IMG/VR virus record: IMGVR_UViG_3300024319_000003
Coordinates: 62,001 to 126,000 of that record
Direction: 5' to 3' (one strand)
From: a virus
DNA length: 64,000 nt
Positions 1 through 64,000 of the stretch are shown here, one piece after another (position 1 is the first letter of the stretch; each line of letters opens with the position of its first letter). The notes below the pieces were generated by a model. It saw nothing but the letters and a program-made list of their open reading frames with translations, was not told the origin of the DNA and did no database searches. Both the position numbers and the translations under genes were made by a program.

Positions 1-1
1 A

Positions 2-940
2 GGACTTAGTTACCCTGGTCTAACACCACCTAAAAAAATTATAGGAACGTTAACATCGTTAGACAGAACAACAAACTACACCGAAGTAAGATATGCAACA
101 CCAGAGTTTACACCTTACGCAGAACACGCTGAAGTTCAAGATTCTAACTATACATCAACAGGTATATCTAATGCAAGGTACAGAGGATCTAAAACTTCCA
201 AAGAAGAATTCAGTGGAATAGATTCTGCTATAAACGCCCAAACTATTAAAGTATTAAGGTTAACTGAAGGTTCCATATCTAGTTCCTTTGATAACACACC
301 ATCTTACGGTAGATCATGGTTTAATATAAACATGTTATTAAACGGGATATCAGGTTCAGACGGATTAAGAAAAGAGTATGAAAATGCAATTGAAGAGATA
401 TCATTTACAGGCCTTAGAGATAAACCAGCAACAAGAGTTGGAAACGTAGGTGAGTTTTATACTGGTGGAAACGCTTATGAAATAGAATCGTCTACAACAA
501 ACCATTTTGATATATGGAAAGAAGGGTACGGTCAAAAAATACTACCAGGAGATCTACTTTCGTTTGTTTCCGAAAGTTCAGCCGGAGCAGATATAAAAGA
601 GTATATGCAAATTGTATCCGTAGCTACAAAGTACGATGCCGGCGGAACAGTAATAAGGGAAGTATTAACAGTACAGGTGCTAAGAGGTAGAGGACCAGAT
701 GGAAACGCAAATAACACCGCAGGAAAAGTAGCAAACGGTAACCACATAATTTCACTAGCATCAGGAGATAGGTTAATAGACATAGAAGGGAATAGAGTTA
801 TACCTTTTTCTAATGCAATATTTGTACTAAACCCAGATAAAGTAAAAGATGCTCCTGATGATATGGTTATAGTAGAAACTAACAACCAAGGGTTTATATT
901 TAACACATACATATCAGGATCACAAGACGGTACACTTTAA
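2..940 (+). CDS. Virion structural protein, 5' end outside the window
   Basis: The frame is open from the first bases of the window, so the ATG at 332 is internal and the true start lies upstream; 312 residues are visible. I do not recognise the family. The visible part is rich in Ser, Thr, Gly and Asn, has no membrane segment, and alternates short beta-prone stretches, like tail or baseplate proteins. It ends 59 bases before the next gene, across a gap that holds a late-promoter-like box. Its position directly upstream of other virion proteins and a collar-domain fibre suggests a baseplate or tail protein. This role is inferred from position and composition only. Confidence 0.6.
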   Translation, partial: GLSYPGLTPPKKIIGTLTSLDRTTNYTEVRYATPEFTPYAEHAEVQDSNYTSTGISNARYRGSKTSKEEFSGIDSAINAQTIKVLRLTEGSISSSFDNTPSYGRSWFNINMLLNGISGSDGLRKEYENAIEEISFTGLRDKPATRVGNVGEFYTGGNAYEIESSTTNHFDIWKEGYGQKILPGDLLSFVSESSAGADIKEYMQIVSVATKYDAGGTVIREVLTVQVLRGRGPDGNANNTAGKVANGNHIISLASGDRLIDIEGNRVIPFSNAIFVLNPDKVKDAPDDMVIVETNNQGFIFNTYISGSQDGTL

Positions 941-974
941 ACATTAAGACTAGGTAGAAAAGATTAAATTAATA

Positions 975-982
975 TATTTATA
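975..982 (+). promoter_or_regulatory. Late-promoter-like TATTTATA box
   Basis: An exact TATTTATA lies in the 59-base gap, 17 bases before the ATG at 1000. It is the first of a series of such boxes in front of virion gene blocks. The leader after it is A-rich and has no Shine-Dalgarno sequence. TATTTATA is the exact reverse complement of the T4 late box TATAAATA, so orientation should be tested. Confidence 0.5.
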
Positions 983-999
983 ATAAACAACATTAACAA

Positions 1000-1659
1000 A
1001 TGGGATATTTAAACAACGGTGTCGTAACAGTCGATGCAATACTTACAAAAAAAGGAAGAGAGTTACTAGCTAGAGGAGATGGCTCTTTTAAAATTACACA
1101 ATTTGCTTTAGCTGATGATGAAATAGATTACACACTTTATAATCCCTCTCATCCATCCGGCTCAGCATTCTACGGTGAAGCAGTAGAAAATATGCCTCTA
1201 CTAGAAGCATTTGCAGATGAAACTCAAGTAATGAAATATAAACTTGCCACTCTACCTAGAGGAACTGCTAAACTGCCGATATTAGAAGCAGGTTTTGCCT
1301 CTATAACATTAAAACAAGGAGCAGCATTAACCATTACTCCACAAACACTTAACTATCTTGGAGCATCACAAGCATTCGAATCTAGCGGTTATACTGTTAC
1401 TATTGCAGATGTTAGACTTCTATCAAACTTTACAGGAGTAGGTATTAATAGTGCAGAAGCAGATAGATTAAATGCGAGTACTACTTTAGGTACTAACGTA
1501 TCTAAAACAGTAGTAGGTACATCGATTAACTTAACTGGTACAACTATAAACACATTATTCGGTACATCCAATTCATCTCTTTCAAGTACTATTTCAATTA
1601 TAGGAAGAGACAGTGGAGCTAGAATTACTATTCCAATAACAATTACTAAAACAAACTAA
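1000..1659 (+). CDS. Putative virion structural protein (219 aa)
   Basis: I do not know a named family. The N-terminus (residues about 5-45) has a distinctive run: a VDAILTKKGRELLARG motif, then an acidic ALADDEIDYTLY stretch. The C-terminal 80 residues are Thr/Ser/Ile-rich and beta-prone, as in tail proteins. There is no signal peptide or membrane segment. The start follows a TATTTATA box by 17 bases and has an A-rich leader. The next gene begins 7 bases after the stop, so this gene heads a co-transcribed virion block (1000-5452). A tail or baseplate role is inferred from neighbours. Confidence 0.55.
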   Translation: MGYLNNGVVTVDAILTKKGRELLARGDGSFKITQFALADDEIDYTLYNPSHPSGSAFYGEAVENMPLLEAFADETQVMKYKLATLPRGTAKLPILEAGFASITLKQGAALTITPQTLNYLGASQAFESSGYTVTIADVRLLSNFTGVGINSAEADRLNASTTLGTNVSKTVVGTSINLTGTTINTLFGTSNSSLSSTISIIGRDSGARITIPITITKTN

Positions 1660-1665
1660 TAAGAT

Positions 1666-2667
1666 ATGTCATTTAAAAAATTTGATAACGAGGATATAGT
1701 AGTAAGTGCAGATTCTATCTCATCAGTGTTATGGTCAACAGGAACCTACAACCTAACAGCAGCATTTACTTCATCCACCCAAGACTCCTCTACAAGTGGG
1801 GACTACTACTTAAACGTATACCAAACTGGCTCCGACCTTAATAATGCAGAAGTACAGTACTCAATAGCTTATGGACATAAAGATGGAGCAGGAGCATCAC
1901 TATTTAATTCAAACGTATCAGGAAAATCTCCTTCAGCAACAGTCTACGGACAATATCGCTCATTAGTACTAGGAGATGAAGAATTAGACTTTAAATTTGA
2001 CGGAAAAGTTTCACAAAAAGGTATATACGCTATATCGTTAGATAGAGCTAGATACAAAGAAAAGTTACTACCGGGTACATTTAACCTTACTTTAATTTCT
2101 GGATCTTCTACTAGAGTGTTAACAGACAATAGCGGAATGATATCCACAGTAACATATACTGATGCAGGAAGAGAATACGAAATCATATCAGGATCTAACG
2201 GTGTGAGTCACGATGGAGGAACAGGTATCCCAACAGCAGGATCTTACGGTAAGTTTTTACCAGATGTTGGATTAATAATACTAAATGCACAAGTGCTTGA
2301 GTCTGAAATAGTTCCATTAGCAGTTCTAACAGGATCAAATGATAACAATGGAGCAAATAACGGTATACTTTTTGAAGCAATTAGAGCTGGTGGTTCTTTT
2401 AAAATGAATGCGGAAGAAACGGTTTCTTCAAATTACATTTTCGTTAGAGTTAGAAACAGTGAATTTAACTATTCAAATAACCCTTCTAATATATCCGGCT
2501 CAGGAGAACTTAGACATAACTCTATGATAAACAATCCTCAGTCATATATTACAACAGTAGGGTTATACAACGATACAAATGATTGTTTAGGAGTAGCAAA
2601 ACTTTCTAAACCTTTATTAAAAGACTTTACAAAAGAAGCATTGGTTAGAATTAAACTTGATTATTAA
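1666..2667 (+). CDS. Virion protein, tandem paralogue A (333 aa)
   Basis: A beta-rich, Ser/Gly/Asn-rich protein without membrane segments. Its last 80 residues match those of the next gene product: both have an EFN-aromatic-S motif, a VGLYN-[DE]-TN motif, an AK-x-x-KP motif and a KLD ending. A GLIIL motif sits about 80-100 residues further upstream in both. The two genes therefore arose by duplication or share a common C-terminal domain. The start is 7 bases after the upstream stop. I infer a baseplate or tail-associated structural role from the gene cluster; no specific T4 counterpart is recognised. Confidence 0.55.
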   Translation: MSFKKFDNEDIVVSADSISSVLWSTGTYNLTAAFTSSTQDSSTSGDYYLNVYQTGSDLNNAEVQYSIAYGHKDGAGASLFNSNVSGKSPSATVYGQYRSLVLGDEELDFKFDGKVSQKGIYAISLDRARYKEKLLPGTFNLTLISGSSTRVLTDNSGMISTVTYTDAGREYEIISGSNGVSHDGGTGIPTAGSYGKFLPDVGLIILNAQVLESEIVPLAVLTGSNDNNGANNGILFEAIRAGGSFKMNAEETVSSNYIFVRVRNSEFNYSNNPSNISGSGELRHNSMINNPQSYITTVGLYNDTNDCLGVAKLSKPLLKDFTKEALVRIKLDY

Positions 2668-2670
2668 TGA

Positions 2671-3729
2671 ATGAGCGGCTACAAGAAATTAAACAAACAG
2701 GATTCATTTATAACATCCTATACAGCGCATAAACTATTTTTAGCATCTGGTTCACAACACGACGAACTTGGAGTTGAAACATATGTAGGTATATCAGGAT
2801 CAACAGCTTTTAATATTACAGGAAGTAATAAGAGGTTAGTAGGTACCGACTATGAACATTACGAAGATTTAGTTTATAGAAGTATTAAACACCTATATTA
2901 CTCTGGATTTGAAAATGCAGAACCTTCAACCAGTAGCTACGACATATCAGGATCTTCTGTAGAAAATTACTTACAAAGTAGCTATACTTCTCAACAAAGG
3001 AGAGACGAAGGACAATTTACCGTTATCTCTATACCGAGAAACCTTATAGGAACTAATATACAACCCAGCAGTATACTACTACAACCTGGAAACATACCCG
3101 ATTATGCTACGGATAATTACGCTACCGGATCAACACAGAGTAGTGACGCCCAAGGTTATTTTGAAGATAATGATGAAACCTACCAAGGAGGTGACAGTTC
3201 AAACGCTGCACTAGATCCTACAAAGTATAAAGGTACGTATCTAAATAGTACAGATACTGATTTAACATCTTCCGGATCAACATACAACATACCTTGGGGT
3301 GTAGAATTAATTGATGACGGGAATGGAAACATATTATTAAGCGGATCAGCAGGAGACTATAGAAGAGTAGTAGGAAATGTAATATATTCTCACGGATTAA
3401 TTATATTAACTAACCCGACTATAGCAGACTATTACTCTACTTACTTCTCTGGAAGTATAACATGGAGGGCATCGCACCCTATTTATACACATAACTACCA
3501 CTGTAATATAAAAGAGAATGAATTTAACTTTTCACAACATCCATCTGCAAAAAAAGACACATCCGGGTCAATAGCAGATAATGTTTCAGGAAGTGAATTT
3601 CAACCATATTTTACATCAGTAGGGCTATATAATGAGACAAATGAATTAATCGCCATTGCTAAAATGGCCAAACCTGTACCGGTTTCTGAGAATACAGAAA
3701 TGACGGTAGTAGTAAAACTAGATATATAA
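2671..3729 (+). CDS. Virion protein, tandem paralogue B (352 aa)
   Basis: Starts 4 bases after the upstream stop and ends 2 bases before the collar-fibre gene. The C-terminal 80 residues are homologous to the preceding protein (EFNFS, VGLYNETNE, AKMAKP, KLDI). The N-terminal two thirds differ: they are acidic, rich in Ser, Tyr and Asp, and carry many GSS/SGS turns. There is no signal peptide or transmembrane segment. The N-terminal divergence over a shared C-terminus suggests two related subunits, perhaps with a common docking domain and different exposed parts. That role is inference. Confidence 0.55.
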   Translation: MSGYKKLNKQDSFITSYTAHKLFLASGSQHDELGVETYVGISGSTAFNITGSNKRLVGTDYEHYEDLVYRSIKHLYYSGFENAEPSTSSYDISGSSVENYLQSSYTSQQRRDEGQFTVISIPRNLIGTNIQPSSILLQPGNIPDYATDNYATGSTQSSDAQGYFEDNDETYQGGDSSNAALDPTKYKGTYLNSTDTDLTSSGSTYNIPWGVELIDDGNGNILLSGSAGDYRRVVGNVIYSHGLIILTNPTIADYYSTYFSGSITWRASHPIYTHNYHCNIKENEFNFSQHPSAKKDTSGSIADNVSGSEFQPYFTSVGLYNETNELIAIAKMAKPVPVSENTEMTVVVKLDI

Positions 3730-3730
3730 C

Positions 3731-5452
3731 ATGGCTATAGTATTAAGAGCAGACAAAACAACAGCACTAACATACTCGGAGGTAGATAATAACTTTATCT
3801 CATTTTTTTATTCTGCATCAGTGAGTAGTAACCAAGAGTATTTAAACCTTCATTACACAGGAAGTAGTGGTTTAGGGGTTTCAGCAACACAGATACAAAT
3901 ACCATTGAATCCATACACTGGGTCAACCCCACCAGTAGGAGGTAACTCAAGCACAGTACAGTATAATAACGGTGGATCATTTGGTGGAGATGACGATTTT
4001 AGATGGAATGCAGGTACGAATACAATTCTACTAGGTGCAAATGCTCAACCAGAATCAGATAATAGACTATCAATAAGAGACGGAGGAATTAAAATTCAAA
4101 GAACTTCCGCAGCATCCGAACCAGAATTAACAATACAGTTTGATGATGGAGGTACAAACTACAGCAGCAGTTTTAAGTTAAATGAAACAGGAGACGGTAG
4201 TTTTAATATTACTAACCATCATTCAACACCAACAGCAACACCTCAATCTGCAGGTATACATTTTATAGTAAACAGATACAAAACAACCCCTGCTTTAAGT
4301 ATAAACGGAGATGGATCAATTAGTACAAGAAACGCTAATTCATCTCACGGTGATAATAACCTTTCCGGTTCATTGGTTGTGGATGGTAACAATAATAATA
4401 TAAATGCAAAGTTTAGAGTTGCATATGTTGATTCAAACAATACTACAGTTCCTTTTACTAGCGCAATGAATAACGTAGGTAACCAAAGAGGGTTTATGCT
4501 AGACGGACCAGATAAAGGACACGTAATAGTGGGACTTAAATCATTCGGTACTGCTACTACATCACAAACATTCTCAATACTATCAGGACCACCTACATCA
4601 TCTAACTTCGATGTAACTTACAACAAGTTAGTAGCAATGTTTAAAGGTAATGGACAGGTAGGGATAGGAACAGATGCAGTAGGAGGCGGTACGTATAAAC
4701 TAACAGTTGCAGGAGGAATATCAGGATCTTTTATAGATGTAACAGGAACCGCAACAATAGAAGACGATACAGAAATATCTGGATCTTTATATGTGAGTCA
4801 AAGTACTACACTGGATGATACACTTACTTTAAACAGTGTCGCAAATGCTACTAGTGCTACTAACTATAATTACTTAGTTAGAGAGTCAAACGGTGCAGTA
4901 ACTAAACAAGTAAATGCAGCACCAATACCTCAAGGAGGAATTATAATGTGGTCTGGAGTAGTTCAGACACTTCCTTCAGGATGGGCTTTATGTAATGGAC
5001 AAACTCAAAACTCAATAACAACACCGGATTTAAGGAATAAGTTTGTTATAGGGTCTAATAATACAACAGGTACACCAACCACAACAGTACAAGGCAGCGG
5101 AGCTCAATCTACAGGAGGAAGCATAACTCATAATCACGGAGGAAGCACAGGAGATACAACACTGACAACAAATCAAATACCTTCTCACAAACATGATTAT
5201 AAAGATTCATACTATATTGAGATAAATGACCCAGGAGTAGGTCAACATAAAGCAATATCAGGAGTAGACGGACCGATAGCCGGAGGACCTTATAAAGGAA
5301 GTGGAGATAGCGATAATGATAATCAGTACGTATACTATAGAAACGGAGTATCATACTACACCGGTGGTGCAGGAAGTCATAACCACAGTATTACAACCGA
5401 TAGTAACATACCTCCTTACTTTGCTTTAGCATATATTATGTATACTGGATAG
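3731..5452 (+). CDS. Tail fibre protein with phage tail-collar domain (573 aa)
   Basis: From residue about 398 the protein has the classic tail-collar start: QGGIIMWSG, then LPSGWALCNGQ and TPDLRNKFVIG. It ends with a His/Gly-rich region and a PPYFALAYIM motif, typical of collar-domain fibre tips (Pfam Phage tail collar family). One GQVGIGT repeat lies near residue 312, and the N-terminal part is a Gly/Ser/Asn-rich shaft. The His-rich stretch (HNHGG, HKHD, HNHS) resembles metal-coordinating tips of other collar fibres. It lies at the end of the 1000-5452 block, just before a host-type promoter. Probable receptor-binding or short tail fibre. Confidence 0.8.
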   Translation: MAIVLRADKTTALTYSEVDNNFISFFYSASVSSNQEYLNLHYTGSSGLGVSATQIQIPLNPYTGSTPPVGGNSSTVQYNNGGSFGGDDDFRWNAGTNTILLGANAQPESDNRLSIRDGGIKIQRTSAASEPELTIQFDDGGTNYSSSFKLNETGDGSFNITNHHSTPTATPQSAGIHFIVNRYKTTPALSINGDGSISTRNANSSHGDNNLSGSLVVDGNNNNINAKFRVAYVDSNNTTVPFTSAMNNVGNQRGFMLDGPDKGHVIVGLKSFGTATTSQTFSILSGPPTSSNFDVTYNKLVAMFKGNGQVGIGTDAVGGGTYKLTVAGGISGSFIDVTGTATIEDDTEISGSLYVSQSTTLDDTLTLNSVANATSATNYNYLVRESNGAVTKQVNAAPIPQGGIIMWSGVVQTLPSGWALCNGQTQNSITTPDLRNKFVIGSNNTTGTPTTTVQGSGAQSTGGSITHNHGGSTGDTTLTTNQIPSHKHDYKDSYYIEINDPGVGQHKAISGVDGPIAGGPYKGSGDSDNDNQYVYYRNGVSYYTGGAGSHNHSITTDSNIPPYFALAYIMYTG

Positions 5453-5481
5453 TTGTAATTCTGTAAAATTATTCTTATATT
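5453..5481 (+). promoter_or_regulatory. Promoter, TTGTAA-N17-TATATT type
   Basis: TTGTAA at 5453-5458 and TATATT at 5476-5481 are exactly 17 bases apart, in front of the ATG at 5488. Read as a Bacteroidota promoter it is TTG-N20-TATATTTA, close to the known TTG / TAnnTTTG consensus. The same layout recurs at 8652 and 13534, each time before a non-structural gene. Confidence 0.6.
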
Positions 5482-5487
5482 TAACAA

Positions 5488-5967
5488 ATGGTAACAACCC
5501 CAGGCTGGACATACAATTCAAAACTCATTACTGACATAAGCGAAATGCCAACAGGCTCTTATGGGTTTATTTACGAAACATTTCATAAACCTTCGGGTAA
5601 AAAGTACTTAGGTAAAAAAGTTCTATTCTTTGAACGTAATAAAAGACTAGGGAAGAGAGCTTTAGAGGCCTTAAGAGAAGAAAGAAAAGCAAAAGGAATT
5701 GGAGGAAGAACACCGTTAAAACAAAAAATAATAACAGAATCAGATTGGAAGACTTATTACGGATCACATAAAGATATTTTAAAGTACGTTAAAGAAGGTT
5801 CCCCAATGGACTTTGAAAGACGTATACTATGTTTTGTACCCAATAAGAAGTTACTTACATACTATGAATGTAAATACCTATTTATAAACGAAGTACTGGA
5901 GAACCAGGATGCATATATTAATGATAATATCCTAGGAAAATTCTACAGAAAAGACTTTACATTATGA
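5488..5967 (+). CDS. GIY-YIG-type endonuclease (159 aa)
   Basis: Residues 26-44 read GFIY, nine residues, then KYLG followed by KK. This is the GIY-YIG signature with conservative changes and the usual SGK turn between the halves. A YYGSH motif (near residue 90), an FERRI motif and a later Glu in YYECKYLF fit the rest of the nuclease domain. T4 has related enzymes: the Seg homing endonucleases and DenA, which cuts host DNA. At 159 residues this is little more than the catalytic domain. It could be a free-standing homing enzyme or a host-DNA nuclease. It follows a host-type promoter and overlaps the next gene by 4 bases. Confidence 0.6.
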   Translation: MVTTPGWTYNSKLITDISEMPTGSYGFIYETFHKPSGKKYLGKKVLFFERNKRLGKRALEALREERKAKGIGGRTPLKQKIITESDWKTYYGSHKDILKYVKEGSPMDFERRILCFVPNKKLLTYYECKYLFINEVLENQDAYINDNILGKFYRKDFTL

Positions 5968-6380
5968 AATTAAGAGATATTCTACTTAAAGAGGGTAATG
6001 AATCGTGCCCTGCTGCAACTCAAGATTTAATATTAAACACAAAAAATAGAGACTCAGCAATAAAAGCACCCCATATTCAATACGGTCCGTTAAATGTAAA
6101 CGAACCTGGTAATTACTGGAAAGAAATAGCAAAGTACTGGAATACAGAAGAAAAAGCAGCAAAAGGTACTAACTGTAGTAACTGCGTCGCTTTTGATATC
6201 TCCAAGAGGATGGATGAATGTATGCCTGGAGTTACATCTGATGAGGATGGAAGACTAGGTTACTGTTGGATGCATCATTTTAAATGTCATTCCGCAAGAA
6301 GCTGTAGAACTTGGGCTAAAGGAGGTCCAATTGAAAAAGATTCAATATCACAAGAGTGGCAAGAAAGAAATAAAAAGTAA
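5964..6380 (+). CDS. Cys-rich metal- or cluster-binding protein with leader-like N-terminus (138 aa)
   Basis: The protein carries a CxxC pair (NCSNC), a third Cys about ten residues on, a GYCWMHH motif and two more Cys (KCHSARSC). This resembles Fe-S proteins of the high-potential type or a zinc site, but the HiPIP signature is not fully met. The block CPAATQDLILNTKNRD near residues 15-30 recurs, as I recall, in hypothetical proteins of marine T4-like phages. The N-terminus MKLRDILLKEG matches the capsid-targeting-like leader shared by many genes here, with possible cleavage after Glu10. It overlaps the nuclease gene by 4 bases. Function unknown. Confidence 0.5.
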   Translation: MKLRDILLKEGNESCPAATQDLILNTKNRDSAIKAPHIQYGPLNVNEPGNYWKEIAKYWNTEEKAAKGTNCSNCVAFDISKRMDECMPGVTSDEDGRLGYCWMHHFKCHSARSCRTWAKGGPIEKDSISQEWQERNKK

Positions 6381-6386
6381 TATAAT

Positions 6387-7556
6387 ATGATTAGATTAAC
6401 TGAAATAATAGGAAAACCATCACTTAAGTACCATATAGATAACAGTCTCTCTTTATATGAGAATGTCTACCGTTATTCTAGCGATAGCTTTATACAATTA
6501 TTTGCTGAAGCAAGAGACGCTTATAGAGACGGTAAAATTCAACTTAACGAAGAAGATTTAAAGTTAATAGAAACAACAGATATAGGGCTATATGGAGTAT
6601 ATGAAGGAATAAAAGTACCATTAGATTTACCTATGTTAGAAGAATCTAAATATGATAAGGAAGAAACTATTCAACAAACAATTGATAGATTAAAAGCGAG
6701 AATAGCCGACCCAAATGATGGAGGGAATGTGCCTTTTTTAACCCAAAAAATAAAAGATTTAGAAAAATCATTAGATGAATCATTTTCTCAAAAAGATTGG
6801 GATGTAAAATGGAAGTTGCCTAAAGACAATTTATTTAATGCAACTAAAACTATAAATGCAACTAATAATAGGTACAAAGCTATACGATCCTTACTAAAGG
6901 CAAAACCTACAGAATTAAAAGCCTTTGATGACACCGATAATCACCCAGCATACGATATGTCTTATGATGAGTTAATGAAATGGTTTAAAAACCTAAAAGA
7001 ACCAGTTAAAGAAGCTAAATCTATACCTGAGTATATTGTAACTAAAGACGATCACCGTAAATCAAAATTCCCTTTCCATAAACTAAGAAACAGTGAATTT
7101 AAAATTAAAATAGCTGGACAAGGTAGAGATCAGGACTACATGATTTTTTGGAAAGAAGGAGACATAGGATACTGGGAATGGGAAGCAGGTAATATGAAAA
7201 GACAGTTAAGAAGCGCTTTGCTGGCCATAGCTAAAAGAAAACTACCTATAAAAGGTCAATTAGATGAAGCAGAATACAAAGGTAAAGATGTACCTCTAAA
7301 TAAACCAAAACGTGGAGGTTCTAAAAAATTCTACGTATACACAAAGAATAAAAAAGGGAATGTTGTAAAAGTATCTTTCGGAGGTACAACAGGTTTAAAT
7401 GTTAAGATAGATGAACCTGGAGCAAGATCATCATTTGCTGCACGTCATAAATGTGCAACTAAAAAAGACAAAACAAAACCAGGATACTGGGCTTGTAATA
7501 TTGGACGTTATTGGAAATCATTAGGTGGAAAAAGAAACTTCTCAGGATATTGGTAG
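6387..7556 (+). CDS. Unknown protein with a C-terminal ARHxC...PGYWAC module (389 aa)
   Basis: The N-terminal half is helical and charged. From about residue 295 it has the modules YKGKDVPLNKPKRGG and KKFYVYTKNKKGNVVKVSFG, then FAARHKCATKKDKTKPGYW followed by AC. I recall this basic two-Cys module from many uncharacterised marine phage proteins; no biochemical role is known to me. The leader region (MIRLTEIIGKPSL) resembles the shared leader but lacks the early Glu; an LFAEA site lies further in, near residue 49. The last 32 bases overlap the next gene. Possible internal virion protein, by inference. Confidence 0.5.
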   Translation: MIRLTEIIGKPSLKYHIDNSLSLYENVYRYSSDSFIQLFAEARDAYRDGKIQLNEEDLKLIETTDIGLYGVYEGIKVPLDLPMLEESKYDKEETIQQTIDRLKARIADPNDGGNVPFLTQKIKDLEKSLDESFSQKDWDVKWKLPKDNLFNATKTINATNNRYKAIRSLLKAKPTELKAFDDTDNHPAYDMSYDELMKWFKNLKEPVKEAKSIPEYIVTKDDHRKSKFPFHKLRNSEFKIKIAGQGRDQDYMIFWKEGDIGYWEWEAGNMKRQLRSALLAIAKRKLPIKGQLDEAEYKGKDVPLNKPKRGGSKKFYVYTKNKKGNVVKVSFGGTTGLNVKIDEPGARSSFAARHKCATKKDKTKPGYWACNIGRYWKSLGGKRNFSGYW

Positions 7557-7800
7557 ACCGTACTTAGATGACGGTGATATTAGATTCTTCAATCAAAACA
7601 CAGATGAAGATGAATTTGTTTGGCACAAAGACCGAGAGGATCGGTATGTTGTAGCAATGCATAAAACAGACTGGCAATTTCAATTTGATAATAACCTTCC
7701 CGTTTCTTTAGATGATAACAAGCTATTTATACCAAAGGAAGTGTACCACCGGCTAATAAAAGGCACAGGAGACTTAACCCTTAAAATAGAACGCAAATGA
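7525..7800 (+). CDS. Small cupin-like protein, GTG start (91 aa)
   Basis: The only available start is a GTG inside the previous gene, giving a 32-base overlap; no ATG follows in frame before the conserved part. The core has VWHKDREDRYV, then DNNLPVSL, then IPKEVYHRLIKG. This arrangement (paired His, an acidic turn, then IPKxxYHRLxKG) resembles a single-stranded beta-barrel of cupin type, and I recall similar short proteins in marine phages. Metal binding by the two His residues is possible. The gene is coupled to its neighbours on both sides (4-base overlap with the next). Function unknown. Confidence 0.5.
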   Translation: MEKETSQDIGRPYLDDGDIRFFNQNTDEDEFVWHKDREDRYVVAMHKTDWQFQFDNNLPVSLDDNKLFIPKEVYHRLIKGTGDLTLKIERK

Positions 7801-8228
7801 AATTAACTAATATCATATTCGAAGGCTTTAGAGAAGACGCTTCAACTATAAACGGAAAAAAATACTCTGTTAACTGGCTAGGCACAGCTGATACTTTAGA
7901 AGATTTTAAAAAAGCAATAGATAGAATGCCTAGTACTATAAAATCTATAAGTATACCTACTAATACAACCATCTTTAAGACCAGCAAAGATACACAAACA
8001 ATTAAACCGGAAGGTTCTTGGAAAAGTGATGTTATCACAACAGTCGGTAAAGTAGTAAAAGCCCATATGGATAAAGGAGATGATTTAGAAGGTATAAGAA
8101 TTAACTCCTATTACGGAACTGGTCCTAAAGGATCTGACGACCATCCAATTTACATAAGTGTACTTACAAAACAAGCTCGTAAATTTGGAGATGATATGCA
8201 TTCCGGTAAACATGGTTCATTAGATTAA
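7797..8228 (+). CDS. Unknown leader-bearing protein (143 aa)
   Basis: MKLTNIIFEGF is a clear copy of the shared leader, with candidate cleavage I-F-E|G after Glu9. The rest is a mixed alpha/beta soluble domain without recognised motifs, membrane segment or cysteines. A GSWKSDVITTVGKVVKAHM stretch could form one helix. The start overlaps the cupin-like gene by 4 bases and the kinase-like gene follows after 5 bases, so the three are co-expressed. I infer a packaged internal protein; what it does is unknown. Confidence 0.5.
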   Translation: MKLTNIIFEGFREDASTINGKKYSVNWLGTADTLEDFKKAIDRMPSTIKSISIPTNTTIFKTSKDTQTIKPEGSWKSDVITTVGKVVKAHMDKGDDLEGIRINSYYGTGPKGSDDHPIYISVLTKQARKFGDDMHSGKHGSLD

Positions 8229-8233
8229 AAGAT

Positions 8234-8662
8234 ATGAGACTATCACACGTAATATTAGGAGAGATTCTTTACTACGATCCCGGGTTTGAAAAAGAAGTAG
8301 AGAAAGTAAAAGAACTTGGAGGGAAGTATCTAGGCTCAGGAGATTACGGCTCTGCATATCTTCTAAACGGTAGAGTTTATAAAGTAACAACTGATTCAAT
8401 AGAGTTAGAACATGCACATATACTTAAAGGTAAAAAAACAAATAACTTTGCTTTTATATACGATGTAGAAGAGATTAATGAAAAGTTAGGAATAATTCAA
8501 ATGGAAGTGCTAGGAGAATTTAAAGGAGATATTCCTGAAGAATGGATTGAAGCAACTGAAGCTGAAGCACAAAGGATGGGACTCGACCCAGAAGAACTAG
8601 ATATAAGACCATCAAATGTAATGGTAAATCAAAAAAATAAACTGAAATTAGTTGATATTTAG
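8234..8662 (+). CDS. Minimal protein-kinase-like protein (142 aa)
   Basis: All core kinase signatures are present in order: glycine-rich loop GSGDYGSAY (residues 34-42), VYKVT with the ATP-binding Lys50, a Glu in the following helix (57 or 59), MEVLGEF at the hinge, DIRPSNVMV with catalytic Asp123 and Asn128, and Asp141 in LVDI, equivalent to the DFG aspartate. The chain ends one residue after Asp141, so the activation segment and most of the C-lobe are missing; known protein kinases are about 250 residues. The N-terminus MRLSHVILGE resembles the capsid-targeting leaders (cleavage after Glu10). It may be an injected kinase, a kinase-fold regulator or a small-molecule kinase. Confidence 0.6.
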   Translation: MRLSHVILGEILYYDPGFEKEVEKVKELGGKYLGSGDYGSAYLLNGRVYKVTTDSIELEHAHILKGKKTNNFAFIYDVEEINEKLGIIQMEVLGEFKGDIPEEWIEATEAEAQRMGLDPEELDIRPSNVMVNQKNKLKLVDI

Positions 8663-8680
8663 AATTATTTTTCTTATATT
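8652..8680 (+). promoter_or_regulatory. Promoter, TTGATA-N17-TATATT type
   Basis: TTGATA at 8652-8657 and TATATT at 8675-8680 are 17 bases apart; the ATG of the primase is at 8707. The upstream box overlaps the last codons of the kinase-like gene. Same geometry as the sites at 5453 and 13534. Confidence 0.6.
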
Positions 8681-8706
8681 ATAAGATAATAGTTACGGAC
8701 AACTAC

Positions 8707-9630
8707 ATGGAATATTCTTTTTTATTAGGTTCTATTGAAAACCTCTTGGGTAAATCTCATAAGAGAGCTAGAGGAAACCACGCTTTTCACTGTCCATTTT
8801 GCAACCATAGAAAACCCAAGTTAGAGATAAACATGGAAACTAACGAGGAGGGACATAACCCTTGGGAGTGCTGGGTATGTCAGACAAGAGGCCGTACTAT
8901 ACGCTCATTACTAAAACAGCTAAGAACACCAAAGGAAGAAGCAGCATTAGTTCTAAAGTACCTACCTAAAGGTTCAAATATAGAATATAAACAGCTATCT
9001 ATAGTAGAGCTACCAAAAGAGTATCAACTACTATATAAAGCATCAAACACATCAGTTGTAGCTAATATAGTTAAAAACTACCTATATGAACGAGGACTTA
9101 CCGACAATGATTTTATTAAATATAGTATTGGATACTGCACAACTGGTGAGTATGGAGGACGAGTTATTTTGCCAAGTTATACTGAGTCCAATAGGCTCAA
9201 CTATTTTGTTGGAAGAAGCTATGATGGAAACTTCTTTAAATACAAAAATCCTGAAGTTTCTAAAGACATAATATTTTACGAAAACCTTATTAACTGGAAT
9301 GCTCCAATCATACTATGTGAAGGAGTGTTTGATGCAATGGCAATTAAAAGAAACGCCATACCGCTTCTTGGTAAAAGTGTATCAACTGAACTATATAAAA
9401 AAATAATAACAAGCCGTCTTACAGACATATATATCGCATTAGACGAAGATGCTCAAGACGCAGCTTTAAAAATAGCTGAAAAATTTATAGCAGCAGGATT
9501 TAAAGTTTATTTAATAGAGCTAAAAGGTAAAGACCCATCACAGTTAGGGTTTAAAAACTTTACTAAATTAGTACAGAACGCAGCAGAACTAGACTTTTCT
9601 AAAATAATGCTGCAAAAATTAAACCTATGA
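8707..9630 (+). CDS. DNA primase, DnaG/T4 gp61-type
   Basis: The protein has an N-terminal zinc-binding module with Cys29, Cys32, Cys55 and Cys58 (CPFC ... CWVC) followed by RGRTIRSL, as in CHC2 zinc fingers. A TOPRIM domain follows: CEGVFDAM with Glu205 and Asp209, then IALDEDAQ with Asp246 and Asp248, the metal-binding acidic pairs of DnaG-type primases. At 307 residues it is close to T4 gp61 in length and lacks a separate helicase-binding tail. It would make RNA primers at the phage replication fork. It has its own host-type promoter and overlaps the RecB-like nuclease gene by 4 bases. Confidence 0.85.
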   Translation: MEYSFLLGSIENLLGKSHKRARGNHAFHCPFCNHRKPKLEINMETNEEGHNPWECWVCQTRGRTIRSLLKQLRTPKEEAALVLKYLPKGSNIEYKQLSIVELPKEYQLLYKASNTSVVANIVKNYLYERGLTDNDFIKYSIGYCTTGEYGGRVILPSYTESNRLNYFVGRSYDGNFFKYKNPEVSKDIIFYENLINWNAPIILCEGVFDAMAIKRNAIPLLGKSVSTELYKKIITSRLTDIYIALDEDAQDAALKIAEKFIAAGFKVYLIELKGKDPSQLGFKNFTKLVQNAAELDFSKIMLQKLNL

Positions 9631-10409
9631 TAAAGCAAGGAATGAATATTCTTGAACAGAATGAAAAGAAAAGATTAGATTTTAATCCCCAACTAAAGCA
9701 GATTAATTTCTTAGATAGAAGAGTTTATAAGAGAGGCGAAGGAGTATATTACCCGTCCGTAACAACCATACTTCAGTATATGCCCAAAAACAAATTTTTT
9801 GAGTCTTGGCTCAAGGATGTTGGGCATAACGCCGATCTTATTATGAGACGAGCAGGAAAACAAGGAACACAGGTACATGAAGCATGTGAACAATTAGTTC
9901 TAGGTAAAGAAGTTACCTGGATGGATGATTACGGCAATGCAAAATACTCTCAAATAGTTTGGGAAATGATATTAAAGTTTGCTGATTTCTGGAGAACACA
10001 TAAGCCGGAATTAATATCTGCTGAAGATTTTGTATGGTCAGATGAACACAAATATGCAGGAACAGCAGACTTGGTAGTAAAGATGCACGGAGAAATATGG
10101 CTACTGGATATTAAAACATCCAATTCAGTCCACAAGTCTTTTGATTTACAGCTTTCAGCTTATGCAAAAGGTTTAGAAGAAGCAAAAGGAATAAAAATAC
10201 AACGTACAGGGATAATATGGTTAAAAGCTCATTCTAGAGGTCCATCAAAACAGAAAAACGTAATACAAGGTAAAGGGTGGAAAGTATTACAAATAGATGA
10301 AATAGAGGAAAATTTTGAATTGTTTAAAATGATATATAAACTATATTCATTAGAGAACCCTAATACAGAACCTATTTATAATAGTTACCCTACAACTCTA
10401 AAATTATAA
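9627..10409 (+). CDS. PD-(D/E)xK nuclease, RecB/Cas4-like (260 aa)
   Basis: The motif series fits RecB-family exonucleases: GTQVHEACE with His84, an acidic residue in EDFVW, GTADLVV with Asp148, LLDIKTS with Asp161 and Lys163 (D-x-K), then LQLSAYA. The preceding SVTTILQYMPK also fits the family. The gene overlaps the primase gene by 4 bases, which points to a role in replication or recombination, or in processing host DNA. A second possible start (MNILEQ) lies five codons in and would resemble the shared leader, but I keep the first ATG because it gives the coupling overlap. Confidence 0.75.
   Translation: MIKQGMNILEQNEKKRLDFNPQLKQINFLDRRVYKRGEGVYYPSVTTILQYMPKNKFFESWLKDVGHNADLIMRRAGKQGTQVHEACEQLVLGKEVTWMDDYGNAKYSQIVWEMILKFADFWRTHKPELISAEDFVWSDEHKYAGTADLVVKMHGEIWLLDIKTSNSVHKSFDLQLSAYAKGLEEAKGIKIQRTGIIWLKAHSRGPSKQKNVIQGKGWKVLQIDEIEENFELFKMIYKLYSLENPNTEPIYNSYPTTLKL
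10373..10380 (+). promoter_or_regulatory. TATTTATA box before the lipoprotein gene, inside the nuclease gene
   Basis: An exact TATTTATA lies 32 bases before the ATG at 10413, a spacing like that of the intergenic boxes. Because it lies in coding sequence and such 8-mers occur by chance in AT-rich DNA, it is only a candidate. Confidence 0.25.
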
Positions 10410-10412
10410 TGT

Positions 10413-11249
10413 ATGAAAAAGTTATTATTTTTACTAGTATTATTAACAGGATGCTCTTCTTTACAGGTAAGCACCTTAAATCACGATCCTAACTATAGCA
10501 TACAAGGATCAGATGCAGAAATAATAGTAATAGATAATGAGTTTGAACTTCAACGACTATTAAGAACAGATTTTAATTTTAGATTTGACTTTGCTCAATA
10601 TGCGTTAAGTCAACCCATATCATTTGATTGGAATAATCGTATTCTAGGTAACAGGTACAATAGGTATAATCCATACTACGGGTTAGGTTATAGTCCCTAT
10701 TGGAACAGAACTCAAATGTGGAACGATTGGGCATGGGGTATCACACCTCATAGATGGTCACCATTTGGATACGACAGATGGGGGTATAATAACTACGGTT
10801 GGAATAACTACTACGGATGGCACAATTGGAACTATTATCCTAATTATAATAGAGGATGGAATGCAACATACATGTACGGTAGAAGAAGTGTTAATATAGT
10901 TCCTTCAGGTAGAAGATTAAGACAAACTACAAGAAGAACTCAAACAGTAGACGAGATTGCAGATATAATTAAACTAGAAGTAAGAAACCGAAGAACAAAT
11001 AACACGACAGATGATAAAATTATCAACACTAATACTAGAGGACAGATCCGCACCCAAAGCAATAATAATGGCGGGAGGAGCAGGATCAGGGAAAACGTAC
11101 CTACTCAACCAATTAGGACTAGACAGCCTAGTACAATTCAACCCAGACAAGTACGTGGAGGACAAAGACCACCCGTATTACAACAAACTAGGACCAGCAG
11201 CCAATCAAACGTCCAAAGACGCAATGGCAGCAGCAGAAGAAAAAACTAG
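10413..11249 (+). CDS. Secreted lipoprotein, Tyr/Asn/Trp-rich, Bacteroidota-like (278 aa)
   Basis: MKKLLFLLVLLTGCSS is a textbook type II signal peptide with lipobox L-T-G-C (Cys14 lipidated). The middle (residues about 75-150) is extremely rich in Tyr, Asn, Trp and Gly, and the C-terminus is Arg/Gln/Ser-rich and ends RRNGSSRRKN. This layout resembles flavobacterial hypothetical lipoproteins, so the gene may be host-derived. A phage lipoprotein could block superinfection, as T5 Llp does, or help lysis; neither is shown. The last 239 bases also encode the N-terminus of the P-loop kinase in another frame. No earlier stop exists, so the overlap is real if both genes are expressed. Confidence 0.65.
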   Translation: MKKLLFLLVLLTGCSSLQVSTLNHDPNYSIQGSDAEIIVIDNEFELQRLLRTDFNFRFDFAQYALSQPISFDWNNRILGNRYNRYNPYYGLGYSPYWNRTQMWNDWAWGITPHRWSPFGYDRWGYNNYGWNNYYGWHNWNYYPNYNRGWNATYMYGRRSVNIVPSGRRLRQTTRRTQTVDEIADIIKLEVRNRRTNNTTDDKIINTNTRGQIRTQSNNNGGRSRIRENVPTQPIRTRQPSTIQPRQVRGGQRPPVLQQTRTSSQSNVQRRNGSSRRKN

Positions 11250-11952
11250 CTTTGTTTGGGATACTACTGCATCCGGAGCAGGCTTCCAAAAAAATCTAGA
11301 TAAATTACTTGCAACAGGCTACCAGGTCTATATGGTTATGGTGTATGCTCACCCTATGATTTCTTACGTTTCTAACTTTATGGCTAGGGAAAGAAATATT
11401 CCTGGCGATTCTGTATTTGCTACCTGGAGAAATGTGTATACTAAAATAGAAGACTTTAACAGACAGTTAAAAGGTAACTTATCTATCTTTGTAAGTGATA
11501 GAGGCGGTAAATATAAAAAAGAAGTTGAAGGATTTGATAAAGCTGCTAAAAGTGGCTTAAGTGGAGTAAAAGATTATTTAGAGAAATTTAATCAAGATAA
11601 TAATGTCGGCGGCTCTTCCTTCTTTGTACCAGTAGAGATGACACCTGAAGAAGAGCAACAATTTATAAAAGATGTTGGTAGTATAGATTGGGATAAAGAA
11701 AATAGATCAGAAGACAAAGCAATTAAAACTGCATTTCTAAAAGCTTACAGAAAGAACGGAGCAGGCCCAGGACAGGATAAGCTTAAAGCAGCAGTTCAAA
11801 AGTATAGAGACAGCAATATAAAAAGAAAAGGAAAAGCAGATGAAGTTCTAGATAATATTGTAGATATGATATACAATCCAACATTTCAAGAAAAATTAAA
11901 TCACTCCTCAGTAGGAGAAATAGACTCTAAAGTACAATCATTTTTAGCATGA
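11011..11952 (+). CDS. P-loop kinase, zeta-toxin/polynucleotide-kinase-like, with capsid-targeting-like leader (313 aa)
   Basis: A Walker A motif GGAGSGKT spans residues 22-29, followed by FNPDKY, a FVWDTTASG strand (Walker B-like position) and a basic ARERNIPGD stretch, as in zeta-toxin and T4 polynucleotide-kinase relatives. The last 130 residues are charged and helical. The N-terminus MIKLSTLILED carries the shared leader with candidate cleavage I-L-E|D after Glu10, just before the nucleotide-binding domain. The first 79 codons overlap the lipoprotein gene out of frame. The stop overlaps the next start by 4 bases. The substrate could be nucleic acid ends or a sugar nucleotide. Confidence 0.7.
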   Translation: MIKLSTLILEDRSAPKAIIMAGGAGSGKTYLLNQLGLDSLVQFNPDKYVEDKDHPYYNKLGPAANQTSKDAMAAAEEKTSFVWDTTASGAGFQKNLDKLLATGYQVYMVMVYAHPMISYVSNFMARERNIPGDSVFATWRNVYTKIEDFNRQLKGNLSIFVSDRGGKYKKEVEGFDKAAKSGLSGVKDYLEKFNQDNNVGGSSFFVPVEMTPEEEQQFIKDVGSIDWDKENRSEDKAIKTAFLKAYRKNGAGPGQDKLKAAVQKYRDSNIKRKGKADEVLDNIVDMIYNPTFQEKLNHSSVGEIDSKVQSFLA

Positions 11953-13517
11953 TAGCATTATACCCAGGCGCATATAAACCTCCTCATAGAGGACATTACA
12001 ACGTAGTAAAGTCATTATTAGACGGCTCATATAACGGTTCAATATATAATAAAGATAATTACAAAGAAACTGGTGCTTCACTTCTAGGTGGCAGCAACGG
12101 TGAAAAACCGAATATAGACAAGGTTATAGTTTTCGTAGGAGCAGGTGAGAGAAACGGTATATCTAAAGATGAATCAATGTCTATATGGAATACTTATGCT
12201 AAATACTTAGGTAATGTTGAGATAAAAGACGGAGGGAGCAACCCAATGTTTGCAGCCAAAGATTATGCACAAGCTAACCCTGAACAAGAATTCGCATCAG
12301 TAACAGGAATAAGAGGTGAGAAAGATTTTGTAGATTTAAGGAGAGTTACTACTTATAAAAACGCTCCCAATGTTAAAGGATTAGCACTCGCAGCAAAACC
12401 TGGGTCAACAATTAGAGCAACAGATTTTAGAAACAATATACTATCGGGTAACTTAGATAAGATTTTAGATTTTTTCCCTAAAGAGTTATCTAGAGAAGAA
12501 ATACTATCAATACTTACAGGTTTGAAAGATAAAATAGTAGCAGAAGTAATAAGCTCAAGTCTCAGCGGAATTATAGATGAATATTTTGCTCTTAACGAAA
12601 ATAACGAAGTAGAACAATTAGAGGTAGAAATAAATGAAGAAGCAGGTAAGAAACTAGAATTAAAAGATTATATAACATCTTTGACTGAATATATGTTAGA
12701 CCGTAAAATGAACATATTACCTTTACCGGAAATAAAAATTAAAAGGGACCCAATAGAAGCAAGTAACTTTTTCGGCAGAACTGCATATTACAGTCCATCA
12801 TTAAAAGAGATAGTACTTTTCGCAGAAGGAAGACACGATAAAGATATCGTTAGATCTTTTGCTCACGAAATGATTCACCATATTCAGAACATAGAAGGTA
12901 GGTTAGGGCGTATAGGTACTTCAAATACAAATGAAGATGAGTACTTAATGGAGATAGAAAAAGAAGCGTACCTATTAGGCAACATAACTTTCCGTAACTG
13001 GGAGGATAGTTTAAAAGGTTTAGAAGAAGGTCTCTGGGCTAATATTAATGCTAAGAAAAAGAAAGGAAAGAAAGCTTCTCATAAAAACTCAAAAGCGTAT
13101 AAAGCTGCTAAAAAAGCAGGAGACTCTTTAGAAAAGACTAAAAAGGAATCAATTGTAGGTGAAAATATTACAAAAACAGAATTAAACGCAATAGAAAAAT
13201 ACGCAGATAAACTTTTTATAAAGTTAGGGATAGATATAGAGTTTACAAAACACTTTTTGGACAGAGCTAACGATGACCGGAACGGTAAAACAATAACAGT
13301 ACCAGAACTAATTGGTATGTTTAAGAGGTTACATAGAAAACATGGTAAACCTCTTTCAAGATTAGATACGGATATTAACGCAGTAGTAAAAGATTTCAAC
13401 AATGATATTAACGTTCCTTTTGCAATTGATGTTACAGATGATGGTATAGATATGTACGCAAAGACTATAATGAGAAAGAAAGACTTCAAAACATCTACAC
13501 CGGTTTACACTATATAG
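11949..13517 (+). CDS. Fusion: nucleotidyltransferase + HExxH metallopeptidase-like + basic C-terminal domain (522 aa)
   Basis: Residues 1-170 form a cytidylyltransferase-fold domain: PGAYKPPHRGHYN holds the HxGH motif (His13, His16) and GSTIRATDFR fits the second nucleotide-binding motif. NadM, PPAT and FAD synthetase are relatives. Residues about 235-345 contain FAHEMIHHIQN (HExxH at 306-310) with acidic EIEKEAY about 30 residues on, a zincin arrangement. A Lys-rich linker follows, then a domain (about 430-522) with a FTKHFLDRAND and an AKTIMRKKDF motif. That domain recalls small phage RNase-toxin-like domains, with low certainty. Such a fusion is unusual. The start is fixed by the short N-terminus of the fold and the 4-base overlap. 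Confidence 0.65.
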   Translation: MIALYPGAYKPPHRGHYNVVKSLLDGSYNGSIYNKDNYKETGASLLGGSNGEKPNIDKVIVFVGAGERNGISKDESMSIWNTYAKYLGNVEIKDGGSNPMFAAKDYAQANPEQEFASVTGIRGEKDFVDLRRVTTYKNAPNVKGLALAAKPGSTIRATDFRNNILSGNLDKILDFFPKELSREEILSILTGLKDKIVAEVISSSLSGIIDEYFALNENNEVEQLEVEINEEAGKKLELKDYITSLTEYMLDRKMNILPLPEIKIKRDPIEASNFFGRTAYYSPSLKEIVLFAEGRHDKDIVRSFAHEMIHHIQNIEGRLGRIGTSNTNEDEYLMEIEKEAYLLGNITFRNWEDSLKGLEEGLWANINAKKKKGKKASHKNSKAYKAAKKAGDSLEKTKKESIVGENITKTELNAIEKYADKLFIKLGIDIEFTKHFLDRANDDRNGKTITVPELIGMFKRLHRKHGKPLSRLDTDINAVVKDFNNDINVPFAIDVTDDGIDMYAKTIMRKKDFKTSTPVYTI

Positions 13518-13533
13518 AAATAACAGTAAACAG

Positions 13534-13562
13534 TTGGTAGTTAGAAAAAAAATTCGTATATT
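13534..13562 (+). promoter_or_regulatory. Promoter, TTGGTA-N17-TATATT type
   Basis: TTGGTA at 13534-13539 and TATATT at 13557-13562, 17 bases apart, in the 76-base gap before the HAD gene (ATG 13594). Third example of this class. Confidence 0.6.
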
Positions 13563-13593
13563 AAGAAAGAATAGTATAAACTAAAAAAAGGTT

Positions 13594-14184
13594 ATGAATA
13601 CAAGTATAATAGATTTATTAGATGCACACCCACCAACAGTAGCAGAAAAAACATCAAAGTATAAGATATATTGCGATATGGACGGAGTATTAACAGACTT
13701 CGAAAAAAGATTCTTTGATAAAGTAAATGAGGTTGGTCCTGATCACTACCCACTTAAGGACATAAAAAAAGTAATTAAGCCAAAAGATTTTGAGGCAATA
13801 TTCGGCATGACTGAATTCTGGAAATTTATAGACCAAATAGTTGGTGTATCATTCTGGGTAGGAATGGACTGGATGCCAAGAGGAAAAGAACTCTGGAGCT
13901 TTATATCTAAATACAATCCATCGCTTCTTACTTCACCATCAAGAGATAACACATCCAGATTAGGTAAAAACCTCTGGGTTAAGAATCAACTTACTCCAAA
14001 ACCTAAAGTAATATTTGCATACTCAGCATATAAACAAAACTATGCTAACCCTAATGCTATACTCATTGATGATAAAAAGTCAAACATAGAAGAGTGGAGA
14101 GCAAAAGGCGGTATAGCGTTTAGAGTTAAAGGAGGAGACATAACAGAAGCACTAAACGGTCTTAAAGAGTTAGGATATGAGTAA
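13594..14184 (+). CDS. HAD-superfamily phosphatase / 5'-nucleotidase-like (196 aa)
   Basis: HAD motif I is CDMDGVLTDF (nucleophile Asp28, Asp30), motif II LLTSPS, then a conserved Lys region (GKNLWVK) and motif IV ILIDDKKSNIEEW. Length and motifs fit phage 5'(3')-deoxyribonucleotidases and the phosphatase half of polynucleotide kinase-phosphatases. It could act in nucleotide salvage or in 3'-phosphate removal alongside the P-loop kinase encoded upstream; the sequence does not decide. It has its own host-type promoter, lacks the leader motif, and overlaps the next gene by 8 bases. Confidence 0.75.
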   Translation: MNTSIIDLLDAHPPTVAEKTSKYKIYCDMDGVLTDFEKRFFDKVNEVGPDHYPLKDIKKVIKPKDFEAIFGMTEFWKFIDQIVGVSFWVGMDWMPRGKELWSFISKYNPSLLTSPSRDNTSRLGKNLWVKNQLTPKPKVIFAYSAYKQNYANPNAILIDDKKSNIEEWRAKGGIAFRVKGGDITEALNGLKELGYE

Positions 14185-14752
14185 TAAACTAAAAAAAGAG
14201 TTTAAAAAAGCTGATGTAGAGCGCATGAGAAATCTTATTAAAAAAGATTATACTGCATCTACTAAGTCACAGATAGGGTATAAAAAAACATACACAGTAC
14301 ATAAAGAAGGTGAAGTTTGGGAAGAAAATGGAAAACAATGGGTAATAAAGAACGGGATAAAACAAAACGTTACCAAGTTTGACGCAGCAAAAAAAGCAAT
14401 GCAGACTCCTCTTACCTGTCCTAAATGCAGCGGACCAATGAATTACTACCTGAGTAAAGAGACATATAAGAAATCAAAAATGTGTTTTAACTGTTATATG
14501 ACATATACGGAAGAGCTCAGGAAAAACGGATTATTTGAAGACTACATTAGAAGTGTTAACAAGGGTAATATTAAATACTTTATCAAAGCATTTGAGCAAA
14601 AAATTGAGCATATAAACAACTCATCTAAGCAAACATTTGTAACAGAGCAAGGAGATATAGAGGACTGGAAAAGTAATGAAACGGAAACAAAAAGAAAAAT
14701 TACTAAAGAATTACAGGAGTATATAGAATTTTTAAAACTTAAGCTAGAATAG
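14177..14752 (+). CDS. Zinc-ribbon protein (191 aa)
   Basis: CPKC at residues 81-84 and CFNC at 103-106 form a four-Cys zinc ribbon. Before it lies a WVIKNGIKQNVTK segment; after it is a long charged helical region, which may be a coiled coil. Phage proteins with such ribbons often bind nucleic acid or polymerase, but no specific family is recognised. It overlaps the HAD gene by 8 bases, so the two are co-translated. A late-type box follows directly after the stop. Confidence 0.5.
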   Translation: MSNKLKKEFKKADVERMRNLIKKDYTASTKSQIGYKKTYTVHKEGEVWEENGKQWVIKNGIKQNVTKFDAAKKAMQTPLTCPKCSGPMNYYLSKETYKKSKMCFNCYMTYTEELRKNGLFEDYIRSVNKGNIKYFIKAFEQKIEHINNSSKQTFVTEQGDIEDWKSNETETKRKITKELQEYIEFLKLKLE

Positions 14753-14756
14753 ACTA

Positions 14757-14764
14757 TATTTATA
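14757..14764 (+). promoter_or_regulatory. Late-promoter-like TATTTATA box
   Basis: Exact TATTTATA in the 43-base gap before the ATG at 14796, followed by an AT-rich TATATATA stretch as at the other boxes. Confidence 0.5.
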
Positions 14765-14795
14765 AGATATATATACAAATTCTAGCATAGTTAAT

Positions 14796-15152
14796 ATGAC
14801 ACAAAAAGATTTACTTGAATCAGTACTTAAAGAATTAGTTCACATAAAAAAGCATATGCCTAACGGTGAACTAAAAATTATGCTGAAAGACGTTAAAGGA
14901 CTGAAAGATGATATGTCGGATCTCAAGTATACATTACTAAACCCAGAAGACGGTACTATAGTTAAAACCAATCAAAACTCAGCTTTCCGTAAAAGGATGG
15001 AAGATAATGAAAAAGATTTTTTCAATAAACTTCAAGAAATACAAGATTTAAAAAAATGGAAAGATAGTGTACAGAAAGCTCTTTGGATTATATTTACAGT
15101 TCTCGCTGGTGTAGTAATTAAACTATTATCAGAAGTAATACGTATACAGTAA
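14796..15152 (+). CDS. Small coiled-coil membrane protein, XhlA-like layout (118 aa)
   Basis: Residues 1-88 are charged and heptad-like. A single membrane segment (ALWIIFTVLAGVVIKLL) sits close to the C-terminus. This order of a coiled coil and then a terminal anchor is that of XhlA-type holin-associated proteins, and also of tail-anchored phage proteins. The N-terminus MTQKDLLESVL contains L-L-E|S, near the shared leader. It is not long enough for a classical two-segment holin. No endolysin gene is adjacent, so a lysis role is only a possibility. Its stop shares a base with the next start. Confidence 0.5.
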   Translation: MTQKDLLESVLKELVHIKKHMPNGELKIMLKDVKGLKDDMSDLKYTLLNPEDGTIVKTNQNSAFRKRMEDNEKDFFNKLQEIQDLKKWKDSVQKALWIIFTVLAGVVIKLLSEVIRIQ

Positions 15153-15832
15153 TGAAACAAAGTACAGTAAGAGATATAGTTAAAGAGTCATTAAGAGATT
15201 GGTTTAAAAAAGAAAAATGGGTAAGAATATCATCTTCTGGTAACATAGCAGGAGACTGTGGTACTTCAAAGAATAAAAAAAATCCGGATAGGTGCTTGCC
15301 GAAATCAAAAGCACAGAGTTTAACAAAAGGCCAAAGAGCCGCTACTGCAGCAAAGAAAAAGAAAGCAGGAAGTAAAGGAAAGACAGTCGTGAAGAATACA
15401 AAAAAAGCAAAGGTAACAAAAGAAGATTTAACAAACCTAGTAGTAGGGATGGTAAACGAAATAAAAAACCCTCAAAACTTAATTAGCTTTGGATACGATT
15501 TAGACGCTATTGAGGACGTTGTTAACCACTTAAGAAGTAAATACAAACCTGGCGTAGATTATGAACTCCATATAGGAAGAGGAGACGATTTACCTAACGC
15601 TGTAACTATTTTGAATCCAAAACTTCATAGTGATTACGATTTGAACGATATGTTAAATTATGCACAAAGCGATGAAGATAGATACGATGCTTATACTGAC
15701 GGTAATTTAAACGAGAAGAAAGACGATAGATGTACTAGATTAGCAAAACAGAAATACGACACATGGCCATCAGCTTATGCCTCAGGAGCAGTGGTAAGAT
15801 GTAGACGAGGGGATATATGGAAAGAGAAATAA
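15152..15832 (+). CDS. Basic protein with two Cys-containing phage modules (226 aa)
   Basis: After a leader-like start (MKQSTVRDIVKES), residues about 21-77 hold a module with WVRISSSGNIAGDCGTS, DRCLPKSKAQSLTKGQR and a poly-Lys stretch. A second module at about 189-226 reads DDRCTRLAKQKYDTWPSAY, followed by SGAVVRCRRG and IWK. I recall both modules from uncharacterised marine phage proteins. The high Lys/Arg content suggests nucleic acid binding, and the paired Cys could bind metal or form disulfides. Start and stop are coupled to the upstream membrane protein. Candidate DNA-associated internal protein, inferred. Confidence 0.5.
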   Translation: MKQSTVRDIVKESLRDWFKKEKWVRISSSGNIAGDCGTSKNKKNPDRCLPKSKAQSLTKGQRAATAAKKKKAGSKGKTVVKNTKKAKVTKEDLTNLVVGMVNEIKNPQNLISFGYDLDAIEDVVNHLRSKYKPGVDYELHIGRGDDLPNAVTILNPKLHSDYDLNDMLNYAQSDEDRYDAYTDGNLNEKKDDRCTRLAKQKYDTWPSAYASGAVVRCRRGDIWKEK

Positions 15833-15845
15833 CAGTAATATTAAA

Positions 15846-16043
15846 ATGGCACCAAAACTAAAACCAAGTTCTAAAGAATATAAAAAAGACCGTAACGGTA
15901 GAATGACCAGCAAATGGGAATGGAAGCACTATACAGTTGCAAGTACATCAACAAAGGAGCTGTTAAAGCATCTCGATAGCCCTTCTATGAAGAGAAAAAG
16001 AAAAGTAATTAGTTTGGAACTTAAAAAAAGAAATGCAATATAA
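15846..16043 (+). CDS. Small basic protein (65 aa)
   Basis: A Lys/Arg-rich peptide without Cys or membrane segment; the SKWEWKHYTVASTSTKEL stretch is the only distinctive part. It has an A-rich leader and no Shine-Dalgarno sequence, and sits 13 bases after one gene and 5 before the next, so it is very likely translated in the block 14796-16249. I do not recognise it. Its charge fits DNA or RNA binding. Confidence 0.45.
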   Translation: MAPKLKPSSKEYKKDRNGRMTSKWEWKHYTVASTSTKELLKHLDSPSMKRKRKVISLELKKRNAI

Positions 16044-16048
16044 CTAAC

Positions 16049-16249
16049 ATGAATAGGAACGATTTAAAAGATGTAATACTTGAGGTGCTATATGAAGGTC
16101 CACACGATCCGGTAAAACCGGGTATATTAAAAAAGAGGATTGGAAAACTATCTTGTTCAAAAGTACGTAAAGAAAAAAGTAAATTAAAAGATAAAGGAAC
16201 ACATTTTGCAAAAGCATTACAGAGGTACTTAAACTACCACTGTCAGTAA
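16049..16249 (+). CDS. Small basic leader-bearing protein (66 aa)
   Basis: MNRNDLKDVILEV fits the shared leader (I-L-E|V, cleavage after Glu12). The mature part has GILKKRIGKLSCSKVRKEK and then KGTHFAKALQRYLNYHC, a short basic module I recall from marine T4-like phages, often at the C-terminus of larger proteins. Two Cys and a terminal His could bind metal. The high positive charge suggests contact with packaged DNA. Function unknown. Confidence 0.45.
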   Translation: MNRNDLKDVILEVLYEGPHDPVKPGILKKRIGKLSCSKVRKEKSKLKDKGTHFAKALQRYLNYHCQ

Positions 16250-16277
16250 TACAGAGATTTAATAAAAAGAATCTATT

Positions 16278-16285
16278 TATTTATA
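16278..16285 (+). promoter_or_regulatory. Late-promoter-like TATTTATA box
   Basis: TATTTATTTATATA spans 16274-16287 and contains an exact TATTTATA, 26 bases before the ATG at 16312, in a 62-base gap. It opens the block of large virion-type genes. Confidence 0.5.
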
Positions 16286-16311
16286 TAGCTATAAAATTAA
16301 AAAACATTAAC

Positions 16312-18507
16312 ATGACCTATAAAGAGCTTAAAAAACGCTTAATTAAGGTAGAAACTGCTTTAAAAGATTTGAATACAAACACAGATTTAAAGCACTCCAC
16401 TACATTTGTTAAGGAAACAACAGTTAAACTCACAACCCTTAAAGAATCCATTCTTAATAAACTCTCACTACTAAAAGAAGAAGATGGAACAGTCCGCACA
16501 GATGATGAAAGAAAAGCAGAGAAGCTTACTAAACAGGGAGTTAATGTAGACTTAGTAGATAAAATAGAAGAAAACGAAGAGAACAATGTAAACTTCTCAG
16601 TTGACGATATGAGAAGTATGATAACTCAAGTAGGTAGATCACTAACTAAATGTCTAAAAACACTAGGAGATGAAGTTGCAAGAATTAAAGCACATCGTTT
16701 AGAAGAAAATTCATTTGATATACATGTTACATATAAAGGTGAACAAGGAGAAGATGAATTTGCATTTCATATTCAAAACGGTAATCTTCATTTAGCTGAT
16801 TTTTCTTTTAACAAAAAATTAGTTGATATAGGAGTGAAACCATCCGGTGAAGCATTTATAAATCAAGATGTATTAAAAAACGAACTTATTAAACACTTTA
16901 AATCAGTTGCATCGGTAAATGAAACTAAAAATATACTAAAAGAATTTACAGACCACAGCTTTAAAGGATCAGAAGTAATAGATGATGCTAACGAAAGAGG
17001 GCCTGATATGTTCGGTAAAGGTGTATTTGCTGACTTACTTCCTAAAGGAGTAGCAAGTGAAAATGCTGCCGTAGAAGCTTTAAAAGCTCATGATAAGAGT
17101 CCTATTAAAGCTAGAATGGGAAGGTATGCACCAATGTTTGTACACGTTCAGTATCATAATTTAGAGCACGAAGGTGAAAAATACCAAATGCATCAAACAC
17201 AGTACTATAACAGTAACTTTAAAGACAAAGATCCTAACTTTAACCCTGGAGTATCTAAAATTACTTTATTTAAAGACCCAGATGGAGAAGATACTAATCT
17301 AGGTACTATAATTGTTAAGACAGATGAGTACGTTCAAGATCTTAGAAATTTACCTGGATTAGGTAAAAGAGTTAGTGAAAATTTAAACGAATTAGATGCT
17401 GATAACTCAAAAGCTTTAGTAAAGAAAGCAGTAGCAGATATTAATGGAGCAATGTTTAAGTTTAGACATTCAAATCCATTAAAGATGATCGCTGCTAAAG
17501 ATAAAGACTTAAAGGTTAAATTAGATTCAATGCATAATGCTATATTTGACTTAGAAAAAGTATTAAAAGCTAAAGATTTATTCGAAGCTACTAGAAAGGA
17601 CTTAGGAATAGGTTCATCAGTATCTAAACGTAGAGCTAAAGCAGAGCTAAAGAAACCTGGAAATGATGGTTCTAAAGTATACGGATTAGATAAAGACGGT
17701 AAGAGGGTTCATATTAAAAGCATTAATGACGTAGATAAATTTAAGAAGTTTGAATTAGATGCTGATATAGCTGAAGGTAGTATGTTAAAGGAATTTGTAG
17801 GCAAAGAATTAGAAGATAGAAACGAACCTTTATATGATGCATTAGTAGCAGGGCAAGGTAAATCAGAAACAGTAGAAGGTGAAATGCTACGAGCTATAAA
17901 TAGAATAGCTTACCGTTTCTACAATGATGGAGATAAATACTTTCAAGGGTATGGGACAGAAACTGCAGGACCTGCCCACTCATTTTTAGTTAATGCCAAT
18001 CATCCTTTAAAATCAGCAATGATTAAAGTATTAGATGAACCCTCTGGAGATAGTTCTTATGAAAGAATGCTCAAAGATGCTTTAGATATGATTTTAGATT
18101 ATATTGAATCTAGACAAGGTAAATATACTCCTAATAACGTAGGTGATATATTTGATTATGAACCTGAATTTGAAGATGATGAAGATGATTACGATGATGA
18201 TCCTTGGGGATATAATGACGAAGAAGAAGAAGATTACTACAATGAAGTAAAAGGAAAGAAACTAAAAGAGTCTACAGACCTTTATCAAGATTCTTATTTT
18301 ACATTCACAAGATATGCAGGAGGCAAAGTAAACGGACCTAGCTTACAGATTACAGTGCCGAAATTAAATGGCAGTGGTTTTGACTATATACAAATCCCCG
18401 GAAGAGAAGTAAAGAGATTTGCACAAGGTGCAGTAAAATCTGCAATGGAATTCAAAGATATAAACTACCAGGGCATAGACGACAATAAAAATAATACTAG
18501 CAAATAA
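16312..18507 (+). CDS. Large acidic protein of unknown function, probably virion-associated (731 aa)
   Basis: No family recognised. The first 110 residues are strongly helical (coiled-coil candidate). The middle has mixed folds, with an RMGRYAPMFVHVQYHNLEHE stretch near residue 265, and a very acidic run of Asp/Glu lies near residues 618-645. A basic segment at about 435-450 contrasts with the rest. There is no signal peptide or membrane segment. It follows a late box and lies 4 bases before another large protein, just ahead of the terminase and portal genes. A virion or prohead-core role is inferred from this position. Confidence 0.5.
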   Translation: MTYKELKKRLIKVETALKDLNTNTDLKHSTTFVKETTVKLTTLKESILNKLSLLKEEDGTVRTDDERKAEKLTKQGVNVDLVDKIEENEENNVNFSVDDMRSMITQVGRSLTKCLKTLGDEVARIKAHRLEENSFDIHVTYKGEQGEDEFAFHIQNGNLHLADFSFNKKLVDIGVKPSGEAFINQDVLKNELIKHFKSVASVNETKNILKEFTDHSFKGSEVIDDANERGPDMFGKGVFADLLPKGVASENAAVEALKAHDKSPIKARMGRYAPMFVHVQYHNLEHEGEKYQMHQTQYYNSNFKDKDPNFNPGVSKITLFKDPDGEDTNLGTIIVKTDEYVQDLRNLPGLGKRVSENLNELDADNSKALVKKAVADINGAMFKFRHSNPLKMIAAKDKDLKVKLDSMHNAIFDLEKVLKAKDLFEATRKDLGIGSSVSKRRAKAELKKPGNDGSKVYGLDKDGKRVHIKSINDVDKFKKFELDADIAEGSMLKEFVGKELEDRNEPLYDALVAGQGKSETVEGEMLRAINRIAYRFYNDGDKYFQGYGTETAGPAHSFLVNANHPLKSAMIKVLDEPSGDSSYERMLKDALDMILDYIESRQGKYTPNNVGDIFDYEPEFEDDEDDYDDDPWGYNDEEEEDYYNEVKGKKLKESTDLYQDSYFTFTRYAGGKVNGPSLQITVPKLNGSGFDYIQIPGREVKRFAQGAVKSAMEFKDINYQGIDDNKNNTSK

Positions 18508-18510
18508 GAT

Positions 18511-20979
18511 ATGCATAAATTAGAAAAACTAATACTAGAAAGCTATGCTGAAGTTTTAAGAGAGGACAAAAAAGTGCTTCGCTTAGACGACTTAACTCCT
18601 GTAATGAGGAAAGCACTAGAAAAGAGATACGGTAAATCGGTAGATCCTGAACAGGATTTTGTTAGTGCAAACTTAGAGACATACTACTTTACTCATAAAA
18701 TTAATAAAGAAACAAACTCGGTTGATCACAAAGTATATGATCTCCCTTCTTTTCAAAGCCTATATTTCGGATACTCAGATATAATAGATGATGTAAGACA
18801 GTTAATGAACAGTGCCGATGTTAGAAGTGATAAAGCTGCAAGAGAGTTATTTGAACTGATCAAATCTAATTTTAGACAGATACAAAAATACCTCAGAACA
18901 GAAAGACCAGATCAATATGAACTTATGAAATCAACTAGGTCTTTAGAGGAGAACATATCAGCTCTAAAGGAATATAGGTTATCAATAGGGAGTAAAGAGG
19001 TAGCTAGAATAAATAAAGTAGGCCTAGACCCCGAAGACTGGACAGTAACTTTTGTAGACGGTACAGAAGAACCTTACATGAACCACTTAAGAGAAGTAAC
19101 TGATATGAATGACCCGGTTATGGTAAAGATAAGGCAAGCTAAGATGCATTCAGATAAAATGAAAAAATTAGATGCTTATTCAAAATCCCCTGAAGGTAGA
19201 GCTGCTGTAAGAACACAAGCTAGTGCAGAAAGAAAAGAACAAAAAGCTAGAGAGATAGTTCGTAAGTTAAAAATCAAAAGAGCACAAGTAGAAAGAGAAA
19301 TGGAAAACGATCCAGGTACCGAACCTCAAGGTGGTCCAGTATCAGATATGTACGGAGATCAATTAAATAAAATTGACAATGCTATTGAAAAAGCAGCAGG
19401 CATATACAATAAGAGAATGACCTACGACCAAGCAGTTGGTAAAGTTACTGAGATATTTGCTGATAGTACGTTTATTGATAAGCATAGAGATAGCGTAGTT
19501 GCTCATATAGAAGAGTTACTAGATGATATGGGAACATCAGAAGTTGCAATGGAATACCTTGGATGGTCTGAGGAAGAAGCAGAAGATGCTGACCACACTG
19601 TAAGAGCAGATGCAGCTAATAAGATTGCTAACGATCCAGCATTAGCTTCAGAGTTCCTAGATAAAGACGATATTGAAAAGATAAAAGCAGCTAACCTAAG
19701 TGAAGGTGAAGGAGATGATCATCACTACATTAAAGTAAAATTACACGATTATAAGAAAGCTATGGCTATCTTAGATCAAAACGTAGATCCAACTTATGTT
19801 AAGATGGAGGTTGTTGACAATGACGGAAACGGTAATGTTATTATCTACTTTATATTTAAACATGAAGCCGGTTTCGACGACATGTATGATGACTCAGAAA
19901 ACCCAGATTCAGAATTTTATCAAGAACCAGACGAAGATCCACAAGCATTCGTTTACGATGTAGTAATGGACTTAGGAGCTAACGATATAACTGTAGTAGA
20001 TTCTTCCACAGAGATGGATGAAATATTAAAGGAAGAAGAAAACAGCGACTCAGGAAAGCTAAATAAAATACAAACTTTTGGAGACCTACAGAAATTTATA
20101 AAACTTACTAAAACTAAAATAGTAGCAAAAAAAGTAGGTGGAGCACTAGATGCAGCAATAGGTTTTATACCTGGGATAGGAAACGTAAAAACAGGTATAG
20201 ATGTTATTAGAGCTTTAGCTAAAAAACAAGATGGTAAAACAACCAATACGTTTTTGGATAAAATGGATGTTGATGATAAAGCATCTGCAATAGTAGACGA
20301 TAAAGTTGAAGCTAACTTTATTAACTACATGCATAAAAGAATAGAAGATCAAGATGCTAATACAAAGTTACCTAGTAACTTTAATATGAACAGTTACTTT
20401 AATGACTTCTTATCAGCTGAATACGATAAGAGAACTATTGACGGAATCAATGAAGAGATAGGATCAGAAACAATTTTAGAAGATGCTACGGATATAATGT
20501 TAGAAAAATTTCCTACACTAAAAGCAGTGTTAATAAGACTTCAAACAGAAGACTTTAAAGAATTTGTTAACAAGATTGATTGGATATCACCGAGACCAAC
20601 GGAATTTAGAATTAACTTAACCAATGGACAGGATTACATTTTGAAGTGGACAGGTAAAGGCTTTGAAGCTCAGATACTGGGTAAAAGATACTTCTTAAAT
20701 AAGATAAATGAATTTCAACAAGCATTGGATAAGTTAGCAATTTTATATAAGGAAGGTCCAATGGGAGAACCAGAAGAACCAGCAGAACCAGCCCCAGAAA
20801 CAGATAGTGGATCATCAAGCGGAAGTGGCGGAGATTTTCCTGGAGAAGAAGGAGGAGGAGATTCCGGAGAAGATACCCCAGATGGAGATGATACAGCAGA
20901 TGCAGGAGAAGAAGAAGGAGCTGATTTAACAGATGAACCTGTTGATTTTGAAGAACCAGCAGAAGAACCAGAAGCATAA
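18511..20979 (+). CDS. Large leader-bearing protein with Gly-rich hydrophobic segment and acidic tail (822 aa)
   Basis: MHKLEKLILES carries the shared leader (I-L-E|S, cleavage after Glu10). A Lys/Arg/Glu-rich helix lies near residues 220-265. A hydrophobic Gly-rich stretch, GGALDAAIGFIPGIGNV and its continuation (about 545-570), looks like a membrane-inserting hairpin. The segment after it (NTFLDKMDVDDKASAIVDDK) recalls other marine phage proteins. The last 70 residues are Glu/Gly/Ser/Pro-rich and strongly acidic. Candidate internal or ejection protein; no enzymatic motif is visible. Confidence 0.5.
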   Translation: MHKLEKLILESYAEVLREDKKVLRLDDLTPVMRKALEKRYGKSVDPEQDFVSANLETYYFTHKINKETNSVDHKVYDLPSFQSLYFGYSDIIDDVRQLMNSADVRSDKAARELFELIKSNFRQIQKYLRTERPDQYELMKSTRSLEENISALKEYRLSIGSKEVARINKVGLDPEDWTVTFVDGTEEPYMNHLREVTDMNDPVMVKIRQAKMHSDKMKKLDAYSKSPEGRAAVRTQASAERKEQKAREIVRKLKIKRAQVEREMENDPGTEPQGGPVSDMYGDQLNKIDNAIEKAAGIYNKRMTYDQAVGKVTEIFADSTFIDKHRDSVVAHIEELLDDMGTSEVAMEYLGWSEEEAEDADHTVRADAANKIANDPALASEFLDKDDIEKIKAANLSEGEGDDHHYIKVKLHDYKKAMAILDQNVDPTYVKMEVVDNDGNGNVIIYFIFKHEAGFDDMYDDSENPDSEFYQEPDEDPQAFVYDVVMDLGANDITVVDSSTEMDEILKEEENSDSGKLNKIQTFGDLQKFIKLTKTKIVAKKVGGALDAAIGFIPGIGNVKTGIDVIRALAKKQDGKTTNTFLDKMDVDDKASAIVDDKVEANFINYMHKRIEDQDANTKLPSNFNMNSYFNDFLSAEYDKRTIDGINEEIGSETILEDATDIMLEKFPTLKAVLIRLQTEDFKEFVNKIDWISPRPTEFRINLTNGQDYILKWTGKGFEAQILGKRYFLNKINEFQQALDKLAILYKEGPMGEPEEPAEPAPETDSGSSSGSGGDFPGEEGGGDSGEDTPDGDDTADAGEEEGADLTDEPVDFEEPAEEPEA

Positions 20980-21008
20980 TAAAAAAATAAAAAAATAAAA
21001 CAAATACA

Positions 21009-21371
21009 ATGGACAATTTTGACTTAAGAAAATTTTTAGCTGAAAATAAAAAAACAGTTATTGAAAACCAAGATCATAGTGATGAAGAAGCGTTAGATCT
21101 AGTACCGGACCTTGATAAAGGAGGTAAAAATTATAGCGATAACGGGTACGAATCTTACAAACTGCAAGTTAAAGCAGGCTACCAGATCCCTGAACCTTAC
21201 TCACTGAAGAACTATAAAAATGCTGCCGAGTTAAATAAAGAACAAGCTAAAGACGAAGGACATAGAATAGGTAAATACGTTGTTGAACTTGAAGGTCAAG
21301 AATTAGAACAATTTGTTAACGACTGGATGAAAGCTTGGAATGAAGAAATCTCAGGAGGAGAAAAAGCATAG
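21009..21371 (+). CDS. Small acidic leader-bearing protein (120 aa)
   Basis: MDNFDLRKFLAEN is the closest match in the window to the T4 internal-protein leader (MKTYQEFIAE|A): F-L-A-E|N, cleavage after Glu12. The rest is soluble, acidic and Lys-rich, with no Cys or membrane segment. A similar DNFD start occurs in the protein at 29836. Short A-rich leader, 29 bases after the previous stop. I infer an internal head protein. Confidence 0.5.
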   Translation: MDNFDLRKFLAENKKTVIENQDHSDEEALDLVPDLDKGGKNYSDNGYESYKLQVKAGYQIPEPYSLKNYKNAAELNKEQAKDEGHRIGKYVVELEGQELEQFVNDWMKAWNEEISGGEKA

Positions 21372-21390
21372 TAATAGTAACTAGCATAGA

Positions 21391-22791
21391 ATGAATCTTA
21401 TAGATAAAGTTTTATTAGAATGGTCCTATAAGACCAAAAAAGGGTATCCTGACATTAACAGTCAAGAGGATATGGATTTGTTTGAATCTATATTCGGTTT
21501 TAACCTTAATGAAACACCTCTTACACCAGCTGAATTAGATAAAGTAAATTCTAATACAAAAGAAAATAGAATTGATATACTAATAAGAAAAATTAAGAAC
21601 AAAGAACCTCTAGCTATAGATGATTCAGAAGATACTTTTTTAGTATATGATCCAAGAGGTGAAAAAGTAAGTGAATTAGAAAAATGGGATGTATCTAAAA
21701 AGGCAGTGACTCTTTTTAACAGAGAAGGAAATTCTATTACAACATCTAAATTAGCAAAATCAGCAGATTTTGGAGGTGGAGCAGGATCTGGAGCAGGATC
21801 AGCACAAACAGATATACAAGAATCAAGTATGTGTGCAGTTTTAGCTTTATACCAGAAACAAGGCAAATTAGAAGAGAAAGATCTTACCTCAGAAAATATA
21901 AAAAGTATTTCCAAAGATATAGAGACTACATCAAGCGTAGAGGAAATAGTAGATTATATTACTAATTCTCCCGGCTGGGCTTCTACATTTGTTAACACAG
22001 CTTCTTTATTATCTGGCTATTTAGATAAAGGGTACGAATTCCATCGAGGTTCATCATTTGTAGATTCTATATACGAAGTGTGGAAAAAAATAAAGAAAAA
22101 AAATAAATGGAGTATCAAAGATGATAAATGGAATCCATCGGATATTTGGGCAGTAAAACCAACAGGAAAAAATATTAAATTAGATAGTGAAACATTAGAA
22201 GAATATAACAACCAACTGTTAGATTTATTCAATAGTAGAACTTTAATAGGTATTTCGCTAAAGAAACTTGGTAAATCTCCAACTGTAAAAACAGTAAATA
22301 AAGAAAGAGTTTCAGAAATAGAAGTTTTAGATAGTATAATTTCTTCAGGCGGTTCTAAAGATGCTTATGTAAACACTAAATCAGGAAAAATATTACAACT
22401 TAGAACAACCGGTGGTAATTCGTTTCAAGGAGAATTGAAAGGTAAAACTGCCGCTCAAGGAAAAATAGGTGGAGGTGTACTCAAAACGTTTTTAGATAAA
22501 CAAGGATTAGGACCTATACCAACTCAGAAAGAATCTGCTAAGTTAGCTATAGAGTACACACCCTCATTTGTTAACGAATTACTCGAATTATGTAATGAAT
22601 ACTTCAGTATAACTGAAGAAGAATTAAATTCAAAAACTACTGATTGGTTAAATTCAAAGTACCAAGCATTAAAAGTAGCAAAGGTTTTAAAAACAGGTAG
22701 CAAGGATAAAGTAGAAGCAGCATTAACAGACATAGTAAATTATGCTGGTTCAAGAAGCTCTATTTCTGCTGTGTACCTAAAAGTAATGTAG
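21391..22791 (+). CDS. Leader-bearing protein with possible PD-(D/E)xK-like core (466 aa)
   Basis: MNLIDKVLLEW fits the shared leader (L-L-E|W, after Glu10). A Gly-rich linker (GGGAGSGAGSAQT) near residue 130 separates two parts. The C-terminal part has WNPSDIWAV with Asp251, then LIGISLKKL with Ser289 and Lys291, and a later NSFQGELKGKTAAQGKIGGG. An Asp followed about 40 residues later by S-x-K is compatible with the PD-(D/E)xK nuclease fold, as in several restriction enzymes, but sequence alone does not prove it. It lies 2 bases before the terminase gene, where a small terminase might be expected; I see no TerS features. Confidence 0.45.
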   Translation: MNLIDKVLLEWSYKTKKGYPDINSQEDMDLFESIFGFNLNETPLTPAELDKVNSNTKENRIDILIRKIKNKEPLAIDDSEDTFLVYDPRGEKVSELEKWDVSKKAVTLFNREGNSITTSKLAKSADFGGGAGSGAGSAQTDIQESSMCAVLALYQKQGKLEEKDLTSENIKSISKDIETTSSVEEIVDYITNSPGWASTFVNTASLLSGYLDKGYEFHRGSSFVDSIYEVWKKIKKKNKWSIKDDKWNPSDIWAVKPTGKNIKLDSETLEEYNNQLLDLFNSRTLIGISLKKLGKSPTVKTVNKERVSEIEVLDSIISSGGSKDAYVNTKSGKILQLRTTGGNSFQGELKGKTAAQGKIGGGVLKTFLDKQGLGPIPTQKESAKLAIEYTPSFVNELLELCNEYFSITEEELNSKTTDWLNSKYQALKVAKVLKTGSKDKVEAALTDIVNYAGSRSSISAVYLKVM

Positions 22792-22793
22792 TT

Positions 22794-24365
22794 ATGGCAA
22801 AAGACATAAAAAAAATAATAGCACAAGAGTATATCAAGTGTGCTAAAGATCCAGCATACTTTATGCGGAAATATTGTTATATACAGCACCCTACTAGAGG
22901 ACGTATCTTATTTAACCTATACCCATTTCAGGACAAAGTATTACATTTATTTAGAGATCATCAATACTTAATTACTCTTAAGTCTAGACAGTTAGGTATA
23001 TCTACCCTAGCAGCAGGTTACTCTCTGTGGCTTATGTTATTTCATAAAGATAAGAACGTACTTGCTCTAGCAACAACTCAAGCTACTGCAAGAAACTTAG
23101 TTTCTAAAACTATGTTTATGTATGATCAATTGCCAAAATGGTTGAAGCTACCTGCTTTAGAGAAAAATAAACTATCTTTAAGACTGAAGAATGGATCAAA
23201 AATTACAGCTAAATCTTCTAACGCCGATGCTGCAAGGTCAGAGGCAGTATCACTACTGCTTATCGATGAGGCAGCCTTTATTGACAACATTCAAGAAACG
23301 TTTACAGCAGCACAACAAACCTTAGCAACAGGTGGACAGTGTATGGCATTATCAACTCCTAACGGAATAGGTAACTGGTTTCATCAAACATGGGATAAAG
23401 CTGAATCAGGAGAAAACAGTTTTGTACCTATTAGACTACCTTGGACAGTTCACCCTGAAAGGAATGAGGAGTGGAGAATACAGCAAGATGCAGATCTAGG
23501 AGCAAGAATGGCAGGACAGGAATGTGATTGTGATTTCTTGGCATCTGGGGATACAGTATTTGAACCTGATGATATGTTATTTTACGAACAAACATACCAA
23601 AAAGATCCACTGGAAAAAAGAGGAGTCGACGGTAATTTATGGATATGGGAAGGAGTAGATTACTCTAAAACCTATATGGTAGTAGCAGATGTTGCGAGAG
23701 GAGACTCTGCAGATTATTCTGCATTTCATATATTTGATATTGAAAACTGTGTACAAGTAGGAGAATATAAAGGTAAACTTTCACCTAAAGATTACGGAAA
23801 CGTACTAGTAGGTATAGCATCAGAATTCAACGATGCTCTATTAGTAGTAGAAAACGCTAACATAGGTTGGGCTACAATAGAACAGATACTAGAAAGAGAA
23901 TATAAAAACCTATACTACAGCTCTAAATCACAAATGGAAACAGTAGAGTCCTACATGACTAAGTACGAAAGAGATAAACTAGTACCCGGGTTTACAATGT
24001 CGGTAAGAACTAGACCATTAGTAATAGCTAAGATGATTGAATACATCAGAGAAAAAGGAGTTACAATACAGTCTAAAAGGTTAATAGGTGAGATGAGAGT
24101 CTTTGTATGGAAAAATGGTAAACCACAAGCACAAATTAATTACAATGATGACTTACTTATAGCATGTGCTACAGCACTTTATGTAAGAGATACAGCACTA
24201 AGGTTAAGACAGCAAGGAATGGATCTAGCCAGAGCTCAACTATCATCATTCCAAAATTTAAACGCTCAAAACAAAGGAGTCATGAGATCAGTTGGAAACC
24301 AGCAAAATAATCCGTATATTGTAGATAATGGCTATGGACCCGAAGATATTTCTTGGTTACTTTAA
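22794..24365 (+). CDS. terL: Terminase large subunit, T4 gp17-like
   Basis: The ATPase half has a variant Walker A, SRQLGIST (residues 64-71), and Walker B LLLIDEAAF with Asp158 and catalytic Glu159, then STPNGIGNWF as coupling motif. The RNase-H-fold nuclease half has VVADVARGDSADYSAF with Asp299 and LLVVENANIGW with Glu353, plus a later acidic NYNDDLL. Length (523) is a little under that of T4 gp17 (610). It would cut and pump concatemeric DNA through the portal into the prohead. The portal gene follows after 42 bases; the sheath and tube genes 18 and 19 that sit here in T4 are absent. Confidence 0.93.
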   Translation: MAKDIKKIIAQEYIKCAKDPAYFMRKYCYIQHPTRGRILFNLYPFQDKVLHLFRDHQYLITLKSRQLGISTLAAGYSLWLMLFHKDKNVLALATTQATARNLVSKTMFMYDQLPKWLKLPALEKNKLSLRLKNGSKITAKSSNADAARSEAVSLLLIDEAAFIDNIQETFTAAQQTLATGGQCMALSTPNGIGNWFHQTWDKAESGENSFVPIRLPWTVHPERNEEWRIQQDADLGARMAGQECDCDFLASGDTVFEPDDMLFYEQTYQKDPLEKRGVDGNLWIWEGVDYSKTYMVVADVARGDSADYSAFHIFDIENCVQVGEYKGKLSPKDYGNVLVGIASEFNDALLVVENANIGWATIEQILEREYKNLYYSSKSQMETVESYMTKYERDKLVPGFTMSVRTRPLVIAKMIEYIREKGVTIQSKRLIGEMRVFVWKNGKPQAQINYNDDLLIACATALYVRDTALRLRQQGMDLARAQLSSFQNLNAQNKGVMRSVGNQQNNPYIVDNGYGPEDISWLL

Positions 24366-24371
24366 ACGAGC

Positions 24372-24379
24372 TATTTATA
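24372..24379 (+). promoter_or_regulatory. Late-promoter-like TATTTATA box before the portal gene
   Basis: Exact TATTTATA, followed by ATATAGATA, in the 42-base gap before the ATG at 24408. Confidence 0.55.
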
Positions 24380-24407
24380 ATATAGATACTAATAAAACAG
24401 AGCATTA

Positions 24408-26297
24408 ATGGCTGATACTTCTCTATTTGGGAGATTAAGAACTCTCTTCTCCTCGGACGTAATAATAAGAAATGTAGGTGGCGACCAGCTTAAGGTTGCT
24501 GATATAAACAAGATTCAAACAACAGGAAATTTTGAAACAAACTCACTAGTTGATAGATTTAGTAGGTTGCACATATATAACAATAAAAATATATACAATC
24601 CAAATCTAAATTACCAGACTCTAAGAGTACAGTTATACTCTGATTACGAAGCAATGGATACTGATCCTATAATTGCATCAGCGTTAGATATTTTAGCAGA
24701 TGAAGCAACACTTAAAAGCGATCAAGGAGAAGTTCTATCAATTAAATCATCAGATGAAAATCTACAAAGAGTTCTTTATAATCTATTCTACGATGTACTA
24801 AATATAGAATTTAACTTATGGTCATGGACTAGAAACATGTGTAAATATGGAGACTTTTTCCTAAAACTAGAAGTTGCTGAAACATTTGGAGTATACAACG
24901 TCCTTCCTTATACAGTCTATAATATGGCAAGATACGAAGGATTGGATCCGGAAGACCCAGGAAAAGTTCAATTCGCAATAGACCCAGACGGTATTATGGC
25001 TTCAAATGAACCTACATACGTTCCTAAAAGAGACAGTAATGCGATAGTATTAGACAATTATGAAGTAGCTCACTTTAGGTTACTATCAGATACTAACTAC
25101 CTTCCTTATGGTAGATCATACATCGAACCAGCTAGAAAAATATTTAAACAACTTACATTAATGGAAGATGCGATGTTAATACATCGTATAATGAGAGCAC
25201 CAGAAAAGAGAACTTTCTTTGTAAACGTAGGTTCTATACCTCCTGCAGAAGTTGATCAGTTTATGCAAAAGACTATCAACACAATGAAGAAAACACCTTA
25301 TGTTGACCCTAAAACAGGTCAGTATAATTTAAAGTTCAATATGCAGAATATGATGGAAGACTTCTACGTTCCTGTAAGGGGAGGGGATGCTTCTACTAGA
25401 ATAGAAACAACTAAAGGACTGGATTATGATGGAACAAACGATATAGACTACTTACAGTCTAAAATGTTCGCCGCTCTTAAGGTACCTAAAGCATATTTTG
25501 GATATGAAGGGGATTTACAAGGAAAAGCTACTTTAGCAGCAGAAGATATAAGATTTGCTCGGACTGTAGAAAGAATACAGAGAATATTAGAATCTGAATT
25601 AACTAAGATTGCGTTAGTACATTTATATACACAAGGATTTACTGGAGAAAGTTTAACAAACTTTGAAATATCTTTAACTAATCCGTCTATTATATTTGAA
25701 CAAGAAAAAGTAGCACTGCTTAAAGAGAAGGTTGATTTAGCTAATCAAATGAAAGACTCTAAACTATTTTCAACAGATTATATATACGATAGTATATTTA
25801 ACCTATCAGAAGATAAGTACAACGAAATGAGAGATCTAGTAAGAGAAGACTCTAAACGAATCTTTAGATTAGGTCAATTAGAAGCAGAAGGAAACGATCC
25901 AGCTAAATCTGGACGTTCTTACGGTACTCCTCATGACTTAGCATCTATGTACGGTAGAAGAGCAACATCAACAGAAAAAGGAAACGGCCCAGGAGAAGTA
26001 CCTCCAGGGTATAGCGAAATAGGACCTGAAGGAGGAAGACCAAGAGAAAAAATGTCCGTTTACGGAACTAATAATGACCCATTAGGAGGTAGAGACAGAT
26101 TAGGAGTACATGGAATGCATGGAGGGTATGACTCAGATAATGAAAACGTAATGGAATCTAACAACCTTCTTACACAGAAAGTATACCATCAAATAAAAGA
26201 TTCATTTAAACAAGATAAAGAAATGGTATATGAAACAAAAAATAAAGATGAGTCTAAACTATTAGACGAGAATCAACTTAAAGATTTAGATAACTAG
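24408..26297 (+). CDS. Portal protein, T4 gp20-like
   Basis: At 629 residues it is longer than T4 gp20 (524), mostly by a Gly-rich C-terminal extension. Family features are visible: an N-terminal YSDYEAMDTDPIIASALDI block, then LWSWTRNMCKYGDFFLKL, VAHFRLLSD, YGRSYIEPARK, the MEDAMLIHRIMRAPEKR stem region and KVPKAYFGYEGDLQGKATL. It forms the dodecameric ring at the prohead vertex that binds terminase and later the neck. It has its own late-type box, and head genes follow downstream. Confidence 0.92.
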   Translation: MADTSLFGRLRTLFSSDVIIRNVGGDQLKVADINKIQTTGNFETNSLVDRFSRLHIYNNKNIYNPNLNYQTLRVQLYSDYEAMDTDPIIASALDILADEATLKSDQGEVLSIKSSDENLQRVLYNLFYDVLNIEFNLWSWTRNMCKYGDFFLKLEVAETFGVYNVLPYTVYNMARYEGLDPEDPGKVQFAIDPDGIMASNEPTYVPKRDSNAIVLDNYEVAHFRLLSDTNYLPYGRSYIEPARKIFKQLTLMEDAMLIHRIMRAPEKRTFFVNVGSIPPAEVDQFMQKTINTMKKTPYVDPKTGQYNLKFNMQNMMEDFYVPVRGGDASTRIETTKGLDYDGTNDIDYLQSKMFAALKVPKAYFGYEGDLQGKATLAAEDIRFARTVERIQRILESELTKIALVHLYTQGFTGESLTNFEISLTNPSIIFEQEKVALLKEKVDLANQMKDSKLFSTDYIYDSIFNLSEDKYNEMRDLVREDSKRIFRLGQLEAEGNDPAKSGRSYGTPHDLASMYGRRATSTEKGNGPGEVPPGYSEIGPEGGRPREKMSVYGTNNDPLGGRDRLGVHGMHGGYDSDNENVMESNNLLTQKVYHQIKDSFKQDKEMVYETKNKDESKLLDENQLKDLDN

Positions 26298-26301
26298 CCC
26301 A

Positions 26302-26309
26302 TATTTATA
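26302..26309 (+). promoter_or_regulatory. Late-promoter-like TATTTATA box
   Basis: TATTTATATATAGGAA begins at 26302, 17 bases before the ATG at 26327. Confidence 0.5.
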
Positions 26310-26326
26310 TATAGGAACCGTACATT

Positions 26327-27181
26327 ATGAAGATAAAACATTCAAAGTTTAAAAATACCGGCCTGATTTACGAACTATTAGTAAAGCAGATAGCAGCAGA
26401 CACTTTGTCAAAAAGTGAATCACCAGCTTTAGGTATACTCAAAGAGTTTTTTGCAGGTAGCTCTACACTAGCCAAAGAATTGAAACTTTATGAGTATATA
26501 CTTAAAAATACTAATTTAGTTGAAGTAAAAGCTGAAACAGTTTTATCAACTATCACTGAAATTTCTAGAAAGCTAAATCAAAAGGCACTAAAAGAACAGA
26601 AGTATAGATTAATCTCAGAAGTTAAGAAACATTATAATATTGAAGAGTTCTTCGGTATACAAGTTAGAGATTATAAAGCACTAGCAGCTATGTACTGTTT
26701 ATTAGAAGCACAAAATTCTAGCACATTAGTTGCACCAGAATTTTTAATTAATAATAAACTTACTATTCTAGAGCACCTAACTTCTTCTAAAGTAGATAAA
26801 GATGCAGTAAAAGATACACTTATTGAAGAGTATGCTAAATACGATAAGGATTTAAGACTACTTACATATAAAATTCTTTTAGAGAAATTTAATTCCAACT
26901 ATAAAGATTTACTACCAGAACAGAAATACATACTTAAAGAGTTTATAACCTCAGTTGACTCAACTACTAGACTTAGAAACATAGTTAATGAAGAGATAGT
27001 AAAAATTAAAGAGCTTATTAGTGAACTATCTTCTAAAGTAAAGGACGAAGTAGTAAGGATAAAATTAGAGGAAGTAGTTAAATCAATAAAGACTTTAACT
27101 AAGACAGAAAAAATTACAGATAACCACCTTGTTAATCTTATGCAATATTATGATTTGGTAAATGAGATGAAATCAGTATGA
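26327..27181 (+). CDS. Helical head-region protein of unknown function (284 aa)
   Basis: Almost entirely alpha-helical and Lys/Glu/Leu-rich. The N-terminal block KFKNTGLIYELLVKQIA and the following ADTLS with SPAL recall a conserved marine T4-like phage family located between portal and protease genes. T4 has gp67 and gp68 (prohead core) at this place, but I see no direct similarity. There are no membrane segments. It overlaps the next gene by 4 bases. Prohead-core or assembly role inferred from position. Confidence 0.55.
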   Translation: MKIKHSKFKNTGLIYELLVKQIAADTLSKSESPALGILKEFFAGSSTLAKELKLYEYILKNTNLVEVKAETVLSTITEISRKLNQKALKEQKYRLISEVKKHYNIEEFFGIQVRDYKALAAMYCLLEAQNSSTLVAPEFLINNKLTILEHLTSSKVDKDAVKDTLIEEYAKYDKDLRLLTYKILLEKFNSNYKDLLPEQKYILKEFITSVDSTTRLRNIVNEEIVKIKELISELSSKVKDEVVRIKLEEVVKSIKTLTKTEKITDNHLVNLMQYYDLVNEMKSV

Positions 27182-27408
27182 AAAAAAGCACAATAAGAAA
27201 AGCTATAAAAGAAGTAATAGAAGAACTTAGCACCTCAGCAGCAGTAGGAGGGTATCAAACTCCATTTGCCTTTAGTAAAAAGAAAGGTGATAATAGAGCA
27301 ACAAAGCAAGCTGAAAAGCTAGGTTTTAAAAAAGTTAAAAATAAAAAAAGACCTTATAACACTAAAATGTTTGATTACTTAGATGAAAACAATACAAGAA
27401 AAATATAA
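27178..27408 (+). CDS. Small basic leader-bearing protein (76 aa)
   Basis: MKKSTIRKAIKEVIEEL resembles the leader of the protein at 15152, with I-K-E|V as the candidate site. The mature part, VGGYQTPFAFSKKKG and RPYNTKMFDYLDEN, is basic and aromatic, and I recall similar short proteins in marine phages. It overlaps its neighbours at both ends (4 and 26 bases), so translation is coupled. Candidate internal protein; function unknown. Confidence 0.5.
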   Translation: MKKSTIRKAIKEVIEELSTSAAVGGYQTPFAFSKKKGDNRATKQAEKLGFKKVKNKKRPYNTKMFDYLDENNTRKI

Positions 27409-29836
27409 CGCAGTTGTAGAGGGTACATTCTCTAAACAACAATTCCTTAAAGATGCTAAGAGAGAGCTATCTCAATTCCTATCTCCCTTTAACGGATTCC
27501 CAGACACAGTATCAATCCTTAAAAGTAAAGGGATTCTTTTTGAAGCTAAAAAAGAAGCTTCATTAGAGTACGAATGCCCAGTATCTCAATACTCGGTAGA
27601 GGACCTAACAAGAGGGGTAGACTTTGAATTAGAAAAAGCTGGAGTAGATTCGGCTGCTACTGTAACCAAAGAGGATAAAGATAAAGCAGAGAAAATTGCA
27701 ATCAAAAACCTTGAAAAAGATAGAATGCACTACCTTAACATACTAGCAGGAGAATCAGCAAAAGTTGATAAGCACGATAAAATGGTAGAACCAACTGATA
27801 AGAATAAAGTAGATACTTTTAACGGCATGAAAAAAGCTGATTTAAAAGAAAACTATACCAAAGAAAAGTTACTGAAAAAATTAGGTGACGCAGACGATGC
27901 TCGTATTCAAACCGGTAACGGAAAAGAATATATAATTTATAATCCTAATTCTAATAATGATGATAATGCTGCAATGTGGCATGACGATACTGTATTTGCT
28001 GTTGACCTAGATGGACAAGAAGAAGAAATAGATTATAGAGATATAGGATTAGTAATGGTAGAAGATATCAAAGAAAGTAATCAAGAAGAATCTATTGCAA
28101 ATTTTATTATAAAGTACTACTCTAACCCCAACACAGGAAAAAGTCTAATAGATGATGATATTATAGGTGACTTTTTCGCAACACACCCTGAATCAAGAGA
28201 TCAAGAACCTCAAGATGCATTAGATAATTTTCAAGAGTTCTTATCAGTAAATTACGAAATGCCTGGGGACTACATGCAAGAAGCAGAAGATTTAACACTA
28301 GAGCCTGAAGATACTGACAATCCAGATGAAACTTTAATAGCTATAGGTAGAGGATATTTAGAGGGTTTTAATAGACCTCATTCTCTAACTAACGGCGATT
28401 TAGAAATTTTAGGGAAAAAAGTAGTAGATAACCTATATAAAGGAGATCTTGAAGCAGCCAAAACACAATTTGTAGCAGAAGCTATGACTGATGATGAAAT
28501 GAAAAAGATTGCTAAGTACGGTAAAGATACAGATATGAAAGCAATTGATAAAATTTATAAATTAGGAGACAAATTTTCAACAGACTTTGACTACGACGGA
28601 ATGCTAAAAGCAGGGCTTAAACTTAAAATAAGTACTCCTTTAGATAAAATGCAAAAACTTTATGACTCTTTTGAAGATGTAAATTACCATAGAGAAAACG
28701 GACATTTAGGTAATGCTATAGACTACATACAAGATGGAGATAAAAAAGGAGCTTTAGATCACTTAAAGATGTTTAGACAAGCAGTACGTAAAACTTTAGG
28801 AGAAATGGACGAAGGAGCTGATAAGGTAAGAAAAGTAGTAGCAGAGGATAGTGATATACAGGAAAGTCGAGGAGCATTTGATTTATGCGTTCAAGGAATT
28901 CAAGATATCGCCACAGATGGAGATGTTAGCGAGAAAGATGCTGCTATGGAAATGATGATAGCAATTGCTGATAAGTATGATTTTAATCTAGCAGGATTAG
29001 AGTCTCAACTGTTCCATGGAGATGATTCAATTAACGAAGGTAGAAGAAGAAAGACTAAAGGAGGTAAAGTAGTAACTGAAAACGACTACGAAACTGGAGG
29101 ATATGTTGAGAGTATGGGACCTTTATTTGATAAAGGAGTTAATATGCTAATCAAGGCTTGGGAAGAATGGAAAATGGGTCCAATGACAGAACCAGGAATG
29201 GTAGAGTTTGCTAAAAAAGATGTATTGACATACCTAGAAACTCAATTTATGGTAGAAAATCTTGAAGAAGCTAAAGGTAAAGATCACGATGGAGATGGAG
29301 ATGTAGATGGAGATGATTATATGGCTAGTAAAGATGCTGCTATTAAAAAAGCAATGGGCAAGGAGAAGGTAGTTAAAGAAAATATTAAATCTATAATTGT
29401 TAAGGTATTAGAAGAAGGGGTAGTAAATGAAGCTGCAACAAATGCATTAGCAGATTTCTCTGAAACATACGGAGGATATGAAGGAATGAAACAATCAATT
29501 ATAAATCTTCAAGATGTTGTAACAGATATTGAAGCATACTACGATAAAACAAGAAGTAAGATTCAGAAAGTATATGACACTTTAGGTGATATTAGGAATG
29601 AAGAAGGTCTAAAAGTAGGAGGATTTTTAGCTCCTGCAATAGAGCAAGCATTTAATAAGGACTTAAGACCAGCAATTAAAGGTGGATTCACAAAAGGACT
29701 AACACAACCTAAAGTAAAAATGATATCACAGAAAGATATTGAAACACAAAATCCTCTAGGAGAAGTAGAAAAAGAAACGGTATACTCAAGACCTACAGTT
29801 AATGGAACTTTACAAGAAAATAAAAAAAGAAAATAA
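27383..29836 (+). CDS. Large multi-part head-region protein with EF-hand-like loop (817 aa)
   Basis: The start MKTIQEKYNAVVEGTFSK and the following NGFPDTVSILKSKG match, as I recall, a family placed near portal and protease genes in marine T4-like phages. The protein is acidic and looks modular, with repeated short basic or VLEEG-type linkers. Residues 634-645 form a 12-residue loop with Asp at positions 1, 3, 5, 7, 9 and 12 (DHDGDGDVDGDD), a calcium-binding EF-hand or dockerin pattern. Several internal [LI]-x-E sites (for example ILFEA near residue 50) could be cut by the prohead protease. It overlaps the previous gene by 26 bases. Prohead-core candidate. Confidence 0.55.
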   Translation: MKTIQEKYNAVVEGTFSKQQFLKDAKRELSQFLSPFNGFPDTVSILKSKGILFEAKKEASLEYECPVSQYSVEDLTRGVDFELEKAGVDSAATVTKEDKDKAEKIAIKNLEKDRMHYLNILAGESAKVDKHDKMVEPTDKNKVDTFNGMKKADLKENYTKEKLLKKLGDADDARIQTGNGKEYIIYNPNSNNDDNAAMWHDDTVFAVDLDGQEEEIDYRDIGLVMVEDIKESNQEESIANFIIKYYSNPNTGKSLIDDDIIGDFFATHPESRDQEPQDALDNFQEFLSVNYEMPGDYMQEAEDLTLEPEDTDNPDETLIAIGRGYLEGFNRPHSLTNGDLEILGKKVVDNLYKGDLEAAKTQFVAEAMTDDEMKKIAKYGKDTDMKAIDKIYKLGDKFSTDFDYDGMLKAGLKLKISTPLDKMQKLYDSFEDVNYHRENGHLGNAIDYIQDGDKKGALDHLKMFRQAVRKTLGEMDEGADKVRKVVAEDSDIQESRGAFDLCVQGIQDIATDGDVSEKDAAMEMMIAIADKYDFNLAGLESQLFHGDDSINEGRRRKTKGGKVVTENDYETGGYVESMGPLFDKGVNMLIKAWEEWKMGPMTEPGMVEFAKKDVLTYLETQFMVENLEEAKGKDHDGDGDVDGDDYMASKDAAIKKAMGKEKVVKENIKSIIVKVLEEGVVNEAATNALADFSETYGGYEGMKQSIINLQDVVTDIEAYYDKTRSKIQKVYDTLGDIRNEEGLKVGGFLAPAIEQAFNKDLRPAIKGGFTKGLTQPKVKMISQKDIETQNPLGEVEKETVYSRPTVNGTLQENKKRK

Positions 29837-30462
29837 TGAAAGATAACTTTGACATATATAGTTGGAATCAAAAAAGACGTTTAACAGAAGCACGCAAGCT
29901 AGAAGAAGCACAAGCAGTTAACCTTCCTACAATACCCGACTCAGTACTTAATAACTTTGCAAACCAGATAAAAAACCCACAAACAATGGCATCTGCAGTC
30001 ATTGCTCTGGTAAATAAGTTAGCGGAAAAAGAAAACGAAAATATTCTTAAAAATCCTAAAATAGCAAGAGCAATTGACTTACTAAAAGATATTGATCCTG
30101 CAGATGGAGAAGTTGAAGAAGCTTTAAAAATGACAGCATCAACAGAAACTCTTAGAAAAATAATATTTAAATTATTAGATGACGGACAGATCCAACCAGA
30201 AACAGCTGATGATATACTAAATGCTATTTCAAACTCACCATCAGATAATATATATGAAGCTAGAGTTGATAGAGAAGTAGCGGAACGTATCGAAGGTTTA
30301 TTAAACCAACAATTAAAAGCTAAATTCTTAAACTATTTTCAAGAACTTTACACTGATTTAGTACAGGACGATTTATTTTACGCAGAAGATGTTGTTAACC
30401 ATTTAAATAACGAGATGCATAAAATCATAAAAGTAGCATCTAAAGATGATTTAAATCTTTAA
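29836..30462 (+). CDS. Helical leader-bearing head-region protein (208 aa)
   Basis: Starts on the last base of the previous stop codon. The N-terminus, with NFDIYSWNQKRRLTEARK, has L-T-E|A at residues 16-19, the same P3-P1' residues as the known T4 gp23 site (FLTE|A), and shares a DNFD start with the protein at 21009. The rest is helical and Glu/Lys/Leu-rich without motifs. It lies directly upstream of the protease gene. I infer a prohead-core or internal protein that is processed during maturation. Confidence 0.5.
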   Translation: MKDNFDIYSWNQKRRLTEARKLEEAQAVNLPTIPDSVLNNFANQIKNPQTMASAVIALVNKLAEKENENILKNPKIARAIDLLKDIDPADGEVEEALKMTASTETLRKIIFKLLDDGQIQPETADDILNAISNSPSDNIYEARVDREVAERIEGLLNQQLKAKFLNYFQELYTDLVQDDLFYAEDVVNHLNNEMHKIIKVASKDDLNL

Positions 30463-30482
30463 TCTGAAAAAACAAAAATAAC

Positions 30483-31061
30483 ATGGCACAATTACTTATA
30501 GAAGTTACATCATTTAATCCTATTCTAAGAGAATCCAAAGAAAGACCTGGAGTATACGAAGTAGAAGGAGTTATGCAAAGAGCAACTGCAAAGAATCAAA
30601 ATGGTAGAACTTATAGTAAAGCTATTTTAGAAAGAGAAACTAAGAAGTATATCTCTGAATTTGTTTCAAACGGTAATGCATTTGGAGAATTAGATCACCC
30701 TGAGTCTCCCATTGTCTCTCTAAAGAACGCTTCACACATAGTAAAAGACTTATGGTGGAAGGGAAACGACCTTATGGGACGTGTGGAACTACTAAATACA
30801 CCTTCAGGTAATATTGTAAAAGAAATAATTAAAGCAGGACACACTATAGGGATATCATCTAGAGGAACAGGCTCAGTACAACAAACAAATGAAGGAGCAT
30901 TAGAAGTGCAAGATGATTTTGAATTGGTATGTTGGGATTTTGTATCTAATCCTTCTACTCATGGAGCATTTATGAATCCTATTTCACTTAATGAAGGAAA
31001 AGGTAAGGCATCTAAGTTTATTAAGCTGGATGCAATCTTAAACGATATACTAAGAGCTTAA
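30483..31061 (+). CDS. Prohead core protease, T4 gp21-like
   Basis: GELDHPE holds the conserved catalytic His72, and TIGISSRGTG holds the nucleophilic Ser (125 or 126), as in T4 gp21 and the related herpesvirus-type assemblin fold. The size (192) is near that of T4 gp21 (212). The T4 enzyme cuts scaffold, capsid and internal proteins after [LI]-x-E, so it is the expected processor of the leader-bearing proteins in this window. It lies among the head genes, and its stop shares a base with the next start. Confidence 0.9.
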   Translation: MAQLLIEVTSFNPILRESKERPGVYEVEGVMQRATAKNQNGRTYSKAILERETKKYISEFVSNGNAFGELDHPESPIVSLKNASHIVKDLWWKGNDLMGRVELLNTPSGNIVKEIIKAGHTIGISSRGTGSVQQTNEGALEVQDDFELVCWDFVSNPSTHGAFMNPISLNEGKGKASKFIKLDAILNDILRA

Positions 31062-31606
31062 TGAAGTTAGCAAGTATTATTCTAGAAGCAGAAGGTAATG
31101 CTGAACCAGGAATGGGGCAAATGGCAGACCAAATAGCAAAAGCAATAGAAAAAGAGCTAAGACCGCATAAAGGTGAATTAGACGGAGATACAAACGAAGT
31201 CGCTGGAGTAGTAGGTATAATAGGATATATACTTCTATCTAACACAGTAGCACATATGCTTGCTAAGATTGCTAAATCGCTATCTAAGAAATATAATAAA
31301 CCCGGAATACTCAAAAGTGCTGAATGGTGGGAAGACTTCACACATAAGAACGAAGCAGCGTTTATGGCACCTATCAAACGTATAGTGGGCATGTTTACTA
31401 AAGATGAAAAGAAGAAATCAGCAGCAACTAAAATAGTATACGGTATCTTAATTTTCTTAATGGCAGGTCAAGCAGGAGGAGGAGCTCTACAAGCTCTTAA
31501 AACTACTAGATGGGCAGCAGCAGCAGGTCTTTCCGCAAAAGCATTAATTAAAGGCGTGGAAGTAACCTCTCTACTTAAACAGGCAGCATCAGATCTAGTA
31601 TCTTAA
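31061..31606 (+). CDS. Leader-bearing protein with hydrophobic segments (181 aa)
   Basis: MKLASIILEAEG is an almost ideal leader (I-L-E|A, cleavage after Glu9). Three hydrophobic stretches follow: AGVVGIIGYILLSNTVAHML (about 48-67), IVYGILIFLMAGQAGGGAL (about 126-144) and an Ala-rich helix (about 150-175). Basic, Lys-rich parts separate them. Such amphipathic and hydrophobic segments in a head-gene cluster suggest an internal protein that enters or crosses the host membrane during DNA ejection. A terminator follows. Confidence 0.5.
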   Translation: MKLASIILEAEGNAEPGMGQMADQIAKAIEKELRPHKGELDGDTNEVAGVVGIIGYILLSNTVAHMLAKIAKSLSKKYNKPGILKSAEWWEDFTHKNEAAFMAPIKRIVGMFTKDEKKKSAATKIVYGILIFLMAGQAGGGALQALKTTRWAAAAGLSAKALIKGVEVTSLLKQAASDLVS

Positions 31607-31649
31607 TGTAACGATAATTCCTCGGACGCTACCGACGAGCAGGAAAGTT

Positions 31650-31680
31650 AACCATCTTTTTTAGGTGGTTTTCTTGTTTT
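31650..31680 (+). terminator. Rho-independent terminator
   Basis: AACCATC, loop TTTTTTA, GGTGGTT: a seven-pair stem (one G-T pair) followed by TTCTTGTTTT. It ends the block that stops at 31606 and separates it from the scaffold-capsid unit. Confidence 0.6.
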
Positions 31681-31694
31681 ATGAAAAAAGTATA

Positions 31695-31702
31695 TATTTA
31701 TA
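31695..31702 (+). promoter_or_regulatory. Late-promoter-like TATTTATA box for scaffold and capsid genes
   Basis: TATATATTTATATAGG lies right after the terminator. It is 87 bases from the scaffold ATG, the longest leader of any such box in the window. Confidence 0.55.
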
Positions 31703-31709
31703 TAGGAAT

Positions 31710-31770
31710 ATGCAGTTCCTTATACTGCATTAACTTTTTATAATTTCCTATTACGATTTAAATAATCGTA
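31710..31770 (+). promoter_or_regulatory. Structured 5' leader with two stem-loops
   Basis: Hairpin 1 is ATGCAG / CTGCAT (31710-31730, 9-base loop). Hairpin 2 is TACGATT / AATCGTA (31752-31770, 5-base loop). Both stems are perfect. They lie between the late box and the scaffold ATG at 31790, which has an A/T-rich start region without Shine-Dalgarno. They may stabilise or regulate the mRNA of highly expressed head genes. Confidence 0.45.
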
Positions 31771-31789
31771 GAAATCCAAAAAATTTATT

Positions 31790-32824
31790 ATGGCAAACAA
31801 AGATTTATTCAAGCAAGCTATTGCTGAAGCAAAATCTATTAGAGAAGCCGCAATAACCAACGCTAAAGAAGCTTTAGAAGAGACTTTAACTCCTCACCTA
31901 AAAGATATGTTAGCTGCTAAACTACAAGAGATGGAAGATTCTACTGTAGAAGAAGTGGTTACCGAATCTGAAGATGTAGAAGAAGAAGTAGCAGAAGCTC
32001 AAGGTAATGTAGATGCTCATGATGAGAATCCACACGATCAACTTGAGGAAGTAGAAGAAGACGTTGCAGAAGGCGACTACAAAAAAATGGAAGAAGCTGA
32101 AGAAGAAGCTGACGATGCTGAGGATGATTCAGAAGAATCTGAAGACGACGCAATCGAAGACGAAGAAGAGGTAGAAGTTAAAGACATGGAAGTCGATGAC
32201 TTAAAAAATCTTATTCGTGACATTATTTCTCAAGAAATGGGAGATGGTGCAGAAGAATTAGACAATGCTGACATGGACGCTGGAGAAGAGATGGATGACA
32301 TCGCTGCTGCAGGATCTGAAGAAGAAATTGATCTAGATGAATTATTAGCAGAACTAGAAGCTACTAATGAAGAAACACTAGAAGAAGAAGAAGTAGAAGA
32401 AGCACACTGTAACACTCCTCACGAGGAAGGTGTAGAAGAAGAAGTTAACGAAGATGACTCTGAGTTAAACGAAGCTTTATCGACTATTGGAACTTTACAA
32501 AGTCAACTTCAAGAAGTAAACCTTCTTAATGCTAAGTTAATGTATGTGAATAAAGTGTTTAAGGCAAATAACCTTAACGAATCACAGAAAGTTAACATAA
32601 TCGCTGCTTTCGACAAAGCCGAAACAGTAAAAGAAGTTAAATTAGTATTTGAAACTGTTTCTGATAGTATTGTAGTTAAAAAACCATCTACTACTATTAA
32701 AGAATCAAAATTAGGTATGGCAAGTAAAGCTACTGGAACTACTGCAAGTAAGCCAGAAGTTATTAGCGAAGTATCTGATGCAGTTAGAAGAATGCAAAAG
32801 TTAGCAGGTATTATAACAAACTAA
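31790..32824 (+). CDS. Prohead scaffold protein, T4 gp22-like (344 aa)
   Basis: A long, extremely Glu/Asp-rich helical protein (residues about 55-230), as expected for a prohead core scaffold. The C-terminal part has LNAKLMYVNKVFKANNLNES and an RMQKLAGI end, as in gp22-type scaffolds of marine T4-like phages. The N-terminus KQAIAEAK matches the T4 cleavage rule (I-A-E|A, after Glu13). The scaffold would be degraded by the prohead protease before DNA packaging. It lies directly upstream of the capsid gene, as gene 22 does in T4. Confidence 0.85.
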   Translation: MANKDLFKQAIAEAKSIREAAITNAKEALEETLTPHLKDMLAAKLQEMEDSTVEEVVTESEDVEEEVAEAQGNVDAHDENPHDQLEEVEEDVAEGDYKKMEEAEEEADDAEDDSEESEDDAIEDEEEVEVKDMEVDDLKNLIRDIISQEMGDGAEELDNADMDAGEEMDDIAAAGSEEEIDLDELLAELEATNEETLEEEEVEEAHCNTPHEEGVEEEVNEDDSELNEALSTIGTLQSQLQEVNLLNAKLMYVNKVFKANNLNESQKVNIIAAFDKAETVKEVKLVFETVSDSIVVKKPSTTIKESKLGMASKATGTTASKPEVISEVSDAVRRMQKLAGIITN

Positions 32825-32859
32825 TTATTTAAAAATTAAAATTAAAAAAACAAACAATC

Positions 32860-34464
32860 ATGGAAATTAATTCTCTTTTAGAAAGCGCTAACGGATACAA
32901 AGCACTCGCTGCTGATGCATCACGTTTAGCTGACAAATGGGCTGCTTCTGGATTGCTAGAAGGATTGAACTCTAAAGATTCGGCAAACATGTCGATGATG
33001 TTAGAAAATCAAGCTAAGCAAATCGTAGCAGAACAATCATCTACAGGTACAGGTGCAATCGGTGCAACTGCTTCAGGTAATGAGCAGTGGGCTGGAGTAG
33101 CTTTACCTTTAGTACGTAAGGTATTCGCTCAAATCTCTGCAAAAGACTTTGTATCAGTTCAACCAATGAACTTACCTTCAGGTCTAGTATTTTACTTAGA
33201 CTTTAAATACGGTTCTGCTGATTCAATCGGTAGAGCAGACGGCGACAACATGCACGGTAACGTGACTGAAGCTGGAACAAAAATGGCAAAAGATGTTGAT
33301 GCTGCAGACGGACTTTACGGAGCAGGTCAATTCGGATACTCTATTAAAGCGTTAACTGGAGCAGCAGACGCTCAAGTAACTGGTTCAGCTACTGAAGCAC
33401 TTATCGATTACGATGATGCTAAAGATCCAGCGAACTACAGAAAAGTAACAGTTGCAGCAGCAACTATACCAGGATTTGACGCAGAAGGTGTAAGAGCATT
33501 TAGACTTTTATCTTCTTCAGTAGATATTACACTTAACCCAGAACTTACTAAGTTTGACGGAACAGATGTAACATTCGTAGTAGAAGATGCACCAGCTGGA
33601 AAAACTTTAGTTTCTCCATTCTCTGCATCAGTTAACTATCACGCACAACCAGCAGACAATTCAAGAGGTGACTTTGAAGATTCATCAGCACCTGCAGCAG
33701 GAGCAGTTTCTTCATTAGCTATTCCAGAAATCAACGTAGAGTTGAAATCTGAAGCAGTAGTTGCTAAAACTAGAAAATTGAAAGCACAATGGACTCCAGA
33801 GTTTGCTCAGGATCTTAATGCTTATCATTCAATTGACGCTGAGGCAGAACTTACTTCTTTATTGAGTGAGTACATCTCAATGGAAATTGATCTAGAGATC
33901 TTAGACATGTTGATCAGTGGTGCAGCTACTACTGAAAGATGGTCTGCACAAAACAACAGAGTATGGAACGGTACTGCTTGGGCAGATGCTGGATCAGACT
34001 TCTACAATACTCAAGGACAATGGTTCCAAACTTTAGGAACTAAAATCCAAAAAGTATCTAACAAGATTCACCAAAAAACATTAAGAGGTGGTGCAAACTT
34101 CCTAGTATGTTCTCCAACAGTAGCTACAATCTTAGAATCAATTCCAGGATATGCTGCTAATACAGATGGTGACTCAGCAGAATTTGCTTTCGGAGTACAG
34201 AAAGTAGGTCAATTAAACGGTAGATTTAAGGTATACAAAAACCCTTATATGACTGAAAACACTATCCTTTGTGGATTTAGAGGTGGTCAGTTCTTAGAAA
34301 GCGGTGCTGTATATGCTCCTTATGTACCATTAATCATGACTCCTCTAGTATACGATCCAGTATCTTTCACACCAAGAAAAGGTATCATGACTCGTTACGC
34401 GAAGAAAATGATCAGACCAGAATTCTACGGTAAAGTACACGTTAGTGGATTAGCTACTATCTAG
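32860..34464 (+). CDS. Major capsid protein, T4 gp23-like (534 aa)
   Basis: Family blocks include VRKVFAQISAKDFVSVQPMN, then SGLVFYLDFKYG, the KLKAQWTPEFAQDLNAYHSI block, LISGAATTERW, FLVCSPTVATILES and GILTR-like GIMTRYAKKMIRP. T4 gp23 is cut after Glu65; here I-V-A-E|Q after Glu58 is the matching place, leaving about 476 residues. Another leader-like site (L-L-E|S) sits at residues 6-9. Codons ending in C (ATC, TTC, AAC) look commoner than in neighbouring genes, as expected for a very highly expressed protein. The leader is A-rich without Shine-Dalgarno. A strong terminator follows. Confidence 0.95.
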   Translation: MEINSLLESANGYKALAADASRLADKWAASGLLEGLNSKDSANMSMMLENQAKQIVAEQSSTGTGAIGATASGNEQWAGVALPLVRKVFAQISAKDFVSVQPMNLPSGLVFYLDFKYGSADSIGRADGDNMHGNVTEAGTKMAKDVDAADGLYGAGQFGYSIKALTGAADAQVTGSATEALIDYDDAKDPANYRKVTVAAATIPGFDAEGVRAFRLLSSSVDITLNPELTKFDGTDVTFVVEDAPAGKTLVSPFSASVNYHAQPADNSRGDFEDSSAPAAGAVSSLAIPEINVELKSEAVVAKTRKLKAQWTPEFAQDLNAYHSIDAEAELTSLLSEYISMEIDLEILDMLISGAATTERWSAQNNRVWNGTAWADAGSDFYNTQGQWFQTLGTKIQKVSNKIHQKTLRGGANFLVCSPTVATILESIPGYAANTDGDSAEFAFGVQKVGQLNGRFKVYKNPYMTENTILCGFRGGQFLESGAVYAPYVPLIMTPLVYDPVSFTPRKGIMTRYAKKMIRPEFYGKVHVSGLATI

Positions 34465-34487
34465 TATTAACCTAGATTTATATTAAG

Positions 34488-34513
34488 AGAGGCCTTCGGG
34501 CCTCTTTTTTTTT
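34488..34513 (+). terminator. Strong Rho-independent terminator after the capsid gene
   Basis: AGAGGCC, TTCG tetraloop, GGCCTCT, followed by eight T. The stable UUCG loop and perfect stem make this the clearest terminator in the window. Confidence 0.85.
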
Positions 34514-34517
34514 GTAC

Positions 34518-34525
34518 TATTTATT
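34518..34525 (+). promoter_or_regulatory. Late-promoter-like TATTTATT box
   Basis: TATTTATTAGTATAAA begins 5 bases after the capsid terminator and 25 bases before the phoH ATG at 34551. Confidence 0.45.
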
Positions 34526-34550
34526 AGTATAAATTAAAACGTTTTAATAA

Positions 34551-35237
34551 ATGCCTTCAAAACACCACACTGACGAAGTATTCGTCCAAAAGAGAAGACC
34601 AAAACGCCCAATAAAATTTCAAGTTCAACTTAACGAAGAGCAAAAAGCAGCTAAAGCTATAATAATGGACGCACCTGTCACAGTACTAAAAGGTATGGCA
34701 GGATCAGGAAAGACATTAGTAGCTACACAGGTTGCGTTAGATCTACTCTTTACTAAACAGGTACATAAGATAGTTATCACAAGACCAACAGTATCAAAAG
34801 AAGATATAGGATTTCTACCAGGAGATATTAGAGAAAAAATGGACCCATGGTTAGCTCCAATATACCACAACCTTTATATGTTATATAATAAAGAGAAAGT
34901 TGATAAAGAAGTTGAAGCAGGTAATATTGAGATTGTACCATTTGCTTTTATGAGAGGACGTACATTTGTTGATTCTTTCGTCATAGTAGATGAAGCACAG
35001 AATGTTACCCACAATCAAATGGAAACAGTTGTTGGTAGACTAGGTAAAGGATCTAAAATGGTAATATGTGGCGATATGGCACAGATAGACCTTAAAGATA
35101 AAAGAGAAACTGGGTTTTCATTCTTATCTAGAATAGAAGAAAAGGTAAGTGGATTCAAAACATATGCACTTTTGCATAACCACAGACACAAAATAGTAGC
35201 ACCAATATTAGAGGTATATAAAACCTTCAGAGATTAG
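34551..35237 (+). CDS. phoH: PhoH-like P-loop ATPase (228 aa)
   Basis: GMAGSGKTL is the Walker A motif (residues about 48-56), VIVDEAQNV the Walker B, with the PhoH blocks ITRPTVSKEDIGFLPGD, CGDMAQIDL and HNHRHKIV. Many marine myoviruses encode PhoH, but its role in infection is unsettled; an RNA helicase or nuclease-linked function is suspected for relatives. It sits alone between the capsid terminator and the neck genes with its own late-type box, so it is probably expressed late. Confidence 0.9.
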   Translation: MPSKHHTDEVFVQKRRPKRPIKFQVQLNEEQKAAKAIIMDAPVTVLKGMAGSGKTLVATQVALDLLFTKQVHKIVITRPTVSKEDIGFLPGDIREKMDPWLAPIYHNLYMLYNKEKVDKEVEAGNIEIVPFAFMRGRTFVDSFVIVDEAQNVTHNQMETVVGRLGKGSKMVICGDMAQIDLKDKRETGFSFLSRIEEKVSGFKTYALLHNHRHKIVAPILEVYKTFRD

Positions 35238-35241
35238 TCAC

Positions 35242-35249
35242 TATTTATA
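35242..35249 (+). promoter_or_regulatory. Late-promoter-like TATTTATA box
   Basis: CTATTTATATATAAAC, 14 bases before the ATG at 35264, in the short gap after phoH. Confidence 0.5.
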
Positions 35250-35263
35250 TATAAACTGTAACT

Positions 35264-36406
35264 ATGAGTAATATATCTATATGGGCAGGAACATCTACAT
35301 TTGGTTCTGGCCAAACACCATTCGGATTTTACGACAGTGACTCGGACTTTAGTACTGATGCTGATAAAGTAGCAAGATTTTGTGCTCAAAGACTAGGGTA
35401 CCCGTTAATGGATGTTGAACTACAATCAGGATCTTTTTACGCTTGCTTTGAAGAAGCTGTAACTGTCTACGGGAATGAAGTTTTTCAATTTAAAATTAGA
35501 GAAAATTACTTAAACTTAGAAGGGGCTTCTACCGGTAGTTCATTAAATAATCAATTAGTTGAACCGACTATAACTCGTTTTGTAACCATAGCTAAGAACT
35601 ACGGTACAGAAGCAGGAGTAGGAGGAAATGTAACTAAATATTCTGGCTCAGTAGAATTAACCGGCTCAGTACAAGAATACGATTTAGATTTATGGGCGTC
35701 TGAAAAAGGAATAACAGATGGAATAGAAATTAGAAGAGTATTTTATGAAGCACCACCAGCAATAACAAGGTACTTTGACCCTTATGCAGGAACAGGGACA
35801 GGAATACAGTCACTAATGGACTCATTTGGATTTGGACAATTCAGCCCAGGTATAAACTTTATGTTAATGCCAGCATCATACGACGTTATGAAGATGCAAG
35901 CAATAGAATTTAATGATCAAATTAGAAGATCTACATTTACATTTGAATTAGTGAATAACAAGTTAAAACTATTCCCTATACCTCAAACAGCTGGAAAGCT
36001 ATTCTTTGAGTACTATAAAAATACAGATAAAGAAGCAGTTAACTTTAATAACTCAGTTAACCTTATAACAACTGTATCAGAAGTACCATATGAAAACCCA
36101 ACATACACACATATTAATAGTGTGGGTAGACAGTGGATATTCCAATACACATTAGCCTTAGCTAAAGAATTGCTAGGATACATAAGAGGAAAATACGCAA
36201 CGGTACCAGTACCTGGTGCTGAAGCAACACTTAATCAAGCAGATTTGTTAACAGATGCAAGAAACGAAAAAGACAAACTACTTCTTAATTTAAGAGAAAT
36301 GTTAGAAGAAGCATCAAGAGGTTCTCAAATGGAAGCACAAGCTCAAGAAGCAGACTTCCTAAGACAGACATTATCTCAAGTTCCACTAACAATTCATGTA
36401 GGATAA
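35264..36406 (+). CDS. Neck protein, T4 gp13-like (380 aa)
   Basis: The central part has IEIRRVFYEAPPAITRYF and QAIEFNDQIRRSTFTFELVN, followed by KLKLFPIP, which I associate with gp13-type neck proteins of marine T4-like phages. The N-terminus (DKVARFCAQRLGYPLMDVEL, then a FEEAVTVYGNEV stretch) also fits. It would join the filled head to the tail connector. It shares its last base with the next start, and two further connector-type genes follow, matching the T4 order 13-14-15. Confidence 0.65.
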   Translation: MSNISIWAGTSTFGSGQTPFGFYDSDSDFSTDADKVARFCAQRLGYPLMDVELQSGSFYACFEEAVTVYGNEVFQFKIRENYLNLEGASTGSSLNNQLVEPTITRFVTIAKNYGTEAGVGGNVTKYSGSVELTGSVQEYDLDLWASEKGITDGIEIRRVFYEAPPAITRYFDPYAGTGTGIQSLMDSFGFGQFSPGINFMLMPASYDVMKMQAIEFNDQIRRSTFTFELVNNKLKLFPIPQTAGKLFFEYYKNTDKEAVNFNNSVNLITTVSEVPYENPTYTHINSVGRQWIFQYTLALAKELLGYIRGKYATVPVPGAEATLNQADLLTDARNEKDKLLLNLREMLEEASRGSQMEAQAQEADFLRQTLSQVPLTIHVG

Positions 36407-36705
36407 TGAAACTATTAAGGATATTAGAGCAGATACAGTTCAAAACCTACGAAGGGATGATAAGAGTCCTTTACGAAGACGGTGAAAGTGAAGACTTAGC
36501 TGAACTTCTAAGAGCACTCCCAGGAGTAACAACAGTAACAAATGCAGGTCAATCTACAGAAATGAGCACAATGACGTTTAAAGTAAAAGTTATTACTCAA
36601 AAAGAAGGAATTGAAGCATTTCAATTGTTTAAAAGCAATGCTATGGAGAAGTATCCTAATATAATTAAAATTGAAACAGCGAAAGAAACAATACAAGAGA
36701 AGTAA
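36406..36705 (+). CDS. Small ferredoxin-fold-like protein in the neck cluster (99 aa)
   Basis: Features are AELLRALPGVTTVTNA, then a strand FKVKVITQ and a helix EAFQLFKSNAM. This beta-alpha-beta spacing looks like a small ferredoxin-type fold, and I recall similar short proteins next to neck genes of marine phages. The start MKLLRILEQI fits the leader pattern (I-L-E|Q), but in a neck cluster this may be chance. It is coupled to both neighbours by one-base stop/start overlaps. Function unknown. Confidence 0.45.
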   Translation: MKLLRILEQIQFKTYEGMIRVLYEDGESEDLAELLRALPGVTTVTNAGQSTEMSTMTFKVKVITQKEGIEAFQLFKSNAMEKYPNIIKIETAKETIQEK

Positions 36706-37190
36706 TGCTATTTGGAAGTAAGAAAGATTTTAACCTACTAGTTCATATTAATAGAGAACTGCTTAAAGATGTCATAGAACAGGAAATTCTGATCTATAAG
36801 ATGAATTTAGCAGATACTAATACTAATATATACGGAGAAGCTATGCAAAAAACTTATCTACAACCAGTTAAACTTAATTGTTTGATAACTAGAGGAGATC
36901 AGGTAGTAGATGTAGATGAATTTGGACCTGATTTAGGAAGGGATGCATCATTTGCTTTACTTAAACAAGACTTAGTAGATATATCATTAGTTCCAGAGGT
37001 AGGAGATATAGTAATGTGGCATGAAGATTACTATGAAGTAGATACAGTTAAAGAAAATGAGCTGTTTTATGGAAGAAACAACGACTATAACGTAGAAAGA
37101 ACAGCAGGATTTGGTTCTTCAATATCAATAGTATTAGATACTCATTTAACAAGAGCAGATAGAGTAGGAATAGCAAGACAAAGCTTATAA
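36705..37190 (+). CDS. Head-tail connector / neck protein, gp14-like (161 aa)
   Basis: INRELLKDVIEQEILIYKMN, then an IYGEA motif with QPVKLNCLI, and VPEVGDIVMWHEDYYEVDTV resemble the short neck proteins that follow gp13 in marine T4-like phages. The beta-rich C-terminal half fits a head-closure protein fold. T4 gp14 is longer (256), so the assignment rests on gene order and recalled family features. It starts on the last base of the previous stop. Confidence 0.55.
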   Translation: MLFGSKKDFNLLVHINRELLKDVIEQEILIYKMNLADTNTNIYGEAMQKTYLQPVKLNCLITRGDQVVDVDEFGPDLGRDASFALLKQDLVDISLVPEVGDIVMWHEDYYEVDTVKENELFYGRNNDYNVERTAGFGSSISIVLDTHLTRADRVGIARQSL

Positions 37191-37192
37191 TA

Positions 37193-38422
37193 ATGGCAAA
37201 GAAAAACAGACCAATACCAAAATCACAGAAAGAAATAGCTAATAACATAATTAGCTCACAAGCGTCTGGACCTAAACCAACTATTGCTGACAATACAAAA
37301 AGAGAACTACAGAGATCTGTAAAAAACGATACCACCAAAAGATTACACATTGGTTTAAGGGATATAGATGAAACAATAGTCTACTATTTTAACAATGTTA
37401 TTAAACCCTCTGTAATACAGAATGGCTCTCGTAAGAACGTACCGGTATTATACGGTTCTCCGGAAAGATGGAAAGCAGTACAGAAAGACGGCTTTTACCG
37501 AGATAAGAATGGTAAGATTCAAGCACCTTTACTTATGTTTAAACGCGATAGCGTTGAAAAAAATAGAGGTTTAGGCAATAAGGTAGATCCAAACAACCCA
37601 TTAACGTATGGTATTTTTAAAAAAAGCTTTTCTAGAAAGAATATATACGATAGATTTAGCGTATTAACCAATCGAAGTAAATCAGATGAACTATACGGGG
37701 TAATTGTACCGGATTATGTTACATTATCGTACTCTTGTTTAATATTCACAGATTACATTGAACAAATGAATAAGATAATAGAAGCAATAAACTATGCTTC
37801 TGACTCTTATTGGGGAGATGAAGAAAAATTTAGCTTTAGAGCTAAAATAGACACGTATACTACAGCTACAGAACTAACACAGGGGGAAGACAGGGCCGTA
37901 AAGACCACTTTTACTATACAGATGCACGGATATATTATATCAGACTCAATACAATCACATATTGCGGGTATGAATAAGTATTATTCTAAGTCTAGTGTAA
38001 ACTTTAAACTAGAAACAGCAGGTACTTTAGAAGAGTTAACAGCAAAAGCAGGAACATCTCAAGCAGAAACAACTACAAGGTTTATCGATTCAGCAGGAGG
38101 TGGAATACCGGCACAATCAACACTGACACCCGACGAAATAGCTTATATAGGTACAAATTTAACAGTTACTACAGTAGGATCGTTAAATAACAACTGTATT
38201 ACCTTTAATAACTTAGCATTCGTACCAGCACCAAATGGATTTATACCAGGAGAAGAAAGATTCTCACTATATATTAACGGACAACATATAGCCCCACAAG
38301 ACTACACAGTAGTAGAGGTAGGTAGTAATATAGAGATATGTGTTGACGTAACTAACCTGGGATACAACATAGGATCAGGAGATCAAATTATTTTTACAGG
38401 TAAAATAAAGAACGTAACATAA
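37193..38422 (+). CDS. Tail sheath stabiliser, T4 gp15-like (409 aa)
   Basis: NVPVLYGSPERWKAVQKDGF, the following QAPLLMFKRD, LSYSCLIFTDYIEQMNKIIE and the SDSYWG motif follow the gp15 pattern of imposed base-pair strands and a helical dimer region. T4 gp15 is 272 residues; here the C-terminal 120 residues are an added beta-rich part (with GFIPGEERFSLYINGQHI), similar to ends of fibre proteins. It would cap the tail tube and stabilise the sheath, implying a contractile tail. The sheath gene itself is not in the window. Confidence 0.6.
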   Translation: MAKKNRPIPKSQKEIANNIISSQASGPKPTIADNTKRELQRSVKNDTTKRLHIGLRDIDETIVYYFNNVIKPSVIQNGSRKNVPVLYGSPERWKAVQKDGFYRDKNGKIQAPLLMFKRDSVEKNRGLGNKVDPNNPLTYGIFKKSFSRKNIYDRFSVLTNRSKSDELYGVIVPDYVTLSYSCLIFTDYIEQMNKIIEAINYASDSYWGDEEKFSFRAKIDTYTTATELTQGEDRAVKTTFTIQMHGYIISDSIQSHIAGMNKYYSKSSVNFKLETAGTLEELTAKAGTSQAETTTRFIDSAGGGIPAQSTLTPDEIAYIGTNLTVTTVGSLNNNCITFNNLAFVPAPNGFIPGEERFSLYINGQHIAPQDYTVVEVGSNIEICVDVTNLGYNIGSGDQIIFTGKIKNVT

Positions 38423-38727
38423 TGGCTTTAATACATTGGAAACAGATAGATGGCGATTTAACAGGTTCTAGAGTTCTAACAGGATCTCTAGGTATCTCAG
38501 GGAGTATAAACCTGACAGGTAGTGTTGAACAATCATCAGGGTCATTTACTTTGAACTTCGACGGAGCAGCAGACTATTTTAGTGTTAATGTAAGTGGAGA
38601 AGAAAAGTTAAGAATTAATGAAGAAGGTACTTTACAAATGAAAGCTCAAACAACAACACCAACCGCAGTATCCGGTGGTTTATTTTACTCAGCTTCAAAC
38701 GATTTTTTCTTAGGGTTTAGAGATTAA
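38422..38727 (+). CDS. Small fibre-like protein (101 aa)
   Basis: MALIHWKQIDGDLTGSRVL, then repeated GS-x-SGS and LTGS turns, and a C-terminal SGGLFYSASNDFFLGF motif. The start resembles the MANWKKIIVSGS and MPNWKKLIVSGS openings of the next large fibres, so it may be an attachment-domain fragment or a separate small fibre subunit. Its ATG overlaps the previous stop by one base. A late box follows. Confidence 0.5.
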   Translation: MALIHWKQIDGDLTGSRVLTGSLGISGSINLTGSVEQSSGSFTLNFDGAADYFSVNVSGEEKLRINEEGTLQMKAQTTTPTAVSGGLFYSASNDFFLGFRD

Positions 38728-38731
38728 CCCA

Positions 38732-38739
38732 TATTTATT
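38732..38739 (+). promoter_or_regulatory. Late-promoter-like TATTTATT box
   Basis: ATATTTATTACTATAC lies 4 bases after a stop and 37 bases before the ATG at 38777; it opens the fibre region. Confidence 0.45.
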
Positions 38740-38776
38740 ACTATACGACTCAATTACTTAAACAAAAAATTATAAC

Positions 38777-39904
38777 ATGGCAAATTGGAAAAAGATAATT
38801 GTTAGCGGATCACAAGCTATATTAGCGAATGTTAAAGCTGACAATTTAACAGCAGGAACCGTTCTGATAGGTGGAACTAGCGGGTTAATTCAGAACAGTG
38901 GAATAACATTCGCTTCTTCAACATACTCTTTTGGAGCAACTAGTTTAGTTGCAACTGGAGCCTCTTCAGCACTAACAGGTTCCTTTACAGGTTCCTTCGC
39001 AGGAGAACATACAGGAGATGGATCTGGCTTAACCGGTATAGCATTAGATATTGATGCTTTAGCTAATACAGGTATGAGTAACACCAGTTTAGTAGACGGT
39101 GACTTATTTGTAGTTTCTGATGGTGGAACAGAGAAAAAAATTACTTACGGCCAGTTATATAAAAACATATTTGACGAAGTAGCCGGAGACGTAACAATTT
39201 CAGCAGCAGGAGCATCCGTAATTGGAGCAGGAGCAGTAGAAGGTACAATGTTAAATACAAACGTTGCAGATACCACTACAATAGAAGTTTCTTCAAATAC
39301 ATTATCTGTATTAAAAGTACCTAATGCTTTATCAGCAGGAGCTGGTTTAACTGCACCAGGAACATTTGATGGTGCAAATTCAAGAATATTTAGTGTTGAC
39401 TCAGGATCATTACTTCCTTATATTACAGGATCTACATTTGGTACAGTTACTGGAGATGTTACAATTTCTGCAGCAGGGGTAGCAACAATAGGAGCAAATA
39501 AAGTAGACGGATCTAAATTAACAGACAGTATTACAATCGCCCAAGATTTAACAGTAACAGGGGATTTAATTGTAAACGGAGACACAACCACAGTTAATAC
39601 AGCAAACCTACAGGTAGAAGATAAATTCATATTTGTTAATGCAGGATCAGGATCAGTATCTCCAGTAGGAGAAGGTGGTATAATCGTAGAATCTGGATCA
39701 GCAGGATCTGGATCAGCATTCTACTTTGATGGAAATGCAGATAGATGGTCACTTGCTAACAACTTAGGTAAAGAAGCAACTACAGCAACTCCTGAAGCAT
39801 ATGCAGCAGTAGTAGTTGATATAGATGCATCAATGACAGCAGATGTATACGAACAAGTAGGTAACATTAAACATGAAGGTGGAGACATTTACATCTGGGC
39901 ATAG
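38777..39904 (+). CDS. Fibre-type structural protein (375 aa)
   Basis: MANWKKIIVSGSQAIL is the same opening as the 2261-residue fibre at 40220. The body is made of Gly/Ala/Ser/Thr-rich beta repeats, including two GDVTISAAG blocks (near residues 137 and 226), and TVTGDLIVNGDTTTVNTANL near the C-terminal third, typical of T4-like fibre shafts. It ends with DIYIWA. No collar or chaperone domain is seen. Probable tail fibre subunit or connector. Confidence 0.65.
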   Translation: MANWKKIIVSGSQAILANVKADNLTAGTVLIGGTSGLIQNSGITFASSTYSFGATSLVATGASSALTGSFTGSFAGEHTGDGSGLTGIALDIDALANTGMSNTSLVDGDLFVVSDGGTEKKITYGQLYKNIFDEVAGDVTISAAGASVIGAGAVEGTMLNTNVADTTTIEVSSNTLSVLKVPNALSAGAGLTAPGTFDGANSRIFSVDSGSLLPYITGSTFGTVTGDVTISAAGVATIGANKVDGSKLTDSITIAQDLTVTGDLIVNGDTTTVNTANLQVEDKFIFVNAGSGSVSPVGEGGIIVESGSAGSGSAFYFDGNADRWSLANNLGKEATTATPEAYAAVVVDIDASMTADVYEQVGNIKHEGGDIYIWA

Positions 39905-39948
39905 TAACACAGTACAATAGTTAATTAAATAATAAAAAAATAAGTTAT

Positions 39949-40134
39949 ATGGGTATATTATCAAAAATTACCAAACCAAAAGGTTCTCAAGAATTGACAG
40001 TAGAAGATCTTAAGTTTCTTCTATCTAAAATGAGAATTGCAACATACACTGGAGAAGAATTTGAACACTTTTACAATGTTTGGGTAAAGCTAACAGAAAC
40101 ATTACACTATTTAGAAAGCAAAAAGGGGACTTAA
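39949..40134 (+). CDS. Small helical protein (61 aa)
   Basis: Soluble and helical: LTVEDLKFLLSKMRIATYTG and then EEFEHFYNVWVKLTE. No membrane segment or Cys. I recall similar 60-residue proteins near fibre genes in marine T4-like phages. The stop codon lies in the loop of the following terminator hairpin. Function unknown. Confidence 0.5.
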   Translation: MGILSKITKPKGSQELTVEDLKFLLSKMRIATYTGEEFEHFYNVWVKLTETLHYLESKKGT

Positions 40135-40144
40135 GGTCTCCTTT
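40122..40144 (+). terminator. Terminator-like hairpin overlapping the stop codon
   Basis: AAAGGGGAC, loop TTAAG, GTCTCCTTT: nine pairs with one G-T pair. The T-tract is short, so termination may be partial. A late box starts 3 bases later. Confidence 0.5.
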
Positions 40145-40146
40145 GC

Positions 40147-40154
40147 TATTTATA
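40147..40154 (+). promoter_or_regulatory. Late-promoter-like TATTTATA box for the long fibre
   Basis: CTATTTATACGTATATTATAGG, 65 bases before the ATG at 40220. The leader also holds a small CCC-GAAA-GGG hairpin (40168-40177). Confidence 0.5.
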
Positions 40155-40219
40155 CGTATATTATAGGCCCGAAAGGGAAGTGGACTCACATTGAGCAACC
40201 AACCGTAATTGTTTAGAAT

Positions 40220-43200
40220 ATGCCAAACTGGAAAAAACTCATAGTTAGCGGGTCTGATGCTAACTTAAATTCGATTGTAGTCAACTCAACTGGTTCCTTT
40301 GGAACTCAAGTTAGGATAGGAACAGACACCTATACAGGAGGATCTTTAATAGCCTCTGAAGGGACAAACTCAAGAGTCGCAAGACTCGGTAATATAGAGG
40401 TTGTTAACAACGCTACCGGTGGAACCTGGACAGGGCAATCAATACACGCTGAAGGTTCAAACAGAACTCTTAGATTCACAGCAGGAGGAGCACTAAATAC
40501 CTCTGATACATCAGCATTTAGACTTAAAGCCTTTTTAAATCAAGCAAGAACTGTAAACTACACTGCATTAAATGTAAATGGAGGTTACAACCAAAATACA
40601 TTAGCTGCTGATTACACCTATATAAAGGTAGACGGAACTGTAAACCAAACAGGGACAAACCAATCAGGATCAATCACAGGTATTGATTATGACCCAGGTC
40701 TTACTAACGCTTTATCCGCAACCCATTATGCTTTTCGTGCTAGATCGGGAAATATTGTATTAGATTCTGGTAAAGTAGGTATAGGAACAACTACACCTAT
40801 AGATAAATTACATGTTGATGGTGGTGATATTAGAATTAGGGGTGCAAACGCAACTTCAGATTTAATTTTAGACCATAATAGCCAATATAGTGGTAGTAGA
40901 ATTAGAGGTATAAGAGATACAGGTCCCGATACTCAAGATTTTGGTAGTAGTGCATTACAATTTTTAACTAATGATAATAGCACTACGTCAGCGGAAGTTC
41001 AAATGACTTTAAGTTCTGAAGGTAAATTACAGATAGGATCTGGTTTTGCCCCAGAAAAACTAACAGTAGCAGGAAATATAAGCGGTAGCGGTAACCTATA
41101 CCTAGGAGGAGATAACTTTTACCTTGGAGGTAGTGAAACAAGAATTAGAACATATTCTAGTTACTTAGGATTTTTTGCATCTGGAGGATCTGCTAAAAAC
41201 ATTAAAGTAGGAGGATTAGGAGTTACCAATGACTTCTCAGATAGCTTCCCTACAAATGGAATATACTCAAAAGGAGATATAGTAACAAGCGGATCAGTTA
41301 CAATACATACAGTAGACAATGCAACATCTGATACAGATAAATTCTTAGTTTCAGATGCAGGTACTGTAAAATATAGATCAGGATCTCAAGTACTAGCTGA
41401 TATAGGAGGGATATCATCTGCTGATATATCTGATATGGTAACCAAAAGTACTAATCAGACAATATCTGGTATAAAAACATTTTCTAATCAAATAACACTA
41501 GACGACGGATCCGGGACAAGCCCAGCAATAAACTTCTTAAACGGTGATGATCATAAATTTACAGTAAGCGCCGGTGATAATAACCGTACACTAAATATAA
41601 CCCACGAAGGTAACGGCGGCAACGATATATCGATAGTTTCTACTCAGAATGATTATAGAGATGCTGTAATAAAGGTAGGAGGAACTTCTACTTACGGTAA
41701 AAATATACAACTATCAGGTTCTTTCACATTCCTACCACAATCCCAAACCGGTAGTATACGAACAACTTCAAACCAGCCATTAGAACTAGTACCTAACGGA
41801 ACAGGAACAGTAAATATAGGGTCTGCTGCTAATGGGACAATTCTATACCATTACTCTCAAGAAGACGATGGAGTACATACATATAGAACTCACGGAGCAC
41901 ATTACTCTTCAACATACACTACTGCTGCATCAGGTTCTAGATTCTTTCAAGACCTTACAAGTAACGGTAATATATATGCTCGTGGCTTTGCTGGAGTAAA
42001 TATAGGACAGGGGAGTAATAGTAATAGGTATGGACTTTGGGGTTACCCACACGGAGCAGGATCAGGTGATGGAAACCTTTACATGGCACCTAGAAATATA
42101 AATTCTTCAAACGGGTCATTTATAAAACTAGGACAAAGAGACTCAGACACAGCAGCAGACAAAGGAACAGTCGTAATAACAGCTGGAGATCCAACCTACC
42201 ATAGTATGACAGGTGATATAGTATTCAACTATAGTTCATCTAGAGTAATGAAATTAGAAGGAGATTCTGGATTCGTTGGTATGGGCGTTCAAGCACCTTT
42301 AGCACCTCTACACATATCAGGTGGTGCAGAATGGAGAACGCTTTACTTAGAAGCTCAAAACCCAGCTGTATACTTCAAAGATCAAGGAAATACAGAAGGG
42401 TACCATATTGGATTAAATAGTGACCATCTATATGTACTTAGAGATAGCGACGGTAACGGAGATTATAATAACATACTAGCCCACTTTAATTCAACTGAAT
42501 TTAAAGTATACGGAAATCAGACAGTAGCAGGAAACTTAACAGTGGATGGCACCGTAACAGCACAGGAATTCCACACTGAATTTGTATCTTCTAGTATAAT
42601 ATACGAATCAGGTTCAACTAAGTTTGGAGATACATCAGATGATAATCACGACTTTACAGGTAGTGTTGGAATTGATGGAGATGTAAGATTAAAAAATAGC
42701 GGTAAGATTTACCTTTGGAAAGATAATAGCAGTAATTATATAAATTATAATAACTGGATATCTTCCACAGGAGCAACACAAACTATTCAAAATACAGGTG
42801 CTGGCGGTATAACATTTAAGACTCTAACAAGTGCTAGAATGTTTATTTCTAGCTCAGGTAACGTCGGGATCGGAACGGATAGTCCTAGTGAAAAACTTCA
42901 TGTAGCTGGAAATATAAGTGCAAGTGGGGATATTAGAGCCGAAGGAGATTTAGAAGTAGGATATAATAACACCAATTACGACCAACGATTGGCACTAAAT
43001 AATGGTGCTAATAAAAATTATATTTACACATCCAATTCAGCATCAATACAAAATGCTCAATTAACAATTAAAGGAGGTAATTATACCCATGTAGTCAATT
43101 TTAAAGACAGTTACAATGGCGTTGGTCAAAACTTTGATGATTTAAACTACGCAACACTGTCAGGTGGGTATACTAATGATTCTAGATTAATACTATTTAA

Positions 43201-46200
43201 CTCTTCTTCCCAATTAACAACAACAATAAGTACAGCAACTTCATCACTTAACCATACAGATGTATATGGGAATATAAGACTTACTGGCACCACTGCTAAT
43301 ACTATAAACTCTATAGTAAATTTAACATTAAATGCAGACAGTGATTCAAACAGTGGAGACGGGTATAGAAATATAATATTTAAAAATAGAGGAACAGAGA
43401 CAGCTAGAATAGATCAAGATGGTCAATTAGGACTAGGAACAGATAGCCCAGAAGCTAAGTTAGAAATTGTAGATACTACACCTACATTAATACTAAGAGA
43501 TAAACGTAACTTAAATGTTGGAGAATGGGACGATGTAACAGTAAGTAGAATACAGTTCAGCACATCAGATACTACATCACCAGGAGCAAGAGCTTTAACA
43601 GAGATTGAAACATACAGTGGGACTGGAGCAGCATCAGGCCCTGAAGGAGAACTGAGATTTAAGACTTCTGAAAATACTGATGCAACTCCTCAAACTAGAA
43701 TGACTATTTCTGCAGAAGGTTATGTAGGTATAGGTACTACTTCCCCTTACACAGGTCTTACAGTAGCCGGAAATATAACTACCTCTGCTAACTCGTACAT
43801 TATATCAACAAGGAAAATATCTGCTAGAGATGGAAACGGACTTGAGGTTGTAAATGATGGAGGAGAGGGTATTAGCGTAAATGATAATAACAGTATAACA
43901 CTTACAGACTACGGATCAGGTACGCACACAGGCACATTAGCAAAATCATTAGGAGTTGATTCTTCAGGTAAGGTTATAGAGGTAGTACCTACTGCTGCCG
44001 GTATAGACGGATCAGGTATATCTCAATCACTAGCAATATGGTCAGATACAGATACTGTAACGGCAACTAGTAACCTTAAGTACTTTAGTAACAAGGTAAG
44101 ACTTAGTAATGCCGGATACGATACATTAGAATTAATAAGCTCGGTAGCAGAACATAGTTCCATGAAATTCCTTTCTGGCTCTGTAGGCTTAGGTAGAATT
44201 GGATGGCACAACTCAGGATACCATTTCCCAGGATCAAATTCACAAGCGTTGATGCTATTGGGTAACAAAGGTATTAACTTCGGTATACCGTCAACAGGGT
44301 CTATTTCAATAATGTCAGGATCAGCTGATGTTATTATGGCATTAAGCTCTAGTGTAGGAATAGGAAAAACACCTAGCCATAAATTAGATGTTAACGGCAT
44401 AATAAGATCAGGAGATACATCTACAACATCAAACTATGTTTTAGTTGAAGGTGCAGCAGATAATGATACATACAAAGTATTTCATGGTAAACGTAAGTAC
44501 CCAAGAATAGATCTTACAGATACTTACAGCGGAGTACATAACACCTTCCAGATTTGGAACCTAGGTAATCAATTAAGGTTCGGACAATCAGCAGGAGGAT
44601 CAAATACTGCCGCTTTCTTTATTAACGGAAGTGGAGCAGCACCCGTTACATTTAATACATCTGTAGGGATAGGTCATCACAGTTTAACTGGCACAAGCTA
44701 CAAACTACACCTATCATCTTCTACTGCTAATCATATAAGATTAGAAAGAGAGAACCACGATTCATATAGAATAGCATTATCTCATAGCGCAGGTTTAGGT
44801 TTCTATAACTTAACTGATAGTAGAGATGAATTAAGATTTAGAGGAAATGGAGATGTACTAATACCTAGTGGAGCATTAGGAATTGGCACTACCACACCAA
44901 CACATAAATTACATATAATAGACGGATCAGACAGCTTTAAATATGGGGCAGATATAGGTAACGGTTTTGACGGAATAAAACTTACCGGAGGAGCTCCAGG
45001 AATAGAGTTTGTAGGAAACGGAGATGATTTTATAATAGGTAAAATAACTGCAGGTCTAGCATTTTTTAATAGCACTGATTCTAACTATAAAATGATTCTT
45101 GATGATGATGGTAATCTTGGTATTGGTACAGGAACATCTGCTATTTCTGAAAAACTAGAAGTTACCGGTAACGTTAAAGCAACTAGGGTAATATCAGATA
45201 CTATAAGAGATACTAATAATAATGGACACCTGGTTACTACTGTTACGAATGCTTCTAACACTACAACAATTGTAGGTAATGTAGCTACAGCAAACACATT
45301 AACTTTAGGTGTAAAAGACTCAGGTATTGTAACTACACAAGGAAGCGTAGGTATTGGAATAAGTACACCAACTTCACCACTACATATATACAAAGAATCA
45401 AACACTTCAACAAGTTCTACCGGTACAACTTTACTAAATTTAGAGAATAATGTAGGATCCGATTTACAGCAACAAAAGAGTTTTATTGACTTTATCTTAA
45501 GAGATGCTAATGACAATGAAACACCACAAGTAAGAATTGGAGCAGAAGTAGGAAGAAACGCCAATGCTGATAGTCAAGAAAAAGAAGGCTCTGGTGCTTT
45601 TGTAGTATATACAAACAACGCCGCCACAGTCAGTGGTTCAACACCTACTACACTTGCTGAAAAATTTAGAGTAGACTACCAAGGTAATGTAGGTATAGGG
45701 ACAACAACTCCAGATAGTTTATTACAGTTGTATAAAGCAACAGGTAATACGACATTAAAAATTACATCAAATACTGATAACGCTTTTCTTTACATTGACT
45801 CTAATCAAGACGGAGCCGGAGGAGAAGAAAGTGGTATAATTCTTGCAGACAATGGTACTGCAAAATGGGAACTATTTAAAACAAGTGGTAACGATTATTC
45901 AATACATGATTATACACGTGGTGCTTCTTCATTTAAGATACAAGATAATGGAAATATGTTCCTTATGGCCAACGGAGGAAATGTTGGTATAGGAACAGAA
46001 ACATTAAGCACTGTTGGAGGTACTGCTAAACTAACTATAAGTGCTGGAAACAGTCCTGTTTCAATAGTTAACGGTACCAATGATGGAATGTACCTTAGAA
46101 GATTTGACGATCAAGATGGGCATTATCAATTACAAACAACCGTAGGTAGTGGTAATTCAGGAACATTATCATTACAGACTTACGGAGGAGATTTAGGAGT

Positions 46201-47005
46201 TGGAACAAGAACACCATCTAGTAAATTTCAAATATCTGGAGGTAATACAAGCACCGCAGCAGATGCATTATTCTCGATTCAAAAGAACGAAGAGGGTTAT
46301 GGTTTATTTGCTGGTATTTTAGGATCCGGAAACTCATGGCTTCAATCTTCTACAAAAACACAATCTGCATACTATGGATTAACATTACAACCTAATGGAG
46401 GAAATGTAGGAGTTGGAACTACTTTAACCCCTCAAAAATTAACAGTTCAAGGAAACATTCAATTAAACCATACATCTGGAAACTCTCAGTCAAGCTACGA
46501 TTTACGATTTAACGCAACTAATTCATCTGGACAGAGTCAAATAAAAGCAGCAATGTATGCTGCACCATATGGTAATAATACTAACGGAGGAAACTTTGTA
46601 CTAAAAACAGCAAATACAGGTAATACGTTAATTGAAAGATTTAGTATCAATGCTCTTGGAGCAGCAAGATTTAACCAGTACGGATCAGGAACACATACAG
46701 GAACAGCTACTAAAACTCTTCAAGTTGATACTAACGGAAATGTAGTAGAAAGTAATATAGTAAAATTTGCACCAAAAGTTGAGTATTCCGCATTAGCTGC
46801 TGATTTAGCAGAAAACGCCGTTGTAACATTACCAAACTCGCTAACATACACAATATCATCAGGAGGATATGAATACCTAGAAATCTTCTTAGATGGAATT
46901 AGACTAAATAGAACAATAGACTTTGAAGAAGTAACAACAACTACTATCAGAGTATTGATGAATATCCCACAAGGATCAGTTTTAACTTATAAATCTTTAT
47001 CATAA
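40220..47005 (+). CDS. Giant tail fibre with GIGTTSP repeats (2261 aa)
   Basis: The largest gene here. It opens with MPNWKKLIVSGSDA. About fifteen copies of a G-x-[VL]-G-[IVM]-G-x-x-x-P-x-x-KL-x-[VI] repeat are spread through the chain, each likely one beta-turn unit of a trimeric shaft. A block TAQEFHTEFVSSSIIYESG (near residue 786) is shared with the fibre at 51405. A YGSGTHTGT block occurs twice (near 1233 and 2154). The C-terminal 80 residues form a separate domain without an intramolecular chaperone motif. The gene is preceded by a terminator and a late box and coupled to a small coiled-coil gene. Confidence 0.8.
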   Translation: MPNWKKLIVSGSDANLNSIVVNSTGSFGTQVRIGTDTYTGGSLIASEGTNSRVARLGNIEVVNNATGGTWTGQSIHAEGSNRTLRFTAGGALNTSDTSAFRLKAFLNQARTVNYTALNVNGGYNQNTLAADYTYIKVDGTVNQTGTNQSGSITGIDYDPGLTNALSATHYAFRARSGNIVLDSGKVGIGTTTPIDKLHVDGGDIRIRGANATSDLILDHNSQYSGSRIRGIRDTGPDTQDFGSSALQFLTNDNSTTSAEVQMTLSSEGKLQIGSGFAPEKLTVAGNISGSGNLYLGGDNFYLGGSETRIRTYSSYLGFFASGGSAKNIKVGGLGVTNDFSDSFPTNGIYSKGDIVTSGSVTIHTVDNATSDTDKFLVSDAGTVKYRSGSQVLADIGGISSADISDMVTKSTNQTISGIKTFSNQITLDDGSGTSPAINFLNGDDHKFTVSAGDNNRTLNITHEGNGGNDISIVSTQNDYRDAVIKVGGTSTYGKNIQLSGSFTFLPQSQTGSIRTTSNQPLELVPNGTGTVNIGSAANGTILYHYSQEDDGVHTYRTHGAHYSSTYTTAASGSRFFQDLTSNGNIYARGFAGVNIGQGSNSNRYGLWGYPHGAGSGDGNLYMAPRNINSSNGSFIKLGQRDSDTAADKGTVVITAGDPTYHSMTGDIVFNYSSSRVMKLEGDSGFVGMGVQAPLAPLHISGGAEWRTLYLEAQNPAVYFKDQGNTEGYHIGLNSDHLYVLRDSDGNGDYNNILAHFNSTEFKVYGNQTVAGNLTVDGTVTAQEFHTEFVSSSIIYESGSTKFGDTSDDNHDFTGSVGIDGDVRLKNSGKIYLWKDNSSNYINYNNWISSTGATQTIQNTGAGGITFKTLTSARMFISSSGNVGIGTDSPSEKLHVAGNISASGDIRAEGDLEVGYNNTNYDQRLALNNGANKNYIYTSNSASIQNAQLTIKGGNYTHVVNFKDSYNGVGQNFDDLNYATLSGGYTNDSRLILFNSSSQLTTTISTATSSLNHTDVYGNIRLTGTTANTINSIVNLTLNADSDSNSGDGYRNIIFKNRGTETARIDQDGQLGLGTDSPEAKLEIVDTTPTLILRDKRNLNVGEWDDVTVSRIQFSTSDTTSPGARALTEIETYSGTGAASGPEGELRFKTSENTDATPQTRMTISAEGYVGIGTTSPYTGLTVAGNITTSANSYIISTRKISARDGNGLEVVNDGGEGISVNDNNSITLTDYGSGTHTGTLAKSLGVDSSGKVIEVVPTAAGIDGSGISQSLAIWSDTDTVTATSNLKYFSNKVRLSNAGYDTLELISSVAEHSSMKFLSGSVGLGRIGWHNSGYHFPGSNSQALMLLGNKGINFGIPSTGSISIMSGSADVIMALSSSVGIGKTPSHKLDVNGIIRSGDTSTTSNYVLVEGAADNDTYKVFHGKRKYPRIDLTDTYSGVHNTFQIWNLGNQLRFGQSAGGSNTAAFFINGSGAAPVTFNTSVGIGHHSLTGTSYKLHLSSSTANHIRLERENHDSYRIALSHSAGLGFYNLTDSRDELRFRGNGDVLIPSGALGIGTTTPTHKLHIIDGSDSFKYGADIGNGFDGIKLTGGAPGIEFVGNGDDFIIGKITAGLAFFNSTDSNYKMILDDDGNLGIGTGTSAISEKLEVTGNVKATRVISDTIRDTNNNGHLVTTVTNASNTTTIVGNVATANTLTLGVKDSGIVTTQGSVGIGISTPTSPLHIYKESNTSTSSTGTTLLNLENNVGSDLQQQKSFIDFILRDANDNETPQVRIGAEVGRNANADSQEKEGSGAFVVYTNNAATVSGSTPTTLAEKFRVDYQGNVGIGTTTPDSLLQLYKATGNTTLKITSNTDNAFLYIDSNQDGAGGEESGIILADNGTAKWELFKTSGNDYSIHDYTRGASSFKIQDNGNMFLMANGGNVGIGTETLSTVGGTAKLTISAGNSPVSIVNGTNDGMYLRRFDDQDGHYQLQTTVGSGNSGTLSLQTYGGDLGVGTRTPSSKFQISGGNTSTAADALFSIQKNEEGYGLFAGILGSGNSWLQSSTKTQSAYYGLTLQPNGGNVGVGTTLTPQKLTVQGNIQLNHTSGNSQSSYDLRFNATNSSGQSQIKAAMYAAPYGNNTNGGNFVLKTANTGNTLIERFSINALGAARFNQYGSGTHTGTATKTLQVDTNGNVVESNIVKFAPKVEYSALAADLAENAVVTLPNSLTYTISSGGYEYLEIFLDGIRLNRTIDFEEVTTTTIRVLMNIPQGSVLTYKSLS

Positions 47006-47283
47006 TGATTAAATATATCTCAGAAAAACAACAAGCACTTCAAATTATAATGGATAACTACAGTAGCTATACCATTGATTCAGTTAATAAGAACGTAACA
47101 CTTAATGTAACAATAGCTTATGATATAGGTGATATAGAAGAAAAAATAACTATGATAGAGACGGAATTAAATATACTAGAAGGTGAAGTCGAAAGGGAAA
47201 ACGAGGAACTAAGTATTAATCAAATCCAAGATTTAAATGACTCTTTAGAGCTTTTAAAAAACCTGTTAATAAAATTAAACTAA
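47005..47283 (+). CDS. Small coiled-coil protein after the long fibre (92 aa)
   Basis: Starts on the last base of the fibre stop. The second half is a Glu/Leu/Asn-rich heptad stretch (EEKITMIETELNILEGEVER and onward), a clear coiled-coil candidate. Coupling to the fibre gene suggests a fibre assembly chaperone or accessory subunit, as T4 gp38 and gp57A serve fibres, but there is no sequence match to these. Confidence 0.5.
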   Translation: MIKYISEKQQALQIIMDNYSSYTIDSVNKNVTLNVTIAYDIGDIEEKITMIETELNILEGEVERENEELSINQIQDLNDSLELLKNLLIKLN

Positions 47284-47292
47284 GTAAACTTA

Positions 47293-50200
47293 ATGGCAAC
47301 AATACTTACAGTAAAAAACGCTGGAATAAAACACTGGGATGATCCTACTGCTTGGGTAGGAGGAGTTGTACCCGGCAAAACCGATAGAGCGTATATAGAG
47401 TCCAGTTTTACCCAAATTAATTTTGGAAACGGATATCTCCCATGGGAAGGTACCAAGTCGGAAATAAGAGTAGATACAACCTCAGGATTCCCGGCTACTT
47501 CTGGTTCATTTTATACGTACACTTATTTATCTCAAAACATAATTAAAGTAGATTATGATACAATTAATGGAGATGACTACTTTAACTCATGCTCTATAGA
47601 CCACAGCTTTAGAGAATGGTCTACTTCTGAATCAGGAAGTGTTGACGACGATAAAGCATATGGCTACTTAAAAAATGATGCCCCAGTATTTAGAATGGAC
47701 CATACACATATTTATGTTTCTGGTTCCAGTACCTGGCATGTAGGTAGAGTTTATCTTAGAGACCACGCAAAATTTACCGTAAAAGATACTGCAACTTTAG
47801 CATTAGATTCTGATCCAGAAGATGCTTTTGTAGGAATAGCAGATGCATGTTTTGAAATGTTTGATCAATCAAATGCTATATTAACAGGTTCAACAGAAAG
47901 AAACAGTAGTTTAATACACTTAGAAGACGACGTATACTGCTCAATTAATATATCAGGATCTTCGGACCTTAGAACAAGAACTACAGTTTCTACATCAGTT
48001 AATACAGGAAGCGGAATTATACCAGTAGCAAACGGAAGTAATTTTGAACCAGGAGATTATATATCAATATACGGCAAACATGATGTAGAAGTTCAAGGCA
48101 CACACGGTATTAACACCAACTCAGATTATGAACCATACTACTACACTACAACAGGATCAATTTACCCGTACTTTCATAATAACGTAGTCAAAGATGAAGA
48201 CGAAACTTTTGAAGTTTGTGCAGTAAATGGAAATAATTTAATAGTTAAAAAGAAGTTTACTCCCGTAGGAACTGTAACACATACTCAAGGAGCAATTACA
48301 AGAAGAGTTTATCAAAAAGACCACGGTAGATCAAAAAGTAGATTTACAGGAAATAAAACATCAATAAGTGTAAGATCTGAAAATAACCAATACAAAGCAG
48401 GTGATAGGGTAGCTATTGGCAATAGTGTATACACGGTACTAGAGGTAGCAGATAAATTAATACCATTTAAAACAGTAGACTTTGTAAATGGTGATAATCT
48501 AGACGATTTCTGGGTTGATGAATTTATTGGTTCAGGATCTACTAACGAAATAAAATGCAACTCAGGATTTATAACAGGTTCTACAGGGCTTCAGATGTCT
48601 GGAAGTTTAGTAGGCACAAGTAACTATTATAAATCACTTTTCATGAAAGATATGAAATTGAGAGACTTAAAAGTTACATTAACATGTAGTCAAGTCGACG
48701 ACAGTGGAAATTGGAATGGTGATAGGATGGCAGGAGTAAGTATTTGTGAGGAGCCCTACAATAGGGATAGAGTACTTTCATTCTATAATAGATACACTTA
48801 CGCAAAAGCATCTTATATAGGGATATACTCAGATGATGTTTACTATGGATCTAGAGTAGATCACTGGTCTAGATTAGACGGAGACGATTTAATTAATACC
48901 CCTAATATTAGTAGCGGTATGAGAGAAGGAGAAGTAACTGTAGAGATAAATGCTTTACGTGAGAATGTAGACTTTACATACCAAGGTCAATATTTAAACT
49001 CATCTGTAATTAATAGAAAAGCAGGCTCAGTAGCAATACACCTACGAAGAGAAGGCTCCAGTATAAAAAAACTAATTGTTGAAGAATATGTTCAAGAGCT
49101 GGTATTAGATACAACAGATTCTATAAGTGTAGGCTCTAAAGTACATCTAACAGGAACTGAGGTACTTCACCCAAGTGGGCAAGAAGTAGTAAAAATAGCA
49201 TCAACGATAACAGATATGAGAGGGTATGAAAATATCCCATCTAAATTTGCTAAAGGAAAAGACTTAACAGATTGTGTTGTCCCGGTACTCTGGTCTAATA
49301 ACGGTAACCAAAATAGATATAGAACTAGTAGCACATCTTCGGATAGAGCTAGACTAGACAGTTTATTTTCAGACCTTAACCACTATGATTATTACTTAAG
49401 ACTAGACTCATCAAACCAGTCTTTTATAGATCTGAACCTAGGGAAAGAAGTGGATATAGACGCTGTTGGTTTAGCACATTTCTATAATCTACCAAGTCAC
49501 TATCCTGCTACATATCCCAAAGGTGTTGGAATAGAATACTCAACAGATGGACATACCTGGAGTGTAGCAAGAGCACAGGCAGACGATACAAGATTAAGTA
49601 ACCAAGGAGCAGACTACCGAATATATCAATTTTCAGAAATAACTGCAAGATTTTTAAGAATTAGACTTAATGGAGCAAGTAATACCTCTAATAATAGGAT
49701 TGTTGCTATGGGGTTCTATAAATTTGATGGAAGAGGAAGCAGTATAGAACTAAACAATACATCAGATTTAGCAGTTGGGGATACTATTACATTTATGAAT
49801 CCGCAAGGAATAAGAGCTGGAGGATACATAGCATCACATCATAGAAATAATTACCGATCAGCAGTTCTTGCAGGTACGAAAACCGCAAGTGATTACCCGG
49901 GAGGAATTACATTACACTACACCATCACAGCTAAAACAGGAAATGTTATTACATTAGATAGGCTTATAGAGGGGTATGAAATACATCCTGATACCTTAGT
50001 AGTAAAATTAGATAGAGGGATAACAGTAAAAAGTCAAGCAGGCATAAGCAACTGTATACCTTTTGGAGGATTTTACTCTGATAGTACTAGTAACCCCTGC
50101 TATATTAATATTGAAAATGCTTCATTCTTATCCCTAGGTTCAAATTCTAGAGAGAGAATGTATTTTTACAGACACCCTTACGTAGGTAAGTATAATGTTT

Positions 50201-51402
50201 CTAACAATGCTTTCCACTACATAGAACCAGGCTCACCATACTTCAACAACTCAGGGATGGTTCGTAAAAATAACGCATGGATAAACGCTAGTTCTTTTAG
50301 TAATAGAGGTTCTAGAATGCACAGTGACCATAAAACACATGGTGAAATTTCCACTAGTTATAATTACCAATTTAAAAACGTACACGCAACAAGTGATTAC
50401 TATTCAGGTAATATAATTGATGCAGGAAGGTATATGTACATTAATAGCCACTCAACACCGTATGAAGGAGGTAGCAATAGGTTAACTATAAGAAATAACT
50501 ATTTTACATTTCAAGATTATGTAAATTTCCAATTAGGAGCTGATCACGGTAGAGAAACAGCACCTAAGAATAATACAAATATATACGATAATGTTGAAAG
50601 GCAAGGATCAGGGTATAGAAGAACATACAATGACCACTACGGTGTACATTCTAATCCAAATAATAGAATAGAAAGTACTAAATACTACCCCTTTACTTAC
50701 CCAAATGGATTTAGATGGTATTCAGAAGCAAATATACTGGACTACCAATCTATGGGTACCGATTATCATGAGATGAGCCCAATTATAGGTAAGGATTACG
50801 TTTCTAATAGAAACCTTCTGGTAGACAACGGAAGAAGACTTATTATACAGAATAAAGACAAAAAGAACCAGTATGACATGGTTAACATATCTCTAAACAG
50901 AGCAGCACCAATGATAATGTCAGCTAACTTTTCAGTATATGAGGAACAAGAAATCAGGGTACAGCAAAAAATGACATATAAAACACCATTTGGACAGTAC
51001 TATGATAATTACTTAGGTTCAACAACAAGTACTAATAAAGATATAAAAGGAGTACTGCTGTATCAAGATAGAACAGTAACTATACAAGCAGCCCCGATAT
51101 CATTAACTTTTACTGATTTTACCTTCGATTATTCATTTACAGCCAAACCAGGTAACTATTTATATATGTTATTAAATAGAAATAGAGCATATTGCCAAAC
51201 ACTATTTACTTTCAAAGATATGAGCTTTAACGTAACAGGTACTATACCAAACAAGGTTTTTATATCTCAGAATCTATTTAAAGAACACAAAGTATTGCGT
51301 AGACCAGATAAAATAGCATTAGCAGATTATTCAGGTAAACAGAAAGTACCTAAAAAACTAGGTTCAAGAACAACAGTTAAATTAAGAAAATTTAAGTTTT
51401 AA
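47293..51402 (+). CDS. Adsorption protein with G8-like start and discoidin-like domain (1369 aa)
   Basis: Residues 14-36 (HWDDPTAWVGGVVPGKTDRA and following) match the start of G8-type beta-domains. The region to about 380 is beta-helix-like. A discoidin (F5/8 type C) domain at about 705-815 has DLNLGKEVDIDAVGLAHFYN, GVGIEYSTDGHTW and FSEITARFLRIRLNG. A right-handed beta-helix candidate with many Asn and aromatic residues follows (about 960-1250). Such parts bind or cut surface glycans; no catalytic residues can be named. It lies between two GIGTTSP fibres, which supports a tailspike or receptor-binding role. Confidence 0.65.
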   Translation: MATILTVKNAGIKHWDDPTAWVGGVVPGKTDRAYIESSFTQINFGNGYLPWEGTKSEIRVDTTSGFPATSGSFYTYTYLSQNIIKVDYDTINGDDYFNSCSIDHSFREWSTSESGSVDDDKAYGYLKNDAPVFRMDHTHIYVSGSSTWHVGRVYLRDHAKFTVKDTATLALDSDPEDAFVGIADACFEMFDQSNAILTGSTERNSSLIHLEDDVYCSINISGSSDLRTRTTVSTSVNTGSGIIPVANGSNFEPGDYISIYGKHDVEVQGTHGINTNSDYEPYYYTTTGSIYPYFHNNVVKDEDETFEVCAVNGNNLIVKKKFTPVGTVTHTQGAITRRVYQKDHGRSKSRFTGNKTSISVRSENNQYKAGDRVAIGNSVYTVLEVADKLIPFKTVDFVNGDNLDDFWVDEFIGSGSTNEIKCNSGFITGSTGLQMSGSLVGTSNYYKSLFMKDMKLRDLKVTLTCSQVDDSGNWNGDRMAGVSICEEPYNRDRVLSFYNRYTYAKASYIGIYSDDVYYGSRVDHWSRLDGDDLINTPNISSGMREGEVTVEINALRENVDFTYQGQYLNSSVINRKAGSVAIHLRREGSSIKKLIVEEYVQELVLDTTDSISVGSKVHLTGTEVLHPSGQEVVKIASTITDMRGYENIPSKFAKGKDLTDCVVPVLWSNNGNQNRYRTSSTSSDRARLDSLFSDLNHYDYYLRLDSSNQSFIDLNLGKEVDIDAVGLAHFYNLPSHYPATYPKGVGIEYSTDGHTWSVARAQADDTRLSNQGADYRIYQFSEITARFLRIRLNGASNTSNNRIVAMGFYKFDGRGSSIELNNTSDLAVGDTITFMNPQGIRAGGYIASHHRNNYRSAVLAGTKTASDYPGGITLHYTITAKTGNVITLDRLIEGYEIHPDTLVVKLDRGITVKSQAGISNCIPFGGFYSDSTSNPCYINIENASFLSLGSNSRERMYFYRHPYVGKYNVSNNAFHYIEPGSPYFNNSGMVRKNNAWINASSFSNRGSRMHSDHKTHGEISTSYNYQFKNVHATSDYYSGNIIDAGRYMYINSHSTPYEGGSNRLTIRNNYFTFQDYVNFQLGADHGRETAPKNNTNIYDNVERQGSGYRRTYNDHYGVHSNPNNRIESTKYYPFTYPNGFRWYSEANILDYQSMGTDYHEMSPIIGKDYVSNRNLLVDNGRRLIIQNKDKKNQYDMVNISLNRAAPMIMSANFSVYEEQEIRVQQKMTYKTPFGQYYDNYLGSTTSTNKDIKGVLLYQDRTVTIQAAPISLTFTDFTFDYSFTAKPGNYLYMLLNRNRAYCQTLFTFKDMSFNVTGTIPNKVFISQNLFKEHKVLRRPDKIALADYSGKQKVPKKLGSRTTVKLRKFKF

Positions 51403-51404
51403 AT

Positions 51405-54400
51405 ATGAAACAAAGAATCTACAACGGACATCCATTAGAATTTTATGATGATTCTAATAATAAAAAAGCAGAAATTAAAGTATCTGGATCTGATCTTATC
51501 CTTAACCCAGTAGATTCTTCAGGGACTGTTATAATTGGAGAAGACGGAGCAATTAATGATATTGAAGTAGGTGCTGTAGGTACTGCAGTAGACTTTACTT
51601 TTTTAGGTGGAGGAACAATTACGCCAAACGGTAGTACACTTGTATTAGGAGAAGTCGGAGACACTATAGATTTATCGAACGCAACTATAGGAGCAATTAC
51701 AGCATCAGCATTTGTAGGTACATTTATTGGTGACGGTACAGATATTACAAACATCCCAATGGACTTAGAATCCTATACAGGTGATGTAGGGGTAACAGGT
51801 TCATTAGTAGTAACTGGAACCATAACCGCACAAGAATTTAATACAGAAATTGTATCAGCTAGTATTTTGTACGAATCAGGCTCAACTAAGTTTGGAGATA
51901 CATTAGACGATACTCACTCTTTTACAGGTAGTCTACAAGTAAGCGGTGGACTAACCTTACCAGATGGAGTACTTTCAGATTTAGCACTAAACTTTTCATC
52001 TTCTGCTAATACAGGTATATACCTTGGCGATTACAATAGCAGCACAAAGCAGTTTAATATTGTAGTTGATGGAGGAATAAAAGGAGCATTTAATTCCGCA
52101 GGTATTACTTCAACCTCTAACTTATACACAAGCGCTGCAGGTTCGTTTAGAAACTATTCCGGTGTTTGGAAAGCAACCACAGGTCAAGCAGGAGGTGATG
52201 CACAGTTTATCTTAAATGGTAAAACCATTATGCATCTTGATGAAGCTGATGAGAGAGTAGGGATTGGGACAACATCACCAACAGTAGCACTACATGTTAG
52301 TAAATCAACAGGATTTAATATTAAAACAGAGAGAGCAATAGAAGATGGAGGAAGAAACGGACATAGTCATTTCTATACCGCAGGAGGAGCTCATATATTT
52401 GGACGACCTTTAATACTGGAAAGTTCATTTAGATTAGCCCCTACTACTCCTTCAAATACTACAAAGCACTATAGAATAACGAATGACTCAGAAATTCTTA
52501 AAGTAGCTTTAGAGGTAGGAGGTTCGACAACTACAAATAATATACTTACAGTATCAGGTTCAAAGGTAGGTATTGGAACAGCAACACCTGACGAATTATT
52601 TGATATTGCAGGTACAGCTAGATTTGAAACAGGTATAGCTGAAGGAACTATATATGTTGGAAATGATATTCAACATTGGGGAGACGGAGGCACTGGAATG
52701 TTTTTTGGCACTGACACAGTAGCTCTTAAAAATAATTCAGGTGAGACAAGACTTTTTATTAAGTCTGGCGGTAACGTAGGTCTAGGAACTACTAATCCAA
52801 ATCACAAATTAGATATATACTCTAACGAAACCATTCCATTAAGAGTTCATAGACCTAGTAATGCTAACTTAAATTCCACAGGATCTTGGGGTATTGGATT
52901 TTCTACAAGAGGAGATGCAGTTAATAGTACATCAGATACTAGAGCTGGTATATTCAGTTACTATAACGGTAACTTATTCCTAGCTGCTAACAACACTAGT
53001 ATTGCTTCTGATCCTTTTACATATGCTAGGGTAACTATTCAGTCTGCAGGTAACGTAGGTATTGGAACAACTAGTCCTGCTGAAAAGTTAGAGGTAGTTG
53101 GTTATGCAAAAGCTACTACAGGTTTTAAAGCAGGTAGTTACACTTTGCTTAACGAGTCCGGAAATGAAACTTCGCTAAGTAACTCTGCTTATTACCCTAT
53201 GTTCTTTAAAACAAACAACTCTACGAGGATGACAATATCCAACGCGGGTAACGTAGGTATTGGGACTACTAGCCCTAGTTCTAAGCTAGAGGTCTATGAT
53301 TCTCAAAATCCAACATCAGGAGATATTACAACTAGTAAGATCTACAGTAACGGTAACGTCGCAGCAAACGGCAATACTCGAACTGGATTAGATGTAGAAA
53401 CAATCAGAGGCGGGTGGTACAACTCAGATACTACAGCTGGTAATTTTAAAGTTTCCAACGCCAATAGGATAGGAAATTCCGACCTTATAGGTGTTAAATC
53501 ACTTGCTACAATTGATGTTGATAACGTTTACAGCGGAGTTGCTGCTGGTGGTTCCTTAACAGCTCTTCACGGTAAAGTAACTACAACATTCACAGCAGGT
53601 TCAGGCCCGGTTGCTAAAGGATACGGTTTAAGAATTGATGCACCAGAGGTAGCTACAAGTTCAGAAATAGCAACCTACTACGGCGCTTACATAGACGGAG
53701 CTTCTGTATCAGGAACCTTAACCAATAAGTACGCTCTTGTAACTGAAGCTGCTGCAGGTAACGTAGGAATCGGGACCGATAGCCCTAACACAAGACTACA
53801 TCTAAGAGACGTAGACAGCCCTTATCAAATAAGATTACAAAGCACAGGAACAGAAACTTGGAATCTAGGTATAGGTAAAACAAGTTACTACGATAACACA
53901 CTATTATTCCAGTATGGAGGAGATGGTGATAAAATGGCTTTAACAAGCACTGGTAAATTAGGTGTAGGAGATCTCAATCCTACAGCGAGATTAGTGGTAG
54001 TTGATAATACTCAATTTGCCTCAGGACAAGCTTCTGTAGAGGTATTAAGATTACAAAGAAAAAATACCGGTGGGGATATAAAAGCCACAACAGAAGGACA
54101 TATTTCAATGTGGGCTACTGATTCTAATACCAATACAGAATGGGGTAGGATTTCTTGGGTAAATGACAACGCAGGAGATGGTGGACTTGAAACTGAAGGT
54201 GCAATGTCTTTCTGGACTAGTAAAGAAGGAGATCTTACTAGAGCGATGTACATTGATCACGACCAGCAAGTCGGTATCGGAACAACAGCACCAGACGCTA
54301 CATTAAAAATTGTTGATGCTTCAAACTCATCAACTACATCTCTCAGTCTTAATAATAGAATCCTATTTAGAGGCGACGGGGTTATGTCATGGGGATCTGC

Positions 54401-54923
54401 TGCAGGACATGGACAGTTAAATTGGAGTGGAAACTACGCTTTAATAACAGGACTATCTGGGAAAGGATTAAAGTTTAATGTAGGAGGCTCATCTCTTGCT
54501 TTAACTTTAGATACTAACTTAGCTGCAACATTTACAGGAAATGTAATCACACTAGGAGGTTTGACAGTTGGAGACTCAACCGCAGATACAGCTCAAATAG
54601 GACTTAAACATCTACTAGGATACTGTGAAAATACAGATGTTGATACAGGAACTGAAGACATTAAATCTCTAGCACTATCAACATACCAAGCAGTCTTTTT
54701 TGACTATGTAATAAAGAACGGTACAAACTTAAGAGCCGGTACATTAACAGCTGCTCACGACGGAACAAATATTAAATTTAATGAAGTATCAACCGTAGAT
54801 TTAGGTAACACGACAGACGTTAAGTTAAAGGTAGTGATAGATGGAAGTAATATGAAATTACAAGCTACAACATTAACAGATAACTGGACAATAAAAGCAA
54901 ATATTAGAGGTATAAAAGTTTAA
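51405..54923 (+). CDS. Long tail fibre with GIGTTSP repeats (1172 aa)
   Basis: About eight copies of the GNVGIGTTSP-x-x-KL repeat make up the shaft. The N-terminal MKQRIYNGHPLEFYDDSNNK differs from the other fibre, so it may attach elsewhere. A block TAQEFNTEIVSASILYESGS and the following TKFGDTLDD (near residue 145) is closely similar to one in the 2261-residue fibre. The C-terminus (from about 1065) is a separate beta domain ending IKANIRGIKV. It starts 3 bases after the previous gene; the LamG-like cluster begins 11 bases downstream. Confidence 0.75.
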   Translation: MKQRIYNGHPLEFYDDSNNKKAEIKVSGSDLILNPVDSSGTVIIGEDGAINDIEVGAVGTAVDFTFLGGGTITPNGSTLVLGEVGDTIDLSNATIGAITASAFVGTFIGDGTDITNIPMDLESYTGDVGVTGSLVVTGTITAQEFNTEIVSASILYESGSTKFGDTLDDTHSFTGSLQVSGGLTLPDGVLSDLALNFSSSANTGIYLGDYNSSTKQFNIVVDGGIKGAFNSAGITSTSNLYTSAAGSFRNYSGVWKATTGQAGGDAQFILNGKTIMHLDEADERVGIGTTSPTVALHVSKSTGFNIKTERAIEDGGRNGHSHFYTAGGAHIFGRPLILESSFRLAPTTPSNTTKHYRITNDSEILKVALEVGGSTTTNNILTVSGSKVGIGTATPDELFDIAGTARFETGIAEGTIYVGNDIQHWGDGGTGMFFGTDTVALKNNSGETRLFIKSGGNVGLGTTNPNHKLDIYSNETIPLRVHRPSNANLNSTGSWGIGFSTRGDAVNSTSDTRAGIFSYYNGNLFLAANNTSIASDPFTYARVTIQSAGNVGIGTTSPAEKLEVVGYAKATTGFKAGSYTLLNESGNETSLSNSAYYPMFFKTNNSTRMTISNAGNVGIGTTSPSSKLEVYDSQNPTSGDITTSKIYSNGNVAANGNTRTGLDVETIRGGWYNSDTTAGNFKVSNANRIGNSDLIGVKSLATIDVDNVYSGVAAGGSLTALHGKVTTTFTAGSGPVAKGYGLRIDAPEVATSSEIATYYGAYIDGASVSGTLTNKYALVTEAAAGNVGIGTDSPNTRLHLRDVDSPYQIRLQSTGTETWNLGIGKTSYYDNTLLFQYGGDGDKMALTSTGKLGVGDLNPTARLVVVDNTQFASGQASVEVLRLQRKNTGGDIKATTEGHISMWATDSNTNTEWGRISWVNDNAGDGGLETEGAMSFWTSKEGDLTRAMYIDHDQQVGIGTTAPDATLKIVDASNSSTTSLSLNNRILFRGDGVMSWGSAAGHGQLNWSGNYALITGLSGKGLKFNVGGSSLALTLDTNLAATFTGNVITLGGLTVGDSTADTAQIGLKHLLGYCENTDVDTGTEDIKSLALSTYQAVFFDYVIKNGTNLRAGTLTAAHDGTNIKFNEVSTVDLGNTTDVKLKVVIDGSNMKLQATTLTDNWTIKANIRGIKV

Positions 54924-54933
54924 AACATATTAA

Positions 54934-55689
54934 ATGGCGTTTTCAAGAGGACCAACAGTTATAAAAGATGGTATTGTATTCAGTATTGATCCAGCAAGTT
55001 CAAAAAGCTATCCAGGATCAACAAATGTTTATGAACTAACACGCTACGGCGGCACTACAACAGCAACATTTCCACCCTCTGGGCAACTATCAGGAGGTAC
55101 AACAGTAACTGTACCTACGACAGGGTCGACAACTAAAGTATTCGGTTTCGACGGAACTAACGACAGTCTACTTTTTGCAAATAATAGCGCTACAGCACCT
55201 CTACCTGTTAACTTTACATCTTCAGCATTCTCGATAGAATCTTGGGTAAAACTTCAACAAACAGGTTCAAATACTATAGCAGTTATAGTCACTAGAGGAA
55301 ATCCATTATGTGATGGCTGTGACGGTGGATTTAACACTATGTTTACCAATAGTTCTACAATATCAGTAAGATTTGACGCAACAGGGGGAAGTAATATAGC
55401 AAGTGTTTCTTATAACTCTTCTTCATATGATTTTAGAGATGATAAATTCCACCACATTGTAGGGTTAAGAGATGGAACAAACATTAAACTTTATCTAGAC
55501 GGGGTAGAAGTAGCTACAAATAATAATGACAATAATGTAAACGTTAACATAGAAGACCATCTATACATATCAGGATGGAGTTCATATAGAGGAGAAATGG
55601 AAGTAGGTCCAGTAAGAATATATAATAAAGCACTATCGGCTACTGAAGTAAGCATTAACTATAACGCTCAAAAACATAGATTTATATAA
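54934..55689 (+). CDS. LamG-like protein 1 (251 aa)
   Basis: A single concanavalin-type (LamG) beta-sandwich: FGFDGTNDSLLF, FSIESWVKL, DDKFHHIVGLRDG, IKLYLDGVEV and a final GPVRIYNKALSATEV. It is the most divergent and shortest of six such proteins in a row; its start (MAFSRGPTVIKDGIVFSIDP) lacks the GYDTGYP motif of the others. It shares its last base with the next ATG. Probable glycan-binding adsorption protein or fibre tip. Confidence 0.65.
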   Translation: MAFSRGPTVIKDGIVFSIDPASSKSYPGSTNVYELTRYGGTTTATFPPSGQLSGGTTVTVPTTGSTTKVFGFDGTNDSLLFANNSATAPLPVNFTSSAFSIESWVKLQQTGSNTIAVIVTRGNPLCDGCDGGFNTMFTNSSTISVRFDATGGSNIASVSYNSSSYDFRDDKFHHIVGLRDGTNIKLYLDGVEVATNNNDNNVNVNIEDHLYISGWSSYRGEMEVGPVRIYNKALSATEVSINYNAQKHRFI

Positions 55690-56870
55690 TGAATACAGGA
55701 CCAAAAATAGATACAGACGCTCTACTGTTTGGGTATGATACTGGTTACCCATTAATTACTACAAGTAATGATTCATATAAATTTAACTTAGGTGAACCAA
55801 CTACCAATAAACTAAACAACAATATACTAGGTCAAGGAAACGGTGCAAGCCTTGACTCAGATGATTTTGGTACCTATATACAATTAGCAGATATAACTTC
55901 CAGCTATTCTAGATTTCAACTACCAAGTATAACGGTTGTATCCAATGAAGTATACACCTGGTCATTTGAATTATATTCAACAGAGACGATAACACAGAGT
56001 GGAAATAAGTATTACTTTGATACAAATGAATATTCTGATCAATTCCCAACTAGTAACGATTTATCAAGAGTAGGATTTACAAACATAAGGCCATCTTCTA
56101 TACCGGCAAATGAGTGGACTAAGTTTAGTTTAACAGTTACTATGAAAGCTAATTTAACTGGAGCTTATACCTATGACTTTTTTAATATGGTATATCCTCA
56201 TTTTCAAAATAAAAAAATATATTATAGAAATATGCAGTTTGAAACTAAACCGCATAATACACCTTACGCAGGGCAAGGTAATACAAGGTCTGTAGAAAAC
56301 TCATTAATTGATTTAAAAAGAAATACAACAATAAACATATCAGATGTATCTTTTGATACTGATGCACAAATGTTTTTTGACGGAACCGATGACCATATAA
56401 CAATAAATAATCCCGGTATATCAAATGATAGATTTACTATTGAGATGGTACTTAAACCAGATAGTTATTCAAATAGCCCTATGTTAATTAATCCAAACAG
56501 TACAGGAATTGATCAATATATAAGAATTTGGAGTAATGGTCAAATAGGAGGAGTTTTTGTGGCAGCAGCAGATACCACAGGAGATACATGTAAAAGCACA
56601 ACTCAATTAAGTACAGCAGAATACACACACTTTGTTATATCAAAAACACAAAGTGCAATAAAGGTATACATAAACGGTGAATTAGAAACAACCGTTACAC
56701 CAACAGTATCAGCAGCACCCTGGACAGGTAATTGGGACATAGGACAAAGAGCAAATAATACATTCAACTACGATGGTGAACTTCCTATACTAAAAGTGTA
56801 TAAAAACGAGATGTCAGCATCAACAGTAAAAAGTAATTTTAAAGGACTTAGGAGTAGGTTTAATATTTAG
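55689..56870 (+). CDS. LamG-like protein 2, GYDTGYP family (393 aa)
   Basis: N-terminal FGYDTGYPL and FNLGEPTTN motif, a jelly-roll-like middle part ending QFETKPHNTPYAG, then a LamG domain (FDGTDDHITI, FTIEMVLK, IKVYINGELE, GELPILKVYKNEMS) and a final SRFNI. This three-part plan recurs in the next proteins. The conserved N-terminus probably attaches to a common partner while the C-terminal domain binds varied glycans; this is inference. Confidence 0.65.
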   Translation: MNTGPKIDTDALLFGYDTGYPLITTSNDSYKFNLGEPTTNKLNNNILGQGNGASLDSDDFGTYIQLADITSSYSRFQLPSITVVSNEVYTWSFELYSTETITQSGNKYYFDTNEYSDQFPTSNDLSRVGFTNIRPSSIPANEWTKFSLTVTMKANLTGAYTYDFFNMVYPHFQNKKIYYRNMQFETKPHNTPYAGQGNTRSVENSLIDLKRNTTINISDVSFDTDAQMFFDGTDDHITINNPGISNDRFTIEMVLKPDSYSNSPMLINPNSTGIDQYIRIWSNGQIGGVFVAAADTTGDTCKSTTQLSTAEYTHFVISKTQSAIKVYINGELETTVTPTVSAAPWTGNWDIGQRANNTFNYDGELPILKVYKNEMSASTVKSNFKGLRSRFNI

Positions 56871-56883
56871 ATATTTATATTAA

Positions 56884-58068
56884 ATGGGAATAAATAGAGG
56901 AGCAAATATAGTTAGAGAAGGTCTTGTATACGGATATGATACAGGCTATCCCATAGTGTCGTCTAGTTTTGATTTTTATAGATTTAATTTAGGTGAACCT
57001 ACAACTAATATAGCAAACACAGATACAAAGAGAACAATAGTTGGACACAATGTAGGTGGTTACGGTCATGTAGTAGAGGTATCATCCGCACCTGAAAAAG
57101 GAGATGGGTGGAAAAAGATAAATATTACAACACATGGAACTAATTACAGAATTGCACAATTCCCATATATTACTCATGTAGCTAATACAACAAATACATA
57201 TAGTGTTGAATATGATTTTAATGAACTATCAGGATACTACTGGAAATTAGACGGTTCAACCGGTACTCTTGGAAGTAATATTAAAGATACCGGGTATATA
57301 CATTCGTTAACACATACAAGGTCAAGTAACGGGAGTCAAGCTTTATTTTTAATGAATAATAATGTGAATAGAGCATCAATAGATGATACTATATACTTTA
57401 AAAATTATCAAATTGAAACTAACCCACATAATTCACCATTTACAGAAACTACAAGATCCTCAACAGGTTCATTAATAGATATAACAAGAACAACGGATAT
57501 AGATTTATCCAATGTAACATTTGATAATAATGCACAAATTACTTTTGATGGTTCGGATGACTTTATAGAATTAGATCTAAACTTATCTGACCTTGTAGGA
57601 ACAAATCCTACAGGAATAACTTTTGAATTTGTAGCAAAAGCAGATAACCTAACAAACCCAATAGGAATTAGCGGAGATTATACAGGCCCAGCAGGAACAG
57701 GATTTGGTATCAAAAGATCTTCTTCTAATAATAAACTAGAATTCAGAGTTTACGCTACTGGTGGTATTCCAAGATCAACAACAGATATACCTATAGACAG
57801 GTACTTTTATGGAGTATGCATTTGGGATGGTACCGGCACTGGAGAACTTAGGATTTACTTTAACGGAATACTAGAAACAACCTCATCCACAGGTACAACT
57901 TGGAATCATGGAAATGGTGATTTAAGAATAGGAGATATTTACGGAAGCATGGGCGCCCCTGGTGAATGGCAAGGAGAAATACCGGTATTTAGAATTTACG
58001 ATAGAGCACTTTCATCATCAGAAGTAACACAGAACTTTAACACCTTAAAGGATAGATTTAATATATAA
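56884..58068 (+). CDS. LamG-like protein 3, GYDTGYP family (394 aa)
   Basis: Same plan as its neighbours: YGYDTGYPI and FNLGEPTTN at the start, QIETNPHNSPF in the middle, FDGSDDFIEL and RIYFNGILE in the LamG domain, GEIPVFRIYDRALSSSEV and DRFNI at the end. It is nearly the same length as the preceding protein. A TATTTATA lies 4 bases before its ATG, too close to serve as its promoter. It shares a base with the next start. Confidence 0.65.
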   Translation: MGINRGANIVREGLVYGYDTGYPIVSSSFDFYRFNLGEPTTNIANTDTKRTIVGHNVGGYGHVVEVSSAPEKGDGWKKINITTHGTNYRIAQFPYITHVANTTNTYSVEYDFNELSGYYWKLDGSTGTLGSNIKDTGYIHSLTHTRSSNGSQALFLMNNNVNRASIDDTIYFKNYQIETNPHNSPFTETTRSSTGSLIDITRTTDIDLSNVTFDNNAQITFDGSDDFIELDLNLSDLVGTNPTGITFEFVAKADNLTNPIGISGDYTGPAGTGFGIKRSSSNNKLEFRVYATGGIPRSTTDIPIDRYFYGVCIWDGTGTGELRIYFNGILETTSSTGTTWNHGNGDLRIGDIYGSMGAPGEWQGEIPVFRIYDRALSSSEVTQNFNTLKDRFNI

Positions 58069-59813
58069 TGGCAACAGGAGGAGGACCAAATAACATATCT
58101 AAAGGATTAGTAGCAGGATACGATACAGGGTATCCAGCATCTACTGGTTCTACTCATGAAACTAAGTATTACAAAGGACAGTTTCTACATGAAAACGTAA
58201 TACCCGATACAACAACATTATCCAGATATAACAACCCAGGTTTTTCCGGAACAAACACAAACACAGGTAGATTACATCCAATACATAAAACACCGATTTG
58301 GAAATTAACACACATAGCTGATTCAGGAAAAGAGTCAAGATTATCAAGCGGGGAAGGATTTGGCTGTTACCATAGTTCTGTAACTCAATACGATGCAACA
58401 TCGAAGTACATAGCTTCAATTTCATTTAAAGCAGATTCATCAAGCCCGGTAATTACCGGTAGTTTTAATAACGGGTACTCTAATATTGGTGGATGGAACT
58501 CACACGGTACATCAAAAACAATGGTACCTGAAGGAGATGGTTGGTATAGACTTTATACATTCTTCACCAACTCAACAACTTCATACTCAGCAGACGGCAC
58601 TACCCTTTTATCGGGTAGATATGCAGGTAATACCTATACCACAATTGATCTACCCTCTGGAATAAGTACAGTAACACATTCGGTTGATACTGCTCAATAC
58701 CTTGGCGGAGACGCTAATTATAGAGGCACTTACCAATTAACCAATACAGTACAAAACGATTATGATAATGTAGGCGCATCTATTTTAGATTATGGATTAG
58801 ATGCTTCATATACAAAACCAGTATTTAACCCAGTATGGAACTTCCCAACCAGTAGTGCTAGTGATATAAACCAAACAATATACTTAAGAGTAAACATGCC
58901 TTCAGCAGGTTCAATAAGACTTAGATCATACGTATATTCAGCTACCCCTTATTTAACGGATAGCAAATACTGGAAAATATACTTTGATTCCGCAGGAGTA
59001 TCAACGGGTAAAGAAATGACTACATACTGGAGCGCACCAATGAAATCACGAATAGTCACCACAGATGCTGCAAATGGTAATAATAAAAACTATAAGTTTA
59101 AAAAATACGGAACAGGTAACAGAGGGCATACCGATTTATTAGCTAATCTACCCGATAATGCTTTCAGCTCATCTTACAATGCTATTACATACAGAGGAGC
59201 AAAAACACAGTTTGTCAGTATGGACAGTAACAGACTCCCATATTTTGACGGTACGAATGATCGTATTGAACTCAATAAAGTATATCCTCCAGAGGATTCG
59301 ATACAATTTAGTAGCGATAACAACCACATAACTTTTATTGCGTGGGTTAGGTCCGATGGTCCATCAAACGAAAGAAGAGGTATCTTCAGTTCTTATGCTC
59401 ATCCAGAATTTGATCATGGTGGGATAAACCTATACGGTACGAGCACTGGAGCAATACAAGTTCAGACAATAGATACAGCTCTTGAAAGTCGCCAAGTTTC
59501 ATCATCTAACTTTAGTATATACGATGGAGACTGGAAATGTGTAGGATTCAGATTATCAACACAAGCAATAACAGTGTTCTACTTTGACAGTAATGATGAC
59601 TTAGTAACATCTTCTTTATTAGAAGACGGTACACGAACAGTTAATAGTTCCGGGTACAATGTCATGAAAGACTTGACAATAGGAGCTGAATTTGAGGGCT
59701 CAAATACATACTGGGAGGGTAGTATAGATGGAGTAAGGTATTTTGAAAAAGTAGAAAAGACAGACAAAGATTTAATTGCGTATTATAACTCAACTAAAAA
59801 AAGATTCATATAA
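58068..59813 (+). CDS. LamG-like protein 4, GYDTGYP family, long form (581 aa)
   Basis: AGYDTGYPA is present near the start. The central part is longer by nearly 200 residues, with an extra beta-rich region (about 80-350), before the LamG domain (FDGTNDRIEL, ITFIAWVRSD, TVFYFDSNDD, GSIDGVRYFEKV) and a KKRFI end. The insertion may be a second carbohydrate-binding jelly-roll. Same one-base coupling to both neighbours. Confidence 0.6.
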   Translation: MATGGGPNNISKGLVAGYDTGYPASTGSTHETKYYKGQFLHENVIPDTTTLSRYNNPGFSGTNTNTGRLHPIHKTPIWKLTHIADSGKESRLSSGEGFGCYHSSVTQYDATSKYIASISFKADSSSPVITGSFNNGYSNIGGWNSHGTSKTMVPEGDGWYRLYTFFTNSTTSYSADGTTLLSGRYAGNTYTTIDLPSGISTVTHSVDTAQYLGGDANYRGTYQLTNTVQNDYDNVGASILDYGLDASYTKPVFNPVWNFPTSSASDINQTIYLRVNMPSAGSIRLRSYVYSATPYLTDSKYWKIYFDSAGVSTGKEMTTYWSAPMKSRIVTTDAANGNNKNYKFKKYGTGNRGHTDLLANLPDNAFSSSYNAITYRGAKTQFVSMDSNRLPYFDGTNDRIELNKVYPPEDSIQFSSDNNHITFIAWVRSDGPSNERRGIFSSYAHPEFDHGGINLYGTSTGAIQVQTIDTALESRQVSSSNFSIYDGDWKCVGFRLSTQAITVFYFDSNDDLVTSSLLEDGTRTVNSSGYNVMKDLTIGAEFEGSNTYWEGSIDGVRYFEKVEKTDKDLIAYYNSTKKRFI

Positions 59814-61159
59814 TGTTTATAGGTCCAAACACAAACGCAAGCAAAGTTAGCTGGGGATACGACACAGGATATCCAGTAGTTGAATCAAACTTAGATAGTT
59901 ACAGATTTAATGCTGGGGAACCAACTTATAACTATGTTTCAGATAATAATAACCCATTCGGTTCAGTATCAGATTGGACAGAACATGGATGGCCTGGAGA
60001 TGTAGAATGGAGTCAAGCAGAAAATGCAATCGAGTTAACAGCAACAAATGGATGGCATAGCATATATTACGAATTAGGAAACGGTGTAATATCGGAAAAT
60101 ATGTACGTATCATTTGAATATAAACTTAAATCACAACAAACCTCAGGAATATGGGGATTCGTACTTAACGGAACTTCGTTAGGTAATTACAACGTAAGTT
60201 TAGGTAATTTTACATCACCATCTCTTACAGAATGGAAAACCTACACAGGATCGTTTACCGGTGTTAATAGTACAAATGGAACTAGAATATGCATAGGATT
60301 GCGAGGCACAGACAACGGAGGTCTTACAGATACAATTTATATTAGGAGACTACAGGTGGAAAAAAATACCCACCACACACCCTTTGCAGGCTTAGCTTTT
60401 GCATATCCACCTAATGGACATGGATCTAGAGTAGCATATACAGGAAGTCAAGGTAGTAACTCAGGTCAATTTCTACCGACTTCACTAAAAAACATTGTAC
60501 AGCCATATACATACCCTGCTTTTTCTGGAACAGGATTCCCAACAATGGTTAGTAGTGCTGACCAGTTATTAAAGTGGAAGATAAACGTAGAAGATGTAAC
60601 ATTTAATTCAAATGCACAGATGGAATTTGATGGTACTGATGATAAGATGAAAGAGAGCTGGCCTGCATCATTAAATATTGATAATACAGACAAGCCAAGG
60701 ACTTGGGAAGTAGTATTTAAAACAGATACACTTACTGGAGTGCATTGTATATTCGGACATAAATCAGGCGATGGTTGCTCTCACTACTGTAATGGAGGTA
60801 TTCGACAAAGTAGTAATAAAGTACAGTTTGTATGGTATGATAATTCTAACTATCAATTTCTACAAGGAACAACAACACTTACAACAACATCTTATTACCA
60901 TGTAGTAGCAGTATGGGATGAATCAACATTATACCCTAGCCTTTATGTAAACGGAGAACAAGTAGGATCTTGGGGTTCTGCTTCTACTCTAAACTATTCA
61001 TCAGGTATGCAACAATACAATATAGGGTTTAACTCTAAATCAGGAGGAAAGGAATACTTTGATGGAGTTATTCCGATAGTTAAATTTTATAGTAATAGAT
61101 TAACAGAAACAGAAATAAAACAAAACTTTAAAGGAATTAAAAAAAGATTTAATATTTGA
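59813..61159 (+). CDS. LamG-like protein 5, GYDTGYP family (448 aa)
   Basis: WGYDTGYPV and FNAGEPTYN open the protein. A jelly-roll resembling carbohydrate-binding modules (DWTEHGWPGDVEW ... IRRLQVEKNTHHTPF) fills residues about 45-200, and the LamG domain follows (FDGTDDKMKE, HVVAVWDESTLYPSLYVNGE, GVIPIVKFYSNRL, KRFNI). A late box begins on the base after its stop codon. Confidence 0.65.
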   Translation: MFIGPNTNASKVSWGYDTGYPVVESNLDSYRFNAGEPTYNYVSDNNNPFGSVSDWTEHGWPGDVEWSQAENAIELTATNGWHSIYYELGNGVISENMYVSFEYKLKSQQTSGIWGFVLNGTSLGNYNVSLGNFTSPSLTEWKTYTGSFTGVNSTNGTRICIGLRGTDNGGLTDTIYIRRLQVEKNTHHTPFAGLAFAYPPNGHGSRVAYTGSQGSNSGQFLPTSLKNIVQPYTYPAFSGTGFPTMVSSADQLLKWKINVEDVTFNSNAQMEFDGTDDKMKESWPASLNIDNTDKPRTWEVVFKTDTLTGVHCIFGHKSGDGCSHYCNGGIRQSSNKVQFVWYDNSNYQFLQGTTTLTTTSYYHVVAVWDESTLYPSLYVNGEQVGSWGSASTLNYSSGMQQYNIGFNSKSGGKEYFDGVIPIVKFYSNRLTETEIKQNFKGIKKRFNI

Positions 61160-61167
61160 TATTTATA
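61160..61167 (+). promoter_or_regulatory. Late-promoter-like TATTTATA box
   Basis: GATATTTATAATTAAAAC directly after a stop codon, 17 bases before the ATG at 61185; the same spacing as the boxes at 975 and 26302. Confidence 0.5.
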
Positions 61168-61184
61168 ATTAAAACATAATAACA

Positions 61185-61529
61185 ATGAGTAGATTTCCAA
61201 ACAGACGCTGGTTAGTAGTACCAGCAACAGACGTAGAAACTATAGATTTTAATCAGGTTTTAGAACATTCAGCGGAAGGTCTAAGATACTCTATAGATAA
61301 CACAAAAACCTTCGTAAAGTACGAAGTTAATGAAATAACCGCATCATACTCAACAATAGGTATGGATGCTGAAACAGGAGAAGAAATTTCAATTTTACAC
61401 GAAGCAGGTGTATATGGTAGACCGTCTTTTTATTTAGATAGTTACTCTGAATATACACATAGTGAAATACTAGCTTTACTAGCAACAGATGAATGGACTG
61501 ATCAAGATGTATTAGATTCACCATCATAA
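61185..61529 (+). CDS. Small protein between fibre genes (114 aa)
   Basis: Soluble and acidic. It has RFPNRRWLVVPATD near the start, RYSIDNTKTFVKYEV in the middle and an acidic end with HSEILALLATDEW. I recall similar 100-residue proteins beside fibre genes in marine phages. It could be a fibre accessory or chaperone; nothing in it proves this. It interrupts the LamG-like series and has its own late-type box. Confidence 0.5.
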   Translation: MSRFPNRRWLVVPATDVETIDFNQVLEHSAEGLRYSIDNTKTFVKYEVNEITASYSTIGMDAETGEEISILHEAGVYGRPSFYLDSYSEYTHSEILALLATDEWTDQDVLDSPS

Positions 61530-61538
61530 ACTTAGTAT

Positions 61539-62681
61539 ATGGCTTCTCATTTAGGACCAAATATAATTGAAGAAGGGTTAGTAGTTGGATATGATACCGG
61601 CTACCCGTTAGTGGGTACTTCTAGAGATGTCTTTAAATTTAATAAAGGTAAACCAACAACAAATTTACTTACACAAACAGGAGCACAATCTTTAGATGTC
61701 CGTACAGATATATACAACAATACAACAAAGACTGATCTTGGAGGCGGTAAATTTAAATTCGTTAATGACGGAACAGGTGGATCAACCATTAGACTATACA
61801 CAAACGTTAATGATCTAACTGATAATGCAATTTACGGATGTAGTGTTAATTATGAAAACTTTAACCCTGGAGTAGGAACTGCCGTTATTTTAGATTGGTG
61901 TGATGTAAACAACACAGCATTTTCAGTAGCAAACTTTGGTTCTTCTAATAGGGTGTTTATGTCAGGTTCTAGATCTGAGTATAACTCTACATATCGGTTT
62001 CTAGATATATCAGTACCAGTAAGTTCATCTATTACGTTATTTAATGCACAAGTAGAATTAGGGGTACCTTCACCATTCACAGATGATATAAGATCAGTAT
62101 CTGGATCGTTGATAGATTTAAAAAGATCAAAAGATATAAACGTAAGTAATGTAAGTTTTAACAGTAATGCACAAATAGCTTTTGATGGAACAAACGATTC
62201 TATAGAAATAGCTGATTCAAACGATTTAGATTTAACATCAAACCTATCTTTTGAATTTATAGTAAAAGCAGATTCATCTCAAAGTAACCCTTACCCGAGA
62301 TTACTAGATAAAAGTGTTTACTTAGTACACCTTAGTGTGTCATCACCATTTTCTATCGCACAAAATATATCAACATCAGATGGTCTGAGGCAGGTAAATG
62401 TAGGGAGTGCGTTTCCATCAGATAAATGGACTCATATAATTACATCATACGACGGACAAAACGGTAGGATATATGTTAATGGAAGTTTAGTAGCAACAAA
62501 TAGCTGGAGTACAACATTGCCCTGTAACACAAACAGTGCTACATTAAAAATAGGAGGAGATGGAGGAACAAATAGACCGCTTAATGGAGAGTTACCCATA
62601 GCTAAGATTTATAACAAAGTATTAACTGCAGAAGAAGTATTAAATAGTTTTAATAGTTTACGACATAGATTTGAATTGTAA
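61539..62681 (+). CDS. LamG-like protein 6, GYDTGYP family (380 aa)
   Basis: VGYDTGYPL and FNKGKPTTN at the start, AQVELGVPSPFTDD in the middle, then FDGTNDSIEI, FEFIVKADS, GRIYVNGSLVA, GELPIAKIYNKVLTAEEV and HRFEL. It keeps the three-part plan of proteins 2 to 5. It lies 9 bases after the small protein and ends the series. Confidence 0.65.
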   Translation: MASHLGPNIIEEGLVVGYDTGYPLVGTSRDVFKFNKGKPTTNLLTQTGAQSLDVRTDIYNNTTKTDLGGGKFKFVNDGTGGSTIRLYTNVNDLTDNAIYGCSVNYENFNPGVGTAVILDWCDVNNTAFSVANFGSSNRVFMSGSRSEYNSTYRFLDISVPVSSSITLFNAQVELGVPSPFTDDIRSVSGSLIDLKRSKDINVSNVSFNSNAQIAFDGTNDSIEIADSNDLDLTSNLSFEFIVKADSSQSNPYPRLLDKSVYLVHLSVSSPFSIAQNISTSDGLRQVNVGSAFPSDKWTHIITSYDGQNGRIYVNGSLVATNSWSTTLPCNTNSATLKIGGDGGTNRPLNGELPIAKIYNKVLTAEEVLNSFNSLRHRFEL

Positions 62682-62694
62682 GTATTAATGTAAC

Positions 62695-62702
62695 TATTTA
62701 TT
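62695..62702 (+). promoter_or_regulatory. Late-promoter-like TATTTATT box
   Basis: CTATTTATTATAGACC lies 35 bases before the ATG at 62738. Confidence 0.4.
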
Positions 62703-62737
62703 ATAGACCTTTTGGAAAATGAAAAAAGGATATTATT

Positions 62738-64000
62738 ATGGCAAACGAATTTAAAGTAAAAAAAGGACTGATCGTTGATGGATCAGGCTCAGTAGTATTA
62801 GATGTCCGTGGTTCTCATGGACAATTATTTTCTGTAACAGACTCTCTTTCAGGATCGTTATTCGGTATATCAGATATATCCGGTATTCCTATCTTTGAAG
62901 TCTTTTCTGATGACACTATTAAAATGGGTACTCATGGAGCAGAAGCTATAATAATATCCGGTAGTACAGCTACCATATCTAACGGAATTCTTTCTGGTTC
63001 ATTTTCTGGTTCTTTTGTAGGAGATGCATCAGGATTGACAGGTCTTTCATCAGGAGCAGTTACTGCAATTAATAATGCGACTGCTAATGAATTAGTAACC
63101 GTTGGGTCTACCACAACAGAATTAGATGCTGAAGCAAATCTTACTTTTAACGGAACACTATTAGATGTAACCGGTAATATAGCTTCATCAGGAACTGGTT
63201 CATTTGAAAAATTAAATATAGGAGCTACGCAAGGTTCTTACTTATTAAATGTAGGAGGTTACACAAGAGCAGGAGGCGTAGACTTACTAAATGGAGTTGT
63301 ATACACAAACGCTGCTAGGATAACTAGTATAGAGGATAAAGTAAATAATACCTATTCCTCAATATCATTTGCAGGAGCAACAAGAAGTATAACTTTCATG
63401 ACAAGTGGAAGTAATAGAATGGTAATAAACTCCGATGGTGATGTTAATGTATTGGGCGGTGCTTTATCCATATCTGGTGACGGTAGCAACGCGGTAACAT
63501 TTACAGAAAGTAGTGCTGGAATTATGACCATTGCAGCTCCAGACGATATAATATTAGATGCTGGAGGCGATATAGCTTTTGACGCGGCTGGTAACGATAT
63601 TAGATTAAAAGCAGCAGGAACAAATTTCGGTACGTTTACAAAAAGTGGAAATCATTTTTTAATAACTTCTAATGTTACAGATGGTGATATAAAGTTTTAT
63701 GGAAATGATGATGGAACATCTGTAAACGCGCTTACTCTTGATATGTCAGACGGTGGTTCTGCTTTATTTAGCCACAACATAGGTCTTCCTTCTGGTGGTG
63801 AGCTTGATTTTGCTGCAGGCGATGTTAAATTTGTACATAGTAGTAATAAATTAACCTTAAATGGAGGAGAGTTAATGGTTAACTCAACACTCGGGGTTAA
63901 TACAACATCAGTTAATTCTGCGAATAAGCTAGAGGTTCACGGACAAGCCAGAATAGACGGAAAGATGATGATTGGCGATAGCACCCTAAGTAATGCTGTT
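62738..64000 (+). CDS. Tail fibre protein, 3' end outside the window
   Basis: Open from the ATG to the last base: 421 codons and no stop. The start MANEFKVKKGLIVDGSGSVV, then LDVRGSHGQLFSVTDSLSG and a GIPIFEVFSDD motif, is a widespread N-terminal module of marine T4-like fibres. The rest has shaft-type Gly/Ser/Asn repeats, with FSGSFVGDASGLTG near residue 89 and an SANKLEVHGQARIDG turn near the window end. An earlier ATG at 62719 is out of frame. More fibre genes or shaft probably lie beyond the window. Confidence 0.75.
   Translation, partial: MANEFKVKKGLIVDGSGSVVLDVRGSHGQLFSVTDSLSGSLFGISDISGIPIFEVFSDDTIKMGTHGAEAIIISGSTATISNGILSGSFSGSFVGDASGLTGLSSGAVTAINNATANELVTVGSTTTELDAEANLTFNGTLLDVTGNIASSGTGSFEKLNIGATQGSYLLNVGGYTRAGGVDLLNGVVYTNAARITSIEDKVNNTYSSISFAGATRSITFMTSGSNRMVINSDGDVNVLGGALSISGDGSNAVTFTESSAGIMTIAAPDDIILDAGGDIAFDAAGNDIRLKAAGTNFGTFTKSGNHFLITSNVTDGDIKFYGNDDGTSVNALTLDMSDGGSALFSHNIGLPSGGELDFAAGDVKFVHSSNKLTLNGGELMVNSTLGVNTTSVNSANKLEVHGQARIDGKMMIGDSTLSNAV

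Follow-up and report, generated by a model that had tools for sequence, protein, structure and literature searches.

A predicted reduced kinase-fold protein ending at the metal-binding Asp, a candidate head-packaged protein of a T4-like Bacteroidota phage

Described small kinases, packaged phage proteins and the gene studied here

A protein kinase domain typically comprises 250–300 residues, and the T7-type phage kinases, including gp0.7, are made after infection. Small kinase domains with a reduced C-lobe are known among the host-delivered proteins SteC and OspG, which keep the helices after the catalytic loop; in the minimal kinase SteC these helices are required for activity, and the pieces 210–375 and 200–377 were inactive (PMC13395416). 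Loss of the catalytic Asp has a precedent in SelO, which lacks this residue and yet transfers AMP (PMC8097203). The T4 proteins IPI-III and Alt are packaged into the prohead with a short N-terminal propeptide, a capsid-targeting sequence of 10–20 residues that is removed there by gp21 (PMC5694885; PMC9958956). Kinase folds of 159–200 residues are also present in other phages. Small unnamed reduced folds, such as those of Serratia phage Yaphecito (168 aa) and Xylella phage Cota (199 aa), are alike by structure comparison; compared with the family described here on fold, identity and length, they show ~15–20% identity and are 15–60 residues longer; this family is shorter and bears a leader.

The window analysed in the present study, a stretch of 64,000 nucleotides, corresponds to bases 62001–126000 of a 167,696-base virus record. 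Among named phages, relatives of its gene at 8234–8662 were found only in the Flavobacterium immuto group, among them QQO91857.1 of phage vB_FspM_immuto_2-6A (annotated as a hypothetical protein; 146 aa, 41–45% identity), which resembles the window protein in predicted fold, end point and gene order before the primase but carries Ser in place of the catalytic Asp (SIKMDN). Since the host of immuto is Flavobacterium, a Bacteroidota host is suggested here. We consider it about an even chance that the gene encodes a head-packaged, injected, Mg-ATP-binding reduced kinase fold of a T4-like Bacteroidota phage, acting as a docking module, a partner-completed enzyme or a pseudokinase. An earlier note, made from the letters alone, had described a 142-residue open reading frame with a glycine loop, Lys50, Asp123, Asn128 and Asp141, and its coordinates, length and residue positions were all reproduced. 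The features used below, all on the + strand, are as follows.

8234..8662, +, gene of the predicted minimal kinase-fold protein; complete, 142 aa, ATG start, TAG stop (open reading frame, common end of the homologues, AlphaFold/Foldseek)
8234..8263, +, leader MRLSHVILGE, residues 1–10, proposed capsid-targeting sequence (pLDDT <50; same leader on unrelated proteins; predicted cleavage after Glu10)
8333..8350, +, glycine loop GSGDYG, residues 34–39 (Gly36, Tyr38 and Gly39 identical in 99/99)
8381..8383, +, Lys50, the beta-3 ATP-binding lysine, in YKVTTD (invariant, 99/99)
8402..8404, +, Glu57, which likely pairs with Lys50 from helix C (invariant, 99/99; in model helix 55–64)
8537..8575, +, single C-lobe helix, residues 102–114, helix-E equivalent (AlphaFold secondary structure)
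8600..8602, +, Asp123 in DIRPSN, equivalent of the catalytic (HRD-type) Asp (Asp in 73/99)
8615..8617, +, Asn128, metal-binding Asn of the catalytic loop (invariant, 99/99)
8654..8662, +, Asp141 (DFG-Asp equivalent, in KLVDI), Ile142 and stop codon (Asp invariant, last residue Ile/Val, nothing beyond in 99/99)
7797..8228, +, preceding gene, which shares the leader (here MKLTNIIFEG); its slot holds variable cargo in relatives
30483..31061, +, T4-type prohead (head maturation) protease, which would cut the leader (phrog_207, E 3.3e-54)

Predicted fold, common end point and active-site residues

According to the structural models, the 8234–8662 protein almost certainly has a kinase fold. The AlphaFold model of the window protein (28 homologues; pLDDT 86.7, pTM 0.79) contains a five-stranded kinase N-lobe with the glycine loop, the beta-3 Lys and helix C, built from helix 16–27, strands 31–35, 39–44 and 47–52, helix C 55–64 and strands 75–82 and 85–90, and followed by one helix (102–114) and strands 129–131 and 137–139. 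The same fold was predicted for the immuto homologue (pLDDT 87.8, pTM 0.81), both models being based on shallow alignments of 27–28 rows. So, a predicted structure lacking the kinase N-lobe, which the earlier note had named as grounds for abandoning the idea, was not obtained. Foldseek gave 336 (window) and 288 (immuto) PDB matches at E≤1e-3, and those listed were kinases or pseudokinase domains, e.g., MEK1, NEK7, CDK2, MKK4 and TYK2 JH2; the TM-scores against full kinases were modest (0.4–0.6), which is to be expected for half a domain. The best match among viral models was a family member of 146 residues; phage kinases and unnamed proteins ranked next, several of them with 159–200 residues.

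Sequence profiles gave weak matches. The best one, the T7 gp0.7 kinase family phrog_15752 (E 2e-4), covered only residues 22–114, i.e., profile positions 61–157 of 260, and was matched by 24 of 28 homologues at E≤1, more weakly in other members; gp0.7 is thus the nearest sequence profile but a much longer protein, and full-length similarity to its profile was not found. HipA-like kinases (PF20613) scored 14.6 bits against a Pfam cut-off of 27, and the Pfam search of the window protein as a whole remained below the cut-offs. No significant match was obtained in the PDB sequence search with the window protein, NCBIfam gave none, and PADLOC matches were at chance level only.

The viral-contig scans recovered more than 160 loci, and the final alignment, drawn from 163 loci, comprised 99 distinct sequences, all full-length, of 142–147 residues; no homologues were found in the bacterial and archaeal genome collection scanned. 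Two metagenomic copies of the gene (L156:4001-4438 and L160:4001-4436) are each split in two by a frameshift, owing to either assembly error or decay. The chain ends at the position of residue 142 in all 99 sequences, with Ile or Val always the final residue, and the earlier observation that the protein stops one residue after Asp141 therefore holds for the whole family. Homologues longer by at least 100 residues, which would have identified the window copy as truncated, were looked for among the 99 and none was present. Mutational truncation is rejected for this family, since so many distinct homologues end exactly at Asp-(Ile/Val)-stop. A kinase split between adjacent genes was also considered and rejected for the window, where the next gene is the primase; in immuto, the next gene encodes a leader-bearing protein of 182 residues that contains hydrophobic stretches and by inspection is not a C-lobe. 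The median pairwise dN/dS of the family is 0.14, i.e., as judged from the coding sequences, the gene is under purifying selection.

Fifteen residues are identical throughout the alignment (Gly29, Gly36, Tyr38, Gly39, Lys50, Thr52, Thr53, Asp54, Glu57, Ala61, Phe72, Leu85, Asn128, Lys138 and Asp141), among them the metal-binding Asn and the DFG-type Asp. The position of Asp123 is variable: Asp is found in 73 of the 99 sequences, and Ser, Arg, Lys or another residue in the 26 of a freshwater clade that includes immuto. Position 127, immediately before Asn128, carries Asp in 56 of the 99 sequences and Ser in 39, and five sequences lack Asp at both 123 and 127; a SelO-like reaction by means of an Asp beside the Asn is therefore no rule of the family. 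The clade of the window retains the full set of Lys50, Glu57, Asp123, Asn128 and Asp141. Given invariant ATP/Mg residues together with a variable Asp123, nucleotide binding emerges as the conserved property, with phosphotransfer not guaranteed. Selection on the family as a whole thus seems to act on the binding of nucleotide and metal; the protein probably binds Mg-ATP, and phosphotransfer may be confined to certain clades.

The earlier note had further pointed out that no activation segment or helical C-lobe follows Asp141, and this was borne out: one C-lobe helix (102–114) precedes the catalytic loop, and the activation segment, helix F and the remainder of the C-lobe, as expected of an active kinase, are absent in 99/99. 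This lowers the claim that the protein is a kinase, leaving untouched the claim that it is a kinase-fold nucleotide binder. The "minimal kinase" of the earlier note is thus supported with respect to the predicted fold; what speaks against a kinase in the strict sense is that the catalytic Asp is missing throughout one clade, in which the ATP/Mg residues are retained. Loss of this Asp does not in itself prove inactivity, as the AMP transfer by SelO demonstrates (PMC8097203). SteC and OspG, compared here from their published description and without demonstrated sequence kinship, resemble the window protein as small domains with a reduced C-lobe that reach a host, as is proposed for it, and differ from it in the retained helices. 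Because a SteC piece that stops shortly after its catalytic loop shows no activity (PMC13395416), the window protein likely depends on a partner or has a non-catalytic role.

Leader and gene neighbourhood

Residues 1–10 are the sole segment of the window model with pLDDT <50, and most probably they constitute a capsid-targeting sequence. The motif (L/I)xE with Glu at residues 8–13 was found in 14 of 28 genes in the 5.9–32.9 kb block, the limits of which were chosen after the genes were seen, compared with 9 of 156 genes in the rest of the genome (Fisher p 4e-8); at control positions of the same 28 genes, it occurred in seven at residues 14–19 and in one or two further in. This block extends through the terminase, portal, T4-type protease and capsid genes. 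In the related loci, 257 of 1007 distinct proteins start with M(K/R/I)Lxx(I/L/V)(I/L/V/F) or a near variant, compared with 0–1 at six internal offsets, and the pattern is carried by 11 clusters with unrelated bodies. The leader-like N-terminus of the earlier note thereby gained independent support, being both disordered in the model and shared with unrelated proteins in the vicinity of head genes and of a prohead protease of the T4 type. It agrees with the T4 propeptides in position, length, cleavage motif and protease type, as a 10–20-residue N-terminal leader with a prohead-protease motif in a genome that has a T4-type protease; the bodies of IPI-III and Alt are unrelated to the window protein, which would be packaged and cleaved in a similar way. 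In about 26% of the homologues, Gly occupies the position of Glu10, either because the Glu is shifted by one residue towards the N-terminus or because the leader is a different one; the protease may therefore not cut at precisely the same site throughout.

The order of the GIY-YIG gene, leader genes, kinase-like gene, primase and exonuclease is kept in most of the 162 loci and in immuto. The kinase-like gene itself lies between the tail and replication genes, outside the head block proper, which counts against a packaged protein. The slot immediately upstream (7797–8228) holds many different short proteins in the relatives (loci L004-L174), and nearly all of those in marine clades open with MKLxx(I/L)(I/L)(L/F)xE or similar.

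Several other elements of the region deserve mention. The gene at 11011–11952 encodes a zeta-toxin-like kinase (PF06414, E 4e-12) with the leader MIKLSTLILE and is a second candidate injected enzyme; a lipoprotein-like open reading frame at 10413–11249 (MKKLLFLLVLLTGCSS...) overlaps it by 239 bases in a different frame. The 6387–7556 protein, in comparison with its immuto orthologue (185 aa), has ~204 extra residues between 86 and 291, with flanks 74% and 95% identical. The product of 5488–5967 is a GIY-YIG SegE-type endonuclease according to Pfam (E 1e-23) and an NAD synthetase according to PHROGs and the immuto record, and the latter label looks like a misannotation of this family. The gap at 8663–8706 before the primase contains an AT-rich stretch (TTTTTCTTATATTATAAGATAATAGTTACGGA) that is conserved in nearly all relatives and is perhaps a promoter.

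Proposed role and its alternatives

In the proposed scheme, the protein would be a virion internal (ejection) protein of a T4-like Bacteroidota phage. The leader would direct it to the prohead core, where a gp21-type protease would cut after Glu10; the mature chain of ~132 residues would bind Mg-ATP via Lys50, Glu57, Asn128 and Asp141 and enter the host along with the DNA. In the host, it would most likely serve as a nucleotide-binding module docking on a host, possibly defence, protein. In the clades keeping Asp123, phosphate transfer could take place once a partner or a second copy supplied the missing substrate-binding surface, while in the immuto clade the protein would act as a pseudokinase. 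That a virion-delivered fold ending at the metal-binding Asp is catalytically competent, with its active site completed by the C-terminus of the chain itself, by a second copy or by a host protein, appears possible but doubtful.

The different assumption that the protein is self-sufficient, i.e., a minimal kinase or nucleotidyl-transferase directly modifying host proteins after injection as T4 Alt does by other chemistry, draws on the complete residue set of the window clade, on gp0.7 as the nearest profile and on SelO, by analogy with which even the immuto clade could be active (PMC8097203). It is nonetheless unlikely, as the protein has neither an activation segment nor helix F, the place of substrate binding in SteC, as pieces of SteC with a comparable extent show no activity (PMC13395416), and as the catalytic Asp is missing in 26 sequences, five of them also without Asp at 127. 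The view that 8234–8662 is a kinase fragment, mutationally truncated or separated from a C-lobe encoded elsewhere, could appeal to the usual size of kinase domains, but it is scarcely credible in light of the common end residue, the low dN/dS and the absence of an adjoining C-lobe frame, the primase gene lying <150 bases downstream in 127 of 162 loci.

Two further alternatives concern delivery. If the leader were, e.g., a common translation-start or docking motif, the protein would act only inside the infected cell in the manner of T7 gp0.7; the adjoining primase and exonuclease genes and the synthesis of T7-type kinases after infection would accord with this, and the literature searched yielded nothing usable on immuto virion proteomics or phage virion kinases. 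The concentration of the leader around the head block on unrelated proteins, its disorder outside the fold in both AlphaFold models and its resemblance to T4 propeptides with regard to size, position and cleavage motif make this explanation improbable. Also improbable is a structural or scaffolding role, with the kinase fold as only a stable shape in the prohead or capsid and without function in the host: both the leader and the prohead protease do point to the head, but the invariant ATP/Mg residues would be hard to explain, and the adjacent leader proteins, which include the zeta-toxin-like kinase, are highly variable, as expected of host-interacting cargo.

If the kinase-fold protein is delivered by the virion and catalytically active, its ~132-residue chain would rank with the smallest kinases or nucleotidyl-transferases and would act within the first minutes of infection; activity would also lower the minimum size at which a kinase fold can work and cast doubt on the requirement for helix F and the activation segment. 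If it is a pseudokinase, it would represent a head-packaged nucleotide-binding effector, a class for which no description was found in the literature searched. In both cases, the conserved leader and the adjacent variable cargo slot would provide a sequence handle for injected effectors in Bacteroidota phages.
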